NCBI RefSeq assembly: GCF_000425205.1
Contig: NZ_AULI01000001.1
Coordinates: forward strand, 186,001 to 250,000
Source: Pontibacillus halophilus JSM 076056 = DSM 19796
GTDB lineage: Bacteria; Bacillota; Bacilli; Bacillales; BH030062
Direction of reading: 5' to 3'
Length of the DNA stretch: 64,000 bases
In this document: piece after piece, positions 1-64,000 of the stretch
How positions within the stretch are numbered: position 1 is the stretch's first letter
Layout of the letters: the number at the start of each line of letters is the position of its first letter
The notes under the pieces: model-generated
Told to the model about the DNA's origin: nothing
The model's database searches: none
The model's input: the letters and a program-made list of their open reading frames with translations, nothing else
Program-made: the position numbers and the translations under genes

Positions 1-528
1 CTGCCCTTTTCTACCTCTATGTCCCAACAAAGAATGTGTACTAACAACAGTTTTAGCACCATTTTTTACGAGATCATATAATTTATTAGGATTTGATTGA
101 ATTTCCTTATTTCGTTCAGGCTGAGTAATAACAGGAATATATCCATTAATCTGTAAATCGAAAAGCATATCATGCATATGAAGTGGTACGCTATTCTTTG
201 GAATCGCGATAAACACATAATTCGTACTGTTCATAGTAATTAATCTACCTAAATGGAGTTTGTTCACAATTTCCGCATTTACATTAACCTCTTCGCCCGG
301 CAAAACGCTTAGGGGAATACCCGCTACGTCAAGCATCTCATTCAACAGAGAAACTTGTTCATGGATTCTCTCTTTATAGTTGTCTATATGTAATCCTTCA
401 TAGTTCGGGGTCGCAATCACAGATGTAATACCGGCTTTGACAGCTTCACGCGCAACCTTTAAGCTTGCATCCATGTTTTCTTGTACGTCTTTGTTTTCAT
501 CAAGAATATGGCAACTAATCTCAATCAT
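1..528 (-). CDS. CpsB/YwqE-like PHP-family protein, degenerate, 3' end cut by window
   Basis: The reading frame runs off the left edge; 176 codons are visible. It starts at ATG 526-528 behind a good ribosome binding site (GGAGGG). The N-terminus MIEISCHIL, the later ATPN, LPGEE, QPERN and SLLGHRGRKG segments match, in order, the landmarks of CpsB/CapC/YwqE manganese-dependent tyrosine phosphatases, which act on capsule tyrosine kinases. Several metal ligands of that family are changed: the first His of HxH is Ser5, the second His (His7) is kept, the HH of TPHH is Asn-Tyr, and the His of HPER is Gln. The Glu of the GxE motif is kept. The fold is therefore recognisable, but phosphatase activity is doubtful. 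It could be a pseudo-enzyme or a protein with another role. No partner kinase is visible. Confidence 0.75.
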   Translation of the reverse strand, partial: MIEISCHILDENKDVQENMDASLKVAREAVKAGITSVIATPNYEGLHIDNYKERIHEQVSLLNEMLDVAGIPLSVLPGEEVNVNAEIVNKLHLGRLITMNSTNYVFIAIPKNSVPLHMHDMLFDLQINGYIPVITQPERNKEIQSNPNKLYDLVKNGAKTVVSTHSLLGHRGRKGQ

Positions 529-696
529 AATTAACCCTCCCTATTGATCATTTTTGGAATTTAAAACCAATAAATGAGACTTTAAGCTTATTTATATATT
601 ATCAACATCTAATCGGAATGAAAATAGCACTTTTTGTCGGATGATAACAGATTTTATAAATGGGTCTTTTGAACCATTTGACTATATTAACACAAA

Positions 697-730
697 AAAG
701 AGAAACATCCTTATCAGGATGTTTCTCTTT
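697..730 (-). terminator. Terminator of the efflux operon
   Basis: An inverted repeat of about 15 bp (AGAGAAACATCCT and its complement around a 4-base loop) is followed on the minus strand by a run of T. It overlaps the stop codon of the RND gene and separates it from the PHP gene downstream. Confidence 0.85.
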
Positions 731-3700
731 TACTGTTTTTCAGTTTTCGACTTTCTTCCTACTCTCTGAAACAAACGAACGATTCGTCTTGATAAGTCAT
801 CAAAGAATGTGTACACCACTGGTATAAGAAGAAGCGTGAAAATCATGGATACAGATAAACCAAAGATAATCGTAATTGCCATTGGCTGTTGGGCCTCCGA
901 ACCTTGCCCAATTCCGATCGCTAACGGAACCATACCGAGTACAGTCGTAAGTGTAGTCATCAGGATCGGACGAAGTCGTGTTCGACCTGCTTCTAGAATC
1001 GCTTCCATCCGTTCAATGCCTCGCTCGCGGAGAATATTAATATAATCCACCAGAACAATGGCATTGTTCACAACAATTCCGGCGAGCATAATTACCCCAA
1101 CGATAGCTGGTAGGCTGAGTGGCTTCCCGGTGATATAAAGACCACCAAAGATTCCAATTGCCGTTGCTGGCAGTGAGAACATAATAACAAATGGGTACAA
1201 CAAGTTCTCGAACTGAATGGCCATCACTGCATAGACAAGGAAAATGGAGAAGATGAGCGCAAGGCCTAAATCTCCGAAAGAATCTTGCATGTCCTCTGCT
1301 TGGCCACCCATTGAATAGGAATATCCATCAGGGAAATTCATGTTCTGCAATTTCGCCTCAATATCTTGAGATATACTCCCTAAATCTCGGTCCACAATTT
1401 CACTCGTTACATTGACTTGACGTTCTTGATTCTCACGAAGCAACGTCACTGGACCTTGCACTTGCTCGAGCTCCGCAATCGTAGCAAGTGGGATAGTTGA
1501 CCCCTGCTGCGTCTGGATGCTAAGTGTTTCTAAGTCATTAATAGTCTTTCGTTCATCTTCAGGTAGAAGAACGTTAACGGTTATTTCGTCGCCGCCTTCT
1601 CTAAATTGAGTGGCAGGTGACCCTTGGAACCCAGCTTGTACTTGAGCTAGTACTTGCTGATACGACAGGCCGTACTGCGCAGCCTCGTCTCGGTCTACGT
1701 TAATCTGAATCTCAGGACGACCTTCATCTGCAGAAGTTTCTGCGTTATACACGCCCTCCACTTCAGAGATCATGTATACAACTTGTTCCGACAACTCTTT
1801 TAACACATCGTAATCTTCTCCGTTCAGCTGGATCTGAACTGGGTCACCTGTACCCAAGCCCCCAGACATTTCGCTTACGGTAATTTCAGCTCCAACGATG
1901 TCTTTCAATCTCTCGTCAATTTCTTGCATAACGCTTGTTGTTGTCTTCTCTCGTTCCTCTGGAGGAATAAGCTGAAGCGTGTACGTTGCTTCGTTACCTG
2001 TTGTGGAGAAGCCTGTAAAGCCACCTCCACCAACACTCAAGTAATTCGCTTCAATGATTTCTTCATAAGGTTCTAGTTGCTTATCAATTTGGTCCGTTAT
2101 CTCTTGTGTGCCATCAATAGATGTACCGGTTGGTGCTACTGCCTTAATTTCAATCTGACCTTGGTCAGAGGCTGGAATAAATGCCGCACCAATAAACGGA
2201 ATAAGCGCAAGGCTTCCTCCTATAAGAAGTAAAGTCGTCAGTACCGTAATAATCCGGTGACGCAATACCCAACGGAGGCTACTCAGATAACCGTTGCCAA
2301 GCTTATCCATGAAGCGGTCGAACCAATAACGACGACCATGATTCTGCATGGCGTTCGTTAAGAGCTTTGAAGATAGCATCGGGATTAACGTAATCGAAAC
2401 AATAAGCGAAGCCACAAGAGCAAAGGAAACGGTTAACGCAAGTGGAGTGAACAACTCAGACGCCAACCCTTCAACGAACACAATTGGTAAGAAGACGACG
2501 AGTGTTGTTGTTGTCGAAGCAATTACCGCAGGTGCGAGCTCTGATGCCCCTTTCTTTGCCGCTTCTTTAATCCCATATCCTTGCTGACGATAGCTCACAA
2601 TATTCTCAAGGATGACAATCGAACTATCCACCATCATACCAATTCCGAGTGCTAATCCTCCCATCGTCAACACGTTTAACGTGTTCCCGGTAAAGTACAT
2701 AAGGGAGAACGTTGAAATAATCGCAATTGGGATGGATAGTCCAATAACAATCGTTGCTCGTATGCTCTTTAAGAATAGGAGCAAAATGAGGACAGAGAAT
2801 ACGCCCCCAAGGATGATGTTCTGTACGACTGAATCAATGGAAATCCGAATAAATTCAGCGGTATCAAAGACCACATCAAGTTCGACGCCATCAGGCAGTT
2901 CTCCCTGAATGTCATCCATCGCAGTCATCACGTTATTCGATACTTCTACTGTGTTGCTGTCAGATTGCTTCATGACAGGAAGGACGACTGAGGATTTCCC
3001 ATTCACTTTGGCAATACTTGAGACTGGCGCATACGTATCCTCAACTGAAGCTACATCATCTAACGTGATCGTCGCCCCTGTTGGCGTCGTTATGATTGTA
3101 TCGCGCACATCATCTACAGATTCAAACTCCCCTTGTATTCGAATCTGTAAATCCTGGTCCCCTTTCTGAATGACACCAGCAGAACCAGATTGGTTAGCGG
3201 CATTAATTGCTTGGACCAGCGTCGAAGTGTTGAGTCCATATTGAACAAGACTTGATTGGTCAAGCAACACTTGCACCTCACGAGTACGACCTCCCTCGAT
3301 GCTGACAGAAGCCACACCGGCTTGGCGCTCTAAGTATGGATTTACTTCATTCTCTGCAATGTTCTTTAAGTCCGTCGCATCATCCCCAGTTAGCCCCATC
3401 CACATAACAGGCGTTTGGGAAGGGTCGAAGCGAAGGACACTTGGCTCCCCTGCACCGTCCGGCAATGAGGCTTTCACTCTGTCGATGCTTTCTCGAACAT
3501 CTAACAGAGCATTATCTAAATTTGTTCCATTCTTGAACATTAACAGTACCAGACTTGCATTTGGTTGGGACTGAGATTGAACCGTATCAATTCCCTCAAT
3601 TGTACTAACTGCTGATTCAACCGGCCGACTCACTAATTTCTCTACCTCTTGAGGAGCCGCTCCATCATAGCTAGTGGATACAACTGCAATGGGCAAGTCA

Positions 3701-3819
3701 ATCTCTGGGTAAAGGTCAATGGCCAGGTTTCTAAGTGAAACAAATCCGAGTGCAAGTACGGCGAGTACCACCATAAAGACCCCGACTGGCCGCTTGACGG
3801 AGGTATCTACAATTCTCAA
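730..3819 (-). CDS. RND-family efflux permease (SwrC/AcrB type)
   Basis: This is a proton-driven inner-membrane multidrug or surfactant exporter of 1029 residues, the normal length for AcrB/SwrC proteins. It has a transmembrane helix at about 12-31, a large extracytoplasmic loop, a helix cluster at about 335-490 containing the GIGMMVDSS proton-relay segment, a second loop, and a C-terminal helix cluster at about 855-1010. It starts at TTG 3817-3819, placed behind GGGGGAG; one base separates it from the stop codon of the adaptor gene, so the two are translationally linked. In B. subtilis the same TetR-linked arrangement (yerO-swrC) gives surfactin resistance; the substrate here is not known. 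Confidence 0.93.
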   Translation of the reverse strand: MRIVDTSVKRPVGVFMVVLAVLALGFVSLRNLAIDLYPEIDLPIAVVSTSYDGAAPQEVEKLVSRPVESAVSTIEGIDTVQSQSQPNASLVLLMFKNGTNLDNALLDVRESIDRVKASLPDGAGEPSVLRFDPSQTPVMWMGLTGDDATDLKNIAENEVNPYLERQAGVASVSIEGGRTREVQVLLDQSSLVQYGLNTSTLVQAINAANQSGSAGVIQKGDQDLQIRIQGEFESVDDVRDTIITTPTGATITLDDVASVEDTYAPVSSIAKVNGKSSVVLPVMKQSDSNTVEVSNNVMTAMDDIQGELPDGVELDVVFDTAEFIRISIDSVVQNIILGGVFSVLILLLFLKSIRATIVIGLSIPIAIISTFSLMYFTGNTLNVLTMGGLALGIGMMVDSSIVILENIVSYRQQGYGIKEAAKKGASELAPAVIASTTTTLVVFLPIVFVEGLASELFTPLALTVSFALVASLIVSITLIPMLSSKLLTNAMQNHGRRYWFDRFMDKLGNGYLSSLRWVLRHRIITVLTTLLLIGGSLALIPFIGAAFIPASDQGQIEIKAVAPTGTSIDGTQEITDQIDKQLEPYEEIIEANYLSVGGGGFTGFSTTGNEATYTLQLIPPEEREKTTTSVMQEIDERLKDIVGAEITVSEMSGGLGTGDPVQIQLNGEDYDVLKELSEQVVYMISEVEGVYNAETSADEGRPEIQINVDRDEAAQYGLSYQQVLAQVQAGFQGSPATQFREGGDEITVNVLLPEDERKTINDLETLSIQTQQGSTIPLATIAELEQVQGPVTLLRENQERQVNVTSEIVDRDLGSISQDIEAKLQNMNFPDGYSYSMGGQAEDMQDSFGDLGLALIFSIFLVYAVMAIQFENLLYPFVIMFSLPATAIGIFGGLYITGKPLSLPAIVGVIMLAGIVVNNAIVLVDYINILRERGIERMEAILEAGRTRLRPILMTTLTTVLGMVPLAIGIGQGSEAQQPMAITIIFGLSVSMIFTLLLIPVVYTFFDDLSRRIVRLFQRVGRKSKTEKQ

Positions 3820-3820
3820 T

Positions 3821-5140
3821 TTATTGCTCCCCCTTCATGACCTTCACCTTGTTGCCATCCGTAAGGGTTAGTTGCCCCTTCACTACGACCTGATCGCCCT
3901 CATTCAACTCAGCATCAATAGCCGTTTGGTCTGATTGGGCTTCAATTACGGTTACTGGAACTTGTGTGGCTTTTTCTTCGTTGACGACATAAACAAAGGA
4001 TTCCCCTTTTTCTTCCACTACGGCAGCAGTTGGAACAATTAGCTTGTCCGCTACCACTTTCTCAGGAAGGATAAATGAAACCATCATTCCCGCTTTCAAC
4101 GTACGGTCCTTATTCGAAATGGTTGCTTCAACTGGGTAAAGCCCAGTGTCATTCGTAACATTTGAGATGTAGCTGATTGTGGCCTTCCCTTCTTGTTCAT
4201 CAAGGGAATCCAACGTAACAAGAATCTCTTTATCCAATTGGAATAGATTCAGTTCATTTGACGTAACGGATGCTTGAACTTTAATCGGTTGCAAACTCAC
4301 AATCGTTGCGACCGGTTGCGCGTTTGAAACCATCGCCCCTTCCGTTACCTCAAGTGAAGCAATTTCACCGGATGTTGGTGCTGTAATCGTCGTGCTTACT
4401 TGAGACTCGGTTTGATTTAACTGCGTATTAGCTTGTTCAACACCTAGCTCCGCTTGATCCACGGCGGATTGAGCACTGTTCACTTGAGATTCTGCTTGTT
4501 GCACGGCTTGCTCAGCTTGCGCGACCGTCGCTTGACTCGAAGACAACAGGGAGGATAAAGACGATTGGAACTCGTTTGCTTGTTGTTCCGCCTCTTCAAA
4601 TTGTTGCTTCGCTTCATGATATTGTTCCTCTGATAGGGTTCCATTCTCATAAAGTTCGTCCAACTGCTCCGGAGCTTCAATGGTCACAGAAGGGATATCT
4701 CCTGTACTTGAAGCTTGATTCCTGGCACTCGCTAGATTATCTTCTGCCGAATTCAACGCATCTTGAGCAGCGCTCCGCTGAGATTTAGCCGATTCTAGTT
4801 GCTGGTTCGCTTGCTTTACGGAAACTTGTTGAATCTCAACTTGGTCAGCCGCTTGAGAGGAACGAACACGTCCGATTAAATCCCCTTTCTCCACAACATC
4901 ACCTTTCGATACAGCTAGTTTCACTAATTCACCAGGCGTTGTTGGAACGACTGCTGATTGGGAACCAGGAATCGTACGACCAATTACATCTTTCTCAAGC
5001 ACCAAATCTCCCTTTATAACCGACGCTAACTCAACAGGTGTTACTTGCTCTTCTGTACTATCAGAAGTCGTATCTTCAGAACATGCTGCCATTATTAAGA
5101 CGGTTAGAATCAGCATGCTCAAGATGGATAGTCTTCTCAC
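3821..5140 (-). CDS. Efflux RND periplasmic adaptor subunit, lipoprotein (HlyD/MFP family)
   Basis: This is a membrane fusion protein that would work with the RND permease encoded directly downstream. The 439-residue protein begins with a lipoprotein signal whose lipobox ends at Cys20 (LIMAAC), so it should be anchored to the outer face of the membrane. A lipoyl-like half (about 60-95) is followed by a long Gln/Ala-rich coiled-coil hairpin (about 95-255), the second lipoyl half (TAPTSGEIASLEVTEG), a beta-barrel and a C-terminal membrane-proximal domain. It lies 26 bases after the tetR stop codon and one base before the permease start, so it is the middle gene of a three-gene operon. Confidence 0.92.
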   Translation of the reverse strand: MRRLSILSMLILTVLIMAACSEDTTSDSTEEQVTPVELASVIKGDLVLEKDVIGRTIPGSQSAVVPTTPGELVKLAVSKGDVVEKGDLIGRVRSSQAADQVEIQQVSVKQANQQLESAKSQRSAAQDALNSAEDNLASARNQASSTGDIPSVTIEAPEQLDELYENGTLSEEQYHEAKQQFEEAEQQANEFQSSLSSLLSSSQATVAQAEQAVQQAESQVNSAQSAVDQAELGVEQANTQLNQTESQVSTTITAPTSGEIASLEVTEGAMVSNAQPVATIVSLQPIKVQASVTSNELNLFQLDKEILVTLDSLDEQEGKATISYISNVTNDTGLYPVEATISNKDRTLKAGMMVSFILPEKVVADKLIVPTAAVVEEKGESFVYVVNEEKATQVPVTVIEAQSDQTAIDAELNEGDQVVVKGQLTLTDGNKVKVMKGEQ

Positions 5141-5166
5141 TTTATCGTCATCCCCCTTGAATCGTT

Positions 5167-6051
5167 CTATTGAAACAATTGTGTATTAAGCTGCCTCGCA
5201 ATTCGCTCACTATTTTCTCTGAGTTCAGGTACACGTTGGAAATGTGTAAGCATTCCTTGAAACAGAATCTTCTTCGGTTCTTCTAGTTGTATCTCTTGAA
5301 GCAACAGGTCAATGGTATCTTGCAAGTCCTGCTTATGATCGCCATTCATTTCAAGCTTCTCCAGTTCATGACGCATATCATAAAGCAGCTCTTCAACAAT
5401 GTCTTGATTCTTCTTTGGATACACATCATTGGCATAGGTTGCCAGAAAGGCTTCAGGCGCAATTCGAGGCTCCCCGCCTTCTTTCAGCATCCCCTGAATG
5501 GCATCATCGATTCGACGTAAGATAAACCTTGCCAGACTCTCTAAATTAATGGACACACCACTCGCCACTACCCAGCGAACGGACTCACTTACAAGGCCTT
5601 GAACAATAAGAACTCCATCTACAATGTATGGCTCGATGTCCTTCCCATACATGGACCTTAAGTGCTCACTCGTCCACTTAAAGGAAGTCTCCTTCATCTC
5701 ATATAAGAAATCATCCATTTCTTGATTTAATGAGATATTGTCCCGGATGACCATGATAATAAAGTCTCGAAATTCCCCAATGGTCTGCATTAAGACTTGA
5801 ATTTGTTTCTCCATTGTTTCGCGCGGTGTATCTCCTTCGTGTCTCGCTGCTTCAATGCGACTCTTAAGATCGACATAATAGTATTCATATATGTTTAGGA
5901 TAAAGTCTTCTTTCGATGAGAAATGCAAATAGAATGCGCCTTTAGATACCTCACTATTATCCGCAATCTCTTGAATAGAAGTGGAATGAAACCCTTTTTG
6001 AGCGAATAACTTCATGCCTGACTCAATGAGTTTCTTCTTCTTTTCATTCAT
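5167..6051 (-). CDS. TetR-family repressor of the efflux operon (YerO-like)
   Basis: The N-terminal helix-turn-helix of TetR proteins is clear at about residues 8-52 (GMKLFAQKGFHSTSIQEIA, then GAFYLHFSSKEDF). At 294 residues it is longer than most TetR regulators but close to the length of B. subtilis YerO, and the gene order tetR-adaptor-RND is the same, so it most likely represses this operon in response to an exported compound. It is the first gene of the operon, and a dyad fitting a TetR operator lies just upstream at 6098-6111. The ATG has a good AAGGAG site in front. Confidence 0.9.
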   Translation of the reverse strand: MNEKKKKLIESGMKLFAQKGFHSTSIQEIADNSEVSKGAFYLHFSSKEDFILNIYEYYYVDLKSRIEAARHEGDTPRETMEKQIQVLMQTIGEFRDFIIMVIRDNISLNQEMDDFLYEMKETSFKWTSEHLRSMYGKDIEPYIVDGVLIVQGLVSESVRWVVASGVSINLESLARFILRRIDDAIQGMLKEGGEPRIAPEAFLATYANDVYPKKNQDIVEELLYDMRHELEKLEMNGDHKQDLQDTIDLLLQEIQLEEPKKILFQGMLTHFQRVPELRENSERIARQLNTQLFQ

Positions 6052-6097
6052 GTTCTCACTCCTTCCCCTTCTGTGTCTTCTTGTTGACGGCCCATTA

Positions 6098-6151
6098 TGA
6101 CTGGTCAGTCACGCTATCTATAACTATACTATCTCCCCATTTTCGTTACAA
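6098..6151 (-). promoter_or_regulatory. Promoter and TetR-type operator of the efflux operon
   Basis: On the minus strand TTGTAA (6146-6151), a 17-base spacer and TATAGT (6123-6128) form a sigma-A type promoter. Just downstream, at the expected start of transcription, sits TGACTGNNCAGTCA (6098-6111), a 14-base dyad with perfect six-base arms. The position would let the encoded TetR protein block its own operon. Confidence 0.75.
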
Positions 6152-6163
6152 TATGACAACATA

Positions 6164-6193
6164 CAAAAAGCCGCCAATCGTGTGGCGACTTTA
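6164..6193 (-). terminator. Terminator of comK
   Basis: A GCCGCCA/TGGCGAC stem with one wobble pair is followed on the minus strand by five T residues, 31 bases after the comK stop codon. Confidence 0.75.
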
Positions 6194-6223
6194 TGACATC
6201 GTTTTACAAAGATACTATTATCC

Positions 6224-6709
6224 TTATCTAATATCTGTGTAAGGTTTATATAGTTTCGCAATAGCCATTCCTGTCAATTGCATCTGCCGCTTCATAGAGA
6301 AGTCTGACATTGTAATCTTAACCTTAGAACCATTTGAGAATGTTATGCTTGTTCCCTTTGTTTCTTTTAATTCTTTAAATTGTTCCACGTGAAAAAATGC
6401 AATCCATATGCATGCTGAGTTCTTATGTGAACACGTTGGGAATAGATAAATCCCATTAGTCGGATCAACAGGGATAGGAAGCTTCGTATTTGTATGTAGC
6501 ATCTTCTCCATCGCTGAACGCCGTCCACTGAACGAGGAGCCATGACGAATGCACGAGGCATCCATAATCTCATTAGGAGTCTGATGACAGTATACTGTCT
6601 GCTCCTTCTCCAATATCTTAGACATGTAAACCGGATGGTAATTAGGAAAAACCGCCATTGTCTGATTGGTGATGATATACTCCTCTACAAACTCTTCTTT
6701 CACGTTCAT
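6224..6709 (-). CDS. comK: Competence transcription factor ComK, short C-terminus
   Basis: ComK is the master activator of natural competence, binding A/T-rich K-boxes in late competence promoters and its own promoter. The 161-residue product carries the family's core landmarks: GSSFSGRR, the PVDPTNGIYLFPT segment, the HVEQFKEL segment and TFSNGSKV. It is about 30 residues shorter than B. subtilis ComK: the sequence stops at LYKPYTDIR, and the tail that in B. subtilis holds the FMLYPK motif bound by MecA is not present. I see no frameshifted continuation; the stop codon is followed closely by a terminator. The ATG has AAAGGAAA in front. It is monocistronic. A 17-base A/T dyad lies 76 bases upstream. 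Confidence 0.88.
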   Translation of the reverse strand: MNVKEEFVEEYIITNQTMAVFPNYHPVYMSKILEKEQTVYCHQTPNEIMDASCIRHGSSFSGRRSAMEKMLHTNTKLPIPVDPTNGIYLFPTCSHKNSACIWIAFFHVEQFKELKETKGTSITFSNGSKVKITMSDFSMKRQMQLTGMAIAKLYKPYTDIR

Positions 6710-6784
6710 TTTCCTTTCACTGTGTTATTTATTTTACAACTATAATAATAGCCTAATAGTCCTGAATATTTTGTCGCAATATGT

Positions 6785-6801
6785 AAAATTAAGTTAATTT
6801 T
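6785..6801. promoter_or_regulatory. A/T-rich dyad upstream of comK
   Basis: AAAATTAAGTTAATTTT is symmetrical except for its central base. It has the AAAA...TTTT ends of a ComK box but nine bases between them instead of five, so an autoregulatory site is only a suggestion. It lies between the divergent comK and yjfB-like genes. Confidence 0.35.
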
Positions 6802-6905
6802 ATGTACAATATGGGTATTTTTAACTTTTTTATGTCTTTTTATCAAAGATGAACGCTCGATTTGTTACAATTTAAGCAATCGAGTTGAAGTGGGAGGGGA
6901 GAATA

Positions 6906-7097
6906 CTGGAGATTGCGAAGCTTTCCACAGCAGTTAGTCATGCTGAAGTGAAACAACAAGCGTCGTTAGCTGTCATGAATTCTGCGCTTGGCCAACTGGA
7001 AACGCAAGGAGCAGGTATGCAAGAGTTATTGGATTCCTCGAAAGTAAACGAAGCACCCCATCCAACGAAGGGCGCAAGTATTGATCTCAAAGGATAA
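6906..7097 (+). CDS. YjfB-like putative motility protein, CTG start
   Basis: The 63-residue product matches the small YjfB family (putative motility proteins of unknown mechanism) in its opening (EIAKLSTAVSHAEVKQQ), the VMNSAL and ETQG segments, and the ending IDLKG. A longer frame would begin at TTG 6885, but the family begins at the ME/DIA segment, and the strong GGGAGGGGAG site at 6892-6901 lies inside that extension. The only codon at the right place is CTG 6906-6908, six to seven bases after the site, so a rare CTG start is inferred (ATA 6903 is the alternative). A 7-bp inverted repeat (6856-6862 with 6878-6884) lies just upstream of the ribosome binding site. Confidence 0.72.
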   Translation: MEIAKLSTAVSHAEVKQQASLAVMNSALGQLETQGAGMQELLDSSKVNEAPHPTKGASIDLKG

Positions 7098-7098
7098 G

Positions 7099-7130
7099 AG
7101 AAGAAGCAGCGGGCTTCCGCTGCTTCTTCT
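7099..7130 (+). terminator. Bidirectional terminator between the yjfB-like gene and the lipoprotein gene
   Basis: A nearly perfect stem (AGAAGAAGCAGCGG and complement, GCTT loop) sits between the two convergent genes and could serve both. Confidence 0.7.
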
Positions 7131-7381
7131 TATTCTTCCTCGTCAGTTGTTTGTTTCTCAGATTCTTGTTGGTTAGATTCTTCTTTATCTCCGTTGTTCA
7201 TTGTATCTTCATTACCTTGTTCTTCTTCGTTCATCATATCATCTTGCTCTTCTTTCATCTCTTGTTCTTCTTGATTCATCTCTTCCTCATTATTCTCCTC
7301 ATCACCACCGCCACAACCAACTAGCAGCGTTAACAGAAGTGCAGTAGTTGTACCCGCTTTTAACATCCATTTTGTATTCAT
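7130..7381 (-). CDS. Small acidic lipoprotein
   Basis: The 83-residue product has a lipoprotein signal (positively charged start, hydrophobic stretch 12-22, lipobox LVGC with Cys23) followed by about 60 residues made almost only of Glu, Asp, Asn, Gln and Met. It should be tethered to the outer face of the membrane. No domain is recognisable and I do not assign a function. The ATG has an AAGGAGG site in front. It stands alone between two terminators. Confidence 0.75.
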   Translation of the reverse strand: MNTKWMLKAGTTTALLLTLLVGCGGGDEENNEEEMNQEEQEMKEEQDDMMNEEEQGNEDTMNNGDKEESNQQESEKQTTDEEE

Positions 7382-7450
7382 GTAAATTCCTCCTTAAGTA
7401 GACTCACCTTAGATTGTCCACAAACGTACAGGATATACAAAAATGGAAAT

Positions 7451-7480
7451 AAAAAAATCGCTCATCCATGGATGAGCGAT
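7451..7480 (-). terminator. Terminator after fabZ
   Basis: A perfect 22-base palindrome (TCGCTCATCCA and complement, 7458-7479) is followed on the minus strand by seven T residues, just after the fabZ stop codon. Confidence 0.9.
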
Positions 7481-7485
7481 CCCGA

Positions 7486-7917
7486 TTATTCTTTATCGCC
7501 AAGGGCGAACATGATTTCAGCTTCACATACCGTTTCTCCGTCCACGGTAGCAGTCGCTTTCCCTTTACCCATCGCTCCACGCGCTCGAGTAATTTCAACT
7601 TCTAGCGTGAGCTGGTCACCAGGCTTTACCTGGCGCTTGAAGCGACACTTATCAATGCCTGTAAAGAAAGCAAGGCGTCCTTGATTCTCTTCTTTCTTAA
7701 GCATTGCGACAGCACCTACCTGAGCAAGTGCTTCTACAATTAGGACACCTGGCATAACTGGATATCCTGGAAAATGTCCTTGGAAGAATGGTTCGTTAAT
7801 TGTAACATTCTTCTTTCCAACTGCTCGTACACCTTCTTCAAGTTCTGTAATGGTATCAACAAGTAAGAACGGGTAGCGGTGTGGGATAATGTCTTGGATG
7901 TCTGTAATATCGTACAT
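7486..7917 (-). CDS. fabZ: 3-hydroxyacyl-[acyl-carrier-protein] dehydratase FabZ
   Basis: FabZ removes water from 3-hydroxyacyl-ACP in the elongation cycle of type II fatty acid synthesis in the cytoplasm. The 143-residue hot-dog fold protein has the typical N-terminus ([12 protein letters not shown]) and the active-site segment [10 protein letters not shown] with catalytic His48, followed by Glu62 in VEALAQ. The length is normal. It is the last gene of the run flhO-flhP-EpuA-like-fabZ, as in B. subtilis (ywpB), and is closed by a strong terminator. Confidence 0.97.
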
Positions 7918-7927
7918 GAGAATCCTC

Positions 7928-8215
7928 CTATTCAGTCTTCATAACAAGGTCAAAGATATGTTTCCACGTGTCTACTTTCAAGGCATCAAGAGGGTTGCCG
8001 TCTCCGAGAACCCCATAACCAATCATCATACCAGCTAACAAAGCAAGGATGCTTGTCACGAGCACAATAACGATGCGCAGCCAGATTGGAAGCAGACGAC
8101 GGCGGTATTTAGTTTTTGTTTCTTTCTTCTTCCCCTGCTTAGACGATTCCTTTTGCTCTTTCTTCTCAGGTTTCTCGTGGCGTACAGGCTTCGTCTGTTT
8201 CTTCTCCTCTTGCAT
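7928..8215 (-). CDS. EpuA-like small membrane protein
   Basis: The 95-residue product has a Lys/Glu/Gln-rich cytoplasmic head (1-45), one transmembrane helix (about 46-69) and a short outer tail ([20 protein letters not shown]) that is typical of the EpuA family. Members are often mislabelled as RNA polymerase beta subunit in databases; nothing here resembles polymerase. The role is not known. It sits between flhP and fabZ, ten bases before fabZ, and has an AAGGAG site before its ATG, so it is probably cotranscribed. Confidence 0.8.
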
Positions 8216-8244
8216 GGTTTTGACTCCTTATATAGCGCTAAAGA

Positions 8245-9072
8245 TTATCGCAATCCGTTTATAAGCCCCATCATCTGATCACCTAGCTTGATGGATTGAC
8301 TGTTTAATTGATAGGCACGTTGGGTCACCGTTAAATCAGTCAGTTGCTTGGATAAGTCGACATTTGAAGTTTCAAGTGCTCCTGACTGTAAGCGTACCTC
8401 ATCTTGGTTCATAGGAGCAACAATTTCTTCGCCATTTACGTTCAAGCCAACATCTGTAGGGAGACGGTATAGATTCCCGCCAGTCGCTTCAAGCATGCGC
8501 GGACGAACTGCTTCCACCATAGCTAATTGGCCTTCAATCACTTGTTGGCCATTCACTGTTGACATAATCCTACCGTCTTCACGTATCGTTAACTCTTGAA
8601 CATCATTCTGAAGTAAAATAGGCCCGTCTTCTCCAAGTACAGGGTTCCCAGCTGCTGTCACAAGCATATTCTCATTAGCATTAACGGGTGATAAATAAAA
8701 GGCACCATCGCGTGTGAAACGAGTCTCTTCAGCCCCATTCTCTGTTACTTGAATAGAAAATAGTTGGTTGTTGCCAAGTATAGCTACATCTAGTATTCGG
8801 TCCGTTGTTCGGATGGACCCTTGGCTAAAGTCTACATCAGACCCGGTCATCTGTGCACCAGACCCAATCCGGATCCCGTTCGGAGTGAGGCGATTCACTT
8901 CCTCTTCAGGACGCGATTGGTTGTCCATTTCTTGGAACAACAAGGAGGAGAACTGTGCATCCTTCGTCTTATATCCTGTTGTATTGACGTTCGACACGTT
9001 GTGTCCGATTAAATCAAGCTTCTGCTGAAGTTGCCCCATCGTAACGGCGGCTTGCATGGATGAACGAAGCAT
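8245..9072 (-). CDS. flhP: Flagellar hook-basal body protein FlhP (FlgG family)
   Basis: This is a rod/hook-type structural protein of the flagellum, exported by the flagellar type III apparatus. The 275-residue product has the N-terminal flagellar rod motif (MAAVTMGQ-like heptad helix followed by IGHNVSNVNTTGYK) and the C-terminal helix (VDLSKQLTDLTVTQRAYQ) that pair in the assembled rod. It follows flhO by 13 bases, and the pair lies beside mbl as in B. subtilis. The ATG is preceded by TAGGAGG. Confidence 0.93.
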   Translation of the reverse strand: MLRSSMQAAVTMGQLQQKLDLIGHNVSNVNTTGYKTKDAQFSSLLFQEMDNQSRPEEEVNRLTPNGIRIGSGAQMTGSDVDFSQGSIRTTDRILDVAILGNNQLFSIQVTENGAEETRFTRDGAFYLSPVNANENMLVTAAGNPVLGEDGPILLQNDVQELTIREDGRIMSTVNGQQVIEGQLAMVEAVRPRMLEATGGNLYRLPTDVGLNVNGEEIVAPMNQDEVRLQSGALETSNVDLSKQLTDLTVTQRAYQLNSQSIKLGDQMMGLINGLR

Positions 9073-9085
9073 CTACAGAACCCTC

Positions 9086-9907
9086 CTATAATTTCGCAAT
9101 ATCATTGACTGTCTTCTGCATGTTCTGGTCATAGGCTTGTAGGACCTTCTGGTTTAATTCGAAGAGACGATAGGCGCTGTTCATCTCTGTCATGGTTTGC
9201 CCCATATCCACGGTCGAGCCTTCCAATACCCCCTGTTGGGTAGAGAAGGTTACTCCGGCTTCACCACGAGCATCGACAGCTTGTCCATCCCCTGCTTCAT
9301 CCAACACAAGTAAATCACTGCCCTCTTTAACAAGTTGATTTACATCAGCAACATAGCTTACTCCAAGAAGAACGGTTTCGCCATTCTCTAATTGCAGCTG
9401 TCCATCTTTCGTCAAGGTATAGTCAAGTCCGCCCGTTTGGATTGGGTTGTTCTCTTCGTCTAAGACAGCTTGTCCTAAGTGCGTCACTAAGTTCCCTTGC
9501 CCATCAACGGTGAAGTTGCCATTCCTCGTATACCGAACCCCATCTTCGCTCTGGACGGTGAAGAAGACAGAACCATTCTCATCTGGATAGTTCCCATCTA
9601 TCAATGCCACATCAGTCGAAATCCCTGTTTCCTGTATGCTTCCTTGCGTGAAGTTTGGGATTGTCTCTTGCATGTAGACACCCGAATTTAATGTACCCAC
9701 GTTCGCTTCTTTCGGGATGGAAAGATTCGTGCCTGGTATATGCTTACGCCCCGTTTGCTGAATCAGCATCTCAGGAAATGAACGAATGGTCCCTTCATCC
9801 GCCTTATACCCAGGTGTAGTTGCATTGGCTACGTTATTTGACAGAGCTTCTTGGCGACGTTGTTGAGTTGTCATACCTGACACGGCTGTGTAATATCCTT
9901 TAAACAA
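9086..9907 (-). CDS. flhO: Flagellar hook-basal body protein FlhO (FlgG family)
   Basis: This second FlgG-type rod/hook protein has 273 residues, with the N-terminal motif ALSNNVANATTPGYK and a C-terminal coiled-coil segment (VDMGQTMTEMNSAYRLFELNQK). It shares the family architecture with FlhP but is divergent from it, so the two are paralogues with separate places in the rod. The start codon is TTG (9905-9907), supported by GGGAGG upstream. It follows mbl by 22 bases. Confidence 0.93.
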   Translation of the reverse strand: MFKGYYTAVSGMTTQQRRQEALSNNVANATTPGYKADEGTIRSFPEMLIQQTGRKHIPGTNLSIPKEANVGTLNSGVYMQETIPNFTQGSIQETGISTDVALIDGNYPDENGSVFFTVQSEDGVRYTRNGNFTVDGQGNLVTHLGQAVLDEENNPIQTGGLDYTLTKDGQLQLENGETVLLGVSYVADVNQLVKEGSDLLVLDEAGDGQAVDARGEAGVTFSTQQGVLEGSTVDMGQTMTEMNSAYRLFELNQKVLQAYDQNMQKTVNDIAKL

Positions 9908-9929
9908 AGCAGTGATCCTCCCTTAAGAT

Positions 9930-10931
9930 CTACACGATTTTATTCTTAGGTAGTCGGTCGATGTTTTCAAGCATCATTCCTGTCCCTTTGGCCACACAGT
10001 TCATCGGCTCTTCAGCGACAAAGACAGGTACTCTCAGTTCTTCTGCTAACAGTTGGTCTAGGCCATGAAGCATCGAACCTCCACCCGTCAGAATTACACC
10101 ACGATCGATAATATCAGCAGAAAGCTCTGGTGGTGTCTTCTCTAGCACGGTTTTCGCAGATTGAACGATGAGAGCAACGGATTCTTTCAATGATTCTTCA
10201 ATTTCTTCTGTTTTAATTGTAATCGTACGTGGAAGACCGGAAACCATATCACGGCCGCGAATATCAATCTCTTCCTGACGAGAGCCAGGGAATACAGTTG
10301 CAATCTTAATCTTAATATCTTCTGCGGTACGCTCTCCGATAAGCAGCTTATGTTTACGCTTTATGTACTGCAGAATCTCATTATCAAACTTGTCACCAGC
10401 CATCTTGATGGATGAAGCCGTCACAATATCTCCCATGGAAAGAACAGCAATATCTGTTGTCCCTCCACCAATGTCAACGACCATATTACCGCTTGGTTGG
10501 AAAATATCCATCCCCGCGCCAATGGCAGCTACTTTAGGCTCTTCTTCAAGATAGACACGCTTGCCACCGCTTTTCTCCGCCGCTTCCTTGATTGCCTTTT
10601 GCTCTACCTTCGTAATGTTTGTTGGACAGCAAATCAGCATCCTTGGCTTAGAAAAGAAGCCACGAACGTTAATCTTACTTATAAAGTGCCTAAGCATGGC
10701 CTCTGTCACATCAAAGTCTGCGATGACGCCATCTTTAAGAGGACGAATGGCTTCGATGTTTCCTGGAGTACGTCCAACCATGCGACGTGCCTCGTCCCCT
10801 ACTTCTAACACTTTTCCTGTATTTCGATCCATCGCTACAACGGATGGTTCATTAAGCACGATACCTTTACCTTTTACATGGATTAGTACATTTGCTGTAC
10901 CTAAATCTATGCCAATATCTCTAGAGAACAT
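9930..10931 (-). CDS. mbl: Rod-shape determining protein Mbl (MreB family actin homologue)
   Basis: Mbl forms membrane-attached filaments that guide cylindrical cell-wall synthesis. The 333-residue protein has the actin-type nucleotide-binding motifs: phosphate-1 (IDLGTANVLI), phosphate-2 (VVDIGGGTTDIAVL) and adenosine (ILTGGGSMLHGL). Assignment to Mbl instead of MreB rests on gene context (spoIIID-mbl-flhO-flhP, as in B. subtilis) and on the N-terminus MFSRDIGIDLGT. The ATG lies 11 bases after GGGAGG. Confidence 0.96.
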   Translation of the reverse strand: MFSRDIGIDLGTANVLIHVKGKGIVLNEPSVVAMDRNTGKVLEVGDEARRMVGRTPGNIEAIRPLKDGVIADFDVTEAMLRHFISKINVRGFFSKPRMLICCPTNITKVEQKAIKEAAEKSGGKRVYLEEEPKVAAIGAGMDIFQPSGNMVVDIGGGTTDIAVLSMGDIVTASSIKMAGDKFDNEILQYIKRKHKLLIGERTAEDIKIKIATVFPGSRQEEIDIRGRDMVSGLPRTITIKTEEIEESLKESVALIVQSAKTVLEKTPPELSADIIDRGVILTGGGSMLHGLDQLLAEELRVPVFVAEEPMNCVAKGTGMMLENIDRLPKNKIV

Positions 10932-11087
10932 GAAATATTGATCCTCCCTGCTACAATATCTATATTTGTCCGATTACAATTACATTTCTAAATATATATT
11001 TTATCACAAATTTCAGGGATTATCGGCACAAATGGTAAAAAAAGTTTTCTAATCCAACGAATGATGTCGATGGGAGGATCTCACTAT

Positions 11088-11393
11088 TTAACCGGCCGTA
11101 TTGGCTGGTTCTTCCTTTACTTCTAGCACTTCCGCCCCATTTTCTGGGTGGAGTTTGTATTTTTTCTTCGTGGCTTCCCCGCCTCGTAAATGACGGATGG
11201 CTTTATGGTAATCTAAGATTTCTTTAACCTCGTTAGCCAAGTCAGGATTGATTTCTGGCAAACGTTCCGTCAGATCTTTATGAACCGTGCTCTTGGATAC
11301 GCCAAACTCTTTCGCAATCACCCTGACTGTCTTTCTGGTTTCCACAATGTATTTCCCTATCTTGATTGTTCGCTCTTTGATGTAGTCGTGCAC
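11088..11393 (-). CDS. spoIIID: Sporulation transcriptional regulator SpoIIID
   Basis: SpoIIID is a small DNA-binding protein of the mother cell that activates or represses sigma-E genes and helps turn on sigK. The 101-residue protein is very close to B. subtilis SpoIIID through residue 80, including the helix-turn-helix (about 23-41, VIAKEFGVSKSTVHKDL); the C-terminal 20 residues differ. The start codon is GTG (11391-11393) behind GGGGAGG at eight bases. A short reading frame with its own strong ribosome binding site lies 60 bases upstream, matching the 'usd' arrangement known from B. subtilis, where translation of the leader is needed for SpoIIID synthesis. Confidence 0.97.
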   Translation of the reverse strand: MHDYIKERTIKIGKYIVETRKTVRVIAKEFGVSKSTVHKDLTERLPEINPDLANEVKEILDYHKAIRHLRGGEATKKKYKLHPENGAEVLEVKEEPANTAG

Positions 11394-11453
11394 ACCACTC
11401 GCCTCCCCAAGTTGGTTGTCGTAGGTGTGAAATGAGACTTTCGGTGTGAGGGG

Positions 11454-11501
11454 CTATGTATTGGGGCATGTGTGGTCATAGTTGTTAGTTCGTGTTCTCA
11501 C
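11454..11501 (-). CDS. Leader reading frame ahead of spoIIID (usd-like)
   Basis: GTG (11499-11501) begins a 15-codon reading frame ending in TAG, preceded at seven bases by GAGGTGG, one of the clearest ribosome binding sites in the area. The peptide (MRTRTNNYDHTCPNT) is unlikely to have a function of its own. In B. subtilis translation of a small frame upstream of spoIIID is known to be required for spoIIID translation; by position this is its likely equivalent. The peptide itself shows no recognisable similarity. Confidence 0.5.
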   Translation of the reverse strand: MRTRTNNYDHTCPNT

Positions 11502-11568
11502 GCTTTTCCCACCTCAAACCTTATAGATTGCTCGGTTTGTAACAGTTTATTAACACATACGAGCGTTT

Positions 11569-11673
11569 ATGCCTAAAAAGGCAGTTAGGACAAGGCTTGG
11601 AGGGATTTCACTAGAAGAAACGAGCCATTCTTTAGAATATACAAAATGCCCAGAGTGTGGATTACCCCTCTGA
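11569..11673 (+). CDS. Candidate small protein with a CPEC motif (weak)
   Basis: A 34-codon plus-strand frame starts at ATG 11569 and ends in TKCPECGLPL, resembling half of a zinc ribbon. There is no clear ribosome binding site, and it overlaps a minus-strand frame of similar length at 11585-11686. Recorded because CPxCG is unlikely to look this clean by chance, but the evidence for translation is poor. Confidence 0.22.
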   Translation: MPKKAVRTRLGGISLEETSHSLEYTKCPECGLPL

Positions 11674-11686
11674 GCTCTTTCATCAT
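11585..11686 (-). CDS. Candidate 33-residue peptide downstream of the AimR-like gene (weak)
   Basis: A frame starting with two ATG codons begins 11 bases after the aimR-like stop codon and encodes a mostly hydrophobic peptide (KELRGVIHTLGILYILKNG...). Its place is where an arbitrium peptide gene (aimP) would be expected. It lacks a ribosome binding site, a clear signal peptide and the C-terminal xxxxGA-type hexapeptide of known arbitrium peptides, so it is only a positional candidate. Confidence 0.2.
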   Translation of the reverse strand: MMKELRGVIHTLGILYILKNGSFLLVKSLQALS

Positions 11687-11697
11687 TATGGAATTGT

Positions 11698-12690
11698 TTA
11701 AAGGTTTGATAAGCGATTTAACTCATAGAGAGGCAACTTAGCATAGAAGTGGTCAGACTGCTCATGTATGAAGCGCCCATACGCTTGTCCTAGAATCTCT
11801 ATGTCGCCTTTCGCTTTCCCAATGTAGTAGTGTTCTAAAGGAGTCGGATCTTGGATTGTCTCCAATAACGCTAGCGCCTCTTCGTTCTCGCCTTTAGCTA
11901 GTAGTAAGTGTGCCCTCTCAGCTACATCTGTCGTTGTAATGCCATTCGTTCGTCCATTGTATGCCATCACGAAAGGAATTACGCGCTTTGTGAGCACTGA
12001 TTGTAAAGAGCGGAGTTTATATTGTTGAACGAGAGAAGATGCCTCGTTTAGATGATACGTGGATTGTTCAAAGGACTCATATAGATAGGTCAAAGCTAAC
12101 GTCATATGAACTTCAGAGTTATGGACCGTTGATGTACTTTCTCTTAATGAGCGATAGGCAATCTTTCTTGCAAAGATTAACTCATTCCGCTTCCAGTGGT
12201 AATGAAGTTGGATGCGGTCTTTCTTTAATTGTAGGAACCCTTTCAACAACGATATCGGGAGTAGATCTAACTGTCGTACAAGTTCATTATACACGTCGAT
12301 GACATGAAGAGATTGCATTGCATAATGAACACGTGCCAATAGAAATTGACCGTAACACCGCTGCTCCGCTGAGAACCATTCCATAGTCTCAAGCTCTTCT
12401 CGTATAGCGGAATAAGGACTGTTCCTTGAACCTAGCAATAGCTGAAGCTCATAGAGTCTCACCCATGCTTCCTTCATCGGCTCGCCACTATTCATAAACT
12501 CTTCGTAAAGTTGGCTAAATTCCCATTCGTATCCGTTCATTTGGAGGAATTCAAGACCAGATTGTATCGTTTCATCTGTCTCTTGCTGGAGAATCATTTC
12601 TTTCAGGTAAGCTGTCGTTCGACTTTTGCCGTATACTTTCGCCCAAATTTGACTCTTGCTATGAAGCGACAGTTCCTGTTCCATCTTCAT
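11698..12690 (-). CDS. AimR-like (arbitrium receptor family) helical-repeat protein
   Basis: The 330-residue all-helical product resembles AimR, the phage peptide receptor of the arbitrium lysis-lysogeny switch. The clearest match is the C-terminus: AHLLLAKGENEEA, then HYYIGKAKGD, a Phe/Asp spacer and YAKLPLYELNRL, which follow the AimR pattern HYYxKG...DxFxxxLPLxELxxL. The N-terminal WAKVYGKSRTTAYL aligns with the start of AimR but the protein is about 45 residues shorter, and its helix-turn-helix is not obvious. Start: the frame can extend to 12708, but GGGGGAGG places the start at ATG 12688-12690. No phage gene is near; it lies between spoIIID and spoIIQ, so a chromosomal, domesticated role (perhaps in sporulation timing) is more likely than phage control. 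Confidence 0.68.
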   Translation of the reverse strand: MKMEQELSLHSKSQIWAKVYGKSRTTAYLKEMILQQETDETIQSGLEFLQMNGYEWEFSQLYEEFMNSGEPMKEAWVRLYELQLLLGSRNSPYSAIREELETMEWFSAEQRCYGQFLLARVHYAMQSLHVIDVYNELVRQLDLLPISLLKGFLQLKKDRIQLHYHWKRNELIFARKIAYRSLRESTSTVHNSEVHMTLALTYLYESFEQSTYHLNEASSLVQQYKLRSLQSVLTKRVIPFVMAYNGRTNGITTTDVAERAHLLLAKGENEEALALLETIQDPTPLEHYYIGKAKGDIEILGQAYGRFIHEQSDHFYAKLPLYELNRLSNL

Positions 12691-12777
12691 CTTCCAGCCC
12701 TCCCCCATACTTGTAGTCTAACTTTATCAAAGACTCGTTATATGGGATACGCTTTCAACAAAACCTATCAAGTATCG

Positions 12778-12815
12778 ACAAAAAAAGCCCTACTCCCGAG
12801 GAGCAAGGCTTTTGG
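12778..12815 (-). terminator. Terminator of spoIIQ
   Basis: The stem GCCTTGCTCC/GGAGTAGGGC type with a CGAG-side loop is followed on the minus strand by seven T residues, directly after the spoIIQ stop codon. Confidence 0.85.
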
Positions 12816-12816
12816 A

Positions 12817-13731
12817 TTAGGCGTTAGCCATAGAGATTGAGGACTCTGTATCTTCTGTTGACTCAGAACCATCAGGTGTTTCGTTCTCATCTGTTTGTTC
12901 TTTGTCTGTACCTTCTTCTGCATCATCAGAAGTTGGCTCTTCAGACTCATTGCCTTCTTCACCTTCAGCTGGTTGTTCAGAAGTTGGAGCTTCTTCTTTA
13001 GGCTCTTCTCCTTCTTCACGCTTGTCGCCTTCTTCTTTCGACTGATCTGTATCTCTTAGTGCATCAAATGGTTGATTGAAGAACGTTTCAGGGTCTACAG
13101 GCTGGTCATCTTTACGAAGCTCAAAGTGTACATGAACGCCATTCGCTTGACCAAATAAGTTACGTCCAGCAGTTCCAATTACATCATCTTGCTTGATTTG
13201 TGCACCGACTTCTACGGCAACTTTGCTAAGGCTCATATACTTAGTTGTGACACCATCTTGATGTGTAACTTCAACGACTTGTCCAAGTAAAGAATCTTCA
13301 AGTACTTCTGTAACCGTACCTGATAGAGAAGCCGTTACGTCAAATTCTTCTCCGTCCTGACGAGCAATGTCTACACCTTTGCTTTGGTAGTAACGATTGT
13401 TATAAAGGACGAGAGCTTGTTCTTGTTCTTCTGCGCTTGCTTCGAAATCATAGAACTTTGTTACGATAGTCGCTTCATCACCTGCTACTGGCATATGAAT
13501 GTTTTCTTGTTGGTCCATAACTGGTGCTGCTTCTTCATCGTACATAGAGTCGAGCAAGCTGTCTGTTGTTTCGTTTTGTTTCGCTTCGTCTTCATTTTGT
13601 GAATTCTGATACCAGACAACGGCTGTAAGCAATAGGGCAGCTGCGATTAAATAAACACTAGGGAAAAACCACTTCTTACGGAAAACACGTTTCCAACTGT
13701 TTTTAGAAAGGTTCTTTTCTTCCTCTCTCAT
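12817..13731 (-). CDS. spoIIQ: Stage II sporulation protein SpoIIQ (M23/LytM-like)
   Basis: SpoIIQ is made in the forespore, spans its membrane and binds SpoIIIAH from the mother cell to form the channel that joins the two compartments during engulfment. The 304-residue protein has one transmembrane helix (about 21-40) and a LytM domain (about 110-218). Of the zinc ligands, Asp121 and the HVH pair (His200, His202) are kept but the first His is Ser117 (SKGVDIA), as in Bacillus SpoIIQ proteins that have lost peptidase activity. Residues about 228-304 form an unusually long Glu/Asp/Ser/Thr-rich tail. It is followed by a strong terminator and preceded by spoIID. Confidence 0.93.
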   Translation of the reverse strand: MREEEKNLSKNSWKRVFRKKWFFPSVYLIAAALLLTAVVWYQNSQNEDEAKQNETTDSLLDSMYDEEAAPVMDQQENIHMPVAGDEATIVTKFYDFEASAEEQEQALVLYNNRYYQSKGVDIARQDGEEFDVTASLSGTVTEVLEDSLLGQVVEVTHQDGVTTKYMSLSKVAVEVGAQIKQDDVIGTAGRNLFGQANGVHVHFELRKDDQPVDPETFFNQPFDALRDTDQSKEEGDKREEGEEPKEEAPTSEQPAEGEEGNESEEPTSDDAEEGTDKEQTDENETPDGSESTEDTESSISMANA

Positions 13732-13806
13732 TTCATCATCACCTCAGCAACCAGTCTGACCAGAAAGAGGAAGAAGCATACCTTCTTGCTACAAAATTTT
13801 TACTTC

Positions 13807-13836
13807 TTATTTTTCGACATTTTCTCGATCTTATAC
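13807..13836 (-). promoter_or_regulatory. Possible sigma-F promoter of spoIIQ
   Basis: On the minus strand GTATA (13832-13836), a 15-base spacer and CGAAAAATAA (13807-13816) fit the sigma-F pattern GYATA-N15-GGNRANAHTR with two mismatches in the -10 element. spoIIQ of B. subtilis is a sigma-F gene, and the site lies about 75 bases before its start codon. Confidence 0.4.
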
Positions 13837-13837
13837 A

Positions 13838-14860
13838 TTATTCTTTTGAAGCCGTTAATTTAGGTAGAAAATCCGAAACTTGCAGTACATCTGTTCCTTG
13901 ATAGAAATGAGAGACAATCTCGTCGTAAGTCTTTCCTTCCTGAGCCATCCCATTTGCACCGTACTGACTCATCCCTACACCGTGTCCATACCCTTTCGTT
14001 TGAAAGATGTAGTGTCCATTCTTCTCGACGACCGTGAAATCAGCCGATTGCAGCTCCAGCGCTTCACGAATGCCACGTCCTGTAAAGTCTTTCCCAGCTA
14101 CCTTCACAGTCTTAATGCGGTTTGTGGACGTCTTAACGGGCTCTGAGAATGCCGGTTGGCTGTCAGTCACCTGAACGCCTAGCCTCTCCTCAATCTGTGC
14201 TCTCGTAAACACCTTCTGGTCATGATACTTAGGAGAAGACTCATCCCAAGGACTCGATACGCTAGTTAGATAAGGGTATGGGGTCTCCCAATAATCTTCT
14301 GCATTCTCCGTTTCTCCATTAGAGGTGGAGAAGAATGCTGCTGTAATTGGCTCCCCTTCAAACGTTAGGACTTCTCCCTTTGTAGCTGCTACCGCTTGTT
14401 GAATCTTCTCCATCTTCCACTCATAATCACTTCCCCATAGTGATCGTAACTCTTTATCGTTCTTGTACACTTGATGTTCCACCGTATCCGTCACGTCTGC
14501 TCCACTTGGAAGGGCGTCCCCGTTCAATAAATGCTTAATGATGTAGGTTCTTGCCGCTAGTGATTGAGCCTTTAACGCCTCTAATTCGAAATCTGCCGGC
14601 ATTTCAGATGCAACCACACGGGACACGTAATCCTCTAGGGGAACCGATTCTTGCTGTTTCGTCTTCGCTCGATGAACGACTACCTCAACAGCAGGACCCT
14701 CTGCTTCATTCTGAACAAGGGGCTGCTTCGATACATTCCCTACTTCGACAGCTGCATCATACTTCCCGATAAATGGAATCACGATGAGTGTGGGTACGAT
14801 GAGAATAATAGCTACCAGTACCGTCACCCCAATGACTCCTGGACTCTTCCAGACCTTCAT
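13838..14860 (-). CDS. spoIID: Stage II sporulation protein D (lytic transglycosylase)
   Basis: SpoIID cuts glycan strands as part of the SpoIID-SpoIIM-SpoIIP machine that drives engulfment of the forespore. The 340-residue protein has one N-terminal transmembrane helix (about 8-30) and the amidase-enhancer/transglycosylase domain. The segment LEDYVSRVVASEMPADF contains the catalytic Glu (Glu86 here), followed by EALKAQSLAARTY, SNGETENAEDYW and the C-terminal GYGHGVGMSQYGA motif. Length and motifs are typical. It lies between murA and spoIIQ, as in B. subtilis. Confidence 0.96.
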   Translation of the reverse strand: MKVWKSPGVIGVTVLVAIILIVPTLIVIPFIGKYDAAVEVGNVSKQPLVQNEAEGPAVEVVVHRAKTKQQESVPLEDYVSRVVASEMPADFELEALKAQSLAARTYIIKHLLNGDALPSGADVTDTVEHQVYKNDKELRSLWGSDYEWKMEKIQQAVAATKGEVLTFEGEPITAAFFSTSNGETENAEDYWETPYPYLTSVSSPWDESSPKYHDQKVFTRAQIEERLGVQVTDSQPAFSEPVKTSTNRIKTVKVAGKDFTGRGIREALELQSADFTVVEKNGHYIFQTKGYGHGVGMSQYGANGMAQEGKTYDEIVSHFYQGTDVLQVSDFLPKLTASKE

Positions 14861-14974
14861 TTTACGCCCCCTTTTTGTCTAGTTACTCTATTAACTAACT
14901 TATACAAAGCGAGGCATTCATAGAACCTTCCAGGACAAAAATCTACACGGATAACCGATTCCATAAATGGACAC

Positions 14975-15006
14975 AAAAAAGCCTCCCTGACAATCAGGGA
15001 GGCTTC
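14975..15006 (-). terminator. Terminator of murA
   Basis: A perfect GCCTCCCTG/CAGGGAGGC stem with a five-base loop is followed on the minus strand by a T run, just after the murA stop codon. Confidence 0.92.
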
Positions 15007-15010
15007 TTAA

Positions 15011-16309
15011 CTATGAGATAATTTCGTTCGGTTGTGTTTCTGTTGATGGTGCTTCATCAATTCGTTCGATATCTGCACCAAGTTGTTTAAGTTTACCTGC
15101 GAAGTTAACGTAGCCACGGTCTAAGTGCTTAAGCTCTGTCACACGCGTGTACCCTTCTGATACAAGTCCAGCAATGATTAATGCAGCCGCTGCACGTAAA
15201 TCAGTCGCAGCAACCTCTGCACCTTGTAGGTCACTTGGACCTTCTACAATCACACTGCGTCCTTCAATCTTTAACTGAGCATTCATGCGACGGAATTCCT
15301 CCACATGCATGAATCGGTTCTCGAACACTGTCTCAGTAAGAACACTTGTGCCTTCTGCTCCAAGCATCAATGCCATCATTTGAGACTGCATATCTGTTGG
15401 GAATCCAGGGTGCGGCATTGTCTTAACATCGACAGCCTTAAGCTTCTCTGGACCAATTACGCGTAGTCCTTCTGCTTCTTCTTGAATGGTTACACCCATC
15501 TCTTCCATCTTGGCGACAAGAGAGCGTAAGTGTTCCATTTCAGCGCCTTTCACAAGTACGTTTCCTCTTGTGACAGCTGCAGCTACCATAAATGATCCTG
15601 CTTCAATACGGTCAGGAATAATTGTATGCTCTGCACCGTATAATTTCTCAACACCTTCAATGCGAATCGTTTCTGTACCTGCACCAATCACTTTAGCACC
15701 CATCTTATTCAAATAGTTCGCTAAGTCAACGATTTCAGGTTCTTTCGCACAGTTCTCAAGTACCGTTTTACCTTCAGCAAGGGCAGCAGCCATCATAACG
15801 TTTTCTGTAGCCCCTACACTTGGAACATCGAAATAAATACGAGCGCCTTTCAGACGGCCTTCTGTAAACGCCTCAATGTATCCATTCCCAACGTTTACTT
15901 TCGCGCCCATCGCTTCAAACCCTTTAAGGTGTTGGTCGAGTGGACGAGAGCCAATTGCGCACCCTCCAGGTAGAGCCACTTTAGCGTGCCCGTAACGAGC
16001 AAGCAATGGACCCATAACAAGAACAGAAGCACGCATCTTACGAACATATTCAAACGGAGCTTCCGTTTTCAATTGATTCGAAGCATCTACTGTAACTTGG
16101 TTTTCGCCTAGCGTAACATCCGCATTCATATGACGAATCACTTCACTGATTGTATTCACATCAGCAAGAGCCGGTACTTCTTTTAATATACTTTTTCCTT
16201 CACTAGCAATTATGCTTGCTGCGATGACAGGCAATACTGCATTTTTGGCACCTTCTACTTTAACTGTCCCATTTAACTGACTGCCACCGCGGACGATGAT
16301 TTTATCCAA
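15011..16309 (-). CDS. murA: UDP-N-acetylglucosamine 1-carboxyvinyltransferase MurA
   Basis: MurA transfers enolpyruvate from PEP to UDP-GlcNAc, the first committed step of peptidoglycan synthesis. The 432-residue protein has the two-domain inside-out barrel sequence pattern and the catalytic Cys117 in [10 protein letters not shown], the fosfomycin target. It is the copy linked to ywmB and atp (murAA of B. subtilis); a second copy, murAB, lies at 44070-45356. The start codon is TTG 16307-16309, eight bases after GGAGGGG. The C-terminal extension after LGADIERI is short and acidic. Confidence 0.97.
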
Positions 16310-16342
16310 GGTTCATTCCCCTCCGCGTCCAATTTCTCTATA

Positions 16343-17056
16343 TTAGTATTCATTCGTGATAATCGGCGTTCCTATCGTAATGGTTGTCTCAGCGCCCAAT
16401 CCTGTACGTAAAGCCATTTGCACATTCATATTCTGATCCTCCGAAACAGGAATGGATGAGTCCCACCGATTGGTGTAACCGGATATTGATTGAAAGTCTG
16501 CTTCATCTACTTTTTCGATCGTTTTCATGTTTAAATTCGTTCTAATTTTCTCTAGCAACAAAACACCCTTAATCTTATCACTTGTTTCCGTTTTCACACA
16601 AGTGAAAATAGTGGCATTTTCTGCAAAATATACATTCATCACTTCTTCCAAACGGGCCTCTAACGATGCTTGTGTCCGGTCTTCAAAGCGCTCTCCAGAA
16701 ACATTGTAAATTAGTTCAGCGAAAGTTGGATGTTGCTTAGACACAATTATTATAGTTTGTTCGTGCAAATGTGTGTGTTTATGGTGGGTGATTGCGTACT
16801 TTTTGGAGATTGTTGTTTCTTCCACTTCTATTTGTGATGACGGGTCGGTAGATTCAATATTAGATAGAAGGTCTTGTACATGTTGAGGACTCACTGATTC
16901 TTTCACTGTGACGTCCCACCCTTTTACATCCAACGCTTCCTCTTCTATGACGGATACGAGATCCCTGACAGGTTGCAAGGCATCAGTGTGTGTTGAAGCT
17001 AAGGATACCATTGGTAGATAGATGAACATTCCTATAACAAAAAGCCACTTTCGCAT
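16343..17056 (-). CDS. ywmB: YwmB family protein (TATA-binding-like fold, secreted)
   Basis: The 237-residue product starts with a signal peptide (MRKWLFVIGMFIYLPMVSLAS) and is thus likely exported. It holds the place of ywmB directly upstream of murA. The family has a TBP-like fold of unknown role in sporulating Bacillaceae. The late segment (GYTNRWDSSIPVSEDQNMNVQMALR, then GTPIITNEY) is its most typical part. There are 33 bases to murA, so the two may be cotranscribed. Confidence 0.8.
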   Translation of the reverse strand: MRKWLFVIGMFIYLPMVSLASTHTDALQPVRDLVSVIEEEALDVKGWDVTVKESVSPQHVQDLLSNIESTDPSSQIEVEETTISKKYAITHHKHTHLHEQTIIIVSKQHPTFAELIYNVSGERFEDRTQASLEARLEEVMNVYFAENATIFTCVKTETSDKIKGVLLLEKIRTNLNMKTIEKVDEADFQSISGYTNRWDSSIPVSEDQNMNVQMALRTGLGAETTITIGTPIITNEY

Positions 17057-17152
17057 ATTTCTTCCCTCTCCCCTTGGATAAACTCGTTATCCTCATTGTG
17101 TTCGGGAAAGGAAAAAAACATACGAAAGATTTGTTAGAACCGTTCGACTTTT

Positions 17153-17383
17153 TTAGAGCAAGTATTTCAAGTTTTGAGACCATTGAAGCAAGTCCAAAAA
17201 GAAGTTGCTAACCGTTGTTCCAATCATGATTGTTACTAAAATCACAAGGATACGGGCCTCAAAAATACGACCTTTCTTAAATATACCATCAAGCTGTAAT
17301 GATTGTAGTGATTTCCATGTAATAATTATAAAAATTATATGTGAAATCATGTTCAAAATCGACTGAGTTGCTACTGAATCCAT
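17153..17383 (-). CDS. ywzB: DUF1146 membrane protein YwzB
   Basis: The 76-residue product has two transmembrane helices (about 8-26 and 40-62) and the DUF1146 pattern ITWKSLQSL...VLVTIMIGTTVSNFFLD. It occupies the ywzB position, between the atp operon and ywmB. The frame is open further to 17416, but AAGGAAGGTG lies in front of ATG 17381-17383 and homologues begin at MDS, so that start is chosen. Function unknown. Confidence 0.85.
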   Translation of the reverse strand: MDSVATQSILNMISHIIFIIITWKSLQSLQLDGIFKKGRIFEARILVILVTIMIGTTVSNFFLDLLQWSQNLKYLL

Positions 17384-17544
17384 TGTCACACCTTCCTTAT
17401 TCCTGAAGTGGAACATTCCTCACAAGTTAAACCTTGACATGTTCCTCCACTCCTGTCAACGAGAACGATGTGATTCCGTATACCCATACCTTTTTAGTAT
17501 CGGTCGTAAACGCATAAATCGTAGATTCTAGTCAATTTTATTCA

Positions 17545-17583
17545 AAAAAAGTCTTAAGCGACTCGAAATCGCTTAAGACTTTT
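17545..17583 (-). terminator. Terminator of the atp operon
   Basis: A perfect 11-bp stem (GTCTTAAGCGA/TCGCTTAAGAC, 17551-17579) is followed on the minus strand by a T run directly after the atpC stop codon. Confidence 0.93.
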
Positions 17584-17586
17584 CAC

Positions 17587-18003
<417 letters not shown>

Positions 18004-18043
18004 TTAATGGAAGCGGCGCCGATTGACGGAGCCGCTTTGGTTA

Positions 18044-19480
<1,437 letters not shown>

Positions 19481-19493
19481 TTACGATCTTTAT

Positions 19494-20375
<882 letters not shown>

Positions 20376-20396
20376 TCAACGTTGTTTAAGAAATCA

Positions 20397-21914
<1,518 letters not shown>

Positions 21915-21923
21915 TCACCCCTA

Positions 21924-22472
21924 TCATCTTTTGTTAGCAGATACCAATTCACGTTCCATGCGCTCTAACTTGCCACTCACACTACCATCATAGATTCGAT
22001 TGCCAATCTTCAGCTTAATGCCACCGATGATGGAGGAATCTACTACGTTGTGAATGCGAAGTGTAGATTTGTTTACGCGCTTTGCGAATTGTTCAGAGAT
22101 GGATTTCTTTTCTTCCTCTGTAAGTTCACGAACGGAATAAACTGTTGCTTCAGCAATTCCTTCTGCTTCGTTATATAGATGGAAGAATTGATTTGCCATT
22201 TCTGGGATAATTGCTTCGCGGTGACGGTCGAGGAGAATGTTGATTGTGTTCTTTACTTCAACGGAGACAGTGCCCATTGCATTCGTCACAATCTCTTTCT
22301 TCTTCTCAAGTTCGACACGTGGATGCTCTAAGAAATTCATTAACTCGATGTTCGAGTTGAATACTTGTTGAATCTCGCGAAGCTCTTGTTCGAATACCTC
22401 AAGCTTTGACTTCTCTTGTCCGAGTTGAAAAAGAGCTCCGGCATAACGTTTTGCAGCGGTTACGTTGCTCAT
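21924..22472 (-). CDS. atpH: ATP synthase delta subunit
   Basis: The delta subunit joins F1 to the peripheral stalk. The 182-residue protein starts AKRYAGALFQLGQE and ends with the typical DSSIIGGIKLKIGNRIYDGSV segment. Its ATG overlaps the atpF stop codon (ATGA), implying coupled translation. Confidence 0.97.
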   Translation of the reverse strand: MSNVTAAKRYAGALFQLGQEKSKLEVFEQELREIQQVFNSNIELMNFLEHPRVELEKKKEIVTNAMGTVSVEVKNTINILLDRHREAIIPEMANQFFHLYNEAEGIAEATVYSVRELTEEEKKSISEQFAKRVNKSTLRIHNVVDSSIIGGIKLKIGNRIYDGSVSGKLERMERELVSANKR

Positions 22473-22999
22473 TTCTCTTCTCCTAACTCTTTAATGTACT
22501 CATTGATTAACTGCTCTTGGTCTTGTGCGGTTAATTCTTTCTCGATTACCTTGCTCGCAATGCGAACAGACAAGCTAGCCACTTGATCTTGAAGGGCTTG
22601 AACTGCTTTATCTTTCTCCGTCTCAATCTCTTGACGAGCGGATTCTTTAATACGTTCTGATTCTGACTTTGCAGTGGCGATAATGCTTTGCTCCTGCTCT
22701 TTCGCAGTCTGCTTCGCATTTTCGATGATTTGTTGCGCTTCTTGACGAGTCTTCTTCAGCTCTTCTTGAGCTTCTTGAGACATACGCTCAGCGTCTTTAC
22801 GGTTCTTCTCAGCCGTTTCAATTTCATTTGAAATATGGTCTTCACGATCTTTCATGACTCCCATAATTGGGCCCCATGCAAAAATACGAAGGAGCACCAA
22901 TAGAACAACAAACATAATAAGCTGGAACAGCATGTCACCAACTAACAGGCCACCGCCGCCCTCTGCTCCTAAAAGTAACGAGTTCGTAAGCGTACTCAC
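22469..22999 (-). CDS. atpF: ATP synthase b subunit
   Basis: The b subunit forms the membrane-anchored peripheral stalk. The 176-residue protein has an N-terminal transmembrane helix (about 18-38) and a long charged coiled coil up to the C-terminus. The frame is open to 23041, but AAAGGAG lies eight bases before GTG 22997-22999, so that start is preferred (MSTLTNSLLL). The stop codon overlaps the atpH start. Confidence 0.95.
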   Translation of the reverse strand: MSTLTNSLLLGAEGGGGLLVGDMLFQLIMFVVLLVLLRIFAWGPIMGVMKDREDHISNEIETAEKNRKDAERMSQEAQEELKKTRQEAQQIIENAKQTAKEQEQSIIATAKSESERIKESARQEIETEKDKAVQALQDQVASLSVRIASKVIEKELTAQDQEQLINEYIKELGEEK

Positions 23000-23184
23000 A
23001 GCTTTCACTCCTTTCACATTCATCCATAACAGGCTATACATTGAAAAATTCGCCCCTCACAAGCTGCGAGAGTCGAAAATTACACATTTAAAGGTTTATT
23101 TTTCTTGAAATAAGATAAAAGATACAGGAAAGGCGAAGATACCTGTGACGATCCTCGCCCAACCACTTCGGGCAATCGCCCTAC

Positions 23185-23415
<231 letters not shown>

Positions 23416-23446
23416 TTATAGTAATCAATTAAGATTGTTTATAAAA

Positions 23447-24585
<1,139 letters not shown>

Positions 24586-24588
24586 AGA

Positions 24589-24807
24589 TTATTCTTCTCC
24601 TGTGTATTTTCGAACTAAGTAAACCGTTCCGTATGTACCGGCGGACAAACCTAGTAACAAACCAAGGATCAAAAATAGTGGTGATGTGGATAATTGTTCA
24701 TCCAACCAACGGCCAAAAAAAATCCCCACTAGGGTTCCACCTGCTAATTGGGAAAGGATTCCGCTCGTCAGCGCAACCGCTTTAAACGGAGTTTGTTGAT
24801 TTGCCAT
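24589..24807 (-). CDS. atpZ: AtpZ-like ATP synthase accessory protein
   Basis: The 72-residue protein has two transmembrane helices and the AtpZ pattern GTLVGIFFGRWLDEQLSTSPLF followed by GLLLGLSAGTYG. AtpZ acts with AtpI. The frame is open to 24822, but GAGGGG at seven bases supports ATG 24805-24807. It is the first gene of the operon. Confidence 0.85.
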   Translation of the reverse strand: MANQQTPFKAVALTSGILSQLAGGTLVGIFFGRWLDEQLSTSPLFLILGLLLGLSAGTYGTVYLVRKYTGEE

Positions 24808-24890
24808 ACATCCGCCCCTCACAACTGTTTGACCTGTTAAAAAAACAATAAAATACAGTTTATGAAAACCTTATCATTCCACACTTTTCA

Positions 24891-24919
24891 AGTTTACAGT
24901 AGGGGGGATAGGCTGTCAA
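24891..24919 (-). promoter_or_regulatory. Promoter of the atp operon
   Basis: On the minus strand TTGACA (24914-24919), a 17-base spacer and TAAACT (24891-24896) make a near-consensus sigma-A promoter about 84 bases before atpZ. The rest of the gap up to 25088 holds a pair of direct repeats (25016-25067) and one isolated DnaA-box match (24964-24972); nothing else stands out. Confidence 0.88.
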
Positions 24920-25015
24920 TGCTCTACAATGGAAAAGTAAAACAGATGGATTTTTGTCACAAATTATACACATTTAGCCAATTCCACCGAGACTAAGTTT
25001 GTTCCTGGTTAACTT

Positions 25016-25067
25016 ATTCAGCATTTCACAAATTCGGATTGAAAAACACAAATTCAGCATTTCACAA
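25016..25067. repeat. Two 16-bp direct repeats upstream of the atp promoter
   Basis: ATTCAGCATTTCACAA occurs at 25016-25031 and again at 25052-25067, a spacing of 36 bases. CACAAATTC is repeated inside the same stretch. Role unknown. Confidence 0.6.
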
Positions 25068-25088
25068 TCGCACCTAAATTCTACACAA

Positions 25089-25135
25089 AAGCCTCCTTAA
25101 AATCAAAGTATTTTTTTGATTTAGGGAGGCTTTTA
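25089..25135 (-). terminator. Terminator of the subtilase gene
   Basis: A long stem (GCCTCC with an A/T-rich extension, closing with GGAGGC) is followed on the minus strand by TTTTGTG, just after the protease stop codon. A short A-run on the other side could let it work in both directions. Confidence 0.8.
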
Positions 25136-25146
25136 TCTTATACAAT

Positions 25147-27318
25147 TTATGGATACGACTCACCAATCATGATTGGCGAGGCATAGGATTGATGAACACC
25201 ATCTTTACTAACTGAAACAACGGCTAGATAAACTCCTTCTTCACCTGCCATTTTCTCGGTCAACGTCCCCTTCACTACTCCCCGCTTCACCTCTTCTCGA
25301 CTGAACAGCGTACGAACGAAACGAAGCGAGTCCGGGTCATAAAGTTCTACCGTTACTTGATCTGCTCCAATTGGTAAATACATGCGGTATTGATATTCAG
25401 TCTTCTTATAAGGCTTGATTGTGAACTCAAGTCCCATTGCATGTGGAAATGTCGTATCCTTCGTTACAATTAGATAGGGTAAATGGATTGTTTTCGCTTC
25501 ATCATGGAGCTCCACCCACCCATGTATGAACGGCTCTGCTGGTGAGGTAAGGCGTTGGTTGACCGTTACACCTACTTCCACCGTACGTTTTTCTCCTGGG
25601 GAGAGAGTGAATGATGCCGGAAAGTGAAATCGGACTCCTTTAGGTGCATCCTTTTTAGAGAAATAGTACGTGCGGGGGCGGTCGGTCCTATTCTGAACAG
25701 AGACATGAGCTTGTCTTGTCTCACGTTCTTTCAAGAAGCGTCCATACGTCAACCGCCCTTGTTCAATTAATGTCAGTGGCTCTAGTGCAGCTCGAACATC
25801 TACTTTCCCCATACCCATCACAACTGGAGAAATTAACTTTCCTTCTTCGTCTTCCAATGGCTTCGCTGTTGATAGAAGAGCTGCCTTAAGCATATCCGGA
25901 GTCCAATGAGGGTGTGCTTCTTTCAATAACGCCAACACCCCAGCGATGTGCGGGGCTGCCATACTTGTCCCTTGTAAAGATTGATAGCCAGCAGGGACTG
26001 TACTCGTAATGGCAACGCCTGGCGCTACAATGTCCGGCTTTATATCCCAGTTCCACGTCACAGGTCCCTTTGAACTAAATGAAGCCATGGTATCAACAAC
26101 TGATACATACTCTGTCTCAAGCCACGTACTTTGTTCGATTACATGCTGCTTAATCCATTCTCCATCTTCCTTTGAGATTGAAGTGACAGGAACAGTAACA
26201 GAAGGCTCTACCCCTCCTTGAAACACTCCTTCTTCGTTATTGTAAATAACCACCGCTTTCGCCCCATGACGCTCGGCGTTCAGCGCTTTCTCTGTGAACG
26301 TTAGTCCCCCTCTTTCAATCAGCGCAATCTTTCCATACAAATCCGGCAGGTCACCCTCCCCTTTCCCAGCATGAACAAGTGGAAGGGATTGACGCAAGGT
26401 CCATGGCTTCGCCCCTGACATCGGCATGAGTGGGATTGTTTTCTTATTTAATGCTTCATAGAAGTAGGGAATGCGAAGAGGCGGTGTACTCGCCCCAACA
26501 GAAATAGCCTTTGTGGATGTGGCTGGAGACCCTACTGTCCACAAGTCTGGTCCTGAATTTCCATTTGCGATGACCATCGATACACCAAGTCGGGTAGCTT
26601 GGTCAACGGCCATGCTAGTTGGCCAGTCTGGTCCGTTGATTGAGGAGCCTAGAGATAAGTTAATAATATCCATCCCGTCCTCCACAGCTTGTTCTATAGC
26701 GGCAATAACCTGAACGGACGAACCAACACCACCAGGCCCTAATGCTCGATACCCATAAAGTTCAACGTCAGGAGCAATTCCTTTCATCTTCCCATTCGCC
26801 CCAATAATTCCGGCTACGTGAGTTCCATGAATCGTCGGCTCCCCTTGCCCTTCCTTTGTTTCCATTGGGTCTTCATCTAGGTCGACTAGGTCATACCCAC
26901 CTTTAAAGTTCTTCTCCAAATCAGGATGGGAATAGTCTATCCCGGTGTCAATGACGCCAACCTTAACACCTTTCCCGGTATACGGAATGTCGTTAAACGG
27001 TTCTTTACGGTCTTCTAGTAGAAACGGAACACTTTCATTCACGTTCGTCTCGTATGTTTGTACAGGAAAGCGGTATTGTACTTGAGGATGTTGTTGTACG
27101 TCTTCTATGTCCTGGTCATCCCCTCTAATGGCAACTCCTTGGAGCAACGTATCGTAGACGTGAACCACTTCTACAAATGGATGATTCCTCTCAATATATT
27201 GTTTAAATTCATGAGGATTCCCCTCTACCTCAAGTATGATGGACTGTTCTTCAGTTGCGGCATGAACAGCAGGAACCAACCACATTGTGAGTACCCAAAT
27301 GAACAACAACCACCTCAT
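25147..27318 (-). CDS. Secreted subtilisin-family (S8) serine protease, Vpr-like
   Basis: This is an extracellular subtilase. The 723-residue precursor has a signal peptide (1-20), an inhibitor-type propeptide (about 25-90), and a catalytic domain with the triad Asp124 (VGVIDTGID), His164 (HGTHVAG) and Ser452 (GTSMAAPH). A protease-associated insert (about 315-400, LYGKIALIERGGLTFTEKA) interrupts the catalytic domain as in B. subtilis Vpr, and C-terminal beta domains follow. GGGAGGTG lies eight bases before ATG 27316-27318, preferred over the TTG at 27342. It lies between the atp operon and mnaA, where B. subtilis has no protease, so it appears to be an insertion relative to that order. Confidence 0.93.
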   Translation of the reverse strand: MRWLLFIWVLTMWLVPAVHAATEEQSIILEVEGNPHEFKQYIERNHPFVEVVHVYDTLLQGVAIRGDDQDIEDVQQHPQVQYRFPVQTYETNVNESVPFLLEDRKEPFNDIPYTGKGVKVGVIDTGIDYSHPDLEKNFKGGYDLVDLDEDPMETKEGQGEPTIHGTHVAGIIGANGKMKGIAPDVELYGYRALGPGGVGSSVQVIAAIEQAVEDGMDIINLSLGSSINGPDWPTSMAVDQATRLGVSMVIANGNSGPDLWTVGSPATSTKAISVGASTPPLRIPYFYEALNKKTIPLMPMSGAKPWTLRQSLPLVHAGKGEGDLPDLYGKIALIERGGLTFTEKALNAERHGAKAVVIYNNEEGVFQGGVEPSVTVPVTSISKEDGEWIKQHVIEQSTWLETEYVSVVDTMASFSSKGPVTWNWDIKPDIVAPGVAITSTVPAGYQSLQGTSMAAPHIAGVLALLKEAHPHWTPDMLKAALLSTAKPLEDEEGKLISPVVMGMGKVDVRAALEPLTLIEQGRLTYGRFLKERETRQAHVSVQNRTDRPRTYYFSKKDAPKGVRFHFPASFTLSPGEKRTVEVGVTVNQRLTSPAEPFIHGWVELHDEAKTIHLPYLIVTKDTTFPHAMGLEFTIKPYKKTEYQYRMYLPIGADQVTVELYDPDSLRFVRTLFSREEVKRGVVKGTLTEKMAGEEGVYLAVVSVSKDGVHQSYASPIMIGESYP

Positions 27319-27405
27319 CACATACACCTCCCGAACGTTCAATCTTCTGTTCTGTTAGGTTGGGGTAAATGAGGCATTTTCATGCAGACAATACCTTTAA
27401 GCATA

Positions 27406-27438
27406 GAAAAACAGGAAGCCAAAAGGCTTCCTGTTTAT
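27406..27438 (-). terminator. Terminator of mnaA
   Basis: A perfect 10-bp stem (ACAGGAAGCC/GGCTTCCTGT) with an AAAA loop is followed on the minus strand by a T run. It overlaps the end of mnaA. Confidence 0.92.
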
Positions 27439-28577
27439 AGAAATGGATCTGGTTGTTCTGTTGTATGGTTAAAGTAATAACGGATGGCATCGCCGATACG
27501 TCGTGATGCTTCGCCGTCTCCGTAAGGATTTGAAGCTTTCGCCATTCGGTGATAAGCCGTTTCGTCTGATAGGAGTTCATGGGCAAGGTTATAAATATGT
27601 TCTTCCTCTGTACCAGCAAGCTTAAGTGTGCCTGCTTGGATTCCCTCTGGACGTTCTGTCGTGTCTCGAAGAACAAGCACAGGAACGCCAAGCGAAGGTG
27701 CCTCTTCTTGAACGCCTCCACTATCCGTTAAGATCAAGTGGGAACGGGACGCAAAGTTATGGAAATCGATCACGCCAAGTGGCTCAATTAAGTGGATGCG
27801 GTCATCGTCCCCAAGAATCTCATTCGCTGCTTCTTGTACAGCAGGATTTAAGTGGACAGGATAGACGACTTCAACGTCGTCATGAGTATCCACGAGACGT
27901 TTGATTGCTCGGAACATGCCTCGCATCTTATCTCCCAAATTCTCACGACGGTGAGCCGTAACAAGAATTAATCGCTTCCCATCTGCTTTCTCAAGAATCT
28001 CATGCTGGTAATCTTCTCGCACCGTTGTTTTCAGAGCATCAATGGCCGTATTCCCCGTCACATAAATATGTTCCTCAGGTTTATTCTCGTTCAACAGGTT
28101 TTGCTTCGATTGGTTTGTAGGGGTGAAGTGCAAGTCAGCCATAACCCCCGTCAACTGTCGATTCATTTCTTCAGGGAACGGAGAATATTTGTTCCACGTA
28201 CGAAGACCAGCTTCCACGTGACCTACTGGAATTTGATTGTAATACGCTGCAAGACTCGCTGCGAACGTCGTTGTTGTATCTCCATGCACCAATACAACAT
28301 CGGGTTCTGTTTTCTTCATCACATCATCTAATCCTTCAAGCGCACGCGTAGTAATCTGCGCAAGCGTCTGGCGAGATTTCATGATGTTCAAATCGTAGTC
28401 TGGTTCCACACCAAAGATTGTCATCACTTGGTCAAGCATTTCACGGTGCTGAGCGGTTACCGTGACAATAGGTTCAAACTGTTCAGGGCGTTTCTTCAGC
28501 TCCAGTACAAGCGGAGCCATTTTAATCGCTTCTGGTCTTGTCCCAAATATCGTCATTACTTTAATCGGCTGTGTCAT
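27435..28577 (-). CDS. mnaA: UDP-N-acetylglucosamine 2-epimerase (non-hydrolysing)
   Basis: This enzyme interconverts UDP-GlcNAc and UDP-ManNAc, the precursor of teichoic acid linkage units and other surface glycans. The 380-residue protein has the family motifs TIFGTRPEAIKMAPL, TAQHREMLDQV, VHGDTTT, VEAGLRT, LVTAHRRENLG and LTDSGGVQEEAPSLG with the catalytic Asp, Glu and His residues in place. It follows upp by 21 bases. Confidence 0.96.
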   Translation of the reverse strand: MTQPIKVMTIFGTRPEAIKMAPLVLELKKRPEQFEPIVTVTAQHREMLDQVMTIFGVEPDYDLNIMKSRQTLAQITTRALEGLDDVMKKTEPDVVLVHGDTTTTFAASLAAYYNQIPVGHVEAGLRTWNKYSPFPEEMNRQLTGVMADLHFTPTNQSKQNLLNENKPEEHIYVTGNTAIDALKTTVREDYQHEILEKADGKRLILVTAHRRENLGDKMRGMFRAIKRLVDTHDDVEVVYPVHLNPAVQEAANEILGDDDRIHLIEPLGVIDFHNFASRSHLILTDSGGVQEEAPSLGVPVLVLRDTTERPEGIQAGTLKLAGTEEEHIYNLAHELLSDETAYHRMAKASNPYGDGEASRRIGDAIRYYFNHTTEQPDPFL

Positions 28578-28598
28578 GCTTTCACTCCTAAGCGTCGG

Positions 28599-29228
28599 TT
28601 ACTTCGTACCAAATAGGCGGTCACCAGCGTCACCAAGACCTGGAACGATATAACCTTTTTCATTTAATTTCTCATCTAAAGCAGCTAGGTAAATGTCTAT
28701 ATCAGGGTGTTCCTTATGAACTTCCTCTACCCCTTCAGGTGCAGCGACAAGGCACATCAGACGGATTTGCTTCGCTCCACGTTTCTTCAAGGAGTGAATC
28801 GCCTCATTCGCAGAACCACCTGTGGCTAGCATTGGATCAATCACGATTAGTTCGCGCTCTTCAATATCGCTCGGAAGCTTAACGTAGTATTCAACAGGCT
28901 GAAGCGTCTCCGGATCACGGTATAGGCCAACGTGTCCCACTTTCGCTGCTGGAATTAAATTCAGCATGCCATCGACCATACCTAGTCCAGCACGTAAGAT
29001 TGGCACGATTCCAAGCTTCTTCCCTGCAAGCACTTTCGCTGTCGCTTCTGAAACAGGAGTGTTAATTTGAACTTCTTCTAACGGTAAATCACGCGTGATT
29101 TCAAACGCCATTAATGTTGCAACTTCATCAACGAGCTCTCTGAAATCTTTCGTGCCTGTTTCCGCCTTTCTTATGTACGTAAGCTTGTGTTGAATTAACG
29201 GATGATCTAATACATGTACCTTACCCAT
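28599..29228 (-). CDS. upp: Uracil phosphoribosyltransferase
   Basis: Upp converts uracil and PRPP to UMP in pyrimidine salvage. From ATG 29226-29228 the protein is 209 residues, exactly the length of B. subtilis Upp, beginning [18 protein letters not shown]; the frame open to 29261 is not used by relatives. It has the PRPP loop [10 protein letters not shown] and the C-terminal uracil-binding [13 protein letters not shown]. Its place beside glyA and near atp is conserved. Confidence 0.97.
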
Positions 29229-29373
29229 CTTTGCCGATCTCTCCTTTAGAATAGTTTGCATCCTTCAAATTGTACAGAATATCATGATTCGTTTCAAGAT
29301 GCGGGTGGAGAAGAACTCCTTCTTTTATACCTTTCGAATCAATCCCTGCATCTATAACGGTCTACTTACATAG

Positions 29374-29402
29374 TAAAAACGGAGCCCAAAGGAGAGCTCC
29401 GC
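29374..29402 (-). terminator. Terminator of glyA
   Basis: A short GC stem (CGGAGC/GCTCCG, 29380-29401) is followed on the minus strand by five T residues, 19 bases after the glyA stop codon. Confidence 0.75.
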
Positions 29403-29420
29403 TGTTTCATGTGAAACGTA

Positions 29421-30662
29421 TTAATTGAATGCATAGAGTGGAAAGCGATTCGTTAGTGTCATAACGCGTTTTTTCGCCTCATCCATCTTCGCTTCGTCTT
29501 CATGGTTTTGTAGGGTAAATGCAATGATTGATGCAATTTCATCCATATCTTCTTCTTTAAAGCCACGAGACGTAACAGCAGCTGTTCCGATGCGAAGTCC
29601 ACTCGTTACAAATGGACTTTCAGGATCGAACGGGATGGTATTCTTATTCGTCGTAATTCCGACTGCATCCAACGCTTCTTCCGCTACTTTCCCAGTCAAA
29701 TTAAGCGGACGTAGGTCAAGTAGGAGCAGGTGGTTATCAGTGCCGCCAGATACAATTCGGATATTCTCTTTCTGAAGCCCTTCACCTAGCTGTTTCGCAT
29801 TCTCAATAATTTGCTTTGAATACGTAGTAAACTCTTCTTGCAGAGCTTCTTTAAAGCTAACAGCTTTCGCTGCGATTACGTGCATAAGAGGACCGCCTTG
29901 TATCCCTGGGAAAATCGCCTTATCCACTTTCTTCGCATACTCTTCCTTACAAAGAATCATGCCCCCGCGCGGACCGCGTAACGTCTTGTGAGTTGTCGTT
30001 GTCACGAAATCTGCATAAGGTACAGGGCTTTGGTGCAATCCAGTTGCCACGAGACCGGCAATATGGGCCATGTCGACAAGAAGGTATGCTCCAACCTCAT
30101 CTGCAATTTCACGGAACTTAGCAAAGTCAATCTCTCTTGGATACGCACTCGCTCCAGCCACAATCATCTTCGGTTTCACTTCATTCGCTTTCTCGCGTAC
30201 AACTTCATAATCAATGACTTCGGTTTCTTCATCTACACCATAATCAACAAAGTTGTACAACTTCCCACTAAAGTTCACTTTACTTCCATGGGTAAGGTGA
30301 CCTCCGTGGCTTAAATTCATGCCAAGCACCGTATCGTTCGGTTCAAGTACCGCTTGATAGACAGCCATATTAGCTTGAGCACCTGAATGAGGTTGAACAT
30401 TCGCATGGTCAGCGCCGAATAACGCTTTCGCTCGGTTACGTGCAAGGTTCTCAGCGATATCTACGAATTCACATCCACCATAATAACGCTTACCAGGATA
30501 ACCTTCTGCGTATTTATTCGTTAACACAGAACCCTGTGCTTCCATAACTGCTTCAGAAACGAAGTTCTCAGACGCAATCAGTTCAATTTTGTCTTGTTGA
30601 CGACCTCGTTCTTGCTCAATTGCTTCAAATAATTCAGGATCAAATTTTCGTACCTGTTCCAT
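29421..30662 (-). CDS. glyA: Serine hydroxymethyltransferase
   Basis: GlyA interconverts serine and glycine with tetrahydrofolate, the main source of one-carbon units. The 413-residue PLP enzyme carries the cofactor Lys226 in [14 protein letters not shown], and the [11 protein letters not shown] and [11 protein letters not shown] segments near the N-terminus. Length is standard. It lies 27 bases after ywlG and is probably cotranscribed with it. Confidence 0.99.
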
Positions 30663-30689
30663 TTCATACTCCCCCTTTATATTTATCCC

Positions 30690-31274
30690 TTAATCACATG
30701 CATTGGACGATTTAACCTTTGTTTCGTCATATACTGCCCGATTTCCTCCTATTAATTTAGGACGGGTCTTCGCTGCAGTCACATGCGCATGACCGACTTG
30801 TTTAATGGAGAATCGAAGTGGGACTGCAACCCGCTTCAAGTGCATCCCAATTAAGGTGTCTCCGAGGTCAAGCCCTGCTTCTGCCTGCACTTCCTCTACG
30901 ACAACCGGATGATGAAGGTGATGATAAGCGTAGGAAGCCATTGATCCACCCGCCCCTGGTACAGGAACGACGCTCACCCGTTCATATCTGCGTAGCTCTG
31001 AATCGTCACGTTCCATCACGATGGCGCGATTTAAATGCTCACAACATTGAAAGGCTAGGTGAATTCCAGTCTGTTCTCTCAAGCGTTGAAGTTCTGTATA
31101 AATGACTTCAGCTACCGCTTCGCTACCCGCTGTGCCGATTCGCTCTCCAGCAATTTCGCTCGTGGAACACCCAAGTACAAATAAGTCACCTTTACTAAGA
31201 GCATTGGTGTCTATCCATTCGTCAACAAGTTCAGTCATATGATGACGAACAGTTTCTAACAGCTCAGCATGCAT
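30690..31274 (-). CDS. ywlG: YwlG (DUF436/TIGR01440 family)
   Basis: The 194-residue cytoplasmic protein matches the YwlG family, of unknown biochemical role, through VLGCSTSEIAGERIGTAGS, FQCCEHLNRA and GDTLIGMHLKRVAVPLR. It holds the conserved position between rpiB and glyA. The ATG (31272-31274) directly follows GGGAGG, but GAGGAGG seven bases further upstream gives correct spacing. Confidence 0.9.
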   Translation of the reverse strand: MHAELLETVRHHMTELVDEWIDTNALSKGDLFVLGCSTSEIAGERIGTAGSEAVAEVIYTELQRLREQTGIHLAFQCCEHLNRAIVMERDDSELRRYERVSVVPVPGAGGSMASYAYHHLHHPVVVEEVQAEAGLDLGDTLIGMHLKRVAVPLRFSIKQVGHAHVTAAKTRPKLIGGNRAVYDETKVKSSNACD

Positions 31275-31305
31275 CCTCCCGCCTCCTCACTTTTTCTCTA
31301 TTCTA

Positions 31306-31350
31306 ACAAAAGGAGAAGCTTCATCCTAATTAGAAAGAAGCTCCTCCATT
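31306..31350 (-). terminator. Terminator of rpiB
   Basis: GGAGGAGCTTC and its wobble-paired complement, with a 14-base loop, are followed on the minus strand by TTTTGTT, just after the rpiB stop codon. Confidence 0.7.
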
Positions 31351-31358
31351 CACCGTTC

Positions 31359-31799
31359 TTATTTGTTTTCGTAAGAAGTAATCTTCTCTACTCGGTTGGC
31401 ATGACGCCCACCTTCAAATTCACCTTGTAGCCACGTTTTCGCAATTTCACGAGCAAGTCCTGGTCCAATTACTCGTTCACCCATCGCCAATACATTGGTG
31501 TCATTGTGTTCACGAGTTACCTTGGCTGTAAATAGGTCGTGAACGAGTGCGCATCGCACGCCTTTCACTTTATTTGCAGAAATTGACATACCGATGCCAG
31601 TCCCACAAATCAGAATCCCTCTGTCAAATTCACCATTCGCTACTCGCTCAGCAGCTGGAATTCCATAATCCGGATAATCTACAGAACCTTCACAATCACA
31701 ACCAAGGTCTGTATACTCAATATTCATTTCTTCTAATAGGTTGGCTACTTCCTTTCGGATGTTGACGCCACCATGATCTGATGCAAGAATTACTCTCAT
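31359..31799 (-). CDS. rpiB: Ribose-5-phosphate isomerase B
   Basis: RpiB interconverts ribose 5-phosphate and ribulose 5-phosphate in the pentose phosphate pathway. The 146-residue protein has the family motifs ASDHGG, DYPDYG, GILICGTGIGMSI with catalytic Cys65, and HNDTNVLAMGERVIG. Length is standard. It corresponds to ywlF of B. subtilis and lies 18 bases after the chemoreceptor gene. Confidence 0.96.
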   Translation of the reverse strand: MRVILASDHGGVNIRKEVANLLEEMNIEYTDLGCDCEGSVDYPDYGIPAAERVANGEFDRGILICGTGIGMSISANKVKGVRCALVHDLFTAKVTREHNDTNVLAMGERVIGPGLAREIAKTWLQGEFEGGRHANRVEKITSYENK

Positions 31800-31817
31800 C
31801 GTTCACTTCCCCTTTCT

Positions 31818-33107
31818 CTATGTATGGAATTGCTCAATTTCGTTCTTCAGTTGCTTCGCTTGTTCAGTTAAGGAAAGCGTGCGTTCATTAATCTCTTGAA
31901 TTAAACCGGTCTGTTCTTGAATGGATGCACTCATTTCCTGTGTACCAGCTGAAGTCTCCTCTGCAATCGCAGATACCTCTTGAGATTGTAACGAGGTTTG
32001 GCGGAGCTGTTCAAGCTGTTGGTCGACAAGATTTGAAATGGATGTAACAGATTGAGCTACGTCTTGAACCGAAGTCGTCATATTCGAAATAGCATCGTCC
32101 GCACGTTGCCCCTTCGCCGCTTCCTCACTAGCGAAAGTAACTTGGTCTTCGATTCTTGACACAACCTGTGCCACATCCGACTGCATGGTCGTAACTAAAT
32201 TTCGTATGTTTTGAACCGACTTGGCGCTCTCATCTGCTAGCTTACGAACCTCTTCTGCTACTACCGCAAACCCTTTGCCATGTTCACCTGCTCGAGCGGC
32301 TTCAATGGAAGCATTCAAGGCAAGTAAATTCGTTTGGTCCGCTATATCCCCAACTAAAGAAATAATATGGCCAACTTCTGTTGCGTTCTTCTCCATACGC
32401 CGAACGTCTTCCAATGAAGATTGTTGCCCTACAGACAACTGCTGGATGCCAGCAACAACGGATTGAATGACAACCTTCCCATCTTCCAGGGCAACAAGCA
32501 TGTGATTCGATTGTTGCTTGGAAGCGTCCGCTTGGTCTTGAACATTCTTTGCTAATTGAACAGATGACTCGATAGACTCTGCCGTGTGTTGAACAGATTG
32601 TGAAGAACTTTCTGCCCCTTGAGAGATCTCATAAATGGCATCTTCAACAAGCCCCGCTTGCTTCGTCGCTTCGTTCGTATCAGATTGAATCGACGATGCT
32701 GTAGCGCTTGTCTGTTCAAAATTGGAATGGATGTTGTGAACCATTGAACGAATATTTTGAAGCATACCGTTAAACGCAACACTTAGCGCTCGAATCTCAT
32801 CATCCGATTTCGGAACGTCCACGTCCTGACCGAGGTCCCCTTCTGAAGCCTTAGTCGCCACTCGCTCTAAGTTCTTTAGCGGTTTCGTGATAAGCCCTGC
32901 AGCGATCGTCGCCAAGATCCCTGACCACATAATCCCCATAATGAGTGTAATAATCGTAAAGCCTTGCTCCGACAATCCAACATAATCCCCTACCATGTTA
33001 TACAACACGTAAATAAAGAACGCACTCGTTGTATAGGTTATGAGTGCGAGTGCGGTTGTAAACAGGACGAGCTTCCGCCTCAAGCTAAAACGATATTTTC
33101 TTCTCAC
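31818..33107 (-). CDS. Methyl-accepting chemotaxis protein without extracellular sensor domain
   Basis: The 429-residue receptor has two transmembrane helices (about 12-35 and 50-73) joined by only some 14 residues, a HAMP linker (about 74-125) and a full signalling domain whose tip ([28 protein letters not shown] split over the hairpin) binds CheA/CheW. With no outer ligand domain it must sense membrane state, cytoplasmic signals or a partner. The start is GTG 33105-33107 behind GGGGGAG. It is inserted between rpiB and ywlE relative to B. subtilis. Confidence 0.92.
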
Positions 33108-33128
33108 CCTAACTCCCCCTAAGATGAA

Positions 33129-33749
33129 TTATCCTCTGTTATTGTCCACCTTTTGGATAAGAAGTTCAATATGTTTTTCAATCTCTTCAAGCGTTGAATC
33201 ATACACGGATTGATTGCCGCCGAATGGGTCATTAATATCTAATGTTGGTAAGTTCCGCTCAATTTCACGAATGAGTTCAATCTCTTCATTTAAATGTTGA
33301 TACAAGGCCATTTCAAGCTCTGCTTGAGAATTGTATTTATCTTTATTCTTCTGCATAAATACAGCTTTTTTGTCCTCCATCGTTGCGTAGGCTTCCGTTA
33401 ACCTATCCCAGCTACTCGCCTTATCATAGAGAGCGTACTCCTTTAATGTATACACTTTCGCTTCGTGTTCTGGGAAGTGCATGATTACACTCTCTTTGTG
33501 GCGTGCCGTCATCGTTAACACGAGGTCAGCCCATTGAATCAACCCTTCCTCGAGCGGCTGTGAGGAGTGGTTAATTGCATATCCCTTCTTATCAAGGGCT
33601 TGTTCCGATTGAGGTGTCGCTTTCCCATTCGTTTGGGCAAACAACCCCGCCGATTGTACGTTGTAACGGTCATCTTTGGCTTTCAATACGGCTTCTGCCA
33701 TCGGGCTTCTGCACGTATTCCCTGTGCATACAAATAAGACGTTTTTCAT
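33129..33749 (-). CDS. ywlE: Protein-arginine phosphatase YwlE with an internal insertion
   Basis: YwlE removes phosphate from arginine residues marked by McsB, opposing the ClpCP degradation tag. The N-terminal loop CTGNTCRS (Cys8 to Arg14) has Thr12, the residue that marks arginine phosphatases; tyrosine phosphatases have Ile or Leu there. The general acid lies in NDPFGG (Asp174). The protein has 206 residues against about 150 in B. subtilis: residues 106-170, between TLKEY and DINDPFGG, are an extra, mostly helical and charged segment. The insertion keeps the frame and both flanks are intact, so it is a real extension. It lies upstream of the chemoreceptor gene. Confidence 0.93.
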   Translation of the reverse strand: MKNVLFVCTGNTCRSPMAEAVLKAKDDRYNVQSAGLFAQTNGKATPQSEQALDKKGYAINHSSQPLEEGLIQWADLVLTMTARHKESVIMHFPEHEAKVYTLKEYALYDKASSWDRLTEAYATMEDKKAVFMQKNKDKYNSQAELEMALYQHLNEEIELIREIERNLPTLDINDPFGGNQSVYDSTLEEIEKHIELLIQKVDNNRG

Positions 33750-33828
33750 TGTAGCTCCCTCGCAATACTAGACTTTCCCTCTATTATAGCACAGCTCTTT
33801 ATAGGTTAATAGAAAGCTAAAGCCCCGC

Positions 33829-34386
33829 TCAACCAAAAATCAGCTGTAATCCGAAGCCACACAATATGCTTCCACCGAACATTTCACTATAATTCCCAAG
33901 TAACCCCTGCACCTTCCGTCCAAGCAAGAGACCTGCCCATGTAAGTGTGGTTGCCGCAATGCCGAATAATAGGAGAGAAAGAAGCGTCTTCGCACCCGAC
34001 ATCCCTAAACTTAGCCCAACCGAGAAGCTGTCTAAACTTACGCTTAACGCGAACAGGACGAGTCCAACTCCTATCGGTTGCATAATCGTTTCTTCACCTT
34101 TACGGAAAGAAGAATAAAACATTTGAACACCAAGGACACAAAGTAGAACCCCTCCCCCGAGATTCGCAATAGACCCAAACTGACTGGACAGGACTCGTCC
34201 AAGTACCATACCTGAAAAAGGCATGATTACATGGAATGCCCCTACTGTCAGGCCAACAATAGCAATTCTCCTCATTCGTATCGGAATCATCCCCATACCA
34301 AGCCCTATTGAAAAAGCGTCCATCCCTAGCGCAATGGCCATCATGGACAGCGTAATCATCTCTCCTGCAAACGGAAATATTCCCAT
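33829..34386 (-). CDS. mntP: Manganese efflux pump MntP
   Basis: MntP exports manganese. The 185-residue protein has six predicted helices with the two conserved Asp-containing repeats, ALGMDAFSIGLG in helix 1 and SVSLDSFSVGLSLG in helix 4. It corresponds to ywlD beside ywlC. The ATG (34384-34386) is preceded by GAGGGGG at seven bases, and this site forms the 3' arm of a strong hairpin (34394-34430), so ribosome access should depend on the hairpin. Confidence 0.93.
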   Translation of the reverse strand: MGIFPFAGEMITLSMMAIALGMDAFSIGLGMGMIPIRMRRIAIVGLTVGAFHVIMPFSGMVLGRVLSSQFGSIANLGGGVLLCVLGVQMFYSSFRKGEETIMQPIGVGLVLFALSVSLDSFSVGLSLGMSGAKTLLSLLLFGIAATTLTWAGLLLGRKVQGLLGNYSEMFGGSILCGFGLQLIFG

Positions 34387-34393
34387 ACAAAAA

Positions 34394-34430
34394 CCCCCTC
34401 GGACATGCTAGTTCAGCATATGCAAGGGGG
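34394..34430 (-). promoter_or_regulatory. Hairpin containing the mntP ribosome binding site
   Basis: On the minus strand CCCCCTTG...CGAGGGGG pair, with further pairing of ATGCT/AGCAT inside. Five T residues and the mntP ATG follow directly. The structure looks like an intrinsic terminator after ywlC and also buries the GAGGGGG site of mntP, so it could limit mntP expression at either level. Confidence 0.7.
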
Positions 34431-34445
34431 GTTATCTTTAGAAGG

Positions 34446-35501
34446 TTATGGTTGGACGATTGTTTCAGATGCCGCTTTCCTCAAACGGTTCATGACAGCA
34501 ACACCCATACCTTCTTCAGGAAAGACTTCAGATAAGATGACATCCACATCTTTCGTATTAAAGGAACGTAAGGCGTTATACAATCCTACTGCCACTTCAT
34601 TAAGAGAAGCCCTCGAACCATATACGTGCACGAAATCCGCCTGCTCCACTTCAGGGGCAAGCTCTTCAGAAGCCATGACGCCTACCTTCTTCCCATTTTG
34701 TTGTAATACAGCGATTTGAGCTTTAAAGAATGGAACATCCCCTTCAACAAGCCATAGCGGGGCTTCAGGGGCATAATGGGTATATTTCATGCCAGGAGAA
34801 CGGGGCTGATCATCGGCATTTAGAGAGGACTCGTCATTGCCAACCGGACCAGCAACCGCTTCGATTTGTTCCTTTGTAATCCCACCTGGCCGCAAAATTA
34901 TAGGTTTGTCGCCCGTACAATCTACTACTGTAGACTCTACGCCAATTCCAGTGGCCCCACCGTCCACAATACCAGCAATCCGACCTTCTAAATCTTCATA
35001 TACGTGCTGCGCAGTCGTCGGGCTAGGACGTCCAGAACGATTGGCACTTGGTGCTGCAAGAGGCAGGTTGGCAGTCTCTAATAGCGCCTTTGCTACAGGA
35101 TGGTCCGGGATTCGAACTGCGACAGTTGATAGTCCTGCTGTAACATTCGGAGCGGAGACTCCATTGCTCTTCATAATAAGGGTGAGGGGGCCCGGAGCGT
35201 AAGCATCTATCAATGCGTGCGCCATCGGCGGAATGGATTCCACAACCTCATACACCTGCTCTTTATTGCCTACGTGAACAATGAGCGGATTGTCTGAAGG
35301 TCGTCCCTTCGCATCAAATATGGCTTGAACAGCTTCTTCATTCGTTGCATCTGCTCCCAATCCATATACAGTCTCTGTCGGGAACGCAACTACTTGCTGT
35401 TGTTGCAGCAACGCAGCAGCTTCTTGAACAAACGATTGATCAATATGGGTTGGGTCTATTTGCCAATAACTTGTTTGATATGGTTTCACTTGCCGAAGCA
35501 T
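34446..35501 (-). CDS. ywlC: L-threonylcarbamoyladenylate synthase (Sua5/YwlC)
   Basis: This enzyme makes threonylcarbamoyl-AMP from threonine, bicarbonate and ATP for t6A formation at position 37 of ANN-decoding tRNAs. The 351-residue protein has the YrdC domain (VVAFPTETVYGLGADA, KGRPSDNPLIVH, APSANRSGRPSPT) and the additional C-terminal Sua5 domain after the SPGMKYTHYAP linker. Length is normal for Sua5 type. AAAGG directly abuts ATG 35499-35501, so the GTG at 35487-35489 is an alternative start. Confidence 0.95.
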   Translation of the reverse strand: MLRQVKPYQTSYWQIDPTHIDQSFVQEAAALLQQQQVVAFPTETVYGLGADATNEEAVQAIFDAKGRPSDNPLIVHVGNKEQVYEVVESIPPMAHALIDAYAPGPLTLIMKSNGVSAPNVTAGLSTVAVRIPDHPVAKALLETANLPLAAPSANRSGRPSPTTAQHVYEDLEGRIAGIVDGGATGIGVESTVVDCTGDKPIILRPGGITKEQIEAVAGPVGNDESSLNADDQPRSPGMKYTHYAPEAPLWLVEGDVPFFKAQIAVLQQNGKKVGVMASEELAPEVEQADFVHVYGSRASLNEVAVGLYNALRSFNTKDVDVILSEVFPEEGMGVAVMNRLRKAASETIVQP

Positions 35502-35561
35502 CCTTTCTTACTCTATCTTTCCTCATTATGAACGGATGTACATACGTTGTGCAACTTTAAT

Positions 35562-35587
35562 GTGTAACCTTATCCAATGCCGGGTAT
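35562..35587 (+). promoter_or_regulatory. Likely sigma-B promoter of the ohr gene
   Basis: GTGTAA (35562-35567), a 14-base spacer and GGGTAT (35582-35587) fit the sigma-B consensus GTTTAA-N12-15-GGGTAT with one mismatch, 36 bases before the start codon. B. subtilis ohrB is a sigma-B gene. I see no OhrR-type operator. Confidence 0.7.
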
Positions 35588-35623
35588 ACAAACAACGTAA
35601 CTCGATTTAAGGAGGTTGTTCAC

Positions 35624-36040
35624 ATGAAAACTCTATATACTGCACAAGCAACTGCACAAGGCGGACGCGATGGAAACGTTAAAAGCTCAGATGGCAAAGT
35701 TGATCACAACTTAAACACACCAGAAGAGCTAGGCGGTCAGGGAGGTAACGGTACAAACCCTGAGCAACTCTTTGCAGCCGGCTATTCTGCTTGCTTCGAT
35801 GGTGCACTAAACCTTGTCGCTAGCCAAGCGAACGAAGACATTGAATCATCCGTTACAGCAGACGTTCACATTGGCAAGACAAGCGAAGGTCTTGGTCTAG
35901 GCGCCACACTTACAGTAGAGATTAAAGGTGTGGACCAATCCAGAGCCGAAGAACTTGTCCAAAAAGCTCACGAAACATGCCCATACTCGAAAGCTACGCG
36001 AGGAAATATGGACGTAGAGCTTGTTACGAAAGCCGTGTAA
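35624..36040 (+). CDS. ohrB: Organic hydroperoxide resistance protein (Ohr/OsmC family)
   Basis: Ohr proteins reduce organic hydroperoxides using a pair of cysteines. The 138-residue protein has both: the peroxidatic Cys in GYSACFDGAL and the second in ETCPYSKATRGNMDV. The start ATG follows TAAGGAGG. Choice of ohrB over ohrA rests on the sigma-B type promoter and the absence of a neighbouring ohrR or OhrR operator, so it is less certain than the family. It is monocistronic with its own terminator. Confidence 0.92.
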   Translation: MKTLYTAQATAQGGRDGNVKSSDGKVDHNLNTPEELGGQGGNGTNPEQLFAAGYSACFDGALNLVASQANEDIESSVTADVHIGKTSEGLGLGATLTVEIKGVDQSRAEELVQKAHETCPYSKATRGNMDVELVTKAV

Positions 36041-36049
36041 CTTTAGAGA

Positions 36050-36082
36050 AAGGCTGCCGACTCTAACCGGCAGCCTTTTTTC
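36050..36082 (+). terminator. Terminator of the ohr gene
   Basis: A GGCTGCCG/CGGCAGCC stem with an eight-base loop is followed by six T residues, just after the ohr stop codon. Confidence 0.95.
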
Positions 36083-36275
36083 TATCCACATTTTATCCCC
36101 CTACATCATCTCCCATTTCCTACCTTCGCTATGCCGAGTTTTTCGACATCTTTCAACATTATTTACACTTATCCACTTGACTTTACAGTATCTAAATCTT
36201 ATCCTCACCATTTCCACACGTAATAACAAGATATACACACCACTTATCCACAGGTGTGTATAAGTTTGTTGATAA
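36082..36275. promoter_or_regulatory. Cluster of DnaA boxes
   Basis: Between the ohr terminator and the GNAT-like gene there are two perfect TTATNCACA boxes facing each other: TTATCCACA at 36244-36252 (plus) and TTATACACA at 36255-36263 (minus). One-mismatch copies occur at 36082-36090, 36169-36177, 36199-36207, 36231-36239 (plus) and 36267-36275 (minus). The perfect pair sits in a 9-bp inverted repeat (ATACACACC 36233-36241, GGTGTGTAT 36253-36261). Two further perfect boxes fall inside the next genes (36518-36526 and 37131-37139). B. subtilis has a DnaA-box cluster near ywlC that titrates DnaA; position and density suggest the same here. Confidence 0.8.
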
Positions 36276-36278
36276 TTT

Positions 36279-36701
36279 TCAGTTTATTTCAAACCTCCAC
36301 CATGACCCTTGGGGTATGTCTTGTTCATGGAGTTCAGAAGGGATAGCGCTTTCTTCAATTGGAGTAAATTGATTTGCAAGAAATAACGGCTCTAGAGCGG
36401 ACTGGTGGCACAACACATACACGTCTTGATACCCTTCTTCTTCCGCCTTTTTCTGGACAAGTTGCATAACAGTCATAATAAATGCGGGGTCCATTCCTTC
36501 TTTCAATAAGACGCTTCTTATCCACACCGCACGCTCTGTTACGGGGACAAGGGAGAAGAATCCACTTGTTTCGCCCTCCATTTCCACAAACCATCCACAA
36601 TGAAGCAGTTGAGGTTCATTCTTTATCGTATCAAGACGAGTTTGGAAGAACTTATTGATATCCTCTCGCTCATATTCGTTCGTTCGTTTCACTTCGATCA
36701 T
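36279..36701 (-). CDS. GNAT-like protein of unknown substrate
   Basis: The 140-residue cytoplasmic protein has weak N-acetyltransferase character: an alternating beta/alpha pattern, a central strand (SGFFSLVPVTERAVWIRSVLL), the helix after it (MTVMQLVQKKAEEEGYQDVYVLC) and a C-terminal 'FLANQFTPIEE' segment like the end of a GNAT domain. The acetyl-CoA binding R/QxxGxG/A motif is not visible, so it may not be an active enzyme. It lies between spoIIR and ywlC, where B. subtilis has ywlA/ywlB. One perfect DnaA box falls inside it (36518-36526). Confidence 0.65.
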   Translation of the reverse strand: MIEVKRTNEYEREDINKFFQTRLDTIKNEPQLLHCGWFVEMEGETSGFFSLVPVTERAVWIRSVLLKEGMDPAFIMTVMQLVQKKAEEEGYQDVYVLCHQSALEPLFLANQFTPIEESAIPSELHEQDIPQGSWWRFEIN

Positions 36702-36766
36702 TCAATCGACCTCCTAGTAGATTAGCTATCACTAGTCTATGAAAGAACGAAGGAACTATGATAGTT

Positions 36767-37426
36767 TTAAAGAAATCCGAACCATTCCGTTAAGAAGAAC
36801 TTCACTTCAACCTCTTCTTCACCCTCTTCAAGAACGTGCTGAACAACCGCTTCTTCCTTCTCACTCACATCTTCAAGCTCTGCCTCGTCATCAAGGCCAA
36901 TACCTGATGCCGGTTTCTCTACGGTAGCTCCGTTTCCGAAATCCAAGAAACACATTGGCGGAAATAACACACACCACCAATTCGCCCCTTCTCCGTCTCC
37001 TATTGTAATCAAGATGGCCTCATACTCTCCTGCTGGATAAATATAAGAACCATAGAGCTTCGTTGGGAAGGTAACAGAACGATCGTACTCAACTGTATAG
37101 GGTTGATGAGCTCCCGCTTCTGTTAACACGTTATCCACAATGGCTTCAATTTCATCTAAATTCTCTTGAATGACAACTCGCGCATCCACAATGGTGTCCA
37201 TTTCCTTGACCCACTCCGTAATCTCTCGGTTCACTGCATCACGTACATCGCGCTTTAGCTTTTGATCCTCTTCTACATCACTATTTGCCAATATTCTTAA
37301 ACGGATTGCCTCATCCGGAATCACTTCATAGTTCAGAGCTTCTGTCTGTGTCTTTGTAAAGAAGAATAAACTCGTTCCCATCACAAACAATAAGAGCATC
37401 ACCGCTAGCATACGTTTTTTCATCAT
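36767..37426 (-). CDS. spoIIR: Stage II sporulation protein R (SpoIIR)
   Basis: SpoIIR is made in the forespore, exported into the space between the membranes, and triggers SpoIIGA to process pro-sigma-E in the mother cell. The 219-residue protein has a signal segment (1-22) and the family landmarks NYEVIPDEAIRLRILANSD, LKRDVRDAVN, FPTKLYGSYIYPAGEYEA and GANWWCVLFPPMCFLD. The C-terminal EAVVQHVLEEGEEEVEVKFFLTEW part is typical in position but acidic. It corresponds to the place between ywlA/B and prmC in B. subtilis. Confidence 0.96.
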   Translation of the reverse strand: MMKKRMLAVMLLLFVMGTSLFFFTKTQTEALNYEVIPDEAIRLRILANSDVEEDQKLKRDVRDAVNREITEWVKEMDTIVDARVVIQENLDEIEAIVDNVLTEAGAHQPYTVEYDRSVTFPTKLYGSYIYPAGEYEAILITIGDGEGANWWCVLFPPMCFLDFGNGATVEKPASGIGLDDEAELEDVSEKEEAVVQHVLEEGEEEVEVKFFLTEWFGFL

Positions 37427-37539
37427 TCCCTCTCCCCCGTCCCGTATTTCTAGTAGACAGTATGGGGGAGAAACGAAAGAATTAAACCATGAATCTAGTA
37501 AAACGTTGTGACAAAATTCTCTCTATCCCCTTACCCACA

Positions 37540-37574
37540 AAAAAAGCCTGCCCCTCCTATACGGAGAGCCAGGC
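37540..37574 (-). terminator. Terminator overlapping the end of prmC
   Basis: GCCTGGCTCTCC pairs with GGAGGGGCAGGC through a TATA-side loop, followed on the minus strand by seven T residues. The upstream arm is inside the prmC coding sequence. Confidence 0.85.
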
Positions 37575-38420
37575 AAATACCATTCGTTCATTTCCATTTA
37601 AATCGTTCACAACTTCTGGTGTAGAAGCTGGGAATTTAGATTGGATAAGATTACGTACATCTGAACCTTGATTGTAGCCAATCTCAAAGGCAAGTAACGT
37701 CTCTGATTTAGAAACATAAGGCAATTGGGCAACAATCGCACGGTAGGCATCAAGCCCGTCCTTCCCTGCAAATAAGGCAAGATGTGGGTCGTAATTCTTC
37801 ACAACATCCGATAAGGAATCAAGATCACCTTCAGGAATATAAGGCGGGTTCGAAACGATTAGATCAAACGTTTGATCAAGTACAGGTTCTAGGAAACTGC
37901 CTTCATAGAAAGTGATGTCCGTCCCGTGTTCTTCTCTATTTCGCTTCGCAACACAGAGTGCATCAGCTGATAAATCCACAGCACTGACAGACATCGAGGG
38001 CCATTCCTGCTTTAACGTAATCGGAATAATTCCGCTCCCTGTACCAATATCCACCGCATGAATCTGCTTCTTGTCCCACCCTCGTTCATTGAGACGGCGT
38101 AGAATCCCATCTACAAGCTCCTCGGTCTCTTGCCTAGGAACAAGCACGTGCTTATTCACGTTAAACTCTCTCCCAAAGAAGGAGGCTGTTCCAACAAGAT
38201 GCTGATACGGAACGCCATGCAAGGCATGCTCCCGTACATCCCGTTCGAAAGCTGTATATGCCTCATCTCCTATTGGGTCCGGAAGGTAGGCTAGCAATTG
38301 CGCGCGTGTAAACCCTAAATGATGAAGAAGAAGCAGTTCTCCCACATTCTTTTCTCTACCATGCTCCTCTAAAAAAAGAGAAGCCCAGTTGCGGGCTTCC
38401 AAAATGGTCTTCGTACTCAT
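37557..38420 (-). CDS. prmC: Release factor glutamine methyltransferase PrmC
   Basis: PrmC methylates the Gln of the GGQ motif in release factors. The 287-residue protein has the SAM-binding motif AVDIGTGSGIIPITL and the substrate-binding NPPY motif (VSNPPYIPEGD). GGAG lies before ATG 38418-38420, one base after the prfA stop codon; the TTG further upstream (38432) is less likely. Coupling to prfA puts enzyme and substrate in one transcript. Confidence 0.96.
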   Translation of the reverse strand: MSTKTILEARNWASLFLEEHGREKNVGELLLLHHLGFTRAQLLAYLPDPIGDEAYTAFERDVREHALHGVPYQHLVGTASFFGREFNVNKHVLVPRQETEELVDGILRRLNERGWDKKQIHAVDIGTGSGIIPITLKQEWPSMSVSAVDLSADALCVAKRNREEHGTDITFYEGSFLEPVLDQTFDLIVSNPPYIPEGDLDSLSDVVKNYDPHLALFAGKDGLDAYRAIVAQLPYVSKSETLLAFEIGYNQGSDVRNLIQSKFPASTPEVVNDLNGNERMVFAWLSV

Positions 38421-38421
38421 C

Positions 38422-39489
38422 TTATTCTCCAATTTGCTCGAGACGCTTCGTCTGCTCTTCGATAATTAGCGCTTCGATAAACTCTTCAATCTTACCTTCC
38501 ATGATTTGATCAAGCTTCTGGATGGTAAGGCCGATACGGTGGTCGGTTACACGATTCTGAGGGAAATTGTACGTACGGATACGTTCAGAACGGTCACCAG
38601 AACCAACAGCAGATTTACGGTTTTCATCGTATTCCGCCTGAGCTTCTTGTTGGAATTTCTCGTAGATACGAGCACGCAATACTTTCATTGCCTTTTCTTT
38701 GTTCTTAATCTGGGACTTTTCATCCTGACAAGATACTACAGTTCCTGTTGGCTCGTGAGTTAGACGCACGGCGGACATTGTTGTATTTACACTTTGTCCT
38801 CCAGGTCCACTAGAAGCGAACGTATCAACACGAATATCTTTCTCGTGAATTTCTACCTCTACTTCTTCTGCCTCAGGAAGTACAGCTACCGTCGCTGTAG
38901 ACGTATGAATACGTCCGCCAGATTCTGTAGCTGGTACACGTTGCACACGGTGTGCACCGTTCTCAAATTTAAACCTAGAATAAGCGCCTTTTCCATTAAT
39001 CATAAAGATCATTTCTTTATAACCGCCTACTTCACTTTCATGAGACTCAATGACTTCAAGCTTCCAGCCTTGTGACTCCGCGTAACGGGAATACATGCGA
39101 TAAAGATCCCCAGCAAATAAAGCCGCTTCGTCGCCACCCGCAGCACCACGGATTTCCATGATAACGTTCTTTTCGTCGTTCGGGTCTTTCGGAATAAGAA
39201 GAATCTTAAGACGCTCTTCAAGCTCTGCTTTCTGCTCGGAGAGTTCATTAATTTCTTCTTTCACCATTTCTTTCATCTCATCGTCTTCTTCGTCTAGCAT
39301 GGCTTTCGCATCATCTAGTTGCGAGGAAACGTCTTTGTATTGTTGATAAGCCTGGACTGTTTCAGTTAAGTCTGCTTGTTCCTTTGAGTATTCACGTAAC
39401 TTCTTGGAATCATTTACGATTTCCGGATCAGAGAGTAACTCGTTCAGTTTCTCGTATCTGTCCTCCAAGGTTTGAAGTCGTTCTAACAC
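38422..39489 (-). CDS. prfA: Peptide chain release factor 1
   Basis: RF1 reads UAA and UAG and triggers peptide release. The 355-residue protein has the GGQ loop ([12 protein letters not shown]), the [20 protein letters not shown] segment and the [14 protein letters not shown] segment. The open frame extends to 39573, but AGAGGTGG lies before GTG 39487-39489 and that start gives the usual length and N-terminus ([14 protein letters not shown]). Confidence 0.98.
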
Positions 39490-39581
39490 TTTCAACCACC
39501 TCTTTTTTCTCCATAACAGTATAATTATAGTATAGCCCTTGTGTAGAGTCAAAGAAGTGTGAAGAGAAAACAAGCGAACAC

Positions 39582-39995
39582 TTAATTCACACGCACCTTA
39601 ATGGTGTAGCGGGGCAGTGCTTTCTGAACGGATTTACGCACTTTGTCAGCGTAGACCATCGCTTCATCCTGTGAGGTTAGTCCATCTACATGCACATGAA
39701 CGTAAGCTTGTGATCCACGTATGCTAATCCGCTTTACATCCACACCCTCTACGAGCTCTGCTCCTTCTCTTGCTTTCTCTCGGTCAGGACCGATGCCCCA
39801 CGTCTTCCCTAATTGGTCGACCTGCATCGGATTGTCTGACTCTGAGTAACCTGGTTCACGGTCAGAAGCTTTCTCAAGCGTGTTCGCTGTCCTCTTAAAA
39901 AACTGCACATCTTTGACGTCATTCGTTGAGCCTTCTTCTGTAGTACCGCACGCACCCAATGTTCCGATTAGGAATATCATCATCAACCATCTCAT
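39582..39995 (-). CDS. YhcN/YlaJ-type sporulation lipoprotein
   Basis: From ATG 39993-39995 the 137-residue protein has a lipoprotein signal with lipobox GTLGAC (Cys16) and a BON-like domain ([17 protein letters not shown], then AYVHVHVDG, and [17 protein letters not shown]). This is the YhcN/YlaJ family of sporulation lipoproteins, which decorate the spore envelope or affect germination. The frame open to 40058 would remove the signal from the N-terminus, so it is not used. It lies between tdk and prfA. Confidence 0.8.
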
Positions 39996-40058
39996 ACTCT
40001 CCATCCTCTCAGTATGTGTGTTGAAAGTAGTTTCCCACGGTTTCTTTGGGTCATGCAT

Positions 40059-40092
40059 AAAAAAAGGGCCGCCTCACAAACGGAGACAGCCT
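40059..40092 (-). terminator. Terminator of tdk
   Basis: A 9-bp stem (40067-40075 with 40083-40091) with two wobble pairs is followed on the minus strand by seven T residues. Confidence 0.85.
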
Positions 40093-40098
40093 ATTTTC

Positions 40099-40719
40099 TT
40101 ATTGCTTTGACTTTAAATAGTCAGGTGTTTCAACGTTCTTAGGACGGTTTGGAACTTCATGATGGTGACGGCAACGAGGCTCGTACGATTCAGATGCTCC
40201 AACTAATATAACTGGGTCATCGTAGGAGGCTGGTTTCCCGTCAATCAAACGCTGTGTCCTTGTGGCAGGTGAGCCACAGATTGGGCAAAGGGCGCTGAGC
40301 TTTGTAACAGACTCTGCGAGAGCCATTAGCTTCGGAACACACCCAAACGGTTCGCCTCGGAAGTCAAGGTCAAGGCCGGCAGCAATTACACGGTGACCAG
40401 CGTTCGCTAATTCTTGAATGACTTCCACGATATTATCATCAAAAAATTGAACTTCATCAATGGCAACAACATCTATATCATCATCTACAGAATAGAGAAT
40501 GTCCTCGGAACGTTCCACTGGATGAGCTACAACCGTAGCTCCATTGTGAGAGACAATGGCTTCTTCGGCGTAGCGATTGTCGATGGCAGGTTTAAACACC
40601 CGCACGGATAGTCGCCCAAATGTGGAACGACGGACTCTGCGGATAAGTTCTTCAGATTTCCCTGAGAACATGCTCCCACAGATTAATTCTACCCATCCGC
40701 TATGTTTCATCACATGCAC
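40099..40719 (-). CDS. tdk: Thymidine kinase
   Basis: Tdk phosphorylates thymidine in the salvage pathway. The 206-residue type II enzyme has the P-loop ([16 protein letters not shown]), the DEVQFF strand, the [12 protein letters not shown] segment and zinc-binding residues (CPICG, then CRHHH near the C-terminus). The start is GTG 40717-40719, giving MHVMKHSGW, the same spacing as in B. subtilis Tdk. It follows rpmE. Confidence 0.97.
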
Positions 40720-40803
40720 GAGCTGGTCTCTCCCTTCTAGGTCAAAGAGGTTTATGTGTCATTATCGTTCCCTGAATTTGAGAGAAAACAAGGCGTAAAC
40801 GTG

Positions 40804-40841
40804 AAAAAAACAGGCAAAGTTAGACAATTTGCCTGTTTTTT
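40804..40841 (-). terminator. Terminator of rpmE
   Basis: ACAGGCAAA and its complement are separated by nine bases and flanked by A and T runs, so it may act in both directions. Confidence 0.92.
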
Positions 40842-40867
40842 ATCATCATAATAAGCTTTGGTTAAGC

Positions 40868-41113
40868 TTACTTCATGCCGTATTTTTTCTTGAAGCGGTC
40901 TACACGGCCACCAGCTTTGTCAGCCTTCTGCTTACCAGTGTAGAACGGGTGAGATGCTGAAGAGATCTCAACACGGATTAGTGGGTACGTGTTGCCATCT
41001 TCCCATTCAATGGTTTCGTCAGATGATTGTGTAGAACCAGTTAGGAACTTGTAATCAGAAGAAGTATCTAAGAATACTACTTTCTGATAGTTTGGATGAA
41101 TTCCTTCCTTCAT
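40868..41113 (-). CDS. Ribosomal protein L31, zinc-free (type B) form
   Basis: L31 bridges the two ribosomal subunits. The 81-residue protein ([19 protein letters not shown]..., ending [10 protein letters not shown]) is of the longer type B kind: the CxxC...CxxC zinc site is absent and [12 protein letters not shown] is read where zinc forms have CxxCHPFYTG. In B. subtilis the zinc form rpmE sits at this rho-tdk locus, and the zinc-free form (ytiA) is elsewhere under Zur control. Whether a zinc form exists elsewhere in this genome cannot be seen. I see no clear Zur operator upstream. Confidence 0.95.
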
Positions 41114-41268
41114 GTCTGTACACTCCTTTTTGCCCTGAATCCTTAGGAAACAGAGTTATTCCAAGAGCCGTTAGAAGACTAAAGATTAGCCTTATATCTA
41201 AACTCACATAGAAAGATTATAACAGCCCCTATACTCTTTTGCAACTGGAACTCTCAATTATTTGAAGG

Positions 41269-42558
41269 CTACGATCGCTTAGAAGAGGTCTTGCCTTTCA
41301 TATCTTCCTCCATAAGTTGGAAGAATTCTTCGTTGTTCTTCGAAGATTTCAGGCGGCGTAAGAAGCGATCGACGAAGTTTGGTTGGTCTGCCATCGTCTT
41401 ACGAATTGACCAAATCTTCTCCAGTCGGTCTTTAGGAAGAAGCAATTCTTCTTTACGAGTCCCGCTGCGGCGTACATCAATAGCTGGGAAGATTCGTCGT
41501 TCAGCAAGATTTCGATCAAGGTGCAGCTCCATATTTCCTGTACCTTTGAATTCTTCATAAATGACATCATCCATACGGGAGCCTGTCTCTACAAGCGCCG
41601 TCGCAAGGATGGTTAAGCTTCCGCCCTCTTCAATATTACGCGCAGCACCGAAGAAGCGCTTCGGACGGTGGAAGGAGGCTGGGTCAATACCACCAGATAA
41701 CGTCCGACCACTTGGTGGAATCACTAGGTTGTACGCACGCGCTAGTCGAGTAATGCTGTCCATAAGAATAATAACGTCCTTCTTATGTTCAACAAGGCGC
41801 ATAGCACGCTCCAACACTAATTCAGATACTTTAATATGGTTCTCTGGAACTTCATCAAACGTAGAGCTCACGACATCCACATCCCCATCGACGGAACGCT
41901 CAATGTCTGTCACTTCTTCAGGACGCTCGTCTACGAGAAGAATAATTAATTTCGAGTCAGGATGGTTCTCTGAGATACTGTTTGCGATTTGCTTTAGAAG
42001 CATCGTCTTACCAGCCTTCGGAGGCGCAACGATTAAACCACGCTGACCGAAGCCAACTGGTGTCATCAAGTCAATAATTCTTGTGGATAGGCTCTTTCCT
42101 TGTGTTTCAAGGTTCATCATACGCTCAGGATAAAGCGGTGTTAACGCTGGGAAATGGACACGTTCTTTCGCAGAATCAGGTGCATCTCCATTGACCGCAT
42201 CAACGTGAAGCAATCCGTAGTAACGCTCGTTCTCCTTAGGAGGACGCACTTTCCCTGATACTTTATCTCCGTTTCTTAAATCGAAACGACGGATTTGCGA
42301 AGCAGAGATATAAATATCTTCAGCTGATGGGGAGTAGTTAATTGGACGTAGGAAGCCAAATCCTTCTGAAGGAATAACCTCTAGAATTCCGTCCATAAAT
42401 AAGAATCCATCCTTCTCGGCTTGAGCCTTCAAAATGGAAAAGATTAATTCTCGCTTTGTTAATTTAGCATAGTAAGACACTTTGTACTCGCGTGCAAGCT
42501 TGTACAATTCTTTTAAGTTAAGTGTCTCCAAATGGGAAATTGTTAATGATCCAGACAC
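41269..42558 (-). CDS. rho: Transcription termination factor Rho
   Basis: Rho is the hexameric RNA helicase that ends untranslated transcription. The 429-residue protein has the N-terminal RNA-binding cold-shock fold (EGFGFLRPINYSPSAEDIY), the P-loop APPKAGKTMLL, the Walker B strand DVIILMDSITRL and the Q/R-loop region (GFGQRGLIVAPP). AGGTG upstream favours GTG 42556-42558; another GTG at 42570 is possible. A leader of about 340 bases with an intrinsic terminator precedes it, consistent with the known autoregulation of rho in B. subtilis. Confidence 0.97.
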   Translation of the reverse strand: MSGSLTISHLETLNLKELYKLAREYKVSYYAKLTKRELIFSILKAQAEKDGFLFMDGILEVIPSEGFGFLRPINYSPSAEDIYISASQIRRFDLRNGDKVSGKVRPPKENERYYGLLHVDAVNGDAPDSAKERVHFPALTPLYPERMMNLETQGKSLSTRIIDLMTPVGFGQRGLIVAPPKAGKTMLLKQIANSISENHPDSKLIILLVDERPEEVTDIERSVDGDVDVVSSTFDEVPENHIKVSELVLERAMRLVEHKKDVIILMDSITRLARAYNLVIPPSGRTLSGGIDPASFHRPKRFFGAARNIEEGGSLTILATALVETGSRMDDVIYEEFKGTGNMELHLDRNLAERRIFPAIDVRRSGTRKEELLLPKDRLEKIWSIRKTMADQPNFVDRFLRRLKSSKNNEEFFQLMEEDMKGKTSSKRS

Positions 42559-42654
42559 TGTATCACACACCTATTTCGTTTTATCGTTCTTCCATCAAGC
42601 TCTTCATACTTCTCTATGTAAGTAGAGTAGACGCACGGCGGCCTCCACAAGCAC

Positions 42655-42690
42655 AAAAAAGGCGATGAGCAATCGTTGCTTTTCGTCACC
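42655..42690 (-). terminator. Intrinsic terminator (possible attenuator) in the rho leader
   Basis: GGTGACGAAAAGCAACGATTGCTCATCGCC forms a stem with a bulge (GGYGA and GCAA blocks), followed on the minus strand by six T residues. It lies about 100 bases before the rho start codon and well after the separate glpX terminator, so it would stop transcripts that begin in the leader. The leader region 42700-42975 shows no coding frame of note. Confidence 0.7.
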
Positions 42691-42909
42691 TATCTCGTCT
42701 GCCAATCCAACTAATCAGGAACGCAAACGTCCTTCATGGCCGCACGATACCGTTGTGAAGAGACTATTTGTAATGGATGGTTTAGCTTCTCATGTAGGGT
42801 TTTGGAAACATGATTCGTTTTGAAGGAAATTAGTTAGAAGCTAGAATAGAAGTTTGCCAACGGGGCTAAATTCACTATTGCCAAGTCTCGTTGCTTTTAA
42901 ACATCTTTC

Positions 42910-42939
42910 ATTTTAACCCTATCTATCTGAACTATTCAA
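42910..42939 (-). promoter_or_regulatory. Likely promoter of rho
   Basis: On the minus strand TTGAAT (42934-42939), an 18-base spacer and TAAAAT (42910-42915) form a sigma-A type promoter. A transcript from here would have a leader of about 340 bases. Confidence 0.6.
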
Positions 42940-42975
42940 CTATGTTTTTGTGACAGAATTCGAAAAGAAGGAAAG

Positions 42976-43018
42976 AAAAAGGGATTTTACGAACAGTCAC
43001 GTGACGCAAAATCCCTCT
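42976..43018 (-). terminator. Terminator of glpX
   Basis: AGGGATTTT (42980-42988) pairs with AAAATCCCT (43008-43016); the loop contains a smaller GTCACGTGAC palindrome. A T-rich run follows on the minus strand. Confidence 0.85.
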
Positions 43019-43024
43019 TTATGT

Positions 43025-43993
43025 CTATGGTTTAATTACGAGGTTCGGTTTCTTCTTCAAGGAGTGGTCTCCATCAATGAAGCGGACGGTTCCAGATTTC
43101 GCTCGCATAACAACGGTTTGAGTCGTGGCTTTCGTTCCTTTAAACTGAACGCCTCTTAACAGCTCTCCGTCTGTTACACCTGTTGCCGCAAATATGGCAT
43201 CGTCTCCGCCACACATGTCGTCCATCATGAGCACCTTTTGCACATCTGCTATGCCCATCCGCGCACAGCGCGCAAGCTGTTCATCATCTTCAGGAAGTAG
43301 CTTTCCTTGAATTTCTCCACCGAGACATTTCAAAGCAGCAGCGGCAAGTACGCCTTCAGGTGCCCCTCCACTACCGAATAGAATATCAACACCGGTATGG
43401 TCAAATGCTGTATTGATGGCAGCAGCGACATCCCCATCTGAGATGAGCTTAATCCGAGCTCCCGCTTCCCTGATCTCTTCAATGATGCGCTCGTGTCGCT
43501 TACGATTCAGCACAATTGCTACAACATCTTCAATATCTTTGTTCTTCGCCCTTGCAACTGCGGCAAGATTCTCTCGGATGGACGCATTAATGTCCACTTT
43601 GCCAACCGCTTCAGGGCCAACTGCGATCTTCTCCATATACATGTCCGGTGCGTGTAACAACTTGCTGTGATCTGCAACTGCCAGAACAGATAAAGCGTTC
43701 CATGTTCCTTGGGCAACGATATTTGTCCCTTCAAGTGGGTCGACTGCTACGTCAACTCTTGGACCATATCCATTCCCCAACTTCTCACCAATGTAAAGCA
43801 TAGGGGCTTCATCCATTTCGCCTTCCCCAATGACGACGGTCCCCTTCATCGGTATCGTATCAAATACATCGCGCATAGCACTTGTCGCTGCGTCATCCGC
43901 CTCATCCTTCTTTCCTCTTCCCATCCAACGAGCTGAAGCGAGTGCGGCTGCTTCGGTTACACGTACAAGTTCCATCGTCAAACTTCTTTCCAT
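43025..43993 (-). CDS. glpX: Class II fructose-1,6-bisphosphatase
   Basis: GlpX dephosphorylates fructose 1,6-bisphosphate in gluconeogenesis. The 322-residue protein has the metal-binding motif VDPLEGTN, the [11 protein letters not shown] segment, and [20 protein letters not shown]. Length is standard. It follows murAB by 76 bases and has its own terminator. Confidence 0.96.
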
Positions 43994-44069
43994 GGTAACT
44001 ATTCCTCCCCTTTTGCCTTGCTCATTTATAAACCGGAATCTCCCCCATCACCATGGAGCTGTGACGGTA

Positions 44070-45356
44070 CTATGAATTTTGAAATTGTTCGATCTCAGCC
44101 TCTGTCATTTCTTCACGCCAAGCATGTCCACCTAGCGCATTTAGCTTCTCAACTAAATCCTCATAGCCACGATCGATATGTTCAAGGCCAGTAATTTCTG
44201 TTACCCCTCTCGCTAATGAACCAGCAATGACAAGCGCAGCTCCAGCACGAAGGTCAGTCGCTTTCACACGAGCTCCCTCCAACTGGACAGGACCTGTCAC
44301 AATAGCTGAGCTACCTTCTACCTTTATGTCTGCATTCATGCGTCGCAGTTCATCTACGTGCTTGAATCGCGCACCATAAATCGTGTCCGTTACGACTCCA
44401 GTCCCTCTCGCTTGCGTGAGCAACGAAGTAAATGGTTGTTGCAAGTCCGTTGGGAAGCCTGGAAAGACCAGCGTCTTGACGTCAACTGCTTGTATAGGCT
44501 TATCGCGACGAATGAGAAGTTGGTCATCATTTGACTCAATAGTAATCCCCATTTCACGAAGCTTTGCAAGGAGAGATTCCAAGTGCTGTGGTATGACGTT
44601 GTCAATCAACACTTCTTCTCCCATCGCAGCCGCTAAAATCGTATACGTTCCAGCCTCGATACGGTCTGGGATAATCGTATGCTGACACCCGCTAAGTGTT
44701 TCAACACCTTCAATCCGGATAACGTCCGTCCCTGCCCCTTTAATCTTCGCTCCCATACTCGTTAGCAACGTGGCGACGTCAATAATTTCAGGTTCTTTCG
44801 CTGCATTCTCGATAACCGTCTTGCCTTTCGCTTTCACAGCAGCAAGCATAATGTTAATCGTAGCACCTACACTTACGACGTCTAAGTAAATACGAGCTCC
44901 TTTTAGTTCATCTGCTCTTAAATAAATGGCACCTTGTTCATTTGTTACTTGTGCACCTAATGCTTCAAAGCCTTTAATGTGTTGGTCAATTGGGCGCGGG
45001 CCAAGATGACACCCGCCTGGTAATCCAATGACCGCTTTCTTGAAACGTCCAAGCATGGCTCCCATGAAGTAATAGGAAGCACGAAGTTTCTTTACTTTCC
45101 CATTCGGCAGTGGCATAGAGATCATAGTAGAGGGATCGATATAAACATCCCGCCCATCCTTTACAACCTTGCCACCAATCTCTTCTAGCAAATGGCTCAG
45201 TGTGTCTACGTCTGAGATATGAGGCAACCCTTCAATCGTTACAGGTGTCTCTGCCAAGATTGCAGCAGGAAGCAAGGCAACAGCACTGTTCTTCGCACCG
45301 CTTATACGCACTTGCCCCCGCAATGAATGGCCTCCTTCAATAAGTAACTTCTCCAT
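44070..45356 (-). CDS. murAB: UDP-N-acetylglucosamine 1-carboxyvinyltransferase, second copy (MurAB)
   Basis: This is the second MurA enzyme (428 residues) with catalytic Cys116 in [11 protein letters not shown]. Low-GC Gram-positives usually carry two copies, and this one lies in the conserved tal-murAB-glpX order. It is clearly divergent from the copy at 15011-16309. The C-terminal tail ([20 protein letters not shown]) is specific to this copy. Confidence 0.95.
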
Positions 45357-45429
45357 CGTCAGGTTTGGACTCCCTTCCTTAGGTAGCTCCGTATAGACTT
45401 ATTTTGCACAAAATTACCAAAAAACATGC

Positions 45430-46071
45430 CTATTTTTGTCGATTCCAGTCGGATAAAAACTTTTCGATCCCCTGGTCGGTTAATGGGTGCTTTACAAGTT
45501 GGTCTAGAACTTTAAACGGAATCGTTGCGATATGCGCACCGTGTAGGGCGGCATCCGTAACATGAACTGGGTGGCGGACAGAAGCTGCAATAATTTCAGT
45601 ATCAATCGCATGACGGTCAAAAATCTCAGAGATTTGAGAAACAAGATCAATCCCCTCTTGCCCAATATCATCTAGACGACCTAAAAATGGCGAAACATAA
45701 GACGCACCTGCACGAGCTGCTAACAGCGCTTGATTCGCAGAGAAGATAAGTGTAACGTTCGTCTTAATGTTCAGCTCTGAGAAGCGCTTTACCGCCTTCA
45801 GGCCTTCAAGTGTCATTGGAACCTTAACTGTAATGTTCGGTGCGATGGCTGCGAGCTCTTTCCCTTCTTCAATCATCCCTTCAGCATCCTCAGCAATTAC
45901 CTCAGCGCTAACAGAACCGTCTACTTCATCTGTTATCTCTTTCAAACGCTCGTGGAAAGAAACCCCCTCTTTCGCTACAAGCGATGGGTTTGTTGTAACC
46001 CCTGCTAATACTCCCAATGCGTTTGCCTCACGGATTTCATCAATGTTCGCTGTGTCGATAAAGAATTTCAT
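45430..46071 (-). CDS. tal: Transaldolase (or fructose-6-phosphate aldolase-like)
   Basis: The 213-residue protein is of the short TalC/MipB type: [38 protein letters not shown] with the Schiff-base Lys, and [13 protein letters not shown]. In B. subtilis the enzyme at this place (ywjH) is a transaldolase of the pentose phosphate pathway. It lies between fbaA and murAB. Confidence 0.95.
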
Positions 46072-46116
46072 ACTTCTTCCTCCCCCTTGTAAATGAGTGC
46101 GTTTTCATTTCTTATG

Positions 46117-46150
46117 TAAAAGAAACCGCCGAAAGGTTGTTCCGGCGGCA
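46117..46150 (-). terminator. Terminator of fbaA
   Basis: A CCGCCG/CGGCGG stem (46125-46130 with 46143-46148) is followed on the minus strand by a T-rich tail (TTTCTTTT), 24 bases after the fbaA stop codon. Confidence 0.8.
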
Positions 46151-46173
46151 TCTTCAACTATACGACGTAATCG

Positions 46174-47037
46174 TTACGCTTTTTGAGCAGAACCGAATTC
46201 GCGCATTTTGCCGATTACAGTTTCTTTAATTGCGTCACGACCAGGACCCATGTATTTACGTGGATCGTATAGATCAGGTTTTTCAGCAAGTACTTCGCGA
46301 ATTGCTTTTCCTTGAGAAACTTGGTTTTCAGTATTTACGTTGATTTTAGCAGTTCCGTAGCTGATTGCTTTCTTGATGTCAGCTGTTGGGATACCAGTAC
46401 CACCGTGAAGAACAAGTGGCTTGTCTACAAGACCCATGATTTCTTCCATGCGGTCGAAGCCTAGGTTTGGTTCGCCTTTGTAAGGGCCGTGAACAGAACC
46501 TAGTGCTGGAGCGAATACGTCAACGTTTGTTTCGTCAACAAGTTGTTTACACTCAGAAGGAATTGCGTAAGCTGCTTCAGCATCGTCAACGATAAGATCA
46601 TCTTCTTGACCGCCAACGCGACCAAGTTCAGCTTCAACAGAAACACCGTGGATATGAGCAAGCTCAACCACTTTCTTCGTAACTTCAATGTTTTCTTCTA
46701 GTGGATCATGGGAAGCATCAATCATAACAGAAGTGAAACCAGCGTGGATTGCTTCTGCACATTTCTCGAAGCTAGAACCATGGTCTAGGTGAATCGCTAC
46801 AGGAACTGTAGTCTTATAGGAATCCATAAGTGCTTTAACCATAGATACTACAACGTTAAAGCCACCCATGTAACGAGCTGCACCTTCAGATACACCAAGG
46901 ATTACTGGAGACTGCTCTTCTTCAGCAGCTTGCAGGATCGCTTGAGCGTACTCAAGGTTATTTAGGTTGAATTGACCGACAGCGTATCGGTTTTCCTTAG
47001 CCGTTTCTAGCATTTCTTTCATGGAAACTAATGGCAT
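46174..47037 (-). CDS. fbaA: Class II fructose-bisphosphate aldolase
   Basis: FbaA cleaves fructose 1,6-bisphosphate in glycolysis and works in reverse in gluconeogenesis. The 287-residue protein has the zinc-binding HLDHGSS motif, the [10 protein letters not shown] segment, [13 protein letters not shown] and VLHGGTGI. The ATG has an AGGAGGA site. A probable -10 (TATAAT, 47096-47101) lies upstream. Confidence 0.97.
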
Positions 47038-47170
47038 GGATGGTCCTCCTTTTATATAGGGAAAAGATTCTGCAACCTTTTAGCATAAAGATACGATTAT
47101 ATCCGCTATGTAGGTTTTTTACATTAATAGCATACCAAGTCCGAAACCTAGGTGCAACATGCTAGTCCCT

Positions 47171-47184
47171 GGTTAACGCTTACA
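47171..47184 (-). promoter_or_regulatory. cre-like sequence upstream of fbaA
   Basis: On the minus strand TGTAAGCGTTAACC matches the CcpA site consensus TGWAANCGNTNWCA in all but the last base. It is about 70 bases upstream of the fbaA -10 element. fbaA is not a classical CcpA target, so this is tentative. Confidence 0.35.
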
Positions 47185-47222
47185 TCCATGAAAATATCGA
47201 TAATGGTTATTTATTCCGCTAA

Positions 47223-47582
47223 TTAGACGGAATATTCTTTCAAAATATCCTTGATTTCATAGATATCAAATGGCTTTGCAAGGATGGTACGAACCGACTC
47301 AATGGTACGCACTTCTTCCCATTCTTCTTCCGCTAAACCACTAATAAATACAATGGGCGTTGAAGGCGACAACTGTTCCATTTCTCTCGCAACAGTCGGT
47401 CCATCTTTGCCAGGAAGTTTCATATCTAAAATGACAAGTGACGGATGATGTTGCTTAAATTCTTCCATTGCCTCGATTCCATTCTCGGCTAAAGTCACAT
47501 GGTACCCTTCATTTCGGATGACTTCTTCTAGTAGTATGCGTATCCCGGGTTGATCATCGACCACTAATATGGTTTTAGACAT
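47223..47582 (-). CDS. spo0F: Sporulation response regulator Spo0F
   Basis: Spo0F carries phosphate from sporulation kinases to Spo0B in the phosphorelay. The 119-residue protein is a receiver domain only: acidic pair Asp9-Asp10, phosphoacceptor Asp53 (VILDMKLPGKDG), Ser81 in place of the usual Thr, and Lys103 (AKPFD). The QPGIRILLEEV helix that contacts kinases and Spo0B is well kept. It has the conserved place between pyrG and fbaA. A sigma-H type promoter lies upstream. Confidence 0.95.
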   Translation of the reverse strand: MSKTILVVDDQPGIRILLEEVIRNEGYHVTLAENGIEAMEEFKQHHPSLVILDMKLPGKDGPTVAREMEQLSPSTPIVFISGLAEEEWEEVRTIESVRTILAKPFDIYEIKDILKEYSV

Positions 47583-47625
47583 GCGTTTTCCTCCAATCCA
47601 CGAACTAATATATCCCCAATACGTA

Positions 47626-47655
47626 CTTTTCGATTTTCACACGTTAAAATCCTGC
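47626..47655 (-). promoter_or_regulatory. Possible sigma-H promoter of spo0F
   Basis: On the minus strand GCAGGATTT (47647-47655) matches the sigma-H -35 pattern RNAGGAWWW exactly; 12 bases later ATCGAAAAG (47626-47634) matches RNNGAATWW with two mismatches. B. subtilis spo0F has a sigma-H promoter. Confidence 0.5.
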
Positions 47656-47693
47656 AAAGTACCTAGCACTTTTTTAATAATCAAATTCCACAT

Positions 47694-47723
47694 GAAAAAA
47701 CCTCGCTCTTAAAAGAGCGAGGC
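47694..47723 (-). terminator. Terminator of pyrG
   Basis: CCTCGCTCTT pairs with AAGAGCGAGG through a two-base A-rich loop and is followed on the minus strand by six T residues, just after the pyrG stop codon. Confidence 0.93.
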
Positions 47724-47734
47724 TCATGCGTAAC

Positions 47735-49333
<1,599 letters not shown>

Positions 49334-49410
49334 TTATCCCTCTCTCTATAGTTTCTTTTCAAGGGCGTTCTGTGTTATAGTTTTGTTCCAATGTTTTTAA
49401 CTTAATCCCC

Positions 49411-49460
49411 AAAAAAAGAAAAGCGCTCCCGTTTGTTATAAACGGGAGCGCTTTTCTTAT
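49411..49460 (-). terminator. pyrG leader attenuator, also terminator of rpoE
   Basis: A very strong stem (AAAAGCGCTCCCGTTT and complement around ATAACA) is followed on the minus strand by seven T residues, about 40 bases after the presumed pyrG transcript start. Its 5' arm contains CTCCC, which in the B. subtilis pyrG leader pairs with a 5' run of extra G residues added when CTP is scarce, preventing termination. Confidence 0.88.
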
Positions 49461-49487
49461 GCTTTTTAATGCATAACACGAATTAAA

Positions 49488-49529
49488 GAGCCCAAATAAA
49501 ATTTTACTTATTTCGACCTTATAAGTCAA
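49488..49529 (-). promoter_or_regulatory. pyrG promoter with GGGCTC initiation sequence
   Basis: On the minus strand TTGACT (49524-49529), 17 bases, TAAAAT (49501-49506), 7 bases, then GGGCTC (49488-49493). The three G residues at the presumed start followed by C match the reiterative-transcription control of B. subtilis pyrG. Confidence 0.88.
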
Positions 49530-49534
49530 GACGA

Positions 49535-50089
49535 TTAGTATTGTTCGTCAGAATCTTCTTCCTCTTCTTCATCATCACTACTATCATCTGACTCTTCATC
49601 ATTCACAAGCGTGTCATCTTCTTCGTAGTCATCGTCGGATTCTTCAGCTAGGTCGTAATCACCATCAAGACCGCTGTTTTCCGTACCGTCTTCATCAAGG
49701 TCTAAATCTTCATCCTCGAAATCGATGTCTTCTTCAATAGAAGACTCGTCCAAGTCTTTGTCAGCTTCTTCTTTAGCTGCTGGTTTCTTACGTTTTGTCT
49801 TCTTCGTAGGCGCTTGAACATCTTCTTCTGTCTGGTCAACAGGATACCAACGCTTTAGCCCCCACATGTTCGACCCAACCGTCATGTAACGGCCTTCACT
49901 ATTAAGGTCTGTAAACAATTGCGGCATGAATTTTTCTTTCTGCTCGGCTGTAAACCCTTTGATTTCAGCTACACGGTCATATAGATCATTAAAATGAACG
50001 GCACGACGCTCATCTTCAAGTAGTTCGTGCACGATTTCAATCATGGACATTTCTGAAATCTCTTGAGGGGAATAGTTTTTATAGCTCAC
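49535..50089 (-). CDS. rpoE: RNA polymerase delta subunit
   Basis: The delta subunit of Gram-positive RNA polymerase improves promoter selectivity and recycling. The 184-residue protein has the folded HARE-HTH domain (about 1-90, ending NMWGLKRWYPVDQ) and an Asp/Glu-rich disordered tail (about 110-184). AAAGGGAG at eight bases supports GTG 50087-50089 (MSYKNYSPQEISEMSM). The tail ends DSDEQY. Confidence 0.96.
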   Translation of the reverse strand: MSYKNYSPQEISEMSMIEIVHELLEDERRAVHFNDLYDRVAEIKGFTAEQKEKFMPQLFTDLNSEGRYMTVGSNMWGLKRWYPVDQTEEDVQAPTKKTKRKKPAAKEEADKDLDESSIEEDIDFEDEDLDLDEDGTENSGLDGDYDLAEESDDDYEEDDTLVNDEESDDSSDDEEEEEDSDEQY

Positions 50090-50253
50090 GTACTGCACTC
50101 CCTTTATATCAATAGTTTATTGAAAATCATATTTCATAGATTGCTCCGCTAATTTAACCATACCATACATTATAAACAAATACGTATCGTTTATGCTAGT
50201 TCTATCAGAAGAAAATAGGATTGATTCATTTTCAATCGGAGTTCTAATAGTAT

Positions 50254-50296
50254 AAAAAAGGAAGAGAAAATCAGTCAAGATTTTCTCTCCCTTTTC
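50254..50296 (-). terminator. Terminator of the mmgA-icmF operon
   Basis: GGAGAGAAAATC pairs with GATTTTCTCTTCC around a six-base loop, followed on the minus strand by six T residues, directly after the icmF stop codon. Confidence 0.88.
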
Positions 50297-53200
50297 TTAC
50301 ATATTTCTTCTGTACTGTCCACCTACTTCGTAAAGTGCATGGGTAATCTGTCCAAGACTTGCGACTCGCACGGTCTCCATCAACTCTTCAAAGATGTTTC
50401 CTCCGCTTGCAGCCACTTGCTTTAACTTGTTCAAAGCAGTTGCTGTAGCCCCTTCATGAGTTCCCTGGAAAGCTTGAAGCTCATGGATTTGATGCATCTT
50501 CTCATCTTTAGAGGCGCGGGCTAATTCCATTGAATCAATCTCCTCCTCAGATGGAGGATTTGGATTTAAGTAGGTGTTCACCCCGACGATTGGAAGCTCT
50601 CCACTATGCTTCTTCCCTTCATAATAGAGAGATTCTTCTTGAATCTTCCCTCTCTGATATTGACGCTCCATCGCTCCTAGTACGCCGCCTCTATCATTCA
50701 TACGCTCGAATTCTTGTAGGACAGCCTCCTCTACTAAATCCGTTAACTCCTCCACAATGTAAGAGCCTTGTAGCGAATTCTCATTCTTAGTCAAGCCGAA
50801 TTCCTTACTAATAATCATCTGAATCGCCATCGCTCGACGAACTGATTCTTCCGTCGGAGTTGTTATGGCTTCATCGTAAGAGTTTGTGTGCAATGAATTA
50901 CAGTTGTCCTGAATAGCAAGAAGCGCTTGAAGTGTCGTTCGAATATCATTAAAGTCAATTTCTTGAGCATGAAGAGAGCGTCCTGATGTCTGAATGTGAT
51001 ACTTCAACTTTTGGCTTCGCTCGTCGGCACCATATTTCTCTTTCATAATAATCGCCCAAATTCTCCTTGCCACTCGTCCAATGACGGTGTATTCAGGGTC
51101 TAGGCCATTTGAGAAGAAGAAGGATAAATTCGGTGCAAACTTATTTACATCCATCCCTCTACTTAAGTAGTACTCTACGTAAGTGAAGCCATTTGCGAGG
51201 GTGAACGCTAATTGAGTAATCGGGTTGGCACCTGCCTCAGCAATGTGATAGCCAGATATGGAAACTGAATAATAGTTTCGCACGTTATGATCTATGAAAT
51301 ATTGCTGAATGTCTCCCATCATTCGAAGGGCAAATTCAGTAGAGAAGATGCACGTATTCTGTCCTTGGTCTTCCTTTAGAATATCAGCTTGAACCGTTCC
51401 TCTCACAACTGACAGCGTTTCTTCTTTCAATTGCTGACGTTCTTCTTGAGTCGGCTCGCGTCCTTCTTCTTGTGTGAATCGCTCAAGCTGCTGATCAATC
51501 GCCGTGTTAAAGAACATGGCTAGAATAATTGGAGCAGGCCCATTAATCGTCATGGATACAGAAGTAGACGGAGCACATAGGTCAAAGCCATCGTACAGCT
51601 TCTTCATATCCTCTAGGGTGCAAATGGACACACCACTTTCCCCTACTTTTCCATAGATATCTGGACGCTCATCTGGGTCTTCCCCATACAACGTAACAGA
51701 ATCAAATGCGGTGCTTAACCGTTTCGCTTCATCCCCCTCAGATAAGTAATGAAATCGACGATTTGTCCTCTCTGGCGTTCCTTCACCAGCAAATTGCCGC
51801 TTCGGGTCTTCCCCTTTTCGTTTAAACGGGAACACGCCCGCTGTATATGGGAAGGCGCCTGGAACGTTCTCTCTTCTGTACCATCTAATCCGGTCTCCCC
51901 AGTCTGTAAAGCGAGGCAACGCAACTTTCGGGATTCTTAATCCTGATAACGACTCAGTAGAGATATCCATCTGGATTTCTCGGTCGCGCACTTGGAACGC
52001 CATCGTATCTTTCCCGTAACGCTCGTGCAGCGAATCCCAATCTTCAAGTTGCTTTTTAACGCTAGCATCTAGCTGTTGTTCAAACGTTTGTTCTAATTCA
52101 TCAAGGTCGTTCCTTTCGATATTCGACAACAGTTTTTTCGTTTCTTTAATATGTGAAAGATTACTCGCATAACTTGCTTGCTCTTCCGTTCGCCTGTGGT
52201 ACGTTTGAACCGTCTCTACAATATCTCGTAAGTATTGACGTCGCTCAGGTGGAATGATGAGGTTTTGCTTCTCTACAACGTCTGTTCGTTCAAACGGGAG
52301 AGCGACATCCCATTCATAACGTTCATTAATCAGCTCGAGTAGGGCATTAAATAACGTGTTGGTGCCTGGGTCGTTAAATTGGCTTGCAATCGTACCATAA
52401 ATCGGGAAGGTCGAGCGGTCTTCATGAAATTTCATATGACTGCGTTCATATTGCTTCCGCACTTGTCGAAGGGCATCTTCAGAACCCTTCTGCTCAAACT
52501 TATTAATGACAATTAAGTCAGCGAAATCAATCATGTCAATCTTCTCGAGTTGAGACGGCGCCCCGAATTCAGCCGTCATCACATACATCGATAAATCGGT
52601 TACTTCTGTAATGGCAGCGTCTCCTTGCCCGATTCCACTCGTTTCTACGATAACAAAGTCAAATCCCGCTGCTTGCACGACTTCAATCGCCTCTTTAATC
52701 GAATGAGAAAGTTCGCTTCTAGAATCACGCGTCGCCAATGAACGCATATACACACGAGGATGAAAGATGGCATTCATCCGGATTCTGTCCCCGAGTAGAG
52801 CTCCACCAGTTTTCTTCTTGGTAGGGTCGACAGACAAGATTGCAACTTTCTTATCTGGCACCTCGTGAATGAAGCGACGAATGAGTTCATCTGTCAGCGA
52901 GCTCTTCCCAGCCCCTCCTGTACCTGTAATGCCTAGTACAGGGATGGTATGTTTCTTTCGTTCTAACACAGCTTCAAGGGTTGCCGCCGCTTCTCGCTCT
53001 TCTTTAGGCGTGTTCTCAACGTATGTGATCCATTTAGCGACAGTGAGAGGATGCTCAGAAGATAGCAACTTCGCCTCTTCTTCTGCGTGAAAAGGAGGCT
53101 GGAAGTCGCATTCTCTCATCATGCGATTGATCATCCCTTGTAAGCCTAAGGTACGGCCGTCTTCTGGTGAAAAGATGCGCGCGACACCATACTCATGAAG

Positions 53201-53533
53201 CTCTTTGATTTCACGCGGGATAATAACGCCCCCGCCCCCACCATACACTCGAATATGCCCAGCTCCTCGTTCTTTCAATAAATCCACCATGTATTTAAAA
53301 TACTCTACATGGCCACCTTGATAAGAAGAAATCGCAATGCCTTGAACATCTTCTTGAATGGCCGCTTGCACCACTTCCTCAACAGAACGATTGTGGCCTA
53401 AGTGAATCACTTCTGCACCAGTCCCTTGAAGGATTCGACGCATGATATTAATGGATGCATCGTGTCCGTCAAATAAACTTGAAGCTGTCACGAAGCGAAT
53501 GGGGTGAGTCGGTTCATATACGGACTGTTCCAC
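50297..53533 (-). CDS. icmF: Fused isobutyryl-CoA mutase IcmF
   Basis: IcmF is a B12-dependent mutase that interconverts isobutyryl-CoA and butyryl-CoA (some forms act on pivalyl- or isovaleryl-CoA). The 1078-residue protein joins an N-terminal cobalamin-binding domain (FDGHDASI, lower-ligand His24), a MeaI-type GTPase chaperone (P-loop [12 protein letters not shown] near residue 200, then [12 protein letters not shown]) and a large C-terminal substrate domain ([19 protein letters not shown], then [18 protein letters not shown]). AAGGAGG at eight bases supports GTG 53531-53533; the start overlaps the tetR stop by 20 bases. In this operon it would feed branched acyl-CoA into beta-oxidation. 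Confidence 0.95.
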
Positions 53534-54164
53534 TCGATTGTCCTCCTTCATGGAATAGATTGGCACCCTGTAATAGGTACTGAGTCTGAAGCTTTGCATA
53601 AGAGTCGATTGTAAATGTCTTTTGGAGCATCCACCTGCGAAATCCCCACATCTGACCTTGCACGGTAATGTTGTTCGCTAACAGATGGATCTCTTCTTTA
53701 CGTAATCCAGTCGTACACTTCTCAAGCAACTGCTCGAAGAGGGCAATCATCGCTCCTTCTTTTTGGAGCACATATTCCTGAGCTTGCCTCGACAGCGACT
53801 TTACCTCCTGATACATAATGACGACTTCGTCCTGCATATCGTCCATAAGCTGAAAGTAAGAGGTGACGCCTCGAACAAGTTCCTCTTGACTCCCACTCTC
53901 TGTATCAATCATTACATGTAGTCGCTCCATCACTCGCTCATAGATATAGTCACATACGAGAAATAAAATATCTTCTTTCTTACGGATGTATTCATATAGG
54001 GTGCCTATACTAAATCCGGCTTCCTTCGCCACTTCTCTTGTCGTCGTTTTATGGAAACCCTTCTCTTTGAACAGCTTGACGGCAGCTTTAATCATCTGGT
54101 TACGCCGTATCGTTACAAGCTGTTCATCTTTAATAGAAGAAGGGACATGCCTTGGACGGGTCAT
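53514..54164 (-). CDS. TetR-family regulator of the acyl-CoA degradation operon
   Basis: The 216-residue protein has a TetR helix-turn-helix (about 20-65, [19 protein letters not shown], then [15 protein letters not shown]) and a ligand-binding C-terminal half. It is the fifth gene of an operon for acyl-CoA breakdown and so likely senses an acyl-CoA, as FadR of Bacillus does. Its likely operator is the AATGAACATT-centred dyad in front of fadF and mmgA. ATG follows AAGGAGG. It overlaps icmF by 20 bases. Confidence 0.9.
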
Positions 54165-54190
54165 AAACGTTCCTCCTTATTGAACGTTCT

Positions 54191-55333
54191 CTAATCCTTT
54201 GTCAGCATACGACCGATAACAAGACGCTGAATCTCATTCGTGCCTTCATAGATTTGTGTAATCTTTGCATCCCGCATATACCGTTCTACAGGGTAGTCTT
54301 TCGTATAGCCATAACCTCCAAATACTTGAACAGCTTCTACCGTTACGCGCATCGCTGTATCACCTGCGAACAGTTTGGACATAGCAGAAGCCTTTCCGTA
54401 CGGCAATCCTTCTGACTCTAACCACGCTGCTTGGTACGTAAGTAGACGGGACGCTTCAATTTCAGTTGCCATATCTGCCAGTTTAAAAGAGATGCCCTGC
54501 TGATTGGCAATAGGCTTCCCGAATTGCTCACGCTCTTTCGCGTACCCAACCGAAGCATCAAGAGCTCCTTGAGCAATCCCGACCGCTTGAGCAGCGATTC
54601 CGTTACGCCCGCCATCGAGCGTTGTCATTGCAATCTTGAAGCCTTCCCCTTCTGCTCCCAACCGATTCTCAATAGGGACACGACAATCCTCAAAGATGAG
54701 CTCTGTCGTTGGCGATGAACGAATGCCGAGCTTCTTCTCTTTCTTTCCAAATTCGAATCCAGGTGTTCCTTTCTCGACGATAAATGCCGTAATCCCTTTA
54801 TGCTTACTGTCACCATCCGTCTTTGCGAATACAATATACGTATCTGCTACGCCGCCATTTGTAATCCACACTTTGCTTCCATTTAGAATATAGGCATCAC
54901 CGTCTAGCTTCGCAGTTGTTCGCATAGATGCTACATCTGAACCTGCTCCTGGTTCTGACAATGCGTATGCTCCAAGCTTCTCTCCTGTTGCAAGCTGCCG
55001 TAGGAAGGTTTGTTTTTGTTCTTCATTGCCATACGTATAAATCGGCCAGCTCGCTAGCGAAAGGTGAGCTGATAACGTAACACCTGTTGAGGCACATACA
55101 CGTGATAACTCTTCTACGGCGATGCAATAACTAACGTAGTCAGAACCAATCCCACCGTATTCTTCTGGCCACGGGATCCCTGTTAACCCGAGTTCTGCCA
55201 TCTTATCGAAGATTTCTCGGTCAAAGCGTTCTTCTTCGTCCCGTTCAGCGGCTGTTGGCTCCACTTCATTGACTGCAAAATCCCGGACCATCTTCTTCAA
55301 CATTTGTTGTTCTTCCGTTAACGTGAATTTCAT
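54191..55333 (-). CDS. acdA: Acyl-CoA dehydrogenase (AcdA)
   Basis: This flavoenzyme makes trans-2-enoyl-CoA from acyl-CoA and passes electrons to ETF. The 380-residue protein has the family landmarks [39 protein letters not shown] and the catalytic Glu in [13 protein letters not shown]. Length is standard. It lies 17 bases after a close paralogue (55351-56493) and 26 bases before tetR. Confidence 0.94.
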
Positions 55334-55350
55334 CTTTCTTCCTCCCCCGC

Positions 55351-56493
55351 TTATTCCTTAATAAGATGATTGCTAATGACAATATGCTGGATTTCATTTG
55401 TGCCTTCATAGATTTCACACACTTTAGCGTCTCGGAAGAACCGCTCGACCGCATAGTCCTTCGTATATCCATAGCCCCCATGCACTTGCACTGCCTCAAT
55501 GGCACAAGCGACAGCCGTTCTTGAGGCGAAGAGTTTCGCCATGGATGCCACCTTCCCAGTAGGCAGACCTTCATCAAGTCGTGATGCCGCTTGATAGGTT
55601 AATAGTTTCGCAGCCTCTACCTCTGTCCCCATGTCGGCCAGCTTAAAGAGTATCCCCTGCTGACTTGAGATTGGTTTACCAAACTGCTCACGTCCCTTTG
55701 CGTAGCGAACGGCGTGCTCTAGGGAGGCTTCAGCTATCCCAAGTGATTGGGCAGCAATCCCAATTCGCCCATTATCGAGATTCGCCATCGCAATCTTGAA
55801 TCCGTCTCCTTCATTACCAAGTAACTGACTTGCCGGAACACGACATTGGTCAAAGGAAAGCTGTACTGTACTTGAACCGTGCATGCCCATCTTTCTCTCT
55901 CTGTTACCAATTTCAAATCCTTTTGTATCCTTCTCCACGATGAAAGCAGAGATGCCTCTAGTTCCTGCTTCAGGGTCCGTCCTCGCAAACACGATGTACG
56001 TGTCTGCCTCCCCGCCGTTTGTGATATACACTTTTGAGCCGGTGAGGACGTATTCATCCCCTTCTTTCACTGCCCTTGTCTTTAAACTACCTGCGTCCGA
56101 ACCTGCTGATGGCTCTGTTAACGCAAATGCACCAATGTATTCACCTTTCGCAAGCTTTGGAATATATCTCTCTTTCTGCTCTTCCGACCCAAAATACAAA
56201 ATAGGATTTGTTCCAACAGAGGTATGAACAGATAGGATAACGCCTACCGCTGCACTGACTTTAGACAATTCATGAATGGCAATAATATAAGAAGTAAAGT
56301 CCATCCCAGCGCCTCCATACTTCTCTGGGATTGGGATACCTAATAGCCCTAACTCGCCCATTTGTCGAACTACTTCTCTTGGGAAGCGGTCTTCTACTTC
56401 CATTTGTTCAACAGCTGGTTCTACGACATGCTGAGCAAAGTTCCGAACCATATTTCGAATCATTTCCTGCTCATTTGTGAATGTGAGCTTCAT
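55351..56493 (-). CDS. Acyl-CoA dehydrogenase, second copy
   Basis: A second 380-residue acyl-CoA dehydrogenase with the same landmarks ([44 protein letters not shown]). It is clearly related to the neighbour at 54191-55333, so the pair arose by tandem duplication, maybe with different chain-length preference. It follows mmgB by four bases; AGAGGAG gives seven bases of spacing to the ATG. Confidence 0.94.
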
Positions 56494-56497
56494 CTCC

Positions 56498-57358
56498 TCA
56501 CTCCTCTACGCTATAGTCATAGAAGCCACGGCCCACCTTCTTGCCATACCATCCGGCTTGCACATATTGCTTCAAGAGCGGGCAAGGGCGATACTTGCTA
56601 TCTCCAAACCCATCGTGAAGTACTTCCATGATGGATAGACATGTATCTAATCCGATGAAATCGGCTAGAGTTAACGGCCCCATCGGATGATTCATGCCAA
56701 GCTTCATCACTTCATCCACGTCTTCAATAGATGCCACCCCTTCATACACCGCGTAGATGGCCTCGTTAATCATAGGCATGAGCACCCGATTCGAAACAAA
56801 CCCAGGAAAATCTTTCACTTCAACCGGTGTTTTAGATAGGTGTTCTGTCGCTTCCTTAATCGTTTCATACGTTTCATCACTTGTTTGTAAGCCACGAATG
56901 ATTTCGACTAGCTTCATAATTGGGACAGGATTCATAAAATGCATCCCGATGACCTTCTCGGGTCGTTCCGTTACCGAAGCGATTTCCGTTATGGATAACG
57001 AAGACGTATTGGAAGCAAGCACAGCGTGTGAAGGGGCATAGTGATCAAGACTCTTAAAAACCGCCTTTTTCACCTCCATGGATTCTACGATGGCTTCAAT
57101 GACCAAGTCCGCTTGTTGAGCCTTTTTCAATTCCGTCGCTACTTCAATTCGACCTAACGTGCTTGCCTTTACTTCTTCTGATATCTTGCCCTTCGATACA
57201 CTTCTGTCTAGATTTCGTTCAATGGATTGGACCCCTTTTTGCACCGCTTCTTCTTCTTGATCATGAAGGATGACATTTACCTCGGCCATCGCAAATACTT
57301 GCGCAATCCCACTTCCCATCTGTCCCGCACCAATAACCATAACCGTCCGAAGATTCAT
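56498..57358 (-). CDS. mmgB: 3-hydroxybutyryl-CoA dehydrogenase
   Basis: This NAD-dependent enzyme oxidises 3-hydroxyacyl-CoA. The 286-residue protein has the Rossmann motif (VIGAGQMGSGIAQVFA), ASNTSSLSITEIAS and HFMNPVPIMKLVEII with the catalytic His/Glu pair, and the C-terminal dimer domain (DFPGFVSNRVLMPMINEA). GGGAGG at seven bases supports ATG 57356-57358. It is the second gene of the operon, as mmgB in B. subtilis. Confidence 0.95.
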   Translation of the reverse strand: MNLRTVMVIGAGQMGSGIAQVFAMAEVNVILHDQEEEAVQKGVQSIERNLDRSVSKGKISEEVKASTLGRIEVATELKKAQQADLVIEAIVESMEVKKAVFKSLDHYAPSHAVLASNTSSLSITEIASVTERPEKVIGMHFMNPVPIMKLVEIIRGLQTSDETYETIKEATEHLSKTPVEVKDFPGFVSNRVLMPMINEAIYAVYEGVASIEDVDEVMKLGMNHPMGPLTLADFIGLDTCLSIMEVLHDGFGDSKYRPCPLLKQYVQAGWYGKKVGRGFYDYSVEE

Positions 57359-57370
57359 TTCCATTCCTCC

Positions 57371-58558
57371 CTATCCCTTTGGCACTTCAATTAGAACAGC
57401 ATCTCCTTGGCCTCCGCCACTGCAGATTGCGGCAATCCCTTTGCCGCCTCCACGGCGTATCAGTTCGTACATGAGAGTTAGTACAATTCGTGCCCCACTA
57501 GCTCCAATTGGATGACCTAGAGCGACAGCCCCCCCATTAACATTGATTTTATCTGGGTCTAACTCCGCAATCTTGCCGCTTGCCAAGGCAACAGCCGCAA
57601 ACGCTTCGTTGACTTCAAATAAGTCAATGTCTTGTAGGGACACTCCTGTCTTCTCTACTAGCTTATTGATGACAAGCCCTGGGGTCTTCGGGAAATCTTC
57701 TGCCTGTACAGCTACTTCTGCATGCCCCTTTATATAAGCCAGTGGTTGAAGTCCTTGTGAGGTTGCGTATGCTTCTGAAGTAAGTACCATCGCACCTGCT
57801 CCATCGTTCACACCAGGTGCATTACCTGCAGTAATTGATCCGTCTTTGTCAAACGCAGGTCTTAACTTCTGAAGCCTCTCAAGTGACGTATCTTCACGAG
57901 GGGCTTCATCTTTAGAGACGAGGAGCGCTTCTCCCTTTCTCTGTGGCACTTCTACATCAACAATCTCTTCACCCAACGTTCCATTCTTGGTCGCCTCTAT
58001 CGCTCGTTGATGACTTCGGTATGCCCACTCATCTTGAGCTTCTCTTGATAACCCATATTCCTCTGCGGTACGGTTCCCATAGTTCCCCATATGCACAGCA
58101 TGGAACGAACACGTTAACCCGTCGTGAACCATCATATCCTTCACTTGGCCATCCCCCATACGGAATCCAAACCTTGCGTTCGGTAAGAAGTATGGAGCAT
58201 TGCTCATACTTTCCATTCCACCCGCTACAACGACTTGCTCATCGCCTAACCGAATGAGTTGATCGCCAAGTGTCACGCTTCTTAACCCGGATGCACATAC
58301 TTTGTTGATGGTTTCTGTCTTTACATCCCAAGGAATTCCGGCTAACCTCGCTGCCTGCCTAGATGGAATTTGCCCCTGTCCGCCTTGTAGAACCATCCCC
58401 ATAATCACTTCATCGACGTCCTCACCTTGTATCCCCGTACGCTTTAACGATTCTTTAATGGCATATCCTCCAAGTTCCATAGCTGTAAGAGAGCTTAATG
58501 CACCACCAAATTTACCGAAAGGGGTTCTTGCGCCACCTACAATAACAGTTTGATTCAT
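57371..58558 (-). CDS. mmgA: Acetyl-CoA C-acetyltransferase (thiolase)
   Basis: The thiolase cleaves acetoacetyl-CoA or longer 3-ketoacyl-CoA, the last step of beta-oxidation, or condenses acetyl-CoA. The 395-residue protein has the nucleophile Cys in [11 protein letters not shown], the [11 protein letters not shown] loop, and the second catalytic Cys in [11 protein letters not shown]. It is the first gene of the operon. AGGAGG at seven bases selects ATG 58556-58558. A perfect cre site lies 20 bases upstream. Confidence 0.95.
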
Positions 58559-58577
58559 AACCATTCCTCCTCTTTAT

Positions 58578-58591
58578 TGTTAACGCTTACA
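58578..58591 (-). promoter_or_regulatory. cre site (CcpA) in the mmgA leader
   Basis: On the minus strand TGTAAGCGTTAACA matches TGWAANCGNTNWCA at every position, so catabolite repression of this operon is expected. Confidence 0.8.
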
Positions 58592-58614
58592 AATAAATGC
58601 GACCGAACGCTCGC

Positions 58615-58628
58615 TCAATGAACATTCA
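58615..58628 (-). promoter_or_regulatory. Likely TetR/FadR-type operator of the mmgA operon
   Basis: TCAATGAACATTCA differs by one base from the perfect dyad TGAATGAACATTCA in front of fadF (60888-60901). It lies between the fadF hairpin and the mmgA start codon. Confidence 0.65.
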
Positions 58629-58630
58629 TA

Positions 58631-58660
58631 AGGAAAGTGCACACGACGGTACACTTTCCT
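58631..58660 (-). terminator. Hairpin after fadF
   Basis: AGGAAAGTG and its complement, with a 12-base loop, follow the fadF stop codon by ten bases. There is no good T run, so termination may be weak and allow read-through into mmgA. Confidence 0.5.
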
Positions 58661-58670
58661 ATTTCCATGT

Positions 58671-60803
58671 CTATGCTGGTTGCTCCTCTTTTTTCGGACC
58701 GAAAACAGATTTCGCTAACACTTCTGCAACATCTTCTGTACCTACCTGCTCGTCCACTTCCTTCGCCTTCGTACCGTCGCTTAACATTGTTAAGCAATAC
58801 GGGCAGCCAGAGGAAATGGTCGTTGCGTTCGTCTGCAACGCTTGTTCTGTACGAGCTACGTTAATTCGATTCCCCGTCTTCTCTTCCATCCACATCAGTC
58901 CTCCGCCAGCTCCACAGCACATTCCGTTCTGTCGATTCCTGTTCATTTCAGCTATTTGTACACCCGGAATGGCTTTTAAGATATCTCTTGGCGGTTCGTA
59001 CACTTCGTTATAGCGACCAAGGTAGCATGAATCATGATACGTAATGGTCTGTTGTACTTCGTGAGTAGGCTTCAAACGCCCATCACGAACGAGTTCAGCA
59101 AGGATCTCTGTGTGGTGATAAACCTCACCCTCAAATCCAAAGTCCGGATACTCATTCTTAAATACGTTATAAGCATGAGGATCGATCGTAATAATTTTCT
59201 TCACGCCAGCTTTCTCGAACTCTTGAATATTCTTCTCGGCAAGCTCTTGGAATAGAAATTCGTTTCCTAAGCGGCGGGCTGTGTCCCCAGAATTACGTTC
59301 TTTGTTTCCGAGAATTGCATACTTCACACCCGCTTCATTTAATAGCTTGGCAAATGACATCGCAATCTTCTGGCTACGGTTGTCATAGGCACCCATGGAG
59401 CTGACCCAGAATAAGTACTCGAATTCTTCTCCAGCTTTATTCATATCTTTCACAGTTGGTATGTGAACGCTTTCATCTTCTTGTTTCCAATTCTCTCTTT
59501 CTTTCTTTGATAGACCCCATGGATTCCCTTGACGTTCAATGTTCATCATTGCACGCTGAGCATCTTGATCCATTTTCCCTTCTGTTAATACGAGGTAGCG
59601 GCGTAGGTCAATGATTTTGTCCACGTGTTCGTTCATAACAGGACACTGGTCTTCACAATTCCGACACGTTGTACATGCCCATAGCTCTTCTTCTGTAATG
59701 ACATCCCCAATTAGGCTCTTTTCTAGTGGGTCTGCGATCGCTGCAGCTGTTTCTTGTTGCCCTTTGGATTGGGCCATCTTTGCAAGCTGATTTCCATTTG
59801 TATTTGAGAACGCATAAGTTGGCACCCAAGGCTGTTGCCCTGTGACAACTGCACCCTTCTCCGTTAAATGGTCCCGCAATTTAATAATCAAGTCCATCGG
59901 AGAAAGCATTTTCCCTGTACCTGTTGCAGGACAAACGTTTGTACAACGCCCGCACTCTACGCAGGAATATAAGTCAATCATTTGCAATTGAGTCAAGTCT
60001 TCAATCTTACCAGCACCAAAGGATACTTCCTCTTCTTCTTCACCCTCCACGTCGAAATCAAGCTTAGATAGCTTTCCTGGTGGAACGTCTCGGCTAAGAT
60101 ACACATTGATTGGTGCCGCAATCAAGTGAGCGTGCTTCGATTGTGGTACATACACAAGGAATGTTAGTAAGATTAACAAGTGAATCCACCATGATACGAA
60201 GAAGATAGCAATGGCAGCCGTTTCTCCAATCCAACTAAATAAGAAGGCAATGGAACTTGCAACTGGCTCTGTCCACGTTCCTTCCTCGCCGTGCCAGATG
60301 AGGCCCATTCCATTTCCGACCAACACAGAAACCATTAGTGTGCCGATGAAGATAAGAACAAGACCAGCTTTAAACCCTCGCTTCAATCGGACAAGCTTCT
60401 CCATGTAACGACGATAAAACGCCCAGAACACAGCGACTAAGATCATTAAAGTGACAAGTTCCTGGAAGAATGTAAACCCAGGATACAATGGCCCAAGTGG
60501 CAAGTGATTCCCTGGTGAGAGTCCTTTCACGATAAAGTCGATTGCGCCAAATTGAACAAGAATAAATCCGTAGAACATCATGACATGTATAGCCCCAGAT
60601 TTCTTGTCCTTTAACAATTTCTTCTGACCAAATACATAAATCCAAATGTTCTTTAGTCGTTTCTTCACCTGTTGGTCATATTCAACTTTACGACCGAGTT
60701 GAATATAGGCAATGCGTGTTCGAACGACTCGAACAAATAAATACAATCCGTAGACGGTTATGCCGATAAATAAAATCCAGTTTGCTAACAACCATCCATT
60801 CAT
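58671..60803 (-). CDS. fadF: FadF-type iron-sulfur membrane oxidoreductase
   Basis: FadF is thought to pass electrons from acyl-CoA dehydrogenases, through ETF, to the quinone pool. The 710-residue protein has an N-terminal membrane part with about six helices (1-240), two 4Fe-4S motifs (CVECGRCTNVCP near 280 and CTTCRNCEDQCP near 385), and two CCG domains (HDSCYLGRYNE...MCCGAGGG and SGCPYC) as in heterodisulfide reductase and LutA/GlpC. It corresponds to ywjF of B. subtilis beside acdA. The ATG follows GAGGGGGG. It has its own promoter and operator. Confidence 0.94.
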   Translation of the reverse strand: MNGWLLANWILFIGITVYGLYLFVRVVRTRIAYIQLGRKVEYDQQVKKRLKNIWIYVFGQKKLLKDKKSGAIHVMMFYGFILVQFGAIDFIVKGLSPGNHLPLGPLYPGFTFFQELVTLMILVAVFWAFYRRYMEKLVRLKRGFKAGLVLIFIGTLMVSVLVGNGMGLIWHGEEGTWTEPVASSIAFLFSWIGETAAIAIFFVSWWIHLLILLTFLVYVPQSKHAHLIAAPINVYLSRDVPPGKLSKLDFDVEGEEEEEVSFGAGKIEDLTQLQMIDLYSCVECGRCTNVCPATGTGKMLSPMDLIIKLRDHLTEKGAVVTGQQPWVPTYAFSNTNGNQLAKMAQSKGQQETAAAIADPLEKSLIGDVITEEELWACTTCRNCEDQCPVMNEHVDKIIDLRRYLVLTEGKMDQDAQRAMMNIERQGNPWGLSKKERENWKQEDESVHIPTVKDMNKAGEEFEYLFWVSSMGAYDNRSQKIAMSFAKLLNEAGVKYAILGNKERNSGDTARRLGNEFLFQELAEKNIQEFEKAGVKKIITIDPHAYNVFKNEYPDFGFEGEVYHHTEILAELVRDGRLKPTHEVQQTITYHDSCYLGRYNEVYEPPRDILKAIPGVQIAEMNRNRQNGMCCGAGGGLMWMEEKTGNRINVARTEQALQTNATTISSGCPYCLTMLSDGTKAKEVDEQVGTEDVAEVLAKSVFGPKKEEQPA

Positions 60804-60876
60804 TGCTTTCCCCCCTCTTGCTCGATGTCCATCACCCTTAAGGATGATTTGATAATTTTCTGACTACTATACTGTT

Positions 60877-60906
60877 ATCTTAAATTATGAATGAACATTC
60901 AGTCAA
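60877..60906 (-). promoter_or_regulatory. fadF promoter overlapped by a FadR-type operator
   Basis: On the minus strand TTGACT (60901-60906), an 18-base spacer and TAAGAT (60877-60882). TGAATGAACATTCA (60888-60901), a perfect 14-base dyad apart from its two central bases, fills the spacer. This resembles the FadR box of B. subtilis (TGAATGAMTANTCATTCA). Confidence 0.8.
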
Positions 60907-60988
60907 CTCATTTTCCTAGTATTTTTACGTTCAATCTGCTTACATTTAGGGAAAGCTATGTACGATAGTGATTTAGCTCGAAAGGGGC

Positions 60989-62197
60989 ATGCTAACTTAT
61001 ATGTGGATTCTTTTTTGGATTATTCTCATTATACTACTGATCCTTTTTCTCGGATGGCTTGATTTCACGCTAGGACGTAAATCGCATCATAGAAACCTTC
61101 GTTTCTATGACTTTAAGAAGACTAAAGGAGATTATAACTTTTACTCCAATGGAAGCACCCTATTTGATGACATGTTTGAAGACATTAGGTGTGCAAGAGA
61201 ATCGGTTGAGGTTCTGTTCTTTATTGTGAAGACAGACGATTTGAGTATGCATTTCTTAGATTTGCTTCAAAGTAAGGCAAAGGATGGTGTTGAGGTCAAG
61301 CTTGTTCTAGACCGTTTCGGGAGCTTTCGTATTACACCACGAAAGATTCGTGAAATGAGAGAGGCTGGCATTCAATTTGCTTTCTGTGAGAAACCATCAT
61401 TTCCGTACTTCTTCTATAAGATGAATCGGAGGAATCATCGTAAAATTACGGTCGTTGATAATGAAATTGCTTATGTTGGGGGATACAACGTTGGCAAGGA
61501 GTATATAGGGAAAGATGCCATTATGGGAGACTGGCGAGACTATCACCTCCGCTTAAAAGGCGAAGTCGTCCAGGAGCTTCGTCACGTCTTCTATGACGAT
61601 TGGTATTTAGCTACTGGCGAGGAACCACCTTCTTCATTCCCTGCCACGAGCACAGCTGGTCAGTATGAAGTAGAGGTATGCGCAACGGATGGTGGACAGC
61701 TTGAGGATATCTTCCTTTCATTGATTGATCAAGCGGAGGAAGAACTTCTAATTGGTACTCCATATTTCATACCAAGCCAAAGGTTGTTCGAAGGGGTGTT
61801 GAACGCCATCCAGCGTGGAGTGGATGTGAAAGTGATTCTCCCGTTGAAAGCTGACCATGCGTTCGTGAAAGAGGCCGGACTCCCTTACTTGACCCGCGTT
61901 GTGAAAGAAGGCGGAGAGGTACACTTCTTTGACGCCGGATTTTACCACGCCAAAGTGATTATGGTAGACGGACGTCTTTGCGATATCGGCACTGCGAACT
62001 TCGACCGACGCAGTCTATTCTTGAATAAAGAAGTCAATACACTCATCTATGACGAACCTTTTATCCGAGATTTACGCGAAACATTTTTAGAAGACTTTGA
62101 ATCCGGTCGCCCACTAACAGAGGAATGGATTCGAAATCGACCATTCATCACGAAAGTAAACAGTGGAATAGGATACTTGTTACGGCCGTTTTATTAA
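60989..62197 (+). CDS. Cardiolipin synthase-like phospholipase D protein (YwjE-like)
   Basis: This enzyme condenses two phosphatidylglycerols into cardiolipin. The 402-residue protein has an N-terminal membrane helix (about 5-23) and two HKD motifs, NHRKITVVD (His150, Lys152, Asp157) and YHAKVIMVDG, each followed by a GGYN or GTANFD segment. Only one helix precedes the catalytic part, as in B. subtilis YwjE, which is the neighbour of uvsE there. AAAGGGG almost touches ATG 60989; the next ATG (61001) is an alternative start. Confidence 0.9.
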   Translation: MLTYMWILFWIILIILLILFLGWLDFTLGRKSHHRNLRFYDFKKTKGDYNFYSNGSTLFDDMFEDIRCARESVEVLFFIVKTDDLSMHFLDLLQSKAKDGVEVKLVLDRFGSFRITPRKIREMREAGIQFAFCEKPSFPYFFYKMNRRNHRKITVVDNEIAYVGGYNVGKEYIGKDAIMGDWRDYHLRLKGEVVQELRHVFYDDWYLATGEEPPSSFPATSTAGQYEVEVCATDGGQLEDIFLSLIDQAEEELLIGTPYFIPSQRLFEGVLNAIQRGVDVKVILPLKADHAFVKEAGLPYLTRVVKEGGEVHFFDAGFYHAKVIMVDGRLCDIGTANFDRRSLFLNKEVNTLIYDEPFIRDLRETFLEDFESGRPLTEEWIRNRPFITKVNSGIGYLLRPFY

Positions 62198-62214
62198 GAA
62201 AGGAGCATTCGCTA

Positions 62215-63168
62215 ATGCGTATTCGCTTCGGTTATGTCTCCCACTGCCTTACGCTATGGGAAGCGAAACCAGCACGAACACTCACCTTTAAGCGTTATAG
62301 TCAAATGGATCAGATGGAGCGTTATGATAAATTGCTGCAAGTGACGAGAGAGAATTTGTACCAAACGAAGCGGGTACTCCAGTTTAATCTTGCGGCTGAA
62401 ATTCCACTCTATCGATTCTCCTCCTCCATCGTTCCACTCGCTACACATCCAGAGGTAGACTGGGATTTTGTCACGCCTTTTCAGGAAGAGTGGCGAGAGC
62501 TAGGAAAACTGGCTAAAGAAGGGGGATTGCGTACGAGCTTTCATCCTAACCAATTCACACTCTTCACGAGTACGAAGCCTCACATCACTGAAAATGCAGT
62601 GAGGGATATGAATTATCACTACCGTATGCTCGAAGCAATGGGACTTGAAGAAGAAGGCTTTATTAACCTTCACGTTGGTGGAGCTTATGGGGATAAAGAG
62701 GCTTCTCTCGACCGTTTTCATGAACAAATCTATCAAATGCCCGAGGCAGTTCGGTCACGAATGACAGTGGAGAACGACGATAAGACGTTTACAACAGAAG
62801 AAACGCTTCGCGCTGCTGAGCGGGACCAACTTCCACTCATGTTCGACTACCATCACCACATGGCCAACCAAGGTGAAGAAACGTACGAAGAATACTTGCC
62901 CCGGGTGTTCAAGACTTGGTCACACACAGGGTACCCACCTAAAGTGCACGTATCTTCTCCGAAATCTCCTGACAAGTATCGGAGTCATGCAGAGTATGTA
63001 GACATGGAGTTCGCCCTCCCCTTCCTGAAAGCGTGCAAAGAAGAAACCGATATCTTGGACGTGATGATTGAGGCGAAAGGGAAAGACCGAGCTCTGTTGA
63101 CACTCGTAGAAGAACTCTCATCCATACGAGGGGTACAGCGTCGCTCAGGAGGAGAAATAGAATTATAA
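62215..63168 (+). CDS. uvsE: UV damage endonuclease UvsE
   Basis: UvsE nicks DNA next to UV photoproducts and starts an alternative excision repair. The 317-residue TIM-barrel protein begins MRIRFGYVSHCLTLWEA and carries FHPNQFTLFTS, NLHVGGAYGDKE, VENDDKTF, DYHHH and DVMIEAKGKD, whose Glu, Asp and His residues bind metals. GAAAGGAG precedes ATG 62215-62217; the longer frame starting at 62125 lies inside cls. It follows cls by 17 bases and is probably cotranscribed. Confidence 0.95.
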   Translation: MRIRFGYVSHCLTLWEAKPARTLTFKRYSQMDQMERYDKLLQVTRENLYQTKRVLQFNLAAEIPLYRFSSSIVPLATHPEVDWDFVTPFQEEWRELGKLAKEGGLRTSFHPNQFTLFTSTKPHITENAVRDMNYHYRMLEAMGLEEEGFINLHVGGAYGDKEASLDRFHEQIYQMPEAVRSRMTVENDDKTFTTEETLRAAERDQLPLMFDYHHHMANQGEETYEEYLPRVFKTWSHTGYPPKVHVSSPKSPDKYRSHAEYVDMEFALPFLKACKEETDILDVMIEAKGKDRALLTLVEELSSIRGVQRRSGGEIEL

Positions 63169-63170
63169 AG

Positions 63171-63204
63171 AAACCCCTTGCTCAAACGTTTGAGCAAGGG
63201 GTTT
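63171..63204. terminator. Bidirectional terminator between uvsE and argS
   Basis: AAACCCCTTGCTCAAACGTTTGAGCAAGGGGTTT is a perfect palindrome with flanking A and T runs, between convergent genes. Confidence 0.95.
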
Positions 63205-63212
63205 TCAATTTG

Positions 63213-64000
63213 TTACATACGTTCTGGTGCTGATACACCGATTAGTTTCAATCCATTCTCAAGCGTCTGACGGACGGACTCAACAAGTGCCATACGAGCC
63301 TGAGTGCGTTCTACATACTCAGCATCCAGCACTTTCTCAGCGTTGTAGAAACTGTGCAACTTAGAAGCAAGATCAAATACGTACTGGGTAACACGGTGAG
63401 GGGTGCGTTTCTCTGCACTATCGGCTACAACCTGTGGGAAGTCACCAAGGTGCTTGAGAAGCTCAATTTCTTTCTCAGAGGAAAGATAAGACCCATCAAT
63501 ATCTGTCGTAAATTCAAAGCCTTTCTCTTTCGCTCCTCTCAGCATGCTGCAAATACGAGCGTGTGCATACTGCACATAGTAGACAGGATTATCATTCGAC
63601 TCGGACGTCGCAAGGTCCATATCGAAATCAAGGTGTGAATCACTTGAACGCATGACGAAGAAATAACGCATAGCATCAACGCCCACTTCTTCCATAAGCT
63701 CACGAAGTGTCACAGCTTTCCCTGTTCGTTTACTCATCTTCACTTTTTCACCGTTCTGGTAGAGACTCACCATTTGGATAATCTCAGCTTCGAGTGTATC
63801 TACATTGTATCCAAGAGACTGAATCGCTGCTTTCATACGAGGAACGTAACCGTGGTGGTCGGCTCCAAGTACATCAATCAACGTGTCATGTCCACGCTCA
63901 AGTTTATTTAAGTGGTAAGCAATATCTGGTGTTAGATACGTGTAGCTACCATCTTGTTTAATTAATACACGGTCCTTATCGTCACCAAAGTCGGTTGAGC
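63213..64000 (-). CDS. argS: Arginyl-tRNA synthetase, 5' part cut by window
   Basis: The C-terminal 262 codons of a class I synthetase are visible; the reading frame continues past the right edge. Landmarks are the segment [31 protein letters not shown], the [15 protein letters not shown] active-site loop, and the anticodon-binding helical domain ending GVSAPERM. It follows the fadF region in B. subtilis order. Confidence 0.97.

Follow-up and report, generated by a model that had tools for sequence, protein, structure and literature searches.

An AimR-family receptor without a helix-turn-helix is conserved between spoIIQ and spoIIID in Pontibacillus halophilus and related genera

The Rap receptors of Bacillus subtilis, TPR proteins without a helix-turn-helix (HTH) that are paired with small exported Phr peptides, are tied to the Spo0A control of sporulation. 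A Rap/Spo0E/Spo0A circuit is mentioned in PMC10075063. In the phages SPbeta and phi3T, the receptor AimR is part of the arbitrium system (AimR-AimP-AimX), which has a phage or mobile carrier and uses RGA-type hexapeptides (PMC6458997). The HTH of SPbeta AimR spans residues 1-59 and reads the DNA bases through N30, N32 and Y35 (PMC6458997); the DNA-binding domain has also been placed at residues 1-48 (PMC6536502). Host-encoded RRNPP receptor-peptide pairs occur in Paenibacillus polymyxa, with many AloR-AloP pairs per genome: all Alo receptors have an HTH, many adjoin spo0E-like genes, and the peptide AloP13 (mature form SHGRGG) lowers the expression of the adjacent spo0E-like gene (PMC7425212). 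Chromosomal AimR-family or AimR-like receptors have likewise been described outside prophages (PMC9765709, which names Virgibacillus among the carriers) and in Alkalihalobacilli, as "subfamily 21" (PMC12700828, which argues that phages took AimR from bacteria). The covered parts of these two papers describe neither a spoIIQ-spoIIID location, nor the loss of the AimR HTH, nor Spo0A boxes. We found no publication that joins AimR with spoIIQ, in a literature coverage that leaves most subscription papers outside; none of the matches listed pairs AimR with Gracilibacillus, Oceanobacillus, Lentibacillus or Pontibacillus, and the main text of PMC10075063 mentions none of Oceanobacillus, Virgibacillus, Lentibacillus, Gracilibacillus, Alkalihalobacillus and Halobacillus.

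By sequence and fold, the receptor described here is an AimR; judged by HTH, carrier and the window's peptide gene, it is not arbitrium. Unlike phage AimR, its branch lacks the HTH and lies on the host chromosome, at a sporulation locus and with Spo0A boxes; the phage or mobile carrier of arbitrium is absent and, in the window, there is no peptide gene beside the receptor. By window we mean the whole stretch of P. halophilus DNA that was analysed, 64,000 nucleotides long. A sequence-only reading of it had pointed to an AimR-like gene with spoIIID and spoIIQ as neighbours and no phage around it, and profile searches identified both neighbours as named:

9930..10931, minus strand: mbl/mreB-type gene, context (NCBIfam, MreB family)
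11088..11393, minus strand: spoIIID, conserved downstream neighbour (NCBIfam TIGR02844)
11394..11697, minus strand: gap between aimR and spoIIID, the place of a DPxxGxxx-type peptide in relatives
11698..12690, minus strand: aimR-like gene, 330 aa, TPR-type receptor without N-terminal HTH (the alternative start at 12708 gives 336 aa)
12699..12703, minus strand: ribosome-binding site GGAGG, serving the start at 12690 (from sequence)
12817..13731, minus strand: spoIIQ, conserved upstream neighbour (NCBIfam NF053738)
13838..14860, minus strand: spoIID, context (NCBIfam TIGR02870)

There is indeed no phage around the gene: the neighbours tested in the window are housekeeping, flagellar or sporulation genes, and the 64 kb contain no tRNA. 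Read from its first ATG, the aimR frame covers 11698-12708(-) and 336 aa. Among three start candidates, the ATG at 12690 is the better one because it is the only start flagged with a ribosome-binding site, the GGAGG at 12699-12703.

The product of 11698-12690(-) is a genuine AimR-family receptor by profiles, model and fold. It scores 107.5 bits against the NCBIfam model NF038310 lysogeny_AimR (cut-off 70) and 165.1 bits against Pfam PF22871 AimR (cut-off 26.7). No unrelated TPR family claims it: up to an E value of 10, NCBIfam and Pfam gave besides AimR only one sub-threshold TPR match (TPR_19). In PHROGs, it matches a single family, phrog_1728 "transcriptional regulator" (E 4e-27, from profile position 41), as expected of any AimR even though the family is a phage one. 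All 80 aligned members of the family match both NF038310 and PF22871. A PDB search with the window protein as a single sequence, too weak for the purpose, did not find AimR, whereas a profile of 20 relatives found only AimR structures (10 of 10 distinct sequences at E <= 1). From the 80-sequence alignment, AlphaFold2 gave a model (pLDDT 94.9) of a helical-repeat protein with the nine-TPR-like fold of AimR. Foldseek returned 16 matches for it at E <= 0.001, all AimR, and VIA-align superposed it on phi3T AimR with a Z of 30.6 (319 residues aligned, rmsd 3.1), as against at most 20.8 for Rap. The likeness to SPbeta and phi3T AimR (PDB 5zvw, 6hp3) thus includes the sequence profile and, with a Z of about 30, the TPR fold over its whole length, and it extends to some pocket residues (the equivalents of E300, D360, F276, F362 and L366).

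The part of AimR that binds DNA is missing from this receptor. In the VIA-align superposition, residue 1 of the model pairs with residue 34 of SPbeta AimR, and the stop-to-stop frame holds 339 residues, at most nine beyond the 330 used; the shortened N-terminus in the sequence-only reading is therefore real. The start codon lies 126 bp from spoIIQ. Short receptors are the rule at this place: in 67 syntenic loci the median length is 342 residues for the predicted protein and 353 for the whole open frame, while the solved AimR sequences matched in the PDB have 378 to 396, tags included. Counting residues before a fixed profile position, a measure of HTH absence that depends on the choice of start, HTH-type AimRs including phi3T mostly have 50-61 and the HTH-less branch mostly 22-38. 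Exceptions exist on both sides, with 49 residues in L002 and 44-45 in the tandem-array copies L023, L024 and L032 of the HTH-less branch, and short N-termini in the HTH-type or distant rows L018, L116, L127 and L129 (L019 and L131 have 38). None of the 80 members matched an HTH family of Pfam, which may hold no model for the HTH of AimR.

The genetic organisation around the receptor is conserved. We scanned 84,980 species genomes and named 80 of the 88 confirmed loci. In 67 of these 80, aimR lies beside spoIIQ and/or spoIIID (beside both in 62), in the order spoIID-spoIIQ-aimR-spoIIID-mbl. A locus was counted among the 67 if spoIID, spoIIQ, spoIIID or mbl was found near the receptor; L051 has no spoIIQ, and L066, L078, L089 and L099 have no spoIIID in the stretch covered. 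Apparent duplicates (L007, L008, L010 and L012, of L034, L035, L037 and L036, respectively) were counted once, and since the loci are related, the counts are not independent. The location is found in many, mostly salt-loving, Bacillaceae-type genera, including Pontibacillus, Oceanobacillus, Virgibacillus, Lentibacillus, Gracilibacillus, Sediminibacillus, Amphibacillus, Terribacillus, Ornithinibacillus, Paraliobacillus, Aquibacillus, Paucisalibacillus and Natronobacillus. This host order, with no phage remnants at the window locus, is what the synteny survey proposed by the sequence-only reading has returned.

Within one sampled family of 146 genomes, AimR exceeds the cut-off in 118. Coordinates were listed for 116, and in 109 of these AimR shares the strand of spoIIID and lies 0-3 kb before it (median 654 bp), so that AimR precedes spoIIID in at least 109 of the 146. 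The exceptions are G066 and G316, with spoIIID on another contig, G294 and G249, where about 7 and 10 kb separate receptor and spoIIID, and G276, G279 and G367, in which the distance is much greater. In the window's own family, AimR is present in eight of nine sampled genomes, all eight with a copy at spoIIQ-spoIIID. The ninth (G005) has no AimR, and its spoIIQ and spoIIID are direct neighbours about 0.3 kb apart; the same arrangement, with about 0.5 kb between the two genes, is seen in G376, a genome of the other family without AimR. The gene is thus dispensable. In an order-wide sample of 249 genomes, AimR exceeds the cut-off in 53 and lies beside spoIIID in 14 (coordinates read by eye). The aimR at spoIIQ-spoIIID is a host gene of long standing.

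A maximum likelihood tree separates 82 rows of the HTH-less branch from 16 HTH-type rows (SH-aLRT 99%), the latter including L127, whose frame is short; a careful 37-row tree gives the same split with support 100/100. The larger tree, of 98 rows, excluded 13 named rows (near-copies and the broken L113), and the set A3 holds 72 of the 80 named loci. Receptors group largely by genus (Gracilibacillus, Aquibacillus, Sediminibacillus, Amphibacillus, Paraliobacillus), less clearly in Virgibacillus, Lentibacillus and Oceanobacillus. In the free tree the syntenic receptors form two groups, one of Pontibacillus and the window and one of the rest, and a single clade is not rejected (p-AU 0.136). The window receptor is on a long branch (1.32-1.46 changes per column). 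Paralogues of the HTH-less branch are also found elsewhere, beside speE/speB and argS and in tandem arrays, where gene names near paralogues (speE, speB, argS, DUF1934) were read by eye from translations. The genome of the window has three AimR matches in all; the second receptor (C1:251501-252478) sits between speE-speB and argS, 1.5 kb past the right edge of the window, and the third is at C4:188598-189554.

Most syntenic relatives share with SPbeta and phi3T a small peptide gene downstream of the receptor. Their aimR-spoIIID gap contains a short ORF on the strand of the receptor. It typically has a ribosome-binding site and encodes a hydrophobic signal and, at the C-terminus, an octapeptide DPxxGxxx, such as DPDLGELD, DPEYGELD, DPDYGEIG or DPGLGDMD. 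Such a peptide was found just downstream in 52 of the 67 loci, and the other 15 show none. A fixed rule, written after the relatives' peptides had been viewed and applied unchanged to the controls, recovered 39 of the 67; it gave one of 67 on the reverse strand and 0.45 of 67 on average in shuffles. Thirteen more were added by eye (L038, L079, L087, L089 and all nine Gracilibacillus loci), the starts of the shortest being unverified, and some of the 52, e.g., L107, L113 and part of L037, depart from DPxxGxxx. Precursors can hold many copies: 14 in Amphibacillus sp. MSJ-3, nine each in Natronobacillus azotifigens and Virgibacillus sp. YIM 98842, and five each in Lentibacillus populi and L. halodurans, and the covered parts of the literature mention up to six (PMC9765709) and eight (PMC11343458) copies. 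The Gracilibacillus ORFs are very short, mostly without recognisable signal, and end in DPDYGDIG or a close variant. These peptides of about eight residues, in up to 14 copies, differ from the RGA-type hexapeptides of arbitrium (PMC6458997) and from the SHGRGG of AloP13 (PMC7425212). They fit the AimR family, because a DPG motif is widespread in the peptides of AimR and of Paenibacillaceae subfamily 08 (PMC12700828).

The window departs from this pattern, for in its aimR-spoIIID gap none of the reading frames on the strand of aimR contains "DP". Only one short same-strand ORF directly follows aimR there, the 33-aa ORF 11585-11686(-); we rejected it as the pheromone gene, as it has no evident ribosome-binding site, no DP or pheromone-like end and no counterpart in the relatives' gaps compared. 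Three named Pontibacillus species (L034-L036) have no DP peptide in the gap either, while that of P. marinus encodes four DPVEPPIK copies and a second ORF ending in DPDTGGMG. The genome of the window does encode a DP peptide, but at another locus: a 61-aa signal-bearing ORF that overlaps the 3' end of the C4 receptor finishes in ..QDPTVGGVG. The gap read at the C1 receptor contains no DP peptide. With no peptide gene beside it, the window receptor would either receive a peptide from elsewhere or work without one.

A chromosomal AimR without a peptide of its own could be listening to the peptides of phages or other elements. Such eavesdropping has been proposed for non-prophage AimRs, since a propeptide was detected with only 11% of the AimR genes that lie in chromosomal regions outside prophages (PMC9765709), and the window copy without its adjacent peptide gene would fit. 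At this locus we consider it unlikely: 52 of the 67 syntenic relatives encode an adjacent DP-type peptide, several peptides are long multi-copy or very short ones that a size- or signal-limited search could miss, and no viral partner of the HTH-less branch was found in phage records and viral contigs. This suggests that at spoIIQ-spoIIID in these genera most receptors own a peptide, some of unusual size. By the same token, some "orphan" chromosomal AimRs may own peptide genes, very short or with up to 14 copies, that such searches have missed.

The region upstream of aimR points to a link with sporulation. In an unbiased count of 7-mers upstream of aimR, the one present in most loci is TGTCGAA, which in B. 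subtilis is the core Spo0A box (PMC3485338) (50 of 68 loci, which include the window; the window is not among the 50 with the exact heptamer). It points towards aimR in all 50, and one locus also has a reverse copy. The window has two similar heptamers:

12774..12780, minus strand: Spo0A-box-like heptamer TGTCGAT, one mismatch to TGTCGAA, 90 bp upstream of the start codon
12754..12760, minus strand: second Spo0A-box-like heptamer TGTTGAA, one mismatch, exactly 20 bp after the first

Pairs of boxes with at most one mismatch each and exactly 20 bp apart occur in 20 loci including the window, whereas 200 shuffles gave a mean of 0.025 and a maximum of 1. The pair is common to the window, four named Pontibacillus loci and loci of Aquibacillus, Gracilibacillus, Amphibacillus and Terrihalobacillus, which argues that both receptor groups of the tree occupy one homologous locus. 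We surveyed six promoter patterns in four regions of 150-200 bp each. A wider Spo0A pattern, which includes TGTCAAA, was present upstream of aimR in 47 of 67 loci (shuffle mean 2.6) and of spoIIQ in 18 of 66 (mean 2.1), and a sigma-A pattern was more weakly represented at aimR (12/67; shuffle mean 4.3, maximum 9). For sigma-H, sigma-E and sigma-F/G, the counts stayed within the shuffle maxima in all four regions (before aimR, the peptide gene, spoIIID and spoIIQ); these patterns are insensitive and the result uninformative, because the sigma-E signal expected at spoIIID was missed as well (1/63). Counted from the start of the box, TATAAT-like hexamers show weak peaks at 30 and 38-42 bp downstream, with no clear fixed -10.

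The receptor could also be a working pheromone receptor unrelated to sporulation that merely happens to be part of a conserved gene order. Its paralogues within the branch do occur at other places, e.g., near speE/speB and argS (by eye) and in tandem arrays, and since the exact Spo0A box is found in four of 13 non-syntenic paralogue loci (two forward), the boxes are not exclusive to the spoIIQ-spoIIID locus. Yet within the locus the wider Spo0A pattern is enriched upstream of aimR (47/67) and not of spoIIID (0/63) or the peptide gene (1/39), so that we rate an accident of neighbourhood as rather improbable.

Purifying selection acts on the relatives. The ratio dN/dS was 0.05-0.17 in all 11 species pairs tested, which cover relatives only, the window copy having no close relative available for the same test. 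Five of the 11 pairs have no peptide by the fixed rule: two are Gracilibacillus with a short peptide, and the other three, in which no DP peptide of any kind was found (Pontibacillus, Terribacillus and Oceanobacillus), have a dN/dS of 0.05-0.08. The 26 positions that match the peptide contacts of AimR are no more conserved than other positions (p = 0.33). Among them, the equivalents of E300 (58/60) and D360 (56/60) are kept, as are F276, F362 and L366, and those of N202 and R228 are not.

These data bear on whether the peptide was lost in the lineage of the window and the receptor is itself on its way out. The missing peptide gene, the long branch, the mismatched Spo0A boxes and the absence of AimR from one genome of the same family (G005) are what decay would leave. 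In spite of this, the frame is intact and scores 165 bits against Pfam AimR, the three peptide-less species pairs remain under purifying selection (with no close window relative for the same test), and both the window and the four named Pontibacillus loci retain the pair of boxes 20 bp apart; decay is, in our judgement, quite improbable.

The best explanation of the features computed here (family membership, HTH loss, conserved position, purifying selection in relatives, a downstream peptide ORF in most of them, and Spo0A boxes) would be an old host pheromone receptor, controlled by Spo0A, that acts on a protein like Rap and not on DNA, and that has been orphaned in cis in the window. We hold it with confidence and doubt in equal measure. 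A sporulation pathway is indicated by the location and the Spo0A boxes, although we infer rather than observe the action of aimR on sporulation, and in the absence of an HTH the output would most likely be a protein contact, as in Rap. Rising Spo0A~P would act on the aimR promoter and control the transcription of aimR and of its peptide gene; the peptide would be exported, trimmed to the octapeptide, re-imported and bound in the TPR groove; and binding would change the shape of the receptor and thereby its contact with another protein, which most likely belongs to the machinery that sets Spo0A~P or to another early step of sporulation. Such a circuit would work like Rap-Phr though built from an AimR. 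The window copy may be driven by a peptide made elsewhere (the candidate being the ..DPTVGGVG of the C4 paralogue), may be independent of peptide, or may belong to a silent circuit. Against this explanation stand the missing adjacent peptide gene of the window copy, its long branch and the one mismatch in each of its Spo0A boxes, and also the 15 syntenic loci without a DP peptide, the ordinary conservation of the peptide contacts, the two groups of syntenic receptors in the free tree, the exact boxes at some paralogues and the dispensability of the gene.

The analogy to Rap-Phr rests on a TPR receptor without HTH, a small exported peptide and the tie to the Spo0A control of sporulation. The receptor perhaps works in this way, yet by profile it is not a Rap: it has no RapH_N match in Pfam up to an E value of 10, and its fold matches Rap clearly less well than AimR. 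We also know of no phosphatase activity in the HTH-less AimR branch, in contrast to Rap. Among host pairs that act on a sporulation gene, AloR (PMC7425212) comes closest as a functional precedent, but AloR bears an HTH. The sequence-only reading had suggested a domesticated peptide-sensing regulator acting on a host decision such as sporulation. Its core, an AimR in host synteny that Spo0A boxes link to sporulation, is supported, and the three qualifiers are not. Domestication from a phage finds no viral relative of the branch, in a tree whose direction was not rooted, and PMC12700828 argues the opposite; peptide sensing in the window genome finds neither a pheromone gene beside aimR nor peptide contacts conserved above other positions; and a regulator in the DNA-binding sense would need the missing HTH.

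More tentatively, and with less belief than doubt, one may go further. A branch of bacteria might run part of its sporulation decision with an HTH-less AimR doing the job of Rap, a Spo0A-driven and peptide-gated brake or accelerator that works by protein contact and uses DPxxGxxx octapeptides as its language. In Gracilibacillus, whose peptide ORFs mostly lack a signal sequence, the signal would be cell-internal, a timer and not a census. Phage arbitrium would then be a sister offshoot of one bacterial dormancy sensor.

The receptor could still control transcription, either as the partner of a protein that has an HTH or by a surface of its TPR domain that binds DNA. AimR acts as a dimer whose TPR domain touches the DNA backbone (PMC6458997, PMC6536502), and the paralogue L002 has a longer N-terminus, with 49 residues before the reference position. 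But none of the three AimR matches of the window genome has a Pfam HTH family and the bases are read in AimR by the very helix that is missing, making this very unlikely.

A direct search for viral relatives found none. In tblastn, the window protein had no match at E <= 0.01 among 50,697 phage and 72,556 plasmid records, which says little alone because an HTH-type relative also matched nothing in phages; a motif scan of 2.9 million viral contigs gave 76 candidate stretches, none encoding a relative, with motifs from the HTH-less branch that would miss ordinary phage AimRs. A remnant of a prophage or other recently acquired element, as the phage-derived family name, the NCBI lysis-lysogeny model and the PHROG match might suggest, has next to no probability: it is already contradicted by synteny, with the receptor at this position in at least 109 of the 146 genomes of one family and in eight of nine of the window's own, by flanks of housekeeping, flagellar and sporulation genes, and by the lack of phage or plasmid matches at E <= 0.01 (a weak search) and of confirmed viral stretches (0/76).

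The phage lysis-lysogeny receptor has here a counterpart on the host side, set among central sporulation genes, and this in a family in which Rap was rarely detected. The RapH_N model, a single model that may miss Rap proteins, exceeds the cut-off in five of 80 genomes of the main family and matches the B. subtilis positive control. Two of these genomes (G273 and G293) have no AimR over the cut-off; the other three are of genus g15. One member of this genus, G021 (L017), clusters with Terribacillus in the tree; its receptor is divergent and its gap contains no DP peptide, as is also the case in Terribacillus L111 and L112. If the preferred explanation of a Spo0A-controlled, protein-acting receptor is true, cells may tune sporulation with peptide signals through an HTH-less AimR, which bears on the origin of phage arbitrium and on how often RRNPPA receptors lose the HTH to become protein-acting. 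Because all 80 members match a model named "lysis-lysogeny pheromone receptor", host genes of this kind may be mistaken for prophage genes. The terminator scan of the window listed no terminator behind spoIIQ, where a hairpin ending in a T-run can be seen by eye, and the heptamer TGTCGAT at 12774..12780 directly follows this T-run.

The genome of Pontibacillus halophilus JSM 076056 (G000) encodes further receptors besides the AimR-family gene that lies between spoIIQ and spoIIID (the window receptor). These receptors, and a short reading frame found at one of them, are located as follows (C, contig; L, locus compared):

G000:C1:251501-252478, second receptor, of the branch lacking the N-terminal DNA-binding HTH (L002/L004), 1.5 kb beyond the right edge of the window
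G000:C4:188598-189554, third receptor (L003)
L005 5427-5612, 61-aa ORF with a signal sequence, overlapping the third receptor gene and ending in QDPTVGGVG

The third receptor and the overlapping ORF form what looks, from their sequences, like a complete receptor-peptide pair, and the ORF is a possible source of a signal acting in trans. The second receptor is 38% identical to the window receptor and neighbours speE-speB and argS (genes named by eye). Among the matches listed, a second AimR is found 39-86 kb from spoIIID in 18 of the 109 family genomes that have a spoIIID-linked copy, and these copies may mark a further conserved locus.

Pontibacillus-type genomes (G002:C4, G004:C79, G006:C2, G008:C1) also contain tandem arrays of three to four HTH-less receptors. 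HTH-type AimR genes form arrays at L122 (G013:C7:91500-101500) and L123 (G123:C1:4444000-4455000), both genomes having seven AimR matches (two of them partial in G123). The NCBIfam model NF038310, named for the lysis-lysogeny pheromone receptor, matches all 80 aligned members scanned, and automatic annotation may therefore assign such host genes to phages.

The peptide genes of relatives vary. All nine Gracilibacillus loci (L060, L074, L076, L084, L093, L099, L100, L105, L107) carry a very short peptide ORF ending in DPDYGDIG or DPDF(G/D)DIG, in most cases devoid of a signal sequence, which suggests that the predicted pheromone does not leave the cell through the Sec route. The precursor downstream of aimR in Amphibacillus sp. 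MSJ-3 (L089) contains 14 tandem copies of DPEHGEI(F/S), exceeding the copy numbers given in passages of two papers, up to six (PMC9765709) and eight (PMC11343458).

In Aquibacillus salsiterrae (L113), the receptor gene is broken into two pieces (4001-4817) and a peptide-like ORF nevertheless persists downstream. Virgibacillus senegalensis (L057) has two tandem spoIIID copies downstream of aimR (5809-6063 and 7455-7709), and two spoIIID matches are likewise found in genome G340.
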